Positions 1-38,048 of a stretch of DNA of 38,048 nucleotides are shown here, piece by piece (positions within the stretch are counted from its first letter, which is position 1; the number at the start of each line of letters is the position of its first letter). The position numbers and the translations under genes are program-made. Source of the stretch: an uncultured Alphaproteobacteria bacterium (GTDB lineage Bacteria > Pseudomonadota > Alphaproteobacteria > CAAHEQ01 > UBA3637); assembly GCA_949292205.1 (NCBI GenBank), contig CASEYR010000013.1, positions 2,293-40,340 of the forward strand, written 5' to 3'. The notes under the pieces were generated by a model. It saw nothing but the letters and a program-made list of their open reading frames with translations, did not search any database and had not been told where the DNA came from.

Positions 1-93
1 TTCGCCCAGCCCAAAAGCTTCGCAAGCCTAACGGCTGGGCTGGTATGTCTACATCTACCTGCTTACGCAGGTAGTGTTACGTTCGAATCATAA
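1..93 (+). other. Possible 3' tail of a plus-strand gene, with inverted repeats
   Basis: Plus-strand frame 1 is open from the window edge to a TAA at 91-93 (30 codons, ending GSVTFES); every other frame here has stops. This could be the C-terminus of a gene starting outside the window, but 30 open codons is not significant. The DNA also holds a perfect 8-bp hairpin (CTACCTGC/GCAGGTAG) near 54-73 and a CCCAGCC/GGCTGGG inverted repeat in the first 40 bases. A TTCGAAT string at 82-88 resembles a tRNA T-loop, but no acceptor or D arm can be built around it. Confidence 0.25.
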
Positions 94-118
94 AAAAACC
101 GCCCTTTCGGACGGTTTT
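92..118 (-). terminator. Rho-independent terminator of the rimP-infB operon
   Basis: Read on the minus strand this is AAAACCGTCC, a GAAA tetraloop, then GGGCGGTTTT with one U-G wobble, followed by further T residues. It lies about 20 bases past the infB stop, so it closes the operon. Confidence 0.85.
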
Positions 119-140
119 CATTAAAAAATATGCCAATACA

Positions 141-2582
141 TCATACGTCAAAGTTTAACTTAACGGCGATTGCCTCCATTTCAAAACATTCAATGGTATC
201 ACCGACTTTGATATCATCATAGTTTTCAAAACTGACGCCACACTCAAACCCTTCTTTGACTTCTTTAACATCGTCTTTAAAGCGTTTTAACTGTGATAAA
301 GCCCCTGTATAGATAACCACGTTATCCCGCAACAAGCGAACTTTAGCGCCCCGTTTAATCAAGCCTTCTTTCACCATACAACCGGCGACCTTTCCGACCT
401 TAGAGATAGAGATAACCTGACGCACCTCGGCATAGCCCAGTATTTTTTCCTTCAGTTCAGGCTCTAATAAGCCTTCAACAGCTTTCTTCATATCATCGGC
501 AACGTCATAAATAATGGAGTAATAACGAATATCCACGCCATCTCGTTTAGCCATTTCCCGAGCCGCCGGATTAGCCCGCACGTTAAATCCGATAACGATA
601 GCTCTTGAAGCCCGAGCCAACGTAATATCAGACTCATTAATAGGACCGACGGCACCATGCAAGACCTGAACTTTAACTTCATTATTAGCGATTTTAGACA
701 AGATACCGTTCAGGGCCTCAACCGATCCCTGAACATCACCCTTGATTAAGACAGGCAACTCTTTAATTTCACCCGCCTTAATCTGAGCCAATAAATGTTC
801 GGCACTACTGATTTTCTTGACCTGAAGTAATTCTCTAGCCTTTCTTTGACGATAACCGGAAACATCTCTGGCGGTTGCCTCATCGGCGACAACAATAAAG
901 TCATCACCGGCAGAAGGAACGCCCTGCAAACCGATGACCTCAACCGGTTGAGCCGGCAAAGCATCTTGAACACGTTGTCCCTTATCATTAAACAGAGATC
1001 GAACACGTCCCCATTCTTGACCACAAACAAAGATATCACCGATTTTCAAAGTTCCCTTTTGAACTAAAACGGTAGCAACAGCCCCCCGACCTTTTTCCAT
1101 ACGAGCCTCAACGACAACACCTTCGGCACTTCTATGAGGAGAAGCTTTTAAATCCAAGATTTCGGCTTGAAGTAAAATAGCCTCAATCAACTTATCCAAA
1201 TTGATTCTCTTTTTAGCAGATACTTCAACTTCCAACACATCACCGCCCATAGATTCAACGACGACTTCATGTTGCAATAAATCCATTCGGACTTTTTGGG
1301 GATTAGCCCCCGGAACATCAATTTTATTGATAGCAACCACGATAGGAACACCCGCCGCTTTAGCATGGTGAATAGCTTCAATAGTTTGAGGCATCACACT
1401 ATCATTTGCGGCAACAACCAAGACGACCAAGTCTGTTACTTTAGCGCCTCTGGCACGCATTGCGGTAAAAGCTTCGTGTCCCGGCGTATCAATAAAAGTA
1501 ACTTTTTGTCCGTTTGATAATTGAACCTGATAAGCACCGATATGTTGAGTAATACCGCCGGACTCACCCGCCGCTATATTTGTTGAACGCAAGGCATCTA
1601 ATAAAGAGGTCTTTCCGTGATCAACGTGTCCCATCACGGTTACAACCGGAGGTCTGGGCATTAAATCAGCGGGATTATCGGTTTCTGTTTTCAAAACATC
1701 TTCCACATCTGACTCGGCAACACGTTTGACCTTATGTCCCATTTCCTCAACAACGAGCTCGGCCGTATCGGCATCAATTGTCTGAGTAATCGTAACCATC
1801 ATCCCTAATTTCATCAAGGTTTTGACAACAGCCGCCCCTTTCTCACTCATGCGGTTAGCCAATTCCTGAACCGTAATTGTTTCGGGAATAACGACCTCGC
1901 GAACAATTTTTTCTTGAGGTCTGGAAGCCTCTAAATGCTTCAGCCGTTCTTTTTCCTGAGCCCGTTTAATTGAAGCCAAACTCCGGCGATGTCCACGTGT
2001 TCCGGTCCCCGCATCATCATCGTCATCATCGCTGACCGAGGTATTTCTAAAAGCATTTAAGTTTAATTTACCACCCCGTTTTTCTTCAAAACCACTTTTT
2101 CTGGGACGCTCCTCCTGATCACGCCTCCCACCGTTCTTACGTTCAAAGTTGATATCTTCTTTATCCATTTTTTTCTTGGAAGTTTCCCGAACATCTCGAT
2201 TTTCATTTTTTTCGGTTTGCTTTATAGCTACAGCAACCTCTTGTTCGGCAGCCTTTTGACGAGCCCTTTCTTCTTCAGCCAAGCGTTTTTTTTCAGCCTC
2301 AAGACGTTCTTGTTCAGCCTTCATCCGTTTTTCTTCTTCTTGGCGAGCATGTTCTGCAACACGTTGAGCCTCTTGAACCAAGCGGAGTTTATGAGAAGCA
2401 TCTTCGGAAAGCATCGCCGGTTTTTGTTCCGGAGTAATGACCCGTTTTTTACGAACCTCAACCTGAACCACCTTTGTTCGACCAGCCCCAACTGTTTGTC
2501 GGACCTGCCCTCCCAAAGAAAGCGTCTTTTTCAATTCAAGAGTTTTTCCTGACAATGTTAATGGTTTCTTTTCTTCAGTCAT
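141..2582 (-). CDS. infB: Translation initiation factor IF-2
   Basis: IF2 is the GTPase that places initiator fMet-tRNA on the 30S subunit and promotes 50S joining. The 813-residue protein has a short N-terminal IF2 segment, a long charged Lys/Glu/Arg-rich linker (about residues 60-215), an IF2N domain near 230-285, and the G domain with the P-loop GHVDHGKT at 318-325. Also visible are the G3 motif DTPGHE and the G4 motif NKID, followed by the domain II-IV beta-barrels. The length suits an alphaproteobacterial IF2. The ATG is preceded by GGAAAGGA. It is the last gene of the rimP-nusA-ylxR-infB operon, 3 bases after ylxR, and is followed by a clear terminator. Confidence 0.97.
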
Positions 2583-2585
2583 AAT

Positions 2586-3209
2586 CTATCCTTTCCTCTC
2601 ATGTCTGTCCTGATACAGACCTATTTTGCGAGCAACATCGGAAACCTCGTCCGATAATTTACCTTTTAACAACGCAATATGAACAACCTCGTCCATGCCG
2701 GCAATTTGCCCCATTTCTTGGCGTGAAAGCACCATATAAATGGGGAAAGTATCATTGGGTTTGAAAATTTTATTTTGACCACGTTCCGATGCATCAGCCG
2801 CTTCAAAAGCCGAAACGGCAAGTCCTTGTCCGACGGCCTTTTTAACAGCCTCATATCCAAAAAGCAACAAGCCCGCTTTTCGGCACAAGCCTAACAGACT
2901 CAAGCATCTGTTTTTTAGGGCGATTTCAACAGTATCTTCCAAATCGACAGGGATGATCACTTGTTTTCCGGCGGCTTTATGAAACAGCTTTTTAGAAATA
3001 GCCAAAGCCAAAATATCTCGATTAGCTTTCAACCATAAACCGCGACCGGGCAATTTTCCGGCCACATCAAAAACAATCGTTCGGTCAGGGGCAGCCACGA
3101 ACCGAAGCATGTCCGTTTTCGAACAAGCTTCTTTCGTGACAAAGCACGTTTTCATACCCTCTGAAGCCGAAGCAGAGTGTCTATTATGATTGAACCGTTT
3201 TGTCTTCAA
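2586..3209 (-). CDS. ylxR: YlxR-type RNA-binding protein with an L7Ae-like half
   Basis: The 207-residue protein has two parts. The N-terminal DUF448/YlxR domain shows KTCFVTKE and the family signature AGKLPGRGLW. The C-terminal part (about 95-190) looks like an L7Ae/L30e-type RNA-binding fold (LLGLCRKAGLLLFGYEAV). This joined form is the usual one in Alphaproteobacteria. The start is uncertain. TTG at 3209 lies inside the end of nusA and has GGGAG seven bases upstream; the alternative ATG at 3155 has a purine run only one base away, too close to be a good ribosome site. With the TTG start the gene overlaps nusA by 26 bases, which suggests coupling. Its molecular role is poorly defined; it probably binds RNA or RNase P. 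Confidence 0.85.
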   Translation of the reverse strand: MKTKRFNHNRHSASASEGMKTCFVTKEACSKTDMLRFVAAPDRTIVFDVAGKLPGRGLWLKANRDILALAISKKLFHKAAGKQVIIPVDLEDTVEIALKNRCLSLLGLCRKAGLLLFGYEAVKKAVGQGLAVSAFEAADASERGQNKIFKPNDTFPIYMVLSRQEMGQIAGMDEVVHIALLKGKLSDEVSDVARKIGLYQDRHERKG

Positions 3210-4701
3210 ACCAATGCTCCCGAGCTTTCATAATTAAAGCATTTGCCGTTTCTTCCGTCATAGCATTTTTACCGACGATTTCAATCAGCTCATCACTTGC
3301 CAAATCGGCAAAATCATCCAAAGTCTTAACGTTTGCCTCACCCAAAGCAACGACCATCTCCAAGGTTAAGCCTTCCATGTTTTTCAAGTCATCTGAAATA
3401 CCTAATTCATTGACTTTTTTGCTTAAGGTATCTTGTTTAGCAACCAAATAAGCCTTGGCACGGTTTTGCAATTCTTCGGCCAAAGCTTCATCAAAGCCCT
3501 CAATACCGGCCAATTCATCTAAAGCGACATAAGCGATATCTTCAACTTTAGCAAAGCCCTCTTGAATCAAGATATGAGCCATCATATCATCTACATCCAA
3601 CGCCTGCATGAATAAGTCAACCCGCTCTTTAGTTTCAGTTTGACGATGTTCGGCTTCTTGAGCCTCTGTCATCATATCAATATGCCATCCCGTCAATTGG
3701 CTGACCAAGCGAATATTCTGACCACGGCGACCGATAGCCAAAGAAAGCTGTTCCTCGCTTAAGACAAGTTCAACATTACCGGCCTCTTCATCAATAACGA
3801 TTTTCAAGACTTCGTTCGGAGCCAGAGCATTCACGATAAATGTTGCCGGATCGGCGGACCATTGAACGACATCGACCTTTTCGCCCTGCAATTCCGTCAC
3901 GATAGCTTGTACACGAACGCCCCGCATACCGATACAAGCCCCCCGCGCATCAATCGTTGAATCTTTAGACCAAACAGCAATTTTAGCTCTGGAGCCGGGG
4001 TCACGAGCCACGCTCTTAATCTCAATCGTTCCGTCGTAGATTTCAGGAACTTCAGCCGTAAACAAAGCCGCCAAGAATTGCGGATGCGACCGTGTCAAAA
4101 AGACTTGAGGTCCCCGAACTTCGGAACGCACATCCAAGACCAAAGCCCGAATACGATCGCCGACGCGATAAGATTCACGAGGAATCAACTCATCACGACG
4201 CAACAAAGCTTCGACACGACCGACTTCAACGATTAAGTTTCCGCCTTCAACACGTTTAACAATACCGTTAACAATTTGACCTTTTTTATCTTTCATTTCA
4301 TTGTATTGGCACAAGCGTTCGGCATCACGAACTTTCTGAGTAATCACCTGTTTTGCTGTCTGGGCGGCAATCCGTCCGAAATCCATCGGAGGCAACAAAT
4401 CCATAATTTCATCACCGATTTTCAGGTTTTTATCTTTCTTTTTAGCGTCTTCTTCCGAGATTTGAGTAAACTCATCTTCCACTGTTTCAACAACCGTAAC
4501 AAAGCGAGCCATTTGAATAGCACCCGTATTCGGATCAATTTTTGTCCGAATATCATATTCAGGGCCATATTTTGATCGACCGGCCTTTGAGATTCCTTGC
4601 TCCATAGCTTCCAAAACGGCAGCTTTATCAATCCCTTTTTCGCGAGCCAACAAATCAGCCATTTGAATCAGTTCTGGTCTGGGAAGAGTAGAAACTTGCA
4701 T
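3184..4701 (-). CDS. nusA: Transcription termination/antitermination factor NusA
   Basis: NusA binds RNA polymerase and modulates pausing, intrinsic termination and antitermination. The 505-residue protein has the N-terminal RNAP-binding domain (1-125), an S1 domain (about 135-200), and two KH domains (about 200-345, including AIGRRGQNIRL). Two C-terminal helix-hairpin-helix acidic repeats (about 365-415 and 445-500) are of the kind found in proteobacterial NusA. The ATG is preceded by AAAGGA at a normal distance. It sits 15 bases after rimP and overlaps ylxR. Confidence 0.97.
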   Translation of the reverse strand: MQVSTLPRPELIQMADLLAREKGIDKAAVLEAMEQGISKAGRSKYGPEYDIRTKIDPNTGAIQMARFVTVVETVEDEFTQISEEDAKKKDKNLKIGDEIMDLLPPMDFGRIAAQTAKQVITQKVRDAERLCQYNEMKDKKGQIVNGIVKRVEGGNLIVEVGRVEALLRRDELIPRESYRVGDRIRALVLDVRSEVRGPQVFLTRSHPQFLAALFTAEVPEIYDGTIEIKSVARDPGSRAKIAVWSKDSTIDARGACIGMRGVRVQAIVTELQGEKVDVVQWSADPATFIVNALAPNEVLKIVIDEEAGNVELVLSEEQLSLAIGRRGQNIRLVSQLTGWHIDMMTEAQEAEHRQTETKERVDLFMQALDVDDMMAHILIQEGFAKVEDIAYVALDELAGIEGFDEALAEELQNRAKAYLVAKQDTLSKKVNELGISDDLKNMEGLTLEMVVALGEANVKTLDDFADLASDELIEIVGKNAMTEETANALIMKAREHWFEDKTVQS

Positions 4702-4716
4702 TTTAAATATCCTTTC

Positions 4717-5211
4717 TTATCCTTGTTTTGATTGGTGTTTTTGTATCAGTTCATCCGTCAATATCAATTTAGCCTTTGCGATATCCTTAAAAGCAACTGA
4801 CATATCGGACCCTTCAAATTCAAAATGAACGGTTTGTCCGTTATCCGAACTCCCTTTCAAGCGTCCCTTAAAACGACGACGCCCATTAATTTCATGATCC
4901 AGTTCAATTTTAGCCTCATCGCCGATAAAACGATCGTAATCACTCGGACGAACCAACGGTCTATCAAGCCCCGGAGATGACACCTCCAAGGTATAGCGAC
5001 TAGCAATTGGATCTGACACGTCCAACAAAGCAGATACCATTCGACTGATGTCTGCACAATCATCAACGGTCATATCAACTCGATCACGGCGTTCAGCCAT
5101 TACCTGAAGCGTTTTTGAATCGGAACCGGACAAAGTTACCCGAACAACCTCATATCCCATATCGGACAGAGTCGGTGTAATTTCCTGTTCTATTTTTTCA
5201 CAAATATCCAT
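4717..5211 (-). CDS. rimP: Ribosome maturation factor RimP
   Basis: RimP assists late assembly of the 30S subunit. The 164-residue protein shows the family pattern: an N-terminal alpha/beta domain with the signature SPGLDRPL (about residues 79-86) and a C-terminal SH3-like barrel with RRRFKGRL. The ATG has AAAGGAA just upstream. It is the first gene of the operon; a promoter at 5286-5314 and a terminator-like leader hairpin at 5231-5257 lie in front of it. Confidence 0.95.
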   Translation of the reverse strand: MDICEKIEQEITPTLSDMGYEVVRVTLSGSDSKTLQVMAERRDRVDMTVDDCADISRMVSALLDVSDPIASRYTLEVSSPGLDRPLVRPSDYDRFIGDEAKIELDHEINGRRRFKGRLKGSSDNGQTVHFEFEGSDMSVAFKDIAKAKLILTDELIQKHQSKQG

Positions 5212-5230
5212 ATTATTCCTTTTTCCTAAT

Positions 5231-5257
5231 AAAAAAAGCGGGGCTTTTCAGTCCCAC
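5231..5257 (-). promoter_or_regulatory. Terminator-like hairpin in the rimP leader
   Basis: On the minus strand GTGGGACT, a GAAA loop and AGCCCCGC form an 8-bp stem (one U-G wobble, one A-C mismatch) followed directly by seven T residues. It lies between the rimP promoter and start codon, so it is placed as an attenuator. Leaders of this kind upstream of rimP in Alphaproteobacteria have been described as the rimP leader RNA; the match to that family is from memory and not checked. Confidence 0.65.
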
Positions 5258-5285
5258 CCTCTATATTTTATGAGAATGTATATTC

Positions 5286-5314
5286 TTTATACTCGTTTTA
5301 GAACTCAAAATCAA
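5286..5314 (-). promoter_or_regulatory. Sigma-70-type promoter for rimP-nusA-ylxR-infB
   Basis: Minus strand: TTGATT, a 17-base spacer, then TATAAA. Transcription would begin near 5279, giving a leader of about 70 bases that contains the terminator-like hairpin. Confidence 0.65.
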
Positions 5315-5415
5315 GACTTTTTTTTATTTTTTTTACTTTTTCCTGAAAAAGTGTTGCAAAAAAGAACCTTTTATGGCAACTTAAAACCATCATTTAAAAT
5401 TAAGGAGTATTCAAT

Positions 5416-7068
5416 ATGTTTTTACCTAAACCACCCAAATTATTCCGATCAGCCTCATCAGGAACAGAGGAAAAAACAGACATAATACCTGATAATGACT
5501 TTATTCCGGAACCAGAGGATTTCAATCAACCCAAAGCTTGGTCTCCAACCAGCCCCCCTCAACAACCACCCCCTCCAGTATCGACAAGAACCGAATCGGT
5601 CAATACGACACCAGTTACACCTTCGGATATAGACGATCAAAATATTGATGATATAGCAGAATCTGAAGATGATTTTATTCCAGAGGACGATAATCCCATT
5701 TCGCCAGTCCAATCATCAACATCAATGACTGAAATACCGGTTGTCCGCCCCGTTCCGGCAGCAACGGTCACACATCAACCGGTTGAAACATCCGCCCCAT
5801 CTTCCACGATTAATGGCATTTCTGATTTTGTCAAAAAAGCCGGTGTCTCGCCGGAATTAGAAGCCGGCATTCAACAAGCGGCACAAAGCATTTCTTCTTT
5901 TGCAAAAAGGGCAACGGATGCCGTTGAAAAAGTCGAAACAATCATGAATGACACATCTCGGTATGCACGCCCGAAAAACGATGCACAATCGACGCAAACA
6001 CAGAATGAAACGGAAAAACCGGTTGTCCACGAATCACCTCTCAATGATTCTCCCAAAACCATTTCCCCAATAGAAACTCTTTTAGGGGCAAATCAAAAAG
6101 TTATTCGTGCACCTTCGGTCAGTTCCATTCCGTTTGCAGATTTATGGTACACTCCGGAAAAAATCGCATATATTCGGGATGTCACGACAAAATTTGCGTT
6201 AATTCCGTTTGAAACGGATGATATCATTGATTTTTATAAGGCGCTAGAGCAAGGTTACACAGGCTCATCCAGTTATGCTCTGAAATTTGCGGGGGAATCT
6301 TATCGTGTCGAACGGATTATTACATTAACCGGCATCCAATATAACTGCCGTAAAATGCCACGTTCCACACCGGATATTTATACACTCGGATTACCGGAAC
6401 CGATTGTCAATCATCTTGTCAGTCTATCACAAGAGGCTGGTTTGATTTTATTTGCCGGTCCGACAGGTATGGGTAAAACAACAACAGCCTCAGCCTTAAT
6501 GCGGAAGTATCTGGAAAAAGACGGTGGGTTCATGTACACGATTGAAGATCCTCCTGAAATGCCTCTGGACGGTCTGTATCATGCCGCCAACGGAGCTTTG
6601 GGATTGTGCAAGCAATGCCCCGTTGAAAATGAACGTTGGGGAGACGGTGTCAAATCCGCCCTTCGTTCTCGCCCGCGTTATATTCTGGTTGGTGAGATTC
6701 GTACACCGGAAACGGCTTCGCAGGTTTTGCGCGCCGCAACATCAGGACACTTGGTTCTTTCAACCATTCACGCCAGCAGTGTTGAAGATGCTTTAAACTC
6801 TATGATAAAATATGCTTCCAGCACCGGATTGGCAGAAAGCTTGGTATCCGACTTATTGGCGCGTGGTATTTTAGCCGTTGTACACCAAAAACTGGAGGGA
6901 GTTGAAAAATTGCGCCCAGTCTTACATACAGCCTTTGCAAACCCGAATCCGCTGGTTGCAGATCAGATGCGAATGACAATTCGTGACGGAAAAATCAATC
7001 TGGGAACATTGATGGAAGCCCAAACCAGCAAACTATTCCAAAACAAGCCGTTATTCCGCGAGTTTTAA
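5416..7068 (+). CDS. PilT/DotB-type secretion ATPase with a disordered N-terminal extension
   Basis: This is a hexameric ATPase of the type II/IV secretion and type IV pilus superfamily (GspE/PilT/DotB). The first 230 or so of its 550 residues are low-complexity, rich in Pro, Asp, Glu, Ser and Thr, and predicted disordered. The ATPase half shows Walker A GPTGMGKTT (348-356), an acidic box (YTIEDPPEMP), a Walker B-like ILVGEIRTPETA with Glu427, and a His box HLVLSTIHAS (445-454). The overall layout resembles PilT or DotB/TraJ more than GspE/PilB, since the GspE N-domain and four-Cys zinc site are absent; a single CKQC is present. AAGGAGT precedes the ATG. No pilus or secretion genes adjoin it, so its partner machine is encoded elsewhere. 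The last gene in this window looks like a pilin-type protein and is a candidate client. Confidence 0.85.
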   Translation: MFLPKPPKLFRSASSGTEEKTDIIPDNDFIPEPEDFNQPKAWSPTSPPQQPPPPVSTRTESVNTTPVTPSDIDDQNIDDIAESEDDFIPEDDNPISPVQSSTSMTEIPVVRPVPAATVTHQPVETSAPSSTINGISDFVKKAGVSPELEAGIQQAAQSISSFAKRATDAVEKVETIMNDTSRYARPKNDAQSTQTQNETEKPVVHESPLNDSPKTISPIETLLGANQKVIRAPSVSSIPFADLWYTPEKIAYIRDVTTKFALIPFETDDIIDFYKALEQGYTGSSSYALKFAGESYRVERIITLTGIQYNCRKMPRSTPDIYTLGLPEPIVNHLVSLSQEAGLILFAGPTGMGKTTTASALMRKYLEKDGGFMYTIEDPPEMPLDGLYHAANGALGLCKQCPVENERWGDGVKSALRSRPRYILVGEIRTPETASQVLRAATSGHLVLSTIHASSVEDALNSMIKYASSTGLAESLVSDLLARGILAVVHQKLEGVEKLRPVLHTAFANPNPLVADQMRMTIRDGKINLGTLMEAQTSKLFQNKPLFREF

Positions 7069-7086
7069 CCTAGGTTCACAGCAAAA

Positions 7087-7115
7087 AAAAATCCCGCCGG
7101 CGTGGCGGGATTTTT
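7087..7115. terminator. Bidirectional terminator between convergent genes
   Basis: A perfect stem AATCCCGCC/GGCGGGATT around a GGCGT loop is extended by A-T pairs and has T runs on both strands (T5 on plus, a longer run on minus). It serves the ATPase gene on plus and the ankyrin-type gene on minus. Confidence 0.9.
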
Positions 7116-7134
7116 ATTAAAACACCCCAAGATG

Positions 7135-7677
7135 TTAGTCCCGTTGACGCGACTTGGGGCTCTTTTGACACGACTTTTTCTCTTGCTTCGGCGTGTTAAT
7201 TTTAACCGGTCCGTTCAAGGCCTGCGTTAATTCCGGCACAGCTTCCGGAAAATAGCGTTTTGCGAAATCCATTTCAGTGAATCCGCAACTGCTTTTATGC
7301 CCGAAACGAATATTCGGATTATTTAATAACAGCTTTAAAACATCCTCTCTGCGATATATCAAAGCATACATCAAAGCCGTTTGATTACTTCCCTCTTCCC
7401 GAGCATTCACGTCCACCCGCTTATAGGCCATCAGCTTTTTCATTGTTTTTAAATCACCCGACCGAACGCTGACGAACCAATCCCGCAAAGCTAATCTTTT
7501 AGTCGCTTCGGCTTTTTGCGAATCCGAATGATGCCCGCCACCTGTGACCAGACCATTTCTTATAGATCTGGAAAATGTCTTATATACGTCCAAAGGCTCT
7601 TCACACTGATCCTGCCACGGCCCCTCTAATTCTATCCTCTCATTATATTCTTCAAAGCTCATAGTCCCAATACCCAT
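7135..7677 (-). CDS. Small ankyrin-repeat-type protein
   Basis: A 180-residue cytoplasmic protein with no signal peptide. The middle contains what looks like two ankyrin-like helical repeats: WFVSVRSGDLKTMKKLMAY followed by DVNAREEGSNQTALMYALIY and EDVLKLLLNNPNI. The C-terminus is basic and Lys/Ser-rich. The start at 7677 was chosen because AAAGGAGGA lies eight bases upstream; a longer in-frame ATG at 7704 would place that ribosome site inside the coding region. Ankyrin repeats mediate protein contacts, so a partner-binding role is likely, but no function can be assigned. It shares the terminator at 7087-7115. Confidence 0.75.
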   Translation of the reverse strand: MGIGTMSFEEYNERIELEGPWQDQCEEPLDVYKTFSRSIRNGLVTGGGHHSDSQKAEATKRLALRDWFVSVRSGDLKTMKKLMAYKRVDVNAREEGSNQTALMYALIYRREDVLKLLLNNPNIRFGHKSSCGFTEMDFAKRYFPEAVPELTQALNGPVKINTPKQEKKSCQKSPKSRQRD

Positions 7678-7760
7678 AATTATTCCTCCTTTTAAATATG
7701 ACAACCAAAGGCGATTGTATCACACATCTACCTTCTTGTCAAGTTTTTTCAAATTCTGTT

Positions 7761-8339
7761 TTATACGCCCTGTGAAGCAAGCTCGACATCGGCGGGTAAA
7801 ACCTGATCTGCCTTTTTTCGCCGCATTCTCGGGCGAAGCATCCGTCGCTTTTGAGCGGACGGTTCTTGCAATTCTTTTTCTTGATTAGCACTCATTTCAG
7901 CAACCGGAACGGATAAATCTAAAACTTCTAAATGCCCTTCTTTCTCGGGCACGTCAGACCCTTCCGAAACCTTTGCCGTCACGGGATGACCGTCCTCTTC
8001 CGAACTGGAAGCATCCGTCGGCTCCCGAACACCCTCTGAAGGCACTACCCGCGGTTGTTGCATACGCACCGCCTGTTCATTTTCAATTGCTATGTTCTGT
8101 AAATGCATATAATGATCAGCATATTGTAAACAAGTTTCTGCCAACACATCATCGTTTTGAATCAAAGCATCTTTCGCGGCAGCCTGATATTTTTCAAATA
8201 ATTGTAAAGCCGTTCCATGCAGTTTACCACAAGGCCCCGAACTTTCCAAAGAAGTATTTCTGAAAATAGTTTGCGGACGCATACCACGACCCGTATTATT
8301 ATATCGTCCGTTATAACGGCCTCTTTGATTTGGTTTCAT
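7761..8339 (-). CDS. DUF4167 protein (alphaproteobacterial)
   Basis: A 192-residue protein. The N-terminal third carries the DUF4167 signature: an Arg/Gly/Asn-rich start (RGRYNGRYNN), then GPCGKLHGTALQLFEKY, then LAETCLQYADHYMHLQN (about residues 36-83). The rest is acidic then basic low-complexity sequence ending in an Arg/Lys patch (KRRMLRPRMRRKK), suggesting nucleic-acid contact. The family is essentially restricted to Alphaproteobacteria and has no settled function. TGAGGA precedes the ATG. Confidence 0.9.
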   Translation of the reverse strand: MKPNQRGRYNGRYNNTGRGMRPQTIFRNTSLESSGPCGKLHGTALQLFEKYQAAAKDALIQNDDVLAETCLQYADHYMHLQNIAIENEQAVRMQQPRVVPSEGVREPTDASSSEEDGHPVTAKVSEGSDVPEKEGHLEVLDLSVPVAEMSANQEKELQEPSAQKRRMLRPRMRRKKADQVLPADVELASQGV

Positions 8340-8358
8340 AAATCCTCAAAAATGTATT

Positions 8359-8386
8359 ATTATCTTACCATTGCCTTTTTCGGCAA
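8359..8386 (-). promoter_or_regulatory. Probable promoter for the DUF4167 gene
   Basis: Minus strand: TTGCCG, 16 bases, GATAAT. The -35 overlaps a small ATTGCC/GGCAAT inverted repeat. It lies just after the terminator of the upstream gene, where a new start would be needed. Confidence 0.4.
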
Positions 8387-8391
8387 TTTCT

Positions 8392-8422
8392 AAAAAAAGC
8401 TGTTCCATCCGGAACAGCTTTT
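8392..8422 (-). terminator. Rho-independent terminator of the Val/Gln-repeat gene
   Basis: GCTGTTCC/GGAACAGC forms a perfect 8-bp stem around a four-base loop, extended by four A-T pairs, with seven T residues after it on the minus strand. It lies 40 bases past the stop at 8464. Confidence 0.9.
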
Positions 8423-8463
8423 ATTTTATCAAAACAAAATACCATTTGCAAGCAAAAAAATAC

Positions 8464-9537
8464 TTAGTAGGGGCGATACCCATATCCGATTTGTTGTTGC
8501 AATGGCTGTTGATAAACAGGTTGTCCATTTTGAACCGGCACATAGACCTGCCCTGAAACAGGCATCTGAGCCGAACGTTGAACGCCGGGCTGATTCATCA
8601 ATGGTTGAATTGAAGTCGGATGGCTCACCTGTGATTGAGGCACATATGCTTGAGTTGAAACCGTTGTAGATACGGAAGACGGAACCATTTGACTCGATGC
8701 ACCCGACTGAAGCGGAGCAGAATAAACAGATGCCGGAGCCGACATAGACAAGGGTTGTGTTCCGGAAGAAGGAACAGTCTGATAAATCGGTTGTTGTGTC
8801 ATCATAACCGGCTGTTGCACAACCGTAGGCGAAAGCTGTTGAATCGCCGGTGCCTGCATCACAATCGGTCGTTGTTGAATATAAGTCGGTTGCTGTTGCA
8901 TCACCATCGGTTGTTGTTGAACATAAGTCGGCTTACGCTGAACCGTAATAGCCTGTTGCATAACAACCGGACGCTTTACGATAACGGGTTGCTCCATAAC
9001 AACAGGTTGTTCAATTGTAATTTCACGCTGAACCGTCACAGGGTATTGAACCGAAATCGGATACTGACGCGTAATCGGATATTGAACTTTCACGGGCTGT
9101 TGAACATATTGTGTATCAATTTGGCTTTCAACAATACTATTTCTGGCTACAGTTTCTGGTTTTAAATCTTGAACCGGAATTGGATCACTCAAGCAAGACC
9201 CACGACACGTCTTAAAAGCACGTAAAGATGCTGTCTTTTGAGGAATCGGAGCAGCCTCATCAACATAAGTCAAGGTCAAAGCCTCCCCCTGTCCTTCTCG
9301 AGCAGTTTTAGCAATAACTGTTTCATTTTCGCTTGTCAGTTTCTCCCGAGAATATGAATTTGCGGACAAACTGCTTTTAGCAGAAACACTCCCTGCATCA
9401 TAATCCGCAGTATCTCCGGCCATCACATATGACCAATTTACATCATCTGAAGGATCTCCGTCCGCAAGAGCATAAGCACTAATGGACAAACAGACCGAAA
9501 GACTTGCCAACAAAGCAACGGTTAATTTTGTATTCAT
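8464..9537 (-). CDS. Secreted Val/Gln/Pro-repeat protein of unknown function
   Basis: A 357-residue protein with a clear signal peptide (MNTKLTVALLASLSVCLSIS, then AYA-LADG). After about 100 ordinary residues comes a long region built on degenerate units of the type VQYPV, QQP and VMQQ (roughly 140-240). A Ser/Gln/Pro-rich tail ending in YGYRPY follows. Two Cys (CRGSC) precede the repeats. The start is ATG 9537, preceded by AAAGGAG; a longer in-frame start would swallow that site. It is probably periplasmic or surface-exposed and extended. I do not recognise a named family. The gene is monocistronic, with its own promoter and terminator. Confidence 0.8.
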   Translation of the reverse strand: MNTKLTVALLASLSVCLSISAYALADGDPSDDVNWSYVMAGDTADYDAGSVSAKSSLSANSYSREKLTSENETVIAKTAREGQGEALTLTYVDEAAPIPQKTASLRAFKTCRGSCLSDPIPVQDLKPETVARNSIVESQIDTQYVQQPVKVQYPITRQYPISVQYPVTVQREITIEQPVVMEQPVIVKRPVVMQQAITVQRKPTYVQQQPMVMQQQPTYIQQRPIVMQAPAIQQLSPTVVQQPVMMTQQPIYQTVPSSGTQPLSMSAPASVYSAPLQSGASSQMVPSSVSTTVSTQAYVPQSQVSHPTSIQPLMNQPGVQRSAQMPVSGQVYVPVQNGQPVYQQPLQQQIGYGYRPY

Positions 9538-9567
9538 AAAGGCTTCTCCTTTCCGTATGATAATCAT

Positions 9568-9596
9568 ACTTTATGCTGATTTTTATCAGGAATCAA
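9568..9596 (-). promoter_or_regulatory. Promoter for the Val/Gln-repeat gene, with an inverted repeat in the spacer
   Basis: Minus strand: TTGATT, 17 bases, TAAAGT. The spacer contains the palindrome CTGAT-AAAA-ATCAG, which could be an operator; no regulator is proposed. Confidence 0.5.
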
Positions 9597-9601
9597 GTTT
9601 T

Positions 9602-9859
9602 TTATTCAGCAATACCCAACAATTTTTTATACTCATCACGCAAATACTCGGCTTCAGCTCTATCGGCGGGGGTCATCTTACGCAACCGTAAAATCTGACG
9701 CATTACTTTTACATCATATCCATCCCCCTTTGCTTCGGCAAAGATTTCCCTGATATCAGCCCCCAATTCCTTACGTTCTTCCTCCAAACGTTCAATTCGC
9801 TCAACATAAGAAGCCAACTTTCCTGCATCAGGTGGGACAGACTTAATCTCATCAACCAT
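9602..9859 (-). CDS. UPF0335 (DUF2312) protein
   Basis: An 85-residue alpha-helical, probably coiled-coil protein of the alphaproteobacterial UPF0335 family (LASYVERIERLEEERK, then VMRQILRLRKM). The start is ATG 9859 with GGAGG five bases upstream; an in-frame GTG at 9865 overlaps that ribosome site and is rejected. It follows trcR by 12 bases, an arrangement common in this class, so the two are cotranscribed. Some relatives are annotated as GapR-like nucleoid proteins, and the helical and basic composition is compatible with DNA binding, but that is inference. Confidence 0.9.
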   Translation of the reverse strand: MVDEIKSVPPDAGKLASYVERIERLEEERKELGADIREIFAEAKGDGYDVKVMRQILRLRKMTPADRAEAEYLRDEYKKLLGIAE

Positions 9860-9871
9860 ATTCACCTCCGA

Positions 9872-10396
9872 CTAAGATTTATAAGAGTTGATAGCTTGAA
9901 CGGCAGCATTTAAATCCGACTCCGAGCACAACCCAAGAGTTACAGGATTGCGAGGAACAATATTGTGGATATTTTTATGAGTCCGTTCGCGAATCGCCAG
10001 AATAGTAGGTTTTGTTGTTCGTAGCAATTTAACGATTTGAGAATCCCGCATTTCAGGATGATGTTTCACAATCCAAGCAATCGCAGCCGGACGATCATTC
10101 CGTTTAGCCTGCGACACATAGCGTTTACCTTTATTCAGTAATTTTTCAACTTCCGGATTTGTATATAATTCCAGTCTAGCCTCAGGATCTGCCTCACACC
10201 GCTTGATTTCCTCACGCGTTAACTGTTCATTGACAATCGGATCAAACCCCATGATATGAGAAGCCACATCACCATCTGCGATTGCCTGAATTTCCAGTGT
10301 GTGCATTCCGCAAAAATCAGCGATCTGTTGAAATGTCAAAGTTGTATTATCCAACAACCAAACGGCCGTTGCTTTTGGCATTAAAGGAAGAGTCAT
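9872..10396 (-). CDS. trcR: Cell-cycle transcriptional regulator TrcR (DUF1013)
   Basis: A 174-residue cytoplasmic protein matching the DUF1013 family, named TrcR from work on cell-cycle transcription in Alphaproteobacteria. Typical features are the start MPKATAVWLLDNTTLTFQQI, an HTH-like segment (QQIADFCGMHTLEIQAIADG), GFDPIVNEQLT, and the C-terminal block IAWIVKHHPE...RDSQIVKLLRTTK. AAAGG precedes the ATG. It is first in a two-gene unit with the UPF0335 gene, behind a good promoter at 10441-10469. Confidence 0.92.
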   Translation of the reverse strand: MTLPLMPKATAVWLLDNTTLTFQQIADFCGMHTLEIQAIADGDVASHIMGFDPIVNEQLTREEIKRCEADPEARLELYTNPEVEKLLNKGKRYVSQAKRNDRPAAIAWIVKHHPEMRDSQIVKLLRTTKPTILAIRERTHKNIHNIVPRNPVTLGLCSESDLNAAVQAINSYKS

Positions 10397-10440
10397 TTTT
10401 TATACCTTTCATGTTAAAAATAAAATGTCGGAATGGGGGC

Positions 10441-10469
10441 AGTATATCAAAATACTTTACCAAAAGCAA
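10441..10469 (-). promoter_or_regulatory. Promoter for trcR
   Basis: Minus strand: TTGCTT, 17 bases, TATACT. The start would be near 10434, giving a leader of about 40 bases. Confidence 0.65.
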
Positions 10470-10541
10470 TAAAAATGATGACAAGCCAAAAATAATTTGA
10501 TATGTTGAACATAGATATATTATTTAGAAAAGGAGAAAAAA

Positions 10542-11084
10542 ATGAGAAAAAAATTATATGCTCTGACATTAGCCACAGTACTTGGTCTGACAATGCCGAC
10601 AATCGCAGGCTTTTATGCCGGTGCCGGCATTGGGGGTAGTTTTAACGGTGGATCGGCAACAACGGATGGTATCCGCAGTTCTTATAAAAACACACCGGCC
10701 TACTCCTTATCCGCGGGATATGAGCTCCCCTTACCTCTGCTGGACATTCGTGGCGAAGTCGAGTATTTACACGCAAAACCAAATGTCAAGTATGGGGAAA
10801 GTCGGAAATTAGACGGCCTGATGTTAAATGCCTACGGCGTCATTCCGTTTATTCCATTAATTGACCCCTATGTTGGTCTTGGCATCGGAAAAGTTCGCTT
10901 TGATCACACAAACTCTTTCGCAGTTCAAGGTATGCTTGGTGTTGAATATGAATTACCGATTGCTCCGATTACGGTCGGTGCCGAGTATCGTTATTTCAAG
11001 ATTAACGAAACGACAGGTAAAATAAACTCTCCGTCAAAATATCATACAAACATTTTGATGATGAAGCTTAAATATCTGTTCTAA
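10542..11084 (+). CDS. Small outer-membrane beta-barrel protein
   Basis: A 180-residue protein with a signal peptide cleaved near TIAG-FYAG. The mature part has alternating amphipathic strands (FYAGAGIGGSF, YSLSAGYELPL, DIRGEVEYL, PYVGLGIGKV, VGAEYRYF) and ends in KLKYLF. The terminal Phe preceded by hydrophobic residues is the BAM recognition signature. Size and pattern fit an 8-stranded Omp25/OmpW-like barrel. AAAAGGAG precedes the ATG. A weak TTGATA-15-TATTAT promoter lies at about 10498-10524, and a terminator follows, so the gene stands alone. Confidence 0.85.
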   Translation: MRKKLYALTLATVLGLTMPTIAGFYAGAGIGGSFNGGSATTDGIRSSYKNTPAYSLSAGYELPLPLLDIRGEVEYLHAKPNVKYGESRKLDGLMLNAYGVIPFIPLIDPYVGLGIGKVRFDHTNSFAVQGMLGVEYELPIAPITVGAEYRYFKINETTGKINSPSKYHTNILMMKLKYLF

Positions 11085-11111
11085 TTTTAGATAAAAAATA
11101 TCGTTTGAAGC

Positions 11112-11136
11112 AAAGTCCCCACTCTGGGGACTTTTT
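11112..11136 (+). terminator. Rho-independent terminator of the beta-barrel gene
   Basis: AAAGTCCCC/GGGGACTTT stem around a five-base loop, followed by T residues, 28 bases past the stop. Confidence 0.9.
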
Positions 11137-11177
11137 CATTAACAAACAAGAAACAACACTATAATATAAAGAAATGC

Positions 11178-11206
11178 TTGACACGAGATTAAAAATCGGT
11201 TAGTCT
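11178..11206 (+). promoter_or_regulatory. Promoter of the ffh-rpsP-rimM-trmD-rplS operon
   Basis: Consensus TTGACA, 17 bases, TAGTCT. The transcript would begin near 11213, only a few bases before the structured leader. Confidence 0.7.
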
Positions 11207-11218
11207 ATCAGACAGTTT

Positions 11219-11299
11219 CCAGATATGACTAGTTTTTAGTCTCCACGGAGATACATCAATCAGCGCGGGTGCGCCCATTGGTGCGATTGGTTTATCTGG
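11219..11299 (+). ncRNA. Structured multi-stem leader RNA upstream of ffh
   Basis: The leader is closed by a perfect 7-bp pairing, CCAGATA (11219-11225) with TATCTGG (11293-11299). Inside are GACTA/TAGTC (11227-11241), an overlapping alternative GTCTC/GAGAT hairpin (11239-11252), and a 7-bp stem ATCAATC/GATTGGT (11255-11291) enclosing GCGC-GGGT-GCGC. Five T residues follow the closing helix, and the ffh ribosome site comes 11 bases after the helix. I do not recognise a named riboswitch or the 4.5S RNA. The role as a cis-regulator of ffh is inference. Confidence 0.5.
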
Positions 11300-11322
11300 T
11301 TTTTGACAGAAAAGGAACACAC

Positions 11323-12711
11323 ATGTTTACAGGCTTGGCCGACAGACTATCCCATGTTTTCGATAAACTCACACGTCGTGGGATTTTAACCGAATCGGCC
11401 GTTGATGAAACGATGCGAGAAATCAAAATCGCTCTGATAGAGGCTGACGTTGCCCTGCCTGTTGTTAAAGATTTTATTGCCAAGGTTCGTGAAAAAGCAA
11501 TCGGAGAACAAATTGTCAAATCGGTTTCTCCGGCTCAAATGGTTGTTAAGATTGTGTACGATGCCTTGGTTGAATTGCTTGGAACGCCGACACTGTTAGA
11601 TTTAAAACCGCAACGCCAAAATGTCATTTTAATGGTTGGCTTGCAAGGTTCCGGAAAAACGACATCTTCGGCAAAATTGGCGCGTCGCCTTAAAAAGGAC
11701 GGGAAAAAAGTTTTATTAGCCAGCTTGGATACCTATCGTCCGGCGGCACAGGAACAACTTGCCGAGCTTGGTCGCACAAATGATTTAACGGTTCTGCCGA
11801 TTATTCCGGAACAAAAGCCATTAGAGATTACGCGTCGTGCCTTGGCTGAAGCAAAGACAACACTTACCGATGTTTTAATTTTAGACACGGCAGGTCGGTT
11901 ACATATAGATGATGAGATGATGACAGAAGTCATCGCCATTCGTGATTTAGCCCAACCGACTGAGGTGTTATTGGTCGTAGATGCATTAATGGGGCAAGAT
12001 GCCGTTCAGATGGCACAATCATTCAAAGATAGAATCGGGATTACCGGCACGATTTTGACCCGAGTTGATGGGGATTCTCGTGGAGGAGCGGCTCTTTCCA
12101 TGCGTGCTGTTACAGGGGTTCCGGTTCAATTTCTGGGGGTTGGCGAAAAGAATGAGGCATTAGAAGTTTTTGATGCCAAGCGTATTGCCGATCGGATTTT
12201 GGGTATGGGAGACGTTGTCGGACTGGTCGAAACCGCGATGGAGAAAGTGAATCAAGAAGAAGCGCAACAAACAGCTCTTCGGATGATGAGCGGTCAGTTT
12301 GATTTAAATGATTTACTCTCCCAAATGCGTCAAATGAACAAGATGGGAGATATAAAAGGGATAATGAAAATGATTCCCGGCCTATCAAAATTCAGTGCCC
12401 AGATTGATGCGTCAAACATCAACAATAACATGATTAAAAGGCAGGAGGCCATTATCCTGTCGATGACTCCGTACGAGCGTCGTCATCCAGAGGTGTTAAA
12501 GGCTGCTCGGAAGCAACGAATAGCAAACGGAGCCGGTGTTTCGGTAAACGAAGTAAATCGGTTATTGAAGCAGTATGAACAAATGGCAGAAGTTATGAAG
12601 AAATTCAAAAAAATGGGACCTCTCGGGATGCTGTCTCTGATGAAGAAGATGGGCGGCATAGCAGGAGGAGACAACCCTTTTATGAATGGCGGAGGCTTTC
12701 CTCCGTTTTAA
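11323..12711 (+). CDS. ffh: Signal recognition particle GTPase Ffh
   Basis: Ffh binds 4.5S RNA and signal sequences and delivers ribosomes to FtsY at the inner membrane. The 462-residue protein has the N domain, the G domain with P-loop GLQGSGKT (106-113), DTAGR and TRVDGD, and the Met-rich M domain (from about 320) that binds RNA and signal peptides. The start is ATG 11323, with AAAGGA seven bases upstream; an upstream in-frame start at 11269 would run through the structured leader and is rejected. It is first in the operon with rpsP, rimM, trmD and rplS. Confidence 0.97.
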
Positions 12712-12746
12712 CCAGAACAACTGAACAAGAAAGGAAAAAAGAAAAG

Positions 12747-13169
12747 ATGTCAGTTCGTATTCGTTTAGCTCGTGGTGGCGCCAAGAAACACCCGTTCCAC
12801 AAAATCGTGGTCGCCGATAAACGCTCTCCGCGTGACGGCCGCTTTATTGAGGCGATTGGTTTTTATAACCCGCTGTTACCGAAAGATCACGCCGATGCAT
12901 TGCGTGTAGATGTTGAAGCCGCCAAGAAATGGATGGCAAACGGTGCCGAAGTTACGGAACGCGTTCAAAAATTATTTGCAACGATCGGTTTGTGCGATAA
13001 GCCGGCAGTTCGTGAAACACCGAAGAAGTCCGCCCCGAAAGCCAAAGCTCAAGAACGTATGAAAGAAGCTGCTGAAAAAGCCGCCGCAGCCGAGGAAGCT
13101 CGCAAAGCTGCCGAAGAAGAAGCCAAAGCCGCAGCAGAAGCTGCTCAGGCGGAAACTCCGGCCGAATAG
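12747..13169 (+). CDS. rpsP: 30S ribosomal protein S16 with a C-terminal Ala/Lys/Glu tail
   Basis: S16 is an early-binding 30S protein. The first 80 residues are canonical ([33 protein letters not shown]). The remaining 60 form a low-complexity Ala/Lys/Glu helix-prone extension (about 95-140). Extended S16 tails are common in Alphaproteobacteria. It begins 35 bases after ffh with AAAGGA upstream. Confidence 0.97.
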
Positions 13170-13184
13170 TCAAGGAAGCACGAT

Positions 13185-13700
13185 ATGTCCAACAAGATCT
13201 GCGTCGGTCAAATTGTCAATGTCCATGGGATTAAAGGGGCAGTCAAGATTCGTCCCTATTTATCTCAACCAATGGACATCGGCACATTCGGTCGTCTGAC
13301 GGATCAAAACGGCAATCGGATTTTTGAGGTAAAAGCCATCAGTCAAAAAGGTGATTTTGTCTTAGCCTCTATCAAAGGCATAACAGACAGGACACAAGCA
13401 GAAGCGGTAAAAGGCCTGATGCTTTACGCGAATCGGGAACAACTACCGGCACAGTCAGAGGGCGAATTTTATTACTGCGATCTGATTGGGATGCAAGTTT
13501 TAGAGGACGGGCAACCGTTCGGAACGGTCAAAGCCGTTCAAAACTTTGGAGCTGGAGATATCTTAGACGTTCAAACGATGAAGGGGCGGATATTTTCTTT
13601 TGATTTTTCAAAAGCGACCTTCCCGCGAATTGATTTGACCGATCGCACAATGGATATTGTTTTACCCGAAGGGATGACGGAGGTTGTGCATGAAAGTTAA
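13185..13700 (+). CDS. rimM: 16S rRNA processing protein RimM
   Basis: RimM assists maturation of the 30S head and contacts S19. The 171-residue protein opens with [19 protein letters not shown], the typical RimM N-domain, and has a PRC-barrel C-domain ([19 protein letters not shown]). AAGGAAG lies upstream of the ATG. It follows rpsP by 15 bases and overlaps trmD by 11 bases. Confidence 0.96.
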
Positions 13701-14376
13701 CATTCTGACACTATACCCCGAAATGTTCCCCGGCTGTCTGGGATATTCTCTGGCAGGGAAAGCCTTAGCGGAAGGGAAATGGTCTTTAAACGTTGTCAAC
13801 ATTCGTGACTTTGCAACCGATAATTATAAATCTGTTGACGACACACCGTTTGGCGGCGGGGCCGGCATGGTCATGAAGCCCGAAGTACTGGATGCAGCCA
13901 TTAGTGCGACATGGACAGGCGGACCTTTATATTACCTCTCTCCCCGAGGAAAAACATTTGTGCAACAAACGGCACAGGCTTGGGCGAAAGAATCCGAGAT
14001 GACGTTTCTGTGCGGACGGTTCGAAGGCATTGACGAGCGTATTTTAGAAAAATGGCAGATACAAGAAATCAGTATCGGGGACTTTGTCTTATCTGGCGGA
14101 GAACCGGCATTATTGACAATGTTAGATGCTGTTATCCGACTCCTGCCGTCGGTTATGGGCAACACGGACTCAGCCCTTGAAGAAAGCTTTTCTGATGGAT
14201 TGTTAGAGTATCCGCAATATACCAAACCGCAGGTATGGCAAGGACGTTCGGTTCCCGAAGTATTACTGTCGGGACATCATGCCAACATTCGGAAATGGCG
14301 CTTGGAACAGGCTGAACAAATAACCAAAACAAGAAGACCAGACTTGTGGACGAAATATCTGGCTCACAAAAACTAA
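13690..14376 (+). CDS. trmD: tRNA (guanine37-N1)-methyltransferase TrmD
   Basis: TrmD makes m1G37 in tRNAs reading CNN and some other codons, preventing +1 frameshifts; it uses S-adenosylmethionine in a trefoil-knot fold and acts as a dimer. The 228-residue protein shows [17 protein letters not shown] and [12 protein letters not shown], the knot and SAM-site motifs. The start is ATG 13690, with GGAGG six bases before it. A TTG two codons earlier is not needed. It overlaps the rimM 3' end by 11 bases, implying coupling. Confidence 0.97.
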
Positions 14377-14390
14377 GAAAGGATTATAAA

Positions 14391-14771
14391 ATGGATATCA
14401 TTCAAGAATTAGAAAATGAACAAATCGCCAAGATGGATAAAAAGATTCCGGAATTCAAAGCCGGAGACACCGTCAAGGTTATGTATAAAATCGTAGAAGA
14501 TAAAGGTCGTGAACGTTTACAAGCTTATGAAGGCGTTTGTATTGCACGTTCCAACAACGGCGTCAACTCTTCCTTTACGGTTCGTAAAATTTCTTTCGGA
14601 GAAGGCGTAGAACGTGTATTCCCGTTATATTCTCCGAACGTAGCCGCCATTGAAGTTGTTCGTCGCGGTAAAGTCCGTCGCAGCAAATTGTATTATCTGC
14701 GTTCTCTGTTCGGCAAGAAAGCCCGTATTACAGAAGATAAAGACAATATGTCTGCCGAAACGGAAGAATAA
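14391..14771 (+). CDS. rplS: 50S ribosomal protein L19
   Basis: L19 sits at the 30S-50S interface. The 126-residue protein shows [39 protein letters not shown] and [11 protein letters not shown], all family signatures. The start is ATG 14391, preceded by GAAAGGA; an in-frame upstream start lies inside trmD and is not used. Last gene of the operon, 14 bases after trmD. Confidence 0.97.
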
Positions 14772-14786
14772 GATTCTAATAAGAAG

Positions 14787-14814
14787 AAACACCGCCCAAA
14801 AGCGGTGTTTTTTT
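14787..14814 (+). terminator. Rho-independent terminator of the ffh-rplS operon
   Basis: AAACACCGC/GCGGTGTTT stem with a six-base loop and a T run, 16 bases past the rplS stop. Confidence 0.92.
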
Positions 14815-14896
14815 ATATCCTAAAAAAAAGTGATAAATGTAAAAAACAATTTCTTATACGAATAAAAGAAAATCACATCATCAGCATCTTCGGAAA

Positions 14897-16294
14897 CTAA
14901 AATAAATTAAACAGTCCCGGAGATTTCTGCTTGGATTTTTCCATTTCACTTTTCTGTTTTTGTTGTTCGGAAAACTCTTTTCCCCTTAACAATTCTTCCG
15001 TAGTTGCCTCAGCCTCAACTGCCAAAATTGCACTTTGAACAGACAAGGTCAAGTTAGGATCTGCGGTTTTAGACGATATCAATAGCCAACCATAGCAAAC
15101 AGAGGCATCTGGATTTGGCACGCCTCGCCCTTCACAATACATCTTTGCCAATTGATATTGAGCATAAGCATCACCGGTATCGGCACCTTTTTGATACCAT
15201 GTAACGGCAGCTTGATCATCAGAAAAACGACTACTCAACAAATCGCCATAGTAGGCATAAGCCTTTATTTTGCCATCACTTCCAGCCAAAGTAACAGCCT
15301 TTTCCAGCGCCGTTCGATCTTTCGAGGAAATCGCATCATTCACCATATCCGTCGTCACACCATACGGAGAACCATCCGTCAACAAAACAGACCCGCCTTC
15401 TAACATTTGCTGCGTCGTTGTGGCATCATTAAAGCCCGGAATAGTTGGCACAACAGCCTTTAATCTTTCTTCATCTGGAACAGATTCAGCGGCCGAGATC
15501 GGGCGCCATTCCCGAACTTTTTGTTGGCGAGCGACCAAATCTTTAGGATCTTTAATTTTTGATCCCAAGGCATCTCGTTTTAAAGCAGCATTTTGACCAA
15601 CATCATCCGAGTTATATGCCGCCAAAATACTATACCAAGCATAAGAATCCAATAAATTTAATAATCTGGGATTTGTTTCACGAACTTCGGCCCACTCTTG
15701 TTGAGCAAGAACATACCCCTGATTAGCCGATCGAGAATACCATTTTGTAGCTTCGGTATAATCCTGAGGGATACCGCGTCCGGACAAATAAGCTTGCCCC
15801 ACTTTCATCTGGGCTCGCTTGTCACCCTTTAAAGCTCCCATCAAATAAAAACCAAAGGCATATGTATAGTTCTTTTCAACCCCTGTTCCGTTTGCATAAG
15901 CATTTCCTAATTCATATAAAGCATCTTCATTTCCGGCATATGCCGCTTTTTTCAGGTATTGAAGCCCCAAGTCTGCATTTTTGGCAATACCGTCTCCGTT
16001 TAACATCATTTTACCCAATTGAACCGCAGCATCCATACTGTATCCCTTATCAGCACGTTGAAACAACTCCAAAGCCCGTTTATTGTCTTGCTCAACACCC
16101 AAGCCTTCACCATACATACGTCCCAAATAATAAACAGCAGTAGGATCCCCTTCTTCAGCCAAATACGAAAATTCGGCAAAAGCACTTTTATAATCTTTTC
16201 TATCAAAAGACTGAATCGCCTCGGGCAGACCCGCCAAGGCCTGAACAGACAAAACGGTTGAACACAACAATGTACCGATAATTTGAAACTTCAT
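14897..16294 (-). CDS. Secreted Sel1-repeat (TPR-like) protein
   Basis: A 465-residue protein with a signal peptide (cleavage near VQALA-GLPE). Sel1-like repeats of the form YxLGxMYxxGxGVxxDxxxAxxWY run from about residue 35 to 205 (four to five copies), with another near 365-410 (AQYQLAKMYCEGRGV). A 130-residue non-repeat stretch separates them, and the tail is Lys/Gln-rich. Sel1 solenoids scaffold protein complexes; periplasmic examples act in envelope remodelling, but no specific role is shown here. GAGGTGG precedes the ATG, and a good promoter lies at 16329-16357. No strong terminator was seen after the stop. Confidence 0.85.
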   Translation of the reverse strand: MKFQIIGTLLCSTVLSVQALAGLPEAIQSFDRKDYKSAFAEFSYLAEEGDPTAVYYLGRMYGEGLGVEQDNKRALELFQRADKGYSMDAAVQLGKMMLNGDGIAKNADLGLQYLKKAAYAGNEDALYELGNAYANGTGVEKNYTYAFGFYLMGALKGDKRAQMKVGQAYLSGRGIPQDYTEATKWYSRSANQGYVLAQQEWAEVRETNPRLLNLLDSYAWYSILAAYNSDDVGQNAALKRDALGSKIKDPKDLVARQQKVREWRPISAAESVPDEERLKAVVPTIPGFNDATTTQQMLEGGSVLLTDGSPYGVTTDMVNDAISSKDRTALEKAVTLAGSDGKIKAYAYYGDLLSSRFSDDQAAVTWYQKGADTGDAYAQYQLAKMYCEGRGVPNPDASVCYGWLLISSKTADPNLTLSVQSAILAVEAEATTEELLRGKEFSEQQKQKSEMEKSKQKSPGLFNLF

Positions 16295-16328
16295 CTAACC
16301 ACCTCATGTTTTATGAATTAATGTTTTA

Positions 16329-16357
16329 GTTATATCACGCTTTCCGATAACTGTAAA
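16329..16357 (-). promoter_or_regulatory. Promoter for the Sel1-repeat gene
   Basis: Minus strand: TTTACA, 17 bases, TATAAC, with transcription starting near 16322. Confidence 0.6.
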
Positions 16358-16383
16358 TCTTTTTTTAGTCAGACACTGTTTTT

Positions 16384-17241
16384 TCAAGGTAGATACAATC
16401 TGGGATTAACAACTTTTGCTTTATAACGAATCTCAAAATGCAACTGCGGTGTTTTAACGCTTCCTGTTTTACCGATTTCGGCTATTTTTTGACCCTTTTT
16501 AACTGACTGTCCCTTTTTTATCAATAACTTATCATTATGCGCATAGGCTGTAATCCAACCATTTTTATGCTGAATTAATATCAAGTTACCATATCCTTTT
16601 AATTCATTTCCAGCATAGGCAACCGTTCCATTGTCAGCCGCCTTCACGGAATCACCTATTTTTCCGGCGATATTAATACCGTCATTACCATTTCCAAAAT
16701 CGGAAATAACTTTTCCGTATACAGGCCAAACAAACCGCTTCCCTTTTTGAGAACGAGGAACTTGAGCACTTCCCTTAAAAGTATTTGGATTTTTCGGCGG
16801 TTTAACAGTGGTTACCTTTTTTGAGGTTAAAGCTTTTTTAGCCGAGGACTTTGATTTAACGGAAGAAACAGCTTCTTCATCCCCCGTCCAAGACGAGATT
16901 TTCAACATTTGTCCAACTTGAATTTGATAGGGAGCGCGAATCCCATTCAAGCGAGCCAATGAATTGACAGACATATCATATCTTTTAGCAATGCTGTAAA
17001 GAGTATCCCCCCGTCTGACTTTATGTTTTCGCACACTTGGGAAATAAAGGTATTGTCCCGGATAGAGTGTATAAGGTGGCTTTAAATTATTTTCCTCAAT
17101 AATTGCCCGCATCGGCACCTCGTTTTTACGTGCAATGCTGTAGAGGGTATCTCCTTTTTTAACACGAACACCACCTGCACAACCGCTTAAAAGAAGGATT
17201 GCACATAAGTATATACAAAACAAGCGAATAAAAAACACCAT
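16384..17241 (-). CDS. NlpD-like lipoprotein: two LysM domains plus a degenerate LytM (M23) domain
   Basis: A 285-residue envelope lipoprotein with lipobox LLSGC at the end of its signal peptide. Two LysM domains follow (KKGDTLYSIARKNEVPM and RRGDTLYSIAKRYDMSV), then a basic Ser/Lys linker, then a C-terminal LytM domain (about 168-285). In active M23 enzymes the first zinc motif is HxxxD; here the segment reads GNDGINIAG, with Asn at both ligand positions, while AYAH and QLHFE remain. It is therefore probably not a hydrolase but an amidase activator of the NlpD type, suiting the AmiC-like amidase at 32743. No ribosome site is seen, and the promoter places the transcript start at the ATG itself. 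Confidence 0.88.
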   Translation of the reverse strand: MVFFIRLFCIYLCAILLLSGCAGGVRVKKGDTLYSIARKNEVPMRAIIEENNLKPPYTLYPGQYLYFPSVRKHKVRRGDTLYSIAKRYDMSVNSLARLNGIRAPYQIQVGQMLKISSWTGDEEAVSSVKSKSSAKKALTSKKVTTVKPPKNPNTFKGSAQVPRSQKGKRFVWPVYGKVISDFGNGNDGINIAGKIGDSVKAADNGTVAYAGNELKGYGNLILIQHKNGWITAYAHNDKLLIKKGQSVKKGQKIAEIGKTGSVKTPQLHFEIRYKAKVVNPRLYLP

Positions 17242-17247
17242 GCTTTT

Positions 17248-17276
17248 TTCATACTGTTTTTATTCTAAAAAATCAA
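17248..17276 (-). promoter_or_regulatory. Promoter giving a probable leaderless mRNA for the LysM/LytM gene
   Basis: Minus strand: TTGATT, 17 bases, TATGAA. Six to seven bases after the -10 is the ATG at 17241, so the message would have essentially no 5' leader. Confidence 0.6.
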
Positions 17277-17321
17277 GAAAAATATATTTTAGAACACAAA
17301 CAACATAAAATATGTTTTATA

Positions 17322-17807
17322 TCAATCTCCTTTATTCAACAAGTTAATCACAGGAGCAAAATCTGATATAACTTGATGATAAACTTCCTGCTTAAAAGGA
17401 ATAACCAAAGAAGCCACTTGTTCCAAATCTACCCATTGATAATCAACAAATTCTTGATAAACGTCACTCTTCAAATTAAATTTTGACTCATCTGCCGTTA
17501 ATAAAAACAAAAACCATTTTTGTCTCTGTCCACGAATTGAACGGCGACGACGAACCGTTTCCGGCAAGTCGTATTTATACCATTTCCGAGCAGTTGCCAA
17601 TAACTTGACATCTTGCGGATGAAGACCGGTTTCCTCCCACATCTCGCGATAAACGGCATCTTTTGGGGTTTCCCCCTTATCAATACCGCCTTGAGGCATT
17701 TGCATCCGATAAGGTTGTCCTTCGGATTTCGATCGGATACCCATCCATACTTTTCCTTCAGCATTAATAATCATCATCCCGACATTCGGGCGATATCCTT
17801 TCGTCAC
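17322..17807 (-). CDS. rppH: RNA pyrophosphohydrolase RppH
   Basis: RppH removes pyrophosphate from mRNA 5' ends and so triggers RNase E-dependent decay. The 161-residue protein has RPNVGMMI, the conserved RMQMPQGG, and a full Nudix box at 40-62 (G-x5-E-x7-REMWEETGL). The GTG start has AGGAGG six to seven bases upstream, and this site overlaps the ctpA stop codon, so translation is probably coupled. It is the last gene of gpmI-envC-ctpA-rppH. RNase E, its downstream partner in decay, is also encoded in this window. Confidence 0.95.
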   Translation of the reverse strand: MTKGYRPNVGMMIINAEGKVWMGIRSKSEGQPYRMQMPQGGIDKGETPKDAVYREMWEETGLHPQDVKLLATARKWYKYDLPETVRRRRSIRGQRQKWFLFLLTADESKFNLKSDVYQEFVDYQWVDLEQVASLVIPFKQEVYHQVISDFAPVINLLNKGD

Positions 17808-17816
17808 GAAATCCTC

Positions 17817-19160
17817 CTAATTCTTTGCTTGTGTCAATGCAACGGCGTGTAAAATATCTATTGCACGATCTAATTGATAGTCGGTTTTTTCGTCCTCACT
17901 CTTGTCATCATTGCCGTTTTGACGCAAGGAAGCCCCAACCTTTGTTGACTTAATTTTATCCGTTTCACTGGCTTTCTTACCGACCTCGGATGAAATAGCT
18001 TGCGGTAAGTTTTCTTCTCCAAAACCGGTGATAACGGGAAGCTCTTCTATTTTAGCTCTTGGAATAACAATATCCGGCGTAATGCCCTTTGCTTGAATAG
18101 ATTTTCCTGACGGTGTATAATAACGAGCCGTTGTCATACGAATCCCCCCAAATCCCGGAATTTGTTTGATTGTTTGAACCGAACCTTTCCCAAATGATTT
18201 CAAGCCAACGACCAAAGCCCGATGATGATCTTGCAAAGCTCCGGATACGATTTCGGAGGCAGATGCGGATCCTTCGTTAATCAAGACAACTAAAGGAAGT
18301 CCATTGGCGACATCGCCTTTTGTTGCTGAAAACCGCATCGTATCTTCTGGGATTCGAGAACGTGTGGATACAATTTCTCCGCTTTCCATAAATAAATCAC
18401 AGACCCCGACCGCCTGATCCAATAATCCACCCGGATTGTTACGGACATCTAGAACAAAGCCTTTGATTTTATCTTTGCCGATCTTCTGGTATAATTCCTT
18501 AACCGCTTTTTCAACCATCTCTGTTGTCGTTTCGCTAAACGTTACAATACGAATGTAGCCGATATCTCCTTTGGCTTCATATTTGACGGGTTGAATCTTA
18601 ATAATCGCTCGTGTCAAAACAACATCAAACGGATCTTGATTCTTTCTGGAAATGGTTAGCGTTATTTTCGTGTTCGGTTTTCCCCGCATTTTTTTGACCG
18701 CATCATTTAAGCTTAATCCGATAACAGACAATCCATCAATATGAGTAATGTAATCTCCTGTTTGTAAGTTTGCTTTGTATGCCGGCGTATCATCAATCGG
18801 AGACATAATTCGCACAAGACCATTATCAGAACTGACTTCCAATCCTAACCCCCCAAACTCTCCCTTGGTCTGTGTTTCCATTTCCGCATAAGATTCAGCA
18901 TCCATAAATCCCGAGTGCGGATCTAAAGAAGAAAGCATACCGTTAATTGCCGTTTCAATCAGCTTTTTATTGTCTGTTTCTTCAACATACTCTGATTTAA
19001 TCGTATCAAACGCGGCCCCAAATAACTCCATTAAAAGATAAGGATCTTCTGTCTTGCTGATATCTTCTTTAGTTACTTTCGGTGCAGCCGTTACAGCCGT
19101 TGATATGCTTAAAGCTAAAATTGCAACACCTGTCATCCATTTTGTAAACCGCGTCATCAT
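17817..19160 (-). CDS. ctpA: S41-family carboxy-terminal processing peptidase (CtpA)
   Basis: A periplasmic serine protease that degrades proteins from exposed C-termini. The 447-residue protein has a signal peptide (to about AAP, residue 27), an N-terminal helical region, a PDZ domain (about 100-185, with GEFGGLGLEV), and the S41 core. The catalytic Ser lies in NEGSASASEI (296-305) and the Lys in KSFGKGS (Lys325). A charged C-terminal tail follows. Two adjacent ATG codons (19160, 19157) are possible; AAGGAG is three bases from the first and six from the second, favouring the second. It lies between envC and rppH in the operon. In relatives CtpA affects cell-wall hydrolases and envelope integrity. 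Confidence 0.95.
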   Translation of the reverse strand: MMTRFTKWMTGVAILALSISTAVTAAPKVTKEDISKTEDPYLLMELFGAAFDTIKSEYVEETDNKKLIETAINGMLSSLDPHSGFMDAESYAEMETQTKGEFGGLGLEVSSDNGLVRIMSPIDDTPAYKANLQTGDYITHIDGLSVIGLSLNDAVKKMRGKPNTKITLTISRKNQDPFDVVLTRAIIKIQPVKYEAKGDIGYIRIVTFSETTTEMVEKAVKELYQKIGKDKIKGFVLDVRNNPGGLLDQAVGVCDLFMESGEIVSTRSRIPEDTMRFSATKGDVANGLPLVVLINEGSASASEIVSGALQDHHRALVVGLKSFGKGSVQTIKQIPGFGGIRMTTARYYTPSGKSIQAKGITPDIVIPRAKIEELPVITGFGEENLPQAISSEVGKKASETDKIKSTKVGASLRQNGNDDKSEDEKTDYQLDRAIDILHAVALTQAKN

Positions 19161-19172
19161 TTTCTCCTTCTT

Positions 19173-20390
19173 CTATCCGCGTGCAAACCACGGTTCCGGA
19201 TTGACCGGTTGACCGCTTTTACGTATCTCAATATATAAATCGGGTCTATTCTCCCGCATTTGTCCGATTGGCTCTCCCGCCAGAACCTCCTGTCCAACAG
19301 TCGAATTAATTCGATCCATTCCGGCGAAAAGGGTTAAATAATTATCTCCATTATCAATAATGACCAGTTGTCCGTAATTTTTAAAAGGTCCGGCGAATAA
19401 AACCGTTCCGTCAAACGGAGATATAACCTGAGCTTTCGGCCGTCCTGTAATAGTTATTCCTTTTGTGTGAGCACCGGACAAGGTCGTTTCACCGAATTTC
19501 TGAGTAATCTCACCCCTAACCGGATAAGCTAATCGTCCGTAAGAACGTGCAAATCCCCCCGGTGCTCCAGGTCTTGACGTCAACAAAGTTCCGGAAGCAG
19601 GCATCCGAAAACTCGGTCGTGCTTGATTCATTCGTTGAACGGCCGCTTGCGTTACACGCATTTGCTCTTGTTGGCGACGCTCCTCTTGCCGTTTCTTCTC
19701 AGCCTCTAATCGAGCCAATAAATCCTTCAAGTCGCTGGCTTGTGAGGCAAGAGCTTGAACACGCTCTTGCGCTTGTTTTTGCGAGGCTTGATACTGGGCT
19801 TGCAACAGAGATTTTTGCTGAAGCAAGCGATCCATTTGATCCGATTTTTCGGATAGTTGAGCTCGAGCTGTTCGAATCTGAACAATTTGTTGTTGCAGGT
19901 CCGAACGAACTTGAGATAGCTCGGCTAAATCAGATCGTGTTTGTTTATTGATGCCACCGATAATTGGTAAACTATGACGCATCAACATACGACTGCGAAC
20001 AATATCCATTGGCATCGACGGATTGACAAACAACAATTCAGGAGGCCTTAATGCCAATGTTTGCATGCCCGTTACAACTTGTACCAGTTGCTTATCCGTT
20101 AGTGACAGTCTTTTTTCCAGTTCATTTTGTCGCGCTAACGTTTGTTTTTGCTTTTGCTCTAAACTGGATAAGGATTCTTCTTTTTCCTGTATCGTTTTGG
20201 CCAGTTGCACCATTTGTTTTTGAACGGAACTAACTTCTCCGGATAGTTCATTTGCTTTGCGCTGACTCTCTTGTTGAACCTGTCGTTCTTCCCGAATACG
20301 ACTTTCAATCCGACGCAAGTCATCCTGCGTCGGCACTGCTCCGGCGGAAAGACAAAGACTCAGCAATAATAAAATCAGCGTTAGCCGCAC
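19173..20390 (-). CDS. envC: EnvC-like murein hydrolase activator
   Basis: A periplasmic coiled-coil protein with a C-terminal LytM domain. The 405-residue protein has a signal peptide (LCLSAGAVP), long coiled coils (about 22-110 and 145-245, rich in Gln, Glu, Arg and Lys), and the LytM domain from about 285. Its M23 zinc motifs are lost: GAHTKGITITG has Thr instead of Asp, and DLYIEIRKSG lacks the final His. It is therefore predicted to activate an amidase rather than cut peptidoglycan. The GTG start is fixed by the gpmI stop three bases upstream; GAAAGGA is its ribosome site. Its neighbours gpmI, ctpA and rppH follow the usual alphaproteobacterial order. Confidence 0.92.
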   Translation of the reverse strand: MRLTLILLLLSLCLSAGAVPTQDDLRRIESRIREERQVQQESQRKANELSGEVSSVQKQMVQLAKTIQEKEESLSSLEQKQKQTLARQNELEKRLSLTDKQLVQVVTGMQTLALRPPELLFVNPSMPMDIVRSRMLMRHSLPIIGGINKQTRSDLAELSQVRSDLQQQIVQIRTARAQLSEKSDQMDRLLQQKSLLQAQYQASQKQAQERVQALASQASDLKDLLARLEAEKKRQEERRQQEQMRVTQAAVQRMNQARPSFRMPASGTLLTSRPGAPGGFARSYGRLAYPVRGEITQKFGETTLSGAHTKGITITGRPKAQVISPFDGTVLFAGPFKNYGQLVIIDNGDNYLTLFAGMDRINSTVGQEVLAGEPIGQMRENRPDLYIEIRKSGQPVNPEPWFARG

Positions 20391-20393
20391 ATT

Positions 20394-21929
20394 CTATCCT
20401 TTCACAATTAGTGAATGCCCCGTCATTTCGCTCGGTTGAGGAAGACCCAACAGCTCTAATAACGTTGGTGCAATATCACTTAAGCGACCGTCGGATAATC
20501 CCTTAACATCGCTCGGAGCATTAACTAACACCGCTTTAACGGGGGTTGCTGTGTGTGCCGTATAAGGAGCTCCCGTCTTTGGATCTTTCATCATCTCGGC
20601 ATTTCCATGATCTGCCGTAATCAATATAACACCGCCTTTGGCTTTAACGGCTTCAACGACTCGACCAACACACTTATCAACAGCTTCGGCTGCTTTCTCG
20701 GCTGCCTCTAAAACACCGGTGTGACCCACCATATCTCCGTTCGCATAATTGACAATGATAACGTCAAAGCGGTCTGCCTCGATAGCGTCAACCAACTTAT
20801 CCGTTACTTCGTAAGCTGACATCTCCGGTTTCAAGTCATACGTTGCTACTTTTGGGCTGGGGACTAAAATACGCTCCTCTCCCGCAAATAACGTTTCTTT
20901 TCCTCCGTTGAAAAAGAAGGTAACGTGCGCATATTTTTCCGTTTCCGCAATACGTAACTGTGTTAAACCGGCATCGGAAACAACTTCGCCGAAGATATTC
21001 TTTAAATCCTCTGGTGGGAAGAGTACGTGCATCCATTGATTATGATCCGTCGAGTATTCGGTCATGGCAACAGCATCTGCAAAATGAACAACGCGAACGC
21101 GTTCGGCTAAAGTAAAGTCCGGTTGCAATAACATACGGGTGATTTCACGTGCTCGGTCCGAACGATAGTTTGCCATAATAAGTCCATCACCGTCAGACAT
21201 TCCTTTATAATCACCGATAACGCACGGCAACATAAATTCGTCAAAAACTTCTTGAGCGTAAGAAGCGGCGATTGCTTCGTCAGCTGTCGCAAAACGAGGG
21301 GCATCGGCATTAACCAAAGCGCGATAGGCTTTATCAACACGCTCCCACCGATTATCACGATCCATGGCGTAATATCGACCGGATAATGTGCCGATAGACA
21401 CGTGTTTTAATGTGGCGATATCTTTTTCCAACTCGGCAACAAAACCTCTGGCAGAATCAGGGGGCGTATCACGTCCATCTAAAAAGCCGTGAATAATAAC
21501 GGAAACATCGGATTGATCTAAAATACGAGCCAATGCCACAATATGATTTTGTTTGGCATGAACACCGCCCGAACCAAGCAATCCCATTAAATGACAAACG
21601 CCGTGTGTCTTTTTTAAAGCCTCAATCATATCAACTAACACCGGATTTTTCTCTAACGAGTGGTCATTAATTGCCGCATCAATACGGGGTAAATCCTGCA
21701 TAACAACACGTCCCGCACCTAAATTTGTGTGCCCGACTTCGGAATTTCCCATCTGTCCAGCCGGTAACCCGACGTCCAGACCCGACGTTTGAATCATCGC
21801 TGTCGGATATTCTTTTACCAGCGTGTGCCAAACCGGAGTATCGGCCATTTCAATTGCATTATCTTGCTTTTCCGCACGATATCCCCAACCGTCCAGAACG
21901 CATAAAACAACAGGTTTTTGTCTTGTCAT
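20394..21929 (-). CDS. gpmI: 2,3-bisphosphoglycerate-independent phosphoglycerate mutase
   Basis: This cytoplasmic glycolytic/gluconeogenic enzyme interconverts 3- and 2-phosphoglycerate using two Mn ions and a phospho-serine. The 511-residue protein has the metal motif VLDGWG (11-16), the catalytic Ser63 in GNSEVGHTNLGAGR, HGFLDGRDT, and the C-terminal metal site ITADHGNAEMM. Length is standard. AAAGGAAAAG lies upstream of the ATG. It is the first gene of gpmI-envC-ctpA-rppH, and the envC start sits three bases past its stop. Confidence 0.97.
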   Translation of the reverse strand: MTRQKPVVLCVLDGWGYRAEKQDNAIEMADTPVWHTLVKEYPTAMIQTSGLDVGLPAGQMGNSEVGHTNLGAGRVVMQDLPRIDAAINDHSLEKNPVLVDMIEALKKTHGVCHLMGLLGSGGVHAKQNHIVALARILDQSDVSVIIHGFLDGRDTPPDSARGFVAELEKDIATLKHVSIGTLSGRYYAMDRDNRWERVDKAYRALVNADAPRFATADEAIAASYAQEVFDEFMLPCVIGDYKGMSDGDGLIMANYRSDRAREITRMLLQPDFTLAERVRVVHFADAVAMTEYSTDHNQWMHVLFPPEDLKNIFGEVVSDAGLTQLRIAETEKYAHVTFFFNGGKETLFAGEERILVPSPKVATYDLKPEMSAYEVTDKLVDAIEADRFDVIIVNYANGDMVGHTGVLEAAEKAAEAVDKCVGRVVEAVKAKGGVILITADHGNAEMMKDPKTGAPYTAHTATPVKAVLVNAPSDVKGLSDGRLSDIAPTLLELLGLPQPSEMTGHSLIVKG

Positions 21930-21980
21930 TTCTTTTCTTTTCCTTTTTCTTTATTTGATAAACTATTTTTGCTATTGCCT

Positions 21981-21986
21981 ATTATA
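21981..21986 (-). promoter_or_regulatory. Probable -10 element upstream of gpmI
   Basis: A perfect TATAAT on the minus strand about 50 bases before the gpmI start. The region 17 bases upstream is a T-rich run without a good -35, so the assignment is tentative. Confidence 0.35.
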
Positions 21987-22111
21987 GGGGAAAAAATAAA
22001 AAAAGTGTATCCATTTTTTCAAAAAGACGTGCTTTTTCCAAAAAAAAAGTGTATAACATCTAAAGATGACAGTAAAATTAATTTCGGATAGCCAGACAAA
22101 AGGAGTCATTT

Positions 22112-22954
22112 ATGAGCTTTGTATCATCCCTAAAAAAATTTTTTTCCCCGCGCCGTAGGATTATCGGAACGACAGATTTACGGCGAGCATTAAAAAATAA
22201 TGAATTTGTTTTTTATTATCAACCGGAGTGGGATTTAAAGACGGGAGAAGTAAAAGGGGTAGAAGCATTAATCCGTTGGGAGAGTCCAAACGGTATTATT
22301 CCGCCGGCAGAGTTTATTCCCGCTTTGGAACAAACAGGACTAATCAATGAGTTTACACCTTTTCTATTTGATCAAACACTTCATGACCTGCGTGAATTAT
22401 ATCAAGCCGGTTTTGATCATCTGTTTATGTCTGTTAACCTGTCCGTTGTCCAACTGCATGACCCCCTGTTATTGGATATTATCCGAAAAAGTTTAGATAA
22501 CTATGCGATTATGCCGGAAAAGTTAGAGTGTGAAATCACTGAAACAAAATCCATGGATAAACCCGAACTGGAATTTCAAACACTCCAACAATTACGTGAC
22601 AATCACATAAAACTATCCATTGATGATTTTGGATCAGGTCATTCATCATTTAATTATTTAAAAGATTTAAATGCTCATAAACTTAAGATTGATAAAGAAT
22701 TTATTCAAAGCTTATTTGACAAACCGGCAAATGAAACGATTATGAGAACCATTATCGGATTAGGTCATTCATTAAATTTAATTGTTTTAGCAGAAGGGAT
22801 AGAAACCAGTGCGCAAGAACAATGGCTACGTAAAAACGGGTGTGATTATGGTCAAGGCTTTTGGTTTTCCCGCCCTCTGCCTCTAACGATGCTTATTTCA
22901 TTTCTTCGAGCACAAGAAGATCAAACCAACACTTCGTATCAATCAGAAAAATGA
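22112..22954 (+). CDS. EAL-domain cyclic di-GMP phosphodiesterase
   Basis: A soluble stand-alone EAL protein of 280 residues that would hydrolyse c-di-GMP to pGpG. The active-site set is complete: EAL (51-53), Asn109, Glu141 in ECEITET, Asp171-Asp172 in DDFGSGHSSF, Lys192, Glu228 in AEGIET, and Gln248 in YGQGFWFS. There is no GGDEF domain, sensory domain or membrane segment, so its regulation must come from expression or partners. AAAGGAG precedes the ATG. The stop overlaps the ATG of the next gene as ATGA, so translation is coupled to a tRNA-modification protein, an unusual pairing. A possible TATAAC -10 lies at 22052-22057. Confidence 0.93.
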   Translation: MSFVSSLKKFFSPRRRIIGTTDLRRALKNNEFVFYYQPEWDLKTGEVKGVEALIRWESPNGIIPPAEFIPALEQTGLINEFTPFLFDQTLHDLRELYQAGFDHLFMSVNLSVVQLHDPLLLDIIRKSLDNYAIMPEKLECEITETKSMDKPELEFQTLQQLRDNHIKLSIDDFGSGHSSFNYLKDLNAHKLKIDKEFIQSLFDKPANETIMRTIIGLGHSLNLIVLAEGIETSAQEQWLRKNGCDYGQGFWFSRPLPLTMLISFLRAQEDQTNTSYQSEK

Positions 22955-24261
22955 TCAATATACCCAACCACAAACCCGAACTACTTCTTCCTGCCGGCTC
23001 CCTAACTCGTTTAAAAACAGCTTTTTTATACGGGGCCGATGCCGTCTATGCCGGTATGCCCGGCGTATCGTTACGTAATAAAACGTCTTTCACTATGGCC
23101 GAAATGAAAGAAGGAATAGACTATGCCCACACTTTGGGAAAAAAGGTTTATTTGACAATCAATCTATTCACACACAATCGAGACTTAAATCGACTACAGG
23201 ATTTTGTTTCTCAATTATCGGATTTATCTCCTGATGGTGTTATTGTTGCAGATCCGGGCGTTTTTGGACTAATAAGAAAACAGCTGCCGAATTTACCTTT
23301 GCATATTTCAACGCAGGCTAATGTTTGTTCAACTCTGACCGTTCGTTTCTGGAAAGAACAAGGTGCTTCTTTATGTGTGTTGGGACGCGAAGTCCCCTTG
23401 TCAGAGATAGCCGAAATTAGACAAGATTGCCCTGATATTCGTTTAGAAACATTCATTCATGGTGCTCTTTGTGTCAGCTATTCGGGACGTTGCCTTTTAT
23501 CCAATTTTATGACCGGACGTAGTGCCAACAAGGGGAATTGCGCACACTCTTGCCGGTGGCGATATAAACTATATGAAACCGAAACCGTTAAGCCGAATCC
23601 GAAATCCTCTTTCTTTTTAGAGGAGGAAACGCGTCCCGGAGAGTTAATGCAAATTGATGAGGACGAACACGGGAGTTATATTATGAACTCTCGAGATTTA
23701 TGTTGGATGCCCCGACTGAATGATATTCTGCCGATTGGCATAGATTCATTTAAAATAGAAGGGCGGAACAAATCAGAATACTATGCGGCCATTACGGCAA
23801 GAGCTTACCGTCATGCGATTGATGATTGGTTCAAAAATCCTGAAAGCTGGACGCCTGATCGGTATATGAGTGAATTGATGACCCTACAATCCCGAGGATA
23901 CACGGTTGGTTTTCTGGATGGGAATGCAGGACCGGAAGCGCAGAATTATGATGTATCTGCCAGCGAGGGAGCATGGCGATATGCAGGTTTTGTTCGCGGT
24001 GCACACGACAATCGTCTTGTTGTTGAGGTTAAACACAAAATAACAAAAGGCTCTGTATTAGAGGGGCTTTCTCCATTTCAATTAGAACCCATTCAAATAC
24101 TGATTCAAGATTTTTATGAAGCCAAAACCGGACAACCTGTAGAAACATTATCTTGCGGTCGTTTGGGACAAGCCATTGAAATACCAGTCAATTCAGAAAT
24201 TTTAAAGCGTCTTCCCCCCCTATCTGTACTCAGAATCAGGATATCGGATCAAGCTCTTTAA
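22951..24261 (+). CDS. trhP: U32-family tRNA hydroxylation protein (TrhP/YegQ-like)
   Basis: A 436-residue U32 'peptidase' family protein. The N-terminal barrel begins PELLLPAGSLTRLKTAFLYG and contains the signature SGRCLLSNFMTGR followed by NCAHSCRW. The Cys residues at 174, 181, 197 and 201 are candidates for an iron-sulfur site. The C-terminal part includes EHGSYIMNSRDL, typical of the YegQ/TrhP branch, which forms 5-hydroxyuridine at position 34 of tRNAs from prephenate. The UbiU branch (ubiquinone hydroxylation) is shorter and is the main alternative. The start is ATG 22951, overlapping the EAL stop; no strong ribosome site is seen, consistent with coupling. Confidence 0.85.
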   Translation: MINIPNHKPELLLPAGSLTRLKTAFLYGADAVYAGMPGVSLRNKTSFTMAEMKEGIDYAHTLGKKVYLTINLFTHNRDLNRLQDFVSQLSDLSPDGVIVADPGVFGLIRKQLPNLPLHISTQANVCSTLTVRFWKEQGASLCVLGREVPLSEIAEIRQDCPDIRLETFIHGALCVSYSGRCLLSNFMTGRSANKGNCAHSCRWRYKLYETETVKPNPKSSFFLEEETRPGELMQIDEDEHGSYIMNSRDLCWMPRLNDILPIGIDSFKIEGRNKSEYYAAITARAYRHAIDDWFKNPESWTPDRYMSELMTLQSRGYTVGFLDGNAGPEAQNYDVSASEGAWRYAGFVRGAHDNRLVVEVKHKITKGSVLEGLSPFQLEPIQILIQDFYEAKTGQPVETLSCGRLGQAIEIPVNSEILKRLPPLSVLRIRISDQAL

Positions 24262-24290
24262 CTTTTTGAAAAAGAAACAAAAAAAAACTA

Positions 24291-24319
24291 TTGCAAAATA
24301 ATTTAAAGGGTATTATATT
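24291..24319 (+). promoter_or_regulatory. Promoter for the DUF2934 gene
   Basis: TTGCAA, 17 bases, TATATT; transcription would begin near 24326, about 22 bases before the ATG. Confidence 0.65.
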
Positions 24320-24347
24320 GAAAATGTCTAAAAAAAGGAGTGTTACA

Positions 24348-24623
24348 ATGACAAATCAAATAAACGAAGAAAATATTCGTGTTGCAGCCTACTATATCTG
24401 GGAGCAAGCGGGTCGTCCCGAAGGTGCTGAAAAAGAATGTTGGATGAAGGCCTGCGAACAATTATTTAACACACAAAAATCAACCGCCAAAAAATCGTCG
24501 GTGAAATCGGGTGCTAAATCGGTCACTAAATCCGAAAAAACGCCTGCAAAAAAGACAACGTCTAAAAAATCATCCTCAAAACCGGCGGTTAAAGCCGAAC
24601 CGTTTTACGGCATTCGGAAATAA
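24348..24623 (+). CDS. DUF2934 protein with a histone-H1-like Lys/Ala/Ser tail
   Basis: A 91-residue protein. Residues 1-38 form a DUF2934 domain (IRVAAYYIWEQAGRPEGAEK, then CWMKACEQLF). The rest is Lys/Ser/Ala/Thr-rich with KKSS, KTPAKKT and KKSSSKP units, like histone H1 or bacterial HC proteins, ending in PFYGIRK. The start is ATG 24348 with AAAAGGAG eight bases upstream; earlier in-frame starts would include that site. Nucleoid or nucleic-acid binding through the basic tail is likely but unproven. It has its own promoter and terminator. Confidence 0.85.
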   Translation: MTNQINEENIRVAAYYIWEQAGRPEGAEKECWMKACEQLFNTQKSTAKKSSVKSGAKSVTKSEKTPAKKTTSKKSSSKPAVKAEPFYGIRK

Positions 24624-24640
24624 ATTAGGATTGAAAAATG

Positions 24641-24668
24641 AAAAAGGGGGCAGATATCTGTCCCTTTT
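24641..24668 (+). terminator. Rho-independent terminator of the DUF2934 gene
   Basis: AAAAAGGG/CCCTTTTT outer stem with an inner CAG/CTG pairing, ending in a T run, 17 bases past the stop. Confidence 0.85.
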
Positions 24669-24680
24669 TTTATCTGTTGC

Positions 24681-24709
24681 TTGACAGTCTTTCCGATTTT
24701 ACTTATCAT
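24681..24709 (+). promoter_or_regulatory. Promoter for the membrane-protein gene
   Basis: Consensus TTGACA, 17 bases, TATCAT, with a start near 24716. The leader to the chosen ATG is only about 17 bases, which supports ATG 24733 over ATG 24718. Confidence 0.75.
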
Positions 24710-24732
24710 GGCACAAGATGAAAGGGATTAAA

Positions 24733-25437
24733 ATGAGGCATTTAATAAATTATATTCAAAAAGGAAAAGGGTATGGAATCAAAAAAATGTTGATCATCTC
24801 CCTTGTTTTTTGTATTCTGATAGCGGTTTTTCTATATACCACATTAAATAATCTATCAAATCGGCTTGAAACGGATGCCTCACTGAATGATATGCCGACA
24901 ATATCTATTCAAAACGGACAAATCACACAACCACGCGATACATTTTGGGTCAAAAAAATAGATATCGGAACTCCTCTGACATTACAAATTGATACACGCC
25001 CAGAGGCTGATAAAAATATTCCAAACGAAAATGGTATTTATTTAACATCAACGACACTCTATTTAAGAAATATGAATCAAACACAGGCTTTTAAACTCCC
25101 CACGGATGATTTATCAATAGATAAGGCAATGCTGATAAATATGTTTCGCCTTAGCATCCATGCAACCGTTCTCGTCTTTGTATTATCAATTTTCTCTATT
25201 CTATGGTTGGGCTTTCTTAGCACAATTGCAATTACAAGCCTTATTTTATGGGTTGTTCAAAAACAAACTCCCAAAAAAATCATTACCCGATCTTCTTTAA
25301 TCGGATGGCTTGGTATTCTGATAGTAGATTTATTATCATTACTGTTCGGCTTTGGACTTTCATTACTGACTGCTACATTTATAGCATCTCTAATATCATT
25401 ATTTTGCATTCTCATTCCCACAGAAACAAGCGATTAA
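24733..25437 (+). CDS. Multi-pass inner-membrane protein of unknown function
   Basis: A 234-residue protein with a hydrophobic segment near residues 18-38, a polar stretch of about 95 residues probably facing the periplasm (containing MPTISIQNGQITQPRDTFWV), and three or four membrane segments in 135-230. The layout recalls DUF1189-type proteins, a weak resemblance by eye only. The start is ATG 24733, with AAAGGG six bases upstream. The stop overlaps the queA stop on the other strand by four bases (TTAA at 25434-25437), so the two genes converge with no room for a terminator. Confidence 0.75.
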   Translation: MRHLINYIQKGKGYGIKKMLIISLVFCILIAVFLYTTLNNLSNRLETDASLNDMPTISIQNGQITQPRDTFWVKKIDIGTPLTLQIDTRPEADKNIPNENGIYLTSTTLYLRNMNQTQAFKLPTDDLSIDKAMLINMFRLSIHATVLVFVLSIFSILWLGFLSTIAITSLILWVVQKQTPKKIITRSSLIGWLGILIVDLLSLLFGFGLSLLTATFIASLISLFCILIPTETSD

Positions 25438-26474
25438 GACTTAGGCTTTTCAATCAAACAAGCATCTCCGTATGAAAAAAAGCGATAGCGATTTTCAATT
25501 GCATAACGATAAGCCTGTTTCATAACATCTATTCCGGCAAAAGCACAGACCAACATAAACAAAGTTGATCCGGACAAATGAAAATTCGTAAACAAAGCAT
25601 CAACCGCTTTAAAGCGATAGCCCGGAGTAATAAAAATACTTGTTTCCCCTTCAAACGGATGAACAATACCGTCATCATCGGTTGCGGACTCCAATAATCG
25701 TAAAGAAGTTGTTCCAACGGTCACGATACGTCGGCCCTGACGACGTGCAGCATTAATTTTTTCTGCTGTTTCCTGAGTTAAAACACCAAATTCAGCATGC
25801 ATTTTATGATTATCCGTATCATCAACTTTGACGGGCAAAAATGTCCCACCACCAACATGCAAAGTCACAAAAAGTCGCTCCACTCCTTTTTCATCTAATT
25901 GATGAAACAGATCTTCTGTAAAATGTAATCCGGCAGTTGGTGCCGCAACTGCACCCTCGTGGCAAGCATAAATTGTTTGATAATCAGCCTTGTCAGAAGC
26001 CAATCCGCCTCTTTTTCGTTTAATATACGGAGGCAAAGGCATAACACCGAACAAATGCAAAGCTGCCATTAAATCGGAACCGCTTCGGTTAAACCGAACG
26101 ACCACAGAACCACTTTCTGTTTTGTGTAAAACTGTTGCCCAAAAATCGGGAGCAAACTCAATTCGATCTCCAGCCTTCAGCCGTCTGGCATTTTTAATCA
26201 GAGTGACCCAATCCGATAGCGTTTCTTGCTTAAACAGAGTCAATTCTATTTTTGCTTTTCCACGCATACCATATAAGCGTGCAGGAATCACCTTTGTATC
26301 ATTAAAAAGCAACACATCGTTCGGTTTCAACCAGTGAACCAGATCTGTAATATATCCATCTTCAACATGTCCGTCCGGCAAAATATGCATCAAGCGAGCA
26401 GAATCCCTAGGTTCGGCAGGACGATCCGCAATTAAACCTTCCGGCATATCAAACATAAATATATCCGTTTTCAT
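25434..26474 (-). CDS. queA: S-adenosylmethionine:tRNA ribosyltransferase-isomerase QueA
   Basis: QueA transfers and isomerises the ribosyl part of SAM onto preQ1 at tRNA position 34, forming epoxyqueuosine. The 346-residue protein has the family motifs LIADRPAEPRDSARLM, LLFNDTKVIPARL, AAPTAGLHFT, LHVGGGTFLPVKV and NFHLSGSTLFMLV. The start is ATG 26474 with GGAGAT upstream; an in-frame ATG at 26492 precedes that site and is rejected. It begins 32 bases after the solute-binding-protein gene and is probably cotranscribed with it. Confidence 0.97.
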   Translation of the reverse strand: MKTDIFMFDMPEGLIADRPAEPRDSARLMHILPDGHVEDGYITDLVHWLKPNDVLLFNDTKVIPARLYGMRGKAKIELTLFKQETLSDWVTLIKNARRLKAGDRIEFAPDFWATVLHKTESGSVVVRFNRSGSDLMAALHLFGVMPLPPYIKRKRGGLASDKADYQTIYACHEGAVAAPTAGLHFTEDLFHQLDEKGVERLFVTLHVGGGTFLPVKVDDTDNHKMHAEFGVLTQETAEKINAARRQGRRIVTVGTTSLRLLESATDDDGIVHPFEGETSIFITPGYRFKAVDALFTNFHLSGSTLFMLVCAFAGIDVMKQAYRYAIENRYRFFSYGDACLIEKPKS

Positions 26475-26506
26475 AAGCACATCTCCATTCATATTACTTG
26501 GTTAAC

Positions 26507-27511
26507 TCAAGGGGTACCTTTTACCATATCCGTATGATCAATACTAACTGAATCCCCATTTTCTTCAACTTCCTTTTTCCCTTGGTTCAGTTGCTCATCT
26601 AAACTGGGAGAATCTTTAAATCTTTGCCCCCAACGATCAATATATGAAACCAACAAGCGTTGCCAATCTTCAAAATGAACCTTTTCTTTTTTAATCAATT
26701 GAGAAAACTGAGATCGAATATTACGACAATCAGAGTTTAACGAAAAAACAAAAAACATTTCCGGACCAAACAAAGCCCGTTCACTTAACTCAATATCCTG
26801 ATTCATCTTAAAACGCCGAGCCTCAGCCTCAGCCGCATAAGGACTGGACAACATATAGTCAGCCTCACCTGTCAACAAAAGCCGAAAAGCCTCACGAGCA
26901 TTCGGAACCTGTTTGATCGTTAAATCCTTTGACAACCCTTTATACATTAGCTCATAAAAATATTCATCTTGTCTAACCACACCCTTCATTCCGATTAAAT
27001 CCTCAAATCGTTCAATTGGCTTTTCCTTTCCTTTTAAAAAAACGGCAACAATTGCATTTTGAAAAAAACTGGGTGTCACAAAACTATTCCCCATCTGTCT
27101 AATGTGAGGATCATAATAAGCTCCGGCAAATACATCTATCTCTCCTTGAGCTAAAGCCTTTAAAGCTTTCTCATATGAAGGGAAACCGACAGGCTGGACG
27201 AACAATCCATTAGCTTCGGCAATATTTCTAAACAACGCAACGGCAAATCCATTACCAAAATACCGATCTGACATTCCAAAGCGCCCTTCTGAAAAATCAA
27301 CCCAACCGAACGGAGGATTTGTTTCAAACGAAGCGACACGGATCGGATTACCTTCACCGCCACATTGCCGATCATTTATTTTTTTATTAGATGTTTTTTC
27401 TTGAGATACAGCTTTCTCACCAATATAAGATACCTCTTTATCGGCAGCCCATACCGTCTGAAAACAAAGCATCATCATGCCGACAACACAAACCATCAAT
27501 AATTGTTTCAT
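26507..27511 (-). CDS. Periplasmic solute-binding protein (SBP family 3), coupled to a histidine kinase
   Basis: A 334-residue protein with a signal peptide (cleavage near VWAAD). A family 3 solute-binding fold follows ([71 protein letters not shown]). Before the fold is a polar 30-residue stretch, and after it a charged tail of about 35 residues. It resembles amino-acid-binding or sensor-type SBPs. No ABC permease or ATPase is nearby. Its ATG overlaps the stop of the kinase gene as ATGA, so the two are translated together; a role as the kinase's ligand sensor is inference. Confidence 0.85.
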
Positions 27512-29583
27512 AATTTTTTCCTTTTTACTTTTAAAACACGCTCTTTAGGGAAAGTTAAAATCAACCGAGTTCCTTTTCCATATTCACTCTCCAAACACAC
27601 ACGCCCTTGTTGTAGCTCCATCAATCTTTTGATTAAGACAAGCCCCAATCCAGTTCCTTTATGCTTACGAGTCATAACGTTTTCAACTTGGCTAAAGGGT
27701 TGAAACAAAGTATCTATTTTATCTTTCTGGATCCCGACCCCATTATCACTGACAACAATCTGCATCTCTTTCCGATGGGTTAAAGAAACATCAATATCAA
27801 TAATGCCCCCCTCCTGAGTAAACTTAATGGAATTAGACAGAATATTTAAAAATATTTGCTTTAAAGAACGCTCATCAATCAACAAATCCGCATCTGGACA
27901 ATGTGTTTGCCATTGAATAATCCTTTTATCCGCTCCCGGATAGCGTTTAACGACATTAATAACATTCTCAATAAAAGCCCCGATAGGAACATGAGTATCC
28001 ACCAATTTTTGATGTCCCCCCTCCACACTTGATAAATCCAAAATATCATTAATTAAAGACAACAGATATTTCCCACTGGAATAAACATATTGAACATACT
28101 CCTTATATTGTGGCGGAAGTGGACCAAAGACCTCTGTTTCCATAGCTTCGGAAAATCCCAATATTGCATTTAACGGAGTCCTCAATTCATGACTCATATT
28201 AGCCAGAAAATCTGATTTAGCTTTATTTGCGCTTTCCGCAGCATCACGAGCCTCTGTCAGATCCTGAATAAAGACATTCAACTCATCCGCCTGCTTCTGC
28301 ATGATTTTTTTATTATTCTCCAGCTCATGAATTTGTAATCGCAACCGCTCTTCATATTGATGAATTGCGATTTGTGCTCGCCGTCTCAAGCGAATAGCAG
28401 CGATATTTTCACAAATTTCGGACAACAACTGCTGCAAGCGGAACACCAAGCTATCTGAAAAGAACCCAACTGTATGACCATATAAACTGACAACTCCCTC
28501 CACTTTTCCCTCAATAATAATAGGGAAGGAATAGGTAGATAAAACCGGTTTTTTATTTCGTCTATAAAACGATTCTTTATAGTACTGAATATCTCTAATA
28601 TCACTGAAGCCCATAGCCTTTTGAGTCATGAAAGCTTTAACAACGGCAATATCTTTCAATGCAGGATCCTCCAGATCAATAACTTGACGCACCCCCGGAA
28701 AAGCTTGATCATCTCCGACAACAAAGTTAACATGCAATTTTTTATCCCTATAATTTAAAAAGAAGGCAGTCTTTAAACCATAGATTCCGATAACCTCATT
28801 CAACATTTGTTTAAATAAATCATATTCATCATCATTATCATTAAAATGATGTAAAATCATCAGCACACGAAAAACTGTTTGATAGTACTTTTCCAATTCA
28901 ATATTTCTTGCTTCTGCGGAAAAATCTTGAAACACCCATACAATACCCTTTTTAGGAGATCCCGCTTTCAGGCAAAAAGCCGTTATTTGATAAAGAATAC
29001 GCCGACCATCATATGTTGTCATTAAGTTTTGTGTCATCCATATTTTATTACGCAATAAAACAGTCCGCCCTTTGTCAAAAACCTTTTCTATTTCATCTCG
29101 ATTCGGGAATAATTCCGTAATTGCCCGACCCACAACATGCTCTGGTTTTTGATTTAAGAAAGGACGCATCATATCGCCACATAAAATGACCCGCTCGGCA
29201 CGAGTAACAACCACACCAACAGGTAATCGCATCAAGATAGAAAAATATCGCTGAACATCCGCAGACAACTTCAAGTTTTCAACTCGCAACTCCTCCGTTG
29301 TCATCTGTAACAATTCTTCAATATCTTTGCCACGAAAAAATCCAATCAACCGGACAAAAGCAACTAAAACAACACCCAATAACACAATACTTCCATAGAG
29401 AAAAAAAGTATGTGATAATGACTCATATACAAAGGAAACCAAAGGCGTATTAACCCCTAAAAAACGCAAGCTCCATTCATAACTTAACAAAACCGAAATA
29501 AAAAACAATATCGTGAAAATAAATCCGGATATAATCCAGTTTTTATAAAATTTCAAATAATACAACAACCCAAAGGAATACAT
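27508..29583 (-). CDS. Membrane hybrid-sensing histidine kinase (PAS, GAF, HisKA, HATPase)
   Basis: A 691-residue sensor kinase. Two membrane segments near 13-35 and 60-85 flank a short periplasmic loop. Then come a PAS domain (about 105-225), a GAF-like domain (about 245-385), a coiled coil (about 390-450), HisKA with the phospho-acceptor His465 in SHELRTPLN, and HATPase_c with [16 protein letters not shown] and GTGLGL. The histidine box resembles PleC/DivJ-type kinases, which signal to DivK, but that pairing is not shown. The start is ATG 29583, with GGAGG five bases before it; an earlier ATG at 29595 lacks a comparable site. There is no receiver domain, and its response regulator is not adjacent. 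Confidence 0.93.
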
Positions 29584-29661
29584 CTCAGCCTCCATTTTCT
29601 TTCAGCATACTGCAAAAGGAATAAAAAGGAAATAAAAAAATAACAAAATACGGCTTTATAG

Positions 29662-29690
29662 TTGCTTTTTCAAAAAATTTAGAGTATACA
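29662..29690 (+). promoter_or_regulatory. Promoter upstream of tRNA-Ser
   Basis: TTGCTT, 17 bases, TATACA. Transcription would begin near 29697 and run through the broken tRNA copy before reaching the intact tRNA-Ser. Confidence 0.6.
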
Positions 29691-29743
29691 TAGCGATACC
29701 GTCCATAACGAAGTAATACGTCAGTTTAATATTTTGGGGTTTC

Positions 29744-29787
29744 GTTAAAAAGGAAAGGTGGCAGAGTGGTCGAATACGGCAGACTCG
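29744..29787 (+). pseudogene. Duplicated 5' half of tRNA-Ser (broken)
   Basis: These 44 bases (GTTAAAAAGGAAAGGTGG through CAGACTCG) match 29919-29962, the leader and 5' half of the intact tRNA-Ser, with one mismatch (A for G at 29776). The match stops inside the anticodon (CG). No complementary 3' half follows, so no tRNA can form. Between the copies are GGGC/GCCC and GTTTTCG/CGAAAAC hairpins and a 17-bp tandem repeat. Confidence 0.85.
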
Positions 29788-29887
29788 TTATCAAAGCGAA
29801 AGCTGAGATGAACGAAGGGCAAAGCCCGAAGGACTAATCTGGTGGTTTTCGGAACGAAAACGAACAACAGATTTCGTGTTTCGTATT

Positions 29888-29921
29888 CGAATACAAATTG
29901 TTGTTGAATACAAATTGTTGT
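29888..29921 (+). repeat. 17-bp tandem direct repeat, two copies
   Basis: GAATACAAATTGTTGTT occurs twice back to back (29888-29904, 29905-29921) and abuts the tRNA-Ser leader. Together with the half-tRNA copy it suggests replication slippage or recombination in this segment. Confidence 0.9.
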
Positions 29922-29926
29922 TAAAA

Positions 29927-30018
29927 AGGAAAGGTGGCAGAGTGGTCGAATGCGGCAGACTCGAAATCTGTTGTACAGCATGTCTGTACCGAGGGTTCGA
30001 ATCCCTCCCTTTCCGCCA
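29927..30018 (+). tRNA. tRNA-Ser(CGA)
   Basis: A 92-base class II tRNA including an encoded CCA. The acceptor stem is GGAAAGG/CCTTTCC with the Ser-type G discriminator. The anticodon stem GCAGA/TCTGT encloses the loop CTCGAAA (anticodon CGA at 29961-29963). A long variable arm near GTACAGCATGTCTGTAC and the T loop GGTTCGAATCC follow. It reads UCG codons. Confidence 0.96.
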
Positions 30019-30140
30019 ATTTCTAATGATACTTGTTTATTTTTCATATACCAATACGCTTTTCAGGCAAATATAGCTCTACAAATAACATCGTGAACGG
30101 TAAATTCATTTGACGACAACATACTGGGGCATATAACAAG

Positions 30141-30171
30141 AAAAGCACTCTGATTAACTCAAAGTGCTTTT
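30141..30171 (-). terminator. Terminator past rne, possibly bidirectional
   Basis: AAAAGCACT/AGTGCTTTT stem with a 13-base loop, 25 bases past the rne stop. T runs are short on both strands (four residues). It could also end the tRNA-Ser transcript on plus. Confidence 0.6.
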
Positions 30172-30195
30172 AAGATAACTCCGGAAAAGGTTCGT

Positions 30196-32505
30196 TTAAC
30201 TCATCAAACGATTCCACCATCCGCCCTTTTTAGACGGTTTCTTTTCGTCAGACTCTTGATCGGGAATAATCAACAATTCCGTTTTTATCGTTTCATGAAC
30301 GGCGGGTACAATTTCTTCGCGAATAGCCGGCAATGAATTTTCGGATACCTTAGCAATAGCGCGCCCCTTACCCTTTCTTCCTTTATTTTGCTTAGCAACA
30401 TCCGGTATATTCTTATTTAATTCAATATCAGATTCCCGATCTGCCTGCAAAGAAGCTTTTTCCATTTTCTTTTCTCTGATTTTCTTTTTCCAACGATCTT
30501 TTCCTTTTTTCTTTTCGGCTTTATTTTCCGGAATCTGAGACTGCAAGACGTTCTCGGCATCACTTAAAGAGACCTGCTCCACAATCGTAAAATTATCCCG
30601 AGAAGTTGGCGTTTCAACCAAAGAGGGATCTGCTTCAACACGTTGTTGATTTAACAAAGCCTGTTCGGCTGCAAGTTGTTTTTGTTTACGTCGCCATTCA
30701 CGCCGCCGTTGATTTCGAGAACGTCGCTTATTCTGACGCATATTAGCATTTTCTTCGGACTCACCGACCTGTTGAACAGTCACATCAATTGTCTGGTTTC
30801 GCTCAGAGTTTTTATCACCCCGTTTAGATGAAGATAAATTCACCTGAACAAACGCTCGTTCACCATTATTCCGAATACGCTCCAAGCGATAGTCTGCGGC
30901 TTTTTCCAAAGTTGTATCTACCAAAATTTGAATAGATGCATTAAATTGAGCTTCAATAGACTTCAAACTATCTCGTTTAAAGTTCAAAACATACGTTGCA
31001 ACATCCAACGGCAAAGACATGATTAAAGTACACTCTTTGTTCTTAGCGGCAGCCTCCTCCAACAAATGTAACGCATGCATTGCACAAGATTCAGTCGAGC
31101 GAACAACCCCCTTTCCGCCACAATGCGGACAAACATGATAGCTACTTTCCAAAAAGCTGGAATGAAGTCGTTGTCGAGACATTTCCATCAAGCCGAACCC
31201 AGAAATTTTACCAACCTGGATACGTGCCCTGTCTTTCCGCAAAGCCTCTTTCAAACGTCTTTCGACAGCGGCATTATTCCGTTGTTCATCCATATCGATA
31301 AAGTCAATCACGACCAATCCGGCCAAATCCCGCAAACGCAACTGTCTAGCCAACTCATCACAAGTTTCCAGATTTGTTCTCAAAGCCGTTTCCTCAATAT
31401 CATGCTCTCTGGTAGCTCGTCCCGAATTAACATCAACCGCGACCAAAGCTTCAGTTTGATCAATAACCAAATAACCACCGGAACGCAACTGAACAATATT
31501 GCTGTGAATAGCCTCTAACTGAGACTCCACCTGATATTCCGAAAACAAAGGTCGTTCACCTTTATACTGTTTAACTTTCTTTGCCTGTGCCGGCATTAAC
31601 ATTTTCATAAAGGCTTTCGTAGACTTAAAGACCTTTTCTCCATCAACCCAAATTTCATCAATATCCGGCGTAAAAACATCGCGCAAAGACCGTTTAATAA
31701 TATCTCCTTCCTCATGAATTAACTTCGGAGCAATTGATTCTAACGTTTCTTCCCGAATTTGCATCCACGTTTTAATCAGATAATCATAATCTCGCTTGAT
31801 TTCAGTTTTCGTTTTGCCTTGTCCGGCTGTTCTGATAATAACACTCATTCCCTCGGGAATCGGTAGTTTATCTACAATTCCCCGCAATGTTTTACGATCC
31901 TTTGCATTGCTGATTTTTCTGGATACACCACCACCTTTACCATTATTCGGCATTAAAACACTATACCGCCCGGCAAGAGATAAATAAGTTGTTAAAGCAG
32001 CCCCCTTATTACCACGCTCCTCTTTAATAACCTGAACAAGCATCACTTGCCCCTGCCGGATAACCTCCTGAATTTTATACTTTCTAAAAAACGAAGACTT
32101 ATGGTGAATAACATCATCAACCTCAGCATCACTGACAGTTTCAACATCGCTCTCGCTACTTTCAGACAGATCATCATCAGAATCACAGATATCCTTTATC
32201 CTTTTTTCTTCGGCAGCTTCAGCAGCCATTTGCTCTTTTAAAGCCTCACGATCAGCTACCGGTATTTGGTAATAATCGGGATGAATTTCCCCGAAAGCCA
32301 AAAAACCATGTCTATTTCCGCCATAATCAACAAAAGCGGCTTGCAAAGAAGGCTCCACACGAACCACCTTTGCCAAATAAATATTGCCTTTGATTTGTTT
32401 TTTTGTAGAGGTATCTACATCAAATTCTTCTAATCTCCCGTTCTCCAACACCACGACACGCGTTTCTTCTGAATGCGTCGCATCAATAAGCATTTGTTTT
32501 GCCAT
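30196..32505 (-). CDS. rne: Ribonuclease E (RNase E/G family)
   Basis: The main endoribonuclease of mRNA decay and of rRNA and tRNA processing. The 769-residue protein has an N-terminal S1 domain split by an acidic insertion (about 90-140), as is usual in Alphaproteobacteria. Then come the RNase E core with VDVNSGRAT and DLAGLVVIDFIDM (catalytic Asp residues) and the Zn-link CPHCGGKG. A disordered tail from about 560 has Arg-rich (RRSRNQRRREWRRKQKQ) and Lys-rich patches suited to RNA and degradosome binding. GGAG lies 11 bases before the ATG, a long spacing. Its leader carries two small hairpins that may support autoregulation. Confidence 0.95.
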   Translation of the reverse strand: MAKQMLIDATHSEETRVVVLENGRLEEFDVDTSTKKQIKGNIYLAKVVRVEPSLQAAFVDYGGNRHGFLAFGEIHPDYYQIPVADREALKEQMAAEAAEEKRIKDICDSDDDLSESSESDVETVSDAEVDDVIHHKSSFFRKYKIQEVIRQGQVMLVQVIKEERGNKGAALTTYLSLAGRYSVLMPNNGKGGGVSRKISNAKDRKTLRGIVDKLPIPEGMSVIIRTAGQGKTKTEIKRDYDYLIKTWMQIREETLESIAPKLIHEEGDIIKRSLRDVFTPDIDEIWVDGEKVFKSTKAFMKMLMPAQAKKVKQYKGERPLFSEYQVESQLEAIHSNIVQLRSGGYLVIDQTEALVAVDVNSGRATREHDIEETALRTNLETCDELARQLRLRDLAGLVVIDFIDMDEQRNNAAVERRLKEALRKDRARIQVGKISGFGLMEMSRQRLHSSFLESSYHVCPHCGGKGVVRSTESCAMHALHLLEEAAAKNKECTLIMSLPLDVATYVLNFKRDSLKSIEAQFNASIQILVDTTLEKAADYRLERIRNNGERAFVQVNLSSSKRGDKNSERNQTIDVTVQQVGESEENANMRQNKRRSRNQRRREWRRKQKQLAAEQALLNQQRVEADPSLVETPTSRDNFTIVEQVSLSDAENVLQSQIPENKAEKKKGKDRWKKKIREKKMEKASLQADRESDIELNKNIPDVAKQNKGRKGKGRAIAKVSENSLPAIREEIVPAVHETIKTELLIIPDQESDEKKPSKKGGWWNRLMS

Positions 32506-32536
32506 CTGACATTATTCTCCAAATTATACTTGTTTA

Positions 32537-32581
32537 TCCGATAGATATCGGAATTAAAGACATAAAAAAACGGGATCCCCG
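32537..32581 (-). promoter_or_regulatory. rne leader hairpins
   Basis: On the minus strand CGGG-GAT-CCCG is followed by seven T residues (32564-32581), a short terminator-like element. Next comes the hairpin TCCGAT-ATCT-ATCGGA (32537-32552). Both lie between the rne promoter and ribosome site. A role in attenuation or self-cleavage control is inference; the first stem is only 4 bp. Confidence 0.4.
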
Positions 32582-32603
32582 GCCAAAACAGGCATTTGTA
32601 ATC

Positions 32604-32631
32604 AAAATACAGTGTCATTTTTTCAGGTCAA
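32604..32631 (-). promoter_or_regulatory. Probable promoter for rne
   Basis: Minus strand: TTGACC, 16 bases, TATTTT, giving a leader of about 92 bases. Confidence 0.45.
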
Positions 32632-32670
32632 CTCCCGTGTTAAAAAAAAGTTTGGGCAATCTTTTTTCAA

Positions 32671-32699
32671 TTGCTTTTTTGATTATATCGGTATATGAA
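32671..32699 (+). promoter_or_regulatory. Promoter for the amidase gene
   Basis: TTGCTT, 17 bases, TATGAA, with a start near 32706 and a 37-base leader. It has the same -35 hexamer as the trcR and tRNA-Ser promoters. Confidence 0.55.
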
Positions 32700-32742
32700 T
32701 AAATAAGCAAGTTTTTTTATGGCAAGTTAACAGATTTTTGAT

Positions 32743-33906
32743 ATGAACAAATTATTTCACATTTTTTGCATCATTTTCTTTTATTTCTGTGCAGTTTCGG
32801 CAAATGCGACAGAAATCAAAGAGATGCGACTTGCCACATATACATCGGATACGGTTCGCTTTGTTGCCGAATTATCTCAAAAGACAGAAGCCAATATTTT
32901 TCGTTTAGAAAATCCGTCAAGATTAGTTGTTGATTTTAAAGACACCACCTTTTCAAAAGAGGCGCAAAAAAAGAATCTAAGCGGGGCAGGATTCATAAAA
33001 TCTGTCCGGATCGGAGTTCAAGAAAGTGGCATTGCCCGTGTTGTTTTTGATCTGCCAAACACATCTTTAACGATGAAAAACTTTTTTCTCAAACCAACAG
33101 GTCCTCACGGATGGCGATTTGTTTTGGATTTATCCTCATCAAATGCCCCCTCGGTTGTTCCGGTCGGAAAATCAGATCAAAAACGCTCTGTTGGTCTTCA
33201 ACCATTTGGTTCAACGGCTCAAAAGAAACAGCGAGTCATTGTACTGGATCCCGGACATGGTGGGCAAGATCCCGGTGCAATTTCTCGGTCTGGTCATTAT
33301 GAAAAGCACATCACGCTGAATATGGCACGCGAAACACGAGATATTCTCAAGAAAAAGGGATATAAAGTTGTGTTAACCAGAGATTCTGATGTCTTTATTC
33401 CATTACGGGGTCGGATAAAAAAAGCACATGAAGCGCATGCGGATTTGTTTATCTCCATTCACGCTGACAGTGCGAAAAACGCCTCTGCGAAAGGATTATC
33501 CGTTTACACCGTATCCGAAAAAGCATCTGATGCCGAAGCAGCCGCTCTTGCCGAGCGAGAAAACAAAGCAGATATTTTATTGGATATGGATCTTAGTGAA
33601 TATGAAGCCGAAATCGGCAATATATTCATTGACCTTGCCAAAAAAAGCACCATGGATAACTCTGCACGATACGCGACATATGTTGTGCAAGAAATGAAGA
33701 AAAAAGTTCAACTTGTCCCCAATGCTCATCGTATGGCGGGTTTTGTTGTTTTAAAGTCCCCCAGCATTCCCTCTGTTTTAGTTGAGCTTGGATATTTATC
33801 AAACAAAACAGAAGATCGCTTATTACAGCAAAAATCTTATCGCCGCAAATTAGCGGAATCTCTGGCAAAAGCCGTTGATACTTATTTTGATAATTTAGTA
33901 GAATAA
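32743..33906 (+). CDS. amiC: N-acetylmuramoyl-L-alanine amidase, AmiC type (AMIN + Amidase_3)
   Basis: A periplasmic zinc amidase that cuts the stem peptide from MurNAc during septum splitting. The 387-residue protein has a signal peptide (to about ANA, residue 22), an AMIN domain (about 25-130) that targets it to the wall, and Amidase_3 (about 163-385). The zinc and catalytic residues are all present: His172 in DPGHGG, Glu187, His240 in SIHAD, and Glu348 in VELGYLSN. Residues about 258-305 form the extra helical segment that in AmiB/AmiC blocks the active site until an EnvC/NlpD LytM domain releases it. Both kinds of activator occur in this window. No clear ribosome site precedes the ATG. 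Confidence 0.94.
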   Translation: MNKLFHIFCIIFFYFCAVSANATEIKEMRLATYTSDTVRFVAELSQKTEANIFRLENPSRLVVDFKDTTFSKEAQKKNLSGAGFIKSVRIGVQESGIARVVFDLPNTSLTMKNFFLKPTGPHGWRFVLDLSSSNAPSVVPVGKSDQKRSVGLQPFGSTAQKKQRVIVLDPGHGGQDPGAISRSGHYEKHITLNMARETRDILKKKGYKVVLTRDSDVFIPLRGRIKKAHEAHADLFISIHADSAKNASAKGLSVYTVSEKASDAEAAALAERENKADILLDMDLSEYEAEIGNIFIDLAKKSTMDNSARYATYVVQEMKKKVQLVPNAHRMAGFVVLKSPSIPSVLVELGYLSNKTEDRLLQQKSYRRKLAESLAKAVDTYFDNLVE

Positions 33907-33913
33907 TATCGCT

Positions 33914-34810
33914 TTAATCTTTTTTTTCAAGCAATCGCATAACTTTTGCAACCGTTTGCCCCATTTCAGAAGGGCTTTCAACCCAGATAGCACCGGCCGA
34001 AACCAAAGCATCTTTTTTATTGGCGATAATATCCGCAGGATTAAGTGTTTTTGTCCCTAGTAGAGGAGTCCTAGACAAAGGAGGAATTGTCTGCCCCGGA
34101 ATATAGACAATCAAAGGCTTTTTTCGACGAGAGCGTTTATAAACAATTGCCAATTCCATTTCCAAATCACCGGAAAGCTGGCCGATAACTAGAACAGCTT
34201 TTGTTTGTTTATCGGACAGCATTGCCTCCCAAATCGGGACAAAGGACGTCCCGACAATCGGAGCCGCCCCCAAAGCAACGCAAGTTGATACGCCCATATT
34301 TTGCTCAGCCAACTGCTGAACCGCCTCATAAATCAGCGAGCTAGATCGCCCGATCATACCGATATTTCCCTTTGGGAACAAATGCGCCGGAATGTTACCG
34401 GCCAAGCAATCTCCGACTCGAACAATCCCCGGAGAAGAAGGACCAATCAAAGTCACGCCATATTTACAAGCCAACGCAACCATCCGCAAGGCATCATGTA
34501 AAGGAACATGTTCAACAGTACAAATAACCAACGGGATTCTGGCACGCACAGCCTCTTCAACATCTCCCAAAGCACGTGCCGGAGATGAAAAAATAACGCT
34601 GACGCATGGCTTTGTTTTACGAACAGCTTCCTGAACCGTTCTAAAAACGGGAATATCCTGATACAAGTTGATATTTTTATCCCGACTTGTTCCGGCGACG
34701 ATATGGCTTCCATAGGCCAAAGCCAATTCTGTATGAGCCGATCCCATTTCGCTGGTAATTCCTTGACACAAGATCGGTGTATTCCGAGTCGGAAACTTAA
34801 GAGAGTTCAT
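33914..34810 (-). CDS. Succinyl-CoA synthetase alpha-like protein lacking the phospho-histidine
   Basis: The 298-residue protein aligns along its length with SucD (LCQGITSEMGSAHTELALAYG, LIGPSSPGIV, GRSSSLIYEA). In SucD the reaction passes through a phospho-His (RMGHAGA). An ungapped match of 37 residues from 238 puts Leu250 at that place (RTPLLGT). The conserved Glu in GEIGG is Gln211 (GQLSG), and the GGDPI motif is GAAPI. It therefore cannot use the standard phospho-enzyme chemistry. The frame is intact and the CoA-fold core is kept, so this looks like a repurposed or structural paralogue rather than decay. Its ATG overlaps the stop of the beta-like gene as ATGA, and both follow divK. Confidence 0.88.
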   Translation of the reverse strand: MNSLKFPTRNTPILCQGITSEMGSAHTELALAYGSHIVAGTSRDKNINLYQDIPVFRTVQEAVRKTKPCVSVIFSSPARALGDVEEAVRARIPLVICTVEHVPLHDALRMVALACKYGVTLIGPSSPGIVRVGDCLAGNIPAHLFPKGNIGMIGRSSSLIYEAVQQLAEQNMGVSTCVALGAAPIVGTSFVPIWEAMLSDKQTKAVLVIGQLSGDLEMELAIVYKRSRRKKPLIVYIPGQTIPPLSRTPLLGTKTLNPADIIANKKDALVSAGAIWVESPSEMGQTVAKVMRLLEKKD

Positions 34811-35964
34811 GTCAGCTCCTTTACCTGTTTAATAATTTCAAGAACGGCTTCATCCATTTTCTGAACGACGGTAAAAGGCAACCGAGATTCAAACAACAAC
34901 CGTCGTCCGATATGAGCATTTGTTCCGTCCATTCGAACAACGACCGGCAATCCTGCCAAGATTTCATGAGCGGCTGATAACAAACCCTGAACAATAACAT
35001 CACATCGCGTAATACCACCAAAGATATTAACCAAAACCCCGTCAATATCGGGATCCGATAAGGCTAATTTCAAAGCTCTTGCCACAGCATCTCGGGACGG
35101 CTCTGTTCCGACATCTAATAAGCAAGCCACCTGTCCGCCATGTTGATGAATCAAATCAATCGTCGCCTGTCCCAATCCGATACCATTCACCAAACAAGCG
35201 ATATTTCCCCCCAATTTTGTGTATCGAAACTGATGCCGTTTTGCGATAGCCTCCCGCTCTTGTCCGACTTCAATTTCACGCATAGCCTCAATTTCAGGAA
35301 AGCGGAAGAGAGAGTCCTCATAAAAAACAATCCGTCCGTCCAACACAACAAACCCCAAGGCCGTTTCCAAAATCGGATCAAATTCAACGGCAATAGCACC
35401 ATATCCCTCAAATAACTGCATCAATTTTTTCAACAAATCGGTCATATTAAAAGCGCGTTTATCTTTTAATTTCAAATCACGAAGTACACGTTGAACAATC
35501 AACCGATTTAGCTTATATTCTGGCAACTCATACCGATGAACGATATTACCCGCCGAAATAACCGTCAAGACCAACTGTTGCGTTAAAAAATCAATTCGCA
35601 AAGATAGTTTATACTCACTTTGCCCTAGACAAGCTTCCTCTACATAGACACGCCGAACCTCTTGTCCCGCCCCCTCTTTTTCAGGTACGATTAAATTATT
35701 TCCCAACATTCGCTCTGCCAAACCGGCAACCATTTGGGGCGAATTTGCCCAACAAATACCCGCCAAATCAGACTGCCCCTGTCCGGCGAAATATCCGGCC
35801 GTCCGACTCCCGACGGTTACCTGAGCTTTCACGACCCAAGCGCTACCACCTATTTTTTCGGCAGTGGCCTGAGCTTCCTCGGGCGTATAGGCAACCCCTC
35901 CTTTTAATAAAGGAACACCATACTTGCGAAATAACTGCTTAACTTGATATTCCTTGATAACCAT
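34807..35964 (-). CDS. Succinyl-CoA synthetase beta-like protein with an altered nucleotide site
   Basis: The 385-residue protein aligns with SucC: IKEYQVKQLFRKYGVP at the start, an ATP-grasp domain, and a CoA-ligase half with GNIACLVNGIGLGQATIDL and VNIFGGITRCDVI. Lys46 is kept, but the ATP loop HAGGRGKAGG of SucC reads TVGSRTAGYF here. The TEGG segment is lost, and EINPL is EFDPI. LDVGGG is LDVGTE. Nucleotide handling is thus probably changed or absent. AGGAG precedes the ATG. It starts 8 bases after divK and overlaps the alpha-like gene by four bases, so the three genes form one operon. Confidence 0.87.
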   Translation of the reverse strand: MVIKEYQVKQLFRKYGVPLLKGGVAYTPEEAQATAEKIGGSAWVVKAQVTVGSRTAGYFAGQGQSDLAGICWANSPQMVAGLAERMLGNNLIVPEKEGAGQEVRRVYVEEACLGQSEYKLSLRIDFLTQQLVLTVISAGNIVHRYELPEYKLNRLIVQRVLRDLKLKDKRAFNMTDLLKKLMQLFEGYGAIAVEFDPILETALGFVVLDGRIVFYEDSLFRFPEIEAMREIEVGQEREAIAKRHQFRYTKLGGNIACLVNGIGLGQATIDLIHQHGGQVACLLDVGTEPSRDAVARALKLALSDPDIDGVLVNIFGGITRCDVIVQGLLSAAHEILAGLPVVVRMDGTNAHIGRRLLFESRLPFTVVQKMDEAVLEIIKQVKELT

Positions 35965-35972
35965 CCGCTCTC

Positions 35973-36338
35973 CTATTGGGGCAAATTTTCATCAATTGTC
36001 TTAAAAAAAGTCGGGATTGAAATCGGCTTGGATAAATAAGCATCGCAACCGGCATCTAGGATTCTATCCTCATCTCCCTTCATAGCGAAAGCCGACACGG
36101 CAACAATTTTAGTATTTGAAATTGCCGGTGTTTTTCGGATCATTTGAGTCGCTGCTATACCTGATACTTCCGGCATTTGAATATCCATTAAAATCAGATC
36201 AGGCTTTGTTGCCACTGCTGTTTCCAAAGCCTTTGCTCCCTCCGAACATTCCACAACGGTATGTCCCTTTGCCTTTAATAAATCCGAAAACAAACGCATA
36301 TTCAGATCATTATCTTCAACAATTAAAATGGTTGCCAT
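35973..36338 (-). CDS. divK: Single-domain response regulator DivK
   Basis: DivK is a receiver-only regulator that, when phosphorylated by DivJ and dephosphorylated by PleC, controls the CckA/CtrA cell-cycle pathway in Alphaproteobacteria. The 121-residue protein matches it closely: VEDNDLNMRLFSDLLKAKGH, phospho-acceptor Asp52 in LILMDIQMPEVSG, VAVSAFAMKGDEDRI, GCDAYLSKPIS. Acidic residues Glu8/Asp9 and the KP motif are in place. AAAGGA precedes the ATG. It is normally followed by pleD; here it heads an operon with the SucCD-like pair. Confidence 0.92.
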   Translation of the reverse strand: MATILIVEDNDLNMRLFSDLLKAKGHTVVECSEGAKALETAVATKPDLILMDIQMPEVSGIAATQMIRKTPAISNTKIVAVSAFAMKGDEDRILDAGCDAYLSKPISIPTFFKTIDENLPQ

Positions 36339-36361
36339 TTTTTTATTTCCTTTCTTGAATC

Positions 36362-36390
36362 ATTTTGGCTGATATTTACACAGAAATCAA
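36362..36390 (-). promoter_or_regulatory. Possible promoter for divK
   Basis: Minus strand: TTGATT, 17 bases, CAAAAT, about 24 bases before divK. The -35 is the same as for rimP and two other genes here; the -10 is weak. Confidence 0.35.
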
Positions 36391-36543
36391 GAAAAATCCC
36401 CCTATATACAAAAGATAATTGATAAAAAGCTTCTGCTACTTCTGTCCGATATAGCAAAGATTGAACACCACGCCACATTTGTATTTTCTCTTTTCTGCTT
36501 TTCATGTCATTTTTTTAGATCAATAATCCATTCACAAGAAATG

Positions 36544-36571
36544 AAACACTCTCATTTTGGGAGCGTTTTTT
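36544..36571 (+). terminator. Terminator-like hairpin without an upstream plus-strand gene
   Basis: AAACACTCTC-ATTTT-GGGAGCGTTT with one A-C mismatch, followed by T residues on plus. The nearest plus gene ends 2.6 kb upstream, so it may end a small RNA. A weak TTGAAC-15-TATTTT motif near 36459 could start one, but the spacing is poor. Confidence 0.4.
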
Positions 36572-36645
36572 ATTTATTGAAACAACGGTCATTAACACAA
36601 ATATTGTATATCAAGAATGATATCAAAGATACCTAAAAAGGAGTA

Positions 36646-36707
36646 GAGAGGGGACGGTGGAAGTCCCCTCTCCGATTATTAGAGGAAAGGCAGGAAAAGC
36701 TTTCCTC
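36646..36707 (-). terminator. Tandem strong hairpins after the cysteine-repeat gene
   Basis: Reading on minus from the stop codon, the first hairpin is GAGGAAAG/CTTTCCTC with a 10-base loop (36682-36707). The second is a perfect 10-bp stem GAGAGGGGAC/GTCCCCTCTC with a 7-base loop (36646-36672), followed by TACTCCTTTTT. The second is probably the terminator; the pair may also protect the 3' end. Confidence 0.55.
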
Positions 36708-36724
36708 AAGTACCGATACTATCG

Positions 36725-38048
36725 CTAGAAATAATATCGGCATTTCGGGACGTGGGATCCGCCACATGCCTCACACGTTTCTTGTGTATTTAAAGCTGGT
36801 GACGCGACATTCTTCGGACACAGATTACAATAGCTTCCCTTTTTAAACCGCTTATCTACACCGGTGCAAGCCTCTGAGCACGTTCCATCACTACCAACAT
36901 CAATCGCACTCGCTGTATCACATGGGTAACAACGACCAGACTCACTCTGAAATCCATCACAAGGGACATTCAAGATACAATAATCGCGCCCATTTTTAAC
37001 CCGATTAGAACATTTTCCACACGTTCCACTACGACCAACATCAATCCCCTCCGGCGTATCACACGGGTAACAACGACCATACTTATCCTGCAATCCATTC
37101 TCACAAACTGATTTTAAATTGCAATAACCGGAACTATTCATTTCTCTTATTGGGTTGCCCGACGCATCCTTACATTTATCACACTCTGTTTTATTAGCAT
37201 AAATCCCCTCCGGCGTATCACATGGGTAACATCCGCCCCAATAGGACCAAAATCCGTCACATGTATTGAATACACAATAGTTACGCCCATTTTTAACCCG
37301 ATTGGGACATTTTTCTTCACATAGTCCACTACGACCAACATCAATCCCCCCCGGCGTATCACACGGGTAACAATCTCCTTTATAATCCTGAAATCCATCA
37401 CAATTCGCCAAAACACAAGATGTACCTACAAGTTTTCGTATTCCTAAGCAATTATCACAGCTCCCATTATTATCAACAAAAATAGCCTTCTTTGTATCAC
37501 AAGCATGACAACTGCCATCATATTCTCGACGAACACCATCGCAATCTTTTAATGCACAAGAACCATCATAATCTATACGATTTGAACAAGAATCTAAACA
37601 TAACTGAATATCTTGAATATCAGATCCTCCTACCGCGGAATATCCATCATCGCAAGAAAAACATAACCCTCTGTCTGTACAAAACACATTATTTTCCGGA
37701 GCGGTTGGATCAAATTCCTCGGGTGGATTTCCTTCTCCACCATCTCCATCACTGCCAGAACTACTCGCTAAATCATTCGCAAACGCAAACAACACATCAT
37801 TCGTTTCGGCTGTGCAATCTACATCGTCGGCGACAACAACATCACCGACCAACTCCTCTATTACCATCGGTAACGGCGAATCTATCACTTGATTACAAAC
37901 ACCCTGCTCGATTCCTTTGACCGTAATCGTAAATTGTCCGGCATTCCCATTATAATTATCTGCCGTTTCTATCGCATATCCTTGCACCGTATTAACGCCA
38001 TATTCAGACAAGTTAATTGAATGTCCCAATAACCGTTGTTGACTGGCG
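36725..38048 (-). CDS. Cysteine-repeat protein with a pilin-like N-terminal part (5' end outside the window)
   Basis: The frame is open to the right window edge with no stop, so the start lies outside; at least 440 residues are visible. The first part (EYGVNTVQGYAIETADNYNG, then FTITVKGIEQGVCNQVI) resembles the globular part of type IVb pilins. After an acidic Ser/Gly/Asp linker come five to six cysteine-rich repeats of about 45-50 residues built on CDGF...GxCYPCDTPEGIDVGRSGxC...NRVKNGRxYC. The C-terminus is CGGSHVPKCRYYF. The repeats are nearly identical in DNA in places, which implies recent duplication. The paired Cys suggest disulfide-rich modules outside the cell. A surface adhesin or minor pilin is inferred. 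No membrane anchor is visible in this part. Confidence 0.75.
   Translation of the reverse strand, partial: ASQQRLLGHSINLSEYGVNTVQGYAIETADNYNGNAGQFTITVKGIEQGVCNQVIDSPLPMVIEELVGDVVVADDVDCTAETNDVLFAFANDLASSSGSDGDGGEGNPPEEFDPTAPENNVFCTDRGLCFSCDDGYSAVGGSDIQDIQLCLDSCSNRIDYDGSCALKDCDGVRREYDGSCHACDTKKAIFVDNNGSCDNCLGIRKLVGTSCVLANCDGFQDYKGDCYPCDTPGGIDVGRSGLCEEKCPNRVKNGRNYCVFNTCDGFWSYWGGCYPCDTPEGIYANKTECDKCKDASGNPIREMNSSGYCNLKSVCENGLQDKYGRCYPCDTPEGIDVGRSGTCGKCSNRVKNGRDYCILNVPCDGFQSESGRCYPCDTASAIDVGSDGTCSEACTGVDKRFKKGSYCNLCPKNVASPALNTQETCEACGGSHVPKCRYYF

Follow-up and report, generated by a model that had tools for sequence, protein, structure and literature searches.

How metabolism and growth provide input into the CtrA phosphorelay is a long-standing question in the Alphaproteobacteria. 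The locus described in the present study raises this question in a concrete form, as the genes for two proteins resembling both subunits of succinyl-CoA synthetase (SCS), without the catalytic histidine, lie directly behind divK. Why has such a pair been kept, and what does its position beside a gene of the phosphorelay mean?

Gene arrangement and loss of catalytic residues

The window, i.e. the whole stretch of 38,048 nucleotides that was analysed, carries in the order divK, beta, alpha three genes of an apparent operon, all on the minus strand. The first, divK (35973-36338), encodes a single-domain response regulator of 121 aa with Response_reg as the sole Pfam domain (89.8 bits) and 54% identity over 112 aa to C. 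crescentus DivK. The beta-like subunit (34807-35964, minus strand), a SucC homologue of 385 aa, contains the Pfam domains ATP-grasp_2 and Ligase_CoA, and the alpha-like subunit (33914-34810, minus strand), a SucD homologue of 298 aa, contains CoA_binding, Succ_CoA_lig and Ligase_CoA; both were assigned from ORF coordinates, Pfam, NCBIfam, alignment and AlphaFold2. The beta and alpha frames share 4 bases (ATGA), and 8 bases separate the divK stop from the beta start. The sequence-only reading of this DNA had described the positions, the full-length frames, the overlap and the distance from divK exactly.

Two further genes of the minus strand are of interest as context. A PAS-HisKA-HATPase sensor kinase without a receiver (27508-29595; Pfam HisKA 3.1e-22, HATPase_c 2.1e-27), which we take to be DivJ/PleC-like, is encoded approximately 6.4 kb from divK and, judged by this context only, is a possible candidate for the DivK kinase. 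The other gene (36725-38029) encodes a Cys-rich protein of 434 aa in which CDTPEGIDVGRSGTC-like units recur and for which Pfam gave no match. Perfect CtrA boxes (TTAA-N7-TTAA) number zero in the 38-kb window versus 2.3 expected by chance, and control of the operon through such boxes was rejected.

Both subunits have lost sites of the SCS reaction. In the alpha-like subunit, Leu250 aligns with the phospho-histidine His247 of E. coli SucD and Gln211 with Glu209, the partner of this histidine; moreover, Ser125-Ser126 replaces Asn-Cys of PNCPG, and RSSSLIYE replaces RSGTLTYE. In the beta-like subunit, the ATP-grasp loop HAGGRGKAGG has become TVGSRTAGYF. The E. coli SucCD sequences served as a guide for numbering (from Met1), and canonical alphaproteobacterial proteins were also aligned. 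The alignment bore out Leu250, Gln211 and the altered beta loop as the sequence-only reading had listed them. The alpha alignment had also been called ungapped, which is not strictly the case, as the offset to E. coli goes from +2 to +3 between residues 217 and 231; this change leaves the assignment of Leu250 and Gln211 untouched.

The best NCBIfam match of both subunits is succinate-CoA ligase, with scores well under the curated cut-offs (240.7 versus 353.2 bits for alpha and 299.3 versus 370 bits for beta). Compared with the features that define SCS, the alpha GHAGA loop has no phospho-histidine, with Leu250 in its place in the window, the HAGGRGKAGG loop of beta is absent from the window and its GxRG is gone or changed throughout the order, and the fold of both subunits is predicted to be kept. 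Two related families were considered and rejected, namely FdrA/AllF, for which the window protein scores 30 bits against a PRK06091 cut-off of 433, and the Pat family, since a GNAT domain is missing and only CoA_binding, Succ_CoA_lig, Ligase_CoA and ATP-grasp domains are found with Pfam.

Conservation across the order

No other Ligase_CoA protein was found anywhere in the host genome (1.32 Mb, 96% complete). A separate canonical sucCD, the possibility of which had been raised from the sequence, is thus rejected for this genome, and the SucCD-like pair is its sole Ligase_CoA pair. A genome reduced to 1.3 Mb might suggest that the two genes are decaying pseudogenes or that they stem from an assembly artefact. 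However, 41 of the order's 43 genomes have an alpha homologue, including all 27 of those of high quality, the frames are open in 41/43, and the same losses recur in independent genomes. Between close genomes, dN/dS is far below 1, with most values for alpha and beta at 0.01-0.07 and most for chpT at 0.09-0.26, although some genome pairs are too similar or dS-saturated and uninformative alone. Pseudogenes and assembly error are rejected by conservation, open frames and dN/dS, and this explanation can be practically dismissed.

The phospho-histidine is missing in every one of the 37 order genomes checked, where its column holds Leu (17), Asn (9), Phe (4), Ile (3), Val (2) or Met (2), and the Glu column of the same number of genomes holds Gln (14), Lys (10), Glu (10), Asp (2) or Leu (1). 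Because it is common to all of these genomes and accompanied by strong purifying selection, the loss of the histidine goes far beyond chance or sequencing error. With regard to whether the replacements themselves are conserved, the loss of His holds throughout, and the specific Leu and Gln singled out by the sequence-only reading vary; with six residue types at the His column and five at the Glu column, Leu and Gln as new functional residues were rejected. The genera that have changed least (g5, g7, g8 and g9) carry YMGNIGAI for RMGHAGAI and keep the Glu.

Outside the order, the best-scoring relatives from the class keep GHxGA, and the canonical ones MGHAGA, with the exception of a small sister order. 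A concatenated tree unites the order with the sister order in a single clade (support 100), the stem of which measures 0.72 substitutions/site. In the sister order, the alpha-like protein of G207 is His-less (MGNISAI) and has no chpT directly downstream. In another genome, G080 (L165:8022-9922), the reverse decay was observed: alpha keeps its His (MGHMGAI), and the beta of 350 aa has no Pfam ATP-grasp match. A small, divergently oriented lipoprotein-like gene (DARREAGQL / DQRREAGRI) lies upstream of the pair in G207 (L162:10395-11228) and in g5, g8 and g9 (cluster c6), and its occurrence in the order and the sister order suggests ancestral synteny.

Entry enzymes of the TCA cycle likewise went undetected. 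The 2-oxoglutarate dehydrogenase E1 component (PF16870) was not found in 40/40 order genomes, nor was citrate synthase in any of the 11 order genomes tested, with the same searches positive in controls; a role of the SucCD-like pair in the TCA cycle is therefore unlikely. These results also bear on the explanation that the pair is a residual or altered SCS with another phosphate acceptor or direct transfer. The kept fold and most of the substrate-side motifs would fit such an enzyme, as would the MGHMGAI of the G080 protein and the basal genera in which Glu is kept and only His has been replaced, by Asn. However, six different residues at the site leave no conserved acceptor, the ATP-grasp loop is lost, the G080 beta is without a detectable ATP-grasp domain, and no feeding pathway was found, and we consider residual SCS activity very improbable.

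Linkage to the genes of the CtrA phosphorelay

In the relatives, the gene directly downstream of alpha encodes a protein of approximately 180 aa, which is ChpT, the phosphotransferase of the CtrA relay. PF10090 (HPTransfase) matches part of the set, several of the matches being marginal or below the cut-off, and the phospho-His motif His12-Asp13-Leu14 (HDL) is invariant in an alignment of 17 members. Among 31 order genomes besides that of the window, in which some neighbourhoods are limited by contig breaks, chpT lies directly downstream of the pair in 26 of the 27 chpT-bearing genomes examined, representing 11 genera (24 genomes by clustering, together with G021 and with G014, which is split by a contig end). 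It is unlinked to the pair in G030 and missing in G001, G002, G003 and G006. The spacing between alpha and chpT lies between -46 and +11 bases, with -4 as a frequent value. The genes that flank beta-alpha-chpT differ among genera both upstream and downstream, and therefore the block is conserved amid shuffled surroundings. In contrast to the order, none of 15 class outgroups having both genes shows sucD-chpT adjacency. Moreover, ctrA comes after chpT in G013, and in G009 the two genes are convergent. Genes for a CheY-like receiver and a CheR methyltransferase were observed after chpT in g5, g8 and g9 (L040, L043, L044 and related loci). Since the His-less pair of G207 has no chpT directly behind it, the loss of catalysis may predate the link to chpT.

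The window's genus differs from this arrangement. divK directly precedes the pair in G000, G001 and G002, with G003 cut by a contig end, whereas in other genera it lies elsewhere in the genome, away from the pair, which in most of them is adjoined by chpT. The divK linkage emphasized by the sequence-only reading thus stands for three genomes of the window's genus and is rejected as a general rule; the linkage of the pair to the relay is broader than that reading supposed, chpT is the stronger link, and divK is the exception.

In G000-G003 and G006, i.e. the window's genus and one other genus, both ChpT and the CckA-like HDFNN kinase are missing, whereas this kinase is present in every tested order genome having ChpT; the CckA query was validated by a 55% match in the outgroup G041. 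Despite these losses, the same genomes have kept the SucCD-like pair and a CtrA with an intact receiver. The CtrA of the window's genus has an intact phospho-acceptor region and shares 70% identity with that of G013 and 55% with C. crescentus CtrA. In G006, the pair is adjoined by neither chpT nor divK. The survival of the pair where both ChpT and CckA are missing means that ChpT cannot be its sole route of action.

Retained sites and predicted structures

The AlphaFold2 model of the alpha-like subunit (pLDDT 91.3) has SCS alpha chains as its top PDB matches (E 2.9e-30, TM ~0.86), and that of the beta-like subunit (pLDDT 85.8, pTM 0.61) has SCS beta chains (E 2e-32, TM 0.71-0.80). Residues 241-250 of alpha, the former histidine loop, are among the low-confidence stretches of the model.

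Throughout the order, the His, the ATP-grasp loop and PNCPG (now PSSPG or PAAPG) are lost, and many genomes also lack the Glu and some of the CoA site. For the CoA or nucleotide sensor that the sequence-only reading had suggested as a possible role, the CoA site is thus only partly conserved and the nucleotide loop is lost, whereas the central phosphate/carboxylate region is the best preserved in both subunits. The best-kept part is the C-terminal Ligase_CoA domain of beta, with the motifs GNIACLVNGxGLGxAT, LLDVGTEPTKE, VNIFGGxTRCD and VVRMDGTNA, which read GNIACLVNGxGLG, LLDVGTEP and VNIFGGITRCD in the window. In alpha, the Gln-Gly of the CoA loop and R155 and S156 at the start of a helix are kept, and a new Ser is found at 157/158. 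Judging from SCS structures, the kept parts of both Ligase_CoA domains presumably surround the central phosphate/carboxylate site and the subunit interface, and for this reason we propose that the pair may retain a ligand pocket.

These retained sites may be read in two other ways. The SucCD scaffold might have been repurposed as a new enzyme that acts on a carboxylate, phosphate or CoA substrate and needs neither His nor ATP, with the chpT/divK operon being incidental or co-regulatory. The ring of best-kept sites around the central region (alpha R155, S156 and S158; beta N260 and G316-G317) would suit this explanation, and FdrA (AllF), a SucD/Ligase_CoA relative without SCS activity that is apparently an oxamate-producing enzyme, provides a precedent (PMC8550087). 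Although a new enzyme appears unlikely to us, we give it some weight because the fold has gained a different catalytic role in FdrA. Against it, the recurrent partners across genera are only ChpT, the CheY-like regulator, CheR, CtrA and DivK, with no metabolic gene among them, and neither the Glu partner nor the CoA loop is constant from genus to genus, which is unusual in a conserved active site.

Alternatively, the pair might be a structural adaptor or chaperone without ligand or metabolite input, which for example stabilizes ChpT or places it at the pole. Such a function would agree with the translational coupling to chpT and with a fold that is kept while the nucleotide and CoA motifs decay. 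However, conservation is among the highest at the motifs that line the pocket of each subunit, beyond the needs of a pure scaffold, and the pair outlives ChpT in two genera, which makes a pure adaptor rather improbable.

Proposed role of the pair

In the present study, the pair is found to be of full-length SucCD type without the catalytic apparatus, conserved throughout the order under purifying selection, and linked to genes of the CtrA relay. The sequence-only reading is supported in part. The recruitment of a metabolic enzyme linked to cell-cycle control agrees well with this comparative evidence: no other sucCD and no TCA entry enzymes were found, the His is lost, selection is evident and an operon is shared with ChpT in 11 genera. 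The divK link is restricted to the window's genus. Herein, we suggest that a dead SucCD-type heterodimer has been retained to serve the CtrA/DivK phosphorelay as a regulatory partner, perhaps sensing a ligand, a reading to which we give about even credence. First, the heterodimer would have lost the ability to carry out the ATP-dependent ligase reaction that proceeds through phospho-His. Second, it would be co-translated with ChpT in most genera; in the window's genus, where CckA and ChpT are gone, the gene pair lies behind divK instead. Third, the heterodimer might dock on the phosphotransfer protein or a receiver and thereby alter its phosphotransfer or availability. The trigger may be a metabolite, either a small anion or of CoA type, that sits in the retained central pocket. 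We infer from conservation and linkage that the subunits may associate, bind ChpT or DivK, sense a metabolite and modulate CtrA output; the operon linkage may also mean co-expression only. A more specific version, in which the pair binds ChpT, or DivK where ChpT has been lost, as the metabolite sensor of a CoA- or anion-dependent cell-cycle checkpoint in an order without a TCA cycle, is possible but doubtful.

Throughout this order, a central metabolic enzyme has outlasted its pathway and its catalytic residues and stays coupled to the phosphotransferase of the CtrA relay. Its forms grade naturally from nearly canonical ones, in which only His has changed to Asn, to ones that have diverged strongly. 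The locus also offers a specific putative link at the protein level, from a metabolite-binding fold to ChpT/DivK. If the proposed role is true, the pair would belong to the rare instances in which an entire enzyme of several subunits was turned into a signalling component. No report of a SucCD relative linked to ChpT/DivK, or of a pseudo-SCS in the cell cycle, was found in a search that most subscription journals lay outside. In addition, annotation pipelines may credit the genomes of this order with a succinyl-CoA synthetase they lack.

Comparison with known systems

The pair shares with SucCD (TIGR01019, PRK00696) the two subunits, the beta-alpha gene order, full-length homology and the predicted folds. 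Unlike SucCD, it has no phospho-His, the conserved Glu partner is missing in most genera, the ATP-grasp loop is lost, the scores fall under the curated cut-offs, and the linkage is to chpT or divK rather than to TCA genes. FdrA/AllF (PRK06091) resembles it as a SucD/Ligase_CoA relative devoid of SCS activity (PMC8550087) but is one protein of 555 aa in allantoin catabolism. From the CckA-ChpT-CtrA / DivK phosphorelay, the linked genes encode ChpT with its invariant His, CtrA with an intact receiver and DivK, whereas known relays have no SucCD-like component. None of CitA, KidO and GdhZ is known to be operon-linked to ChpT or DivK.

These three proteins are likewise relatives of metabolic enzymes that act on the CtrA/FtsZ cell-cycle network: Caulobacter CitA exerts a control over CtrA that does not depend on its catalysis, and KidO and GdhZ influence division (PMC7083601). 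They belong to other enzyme families, and CitA retains enzymatic activity. In Pat/PatZ, a dead acyl-CoA-synthetase domain without the catalytic His serves as an acetyl-CoA sensor (PMC8556138). It is similar to the pair as an NDP-forming acyl-CoA synthetase relative that became a regulatory acyl-CoA-binding unit, but it is fused to an acetyltransferase, whereas the pair is a separate SucCD type without GNAT and linked to a phosphorelay. Thus, KidO and GdhZ, to which the sequence-only reading had compared the locus, are fair precedents, and CitA and Pat/PatZ are closer ones.
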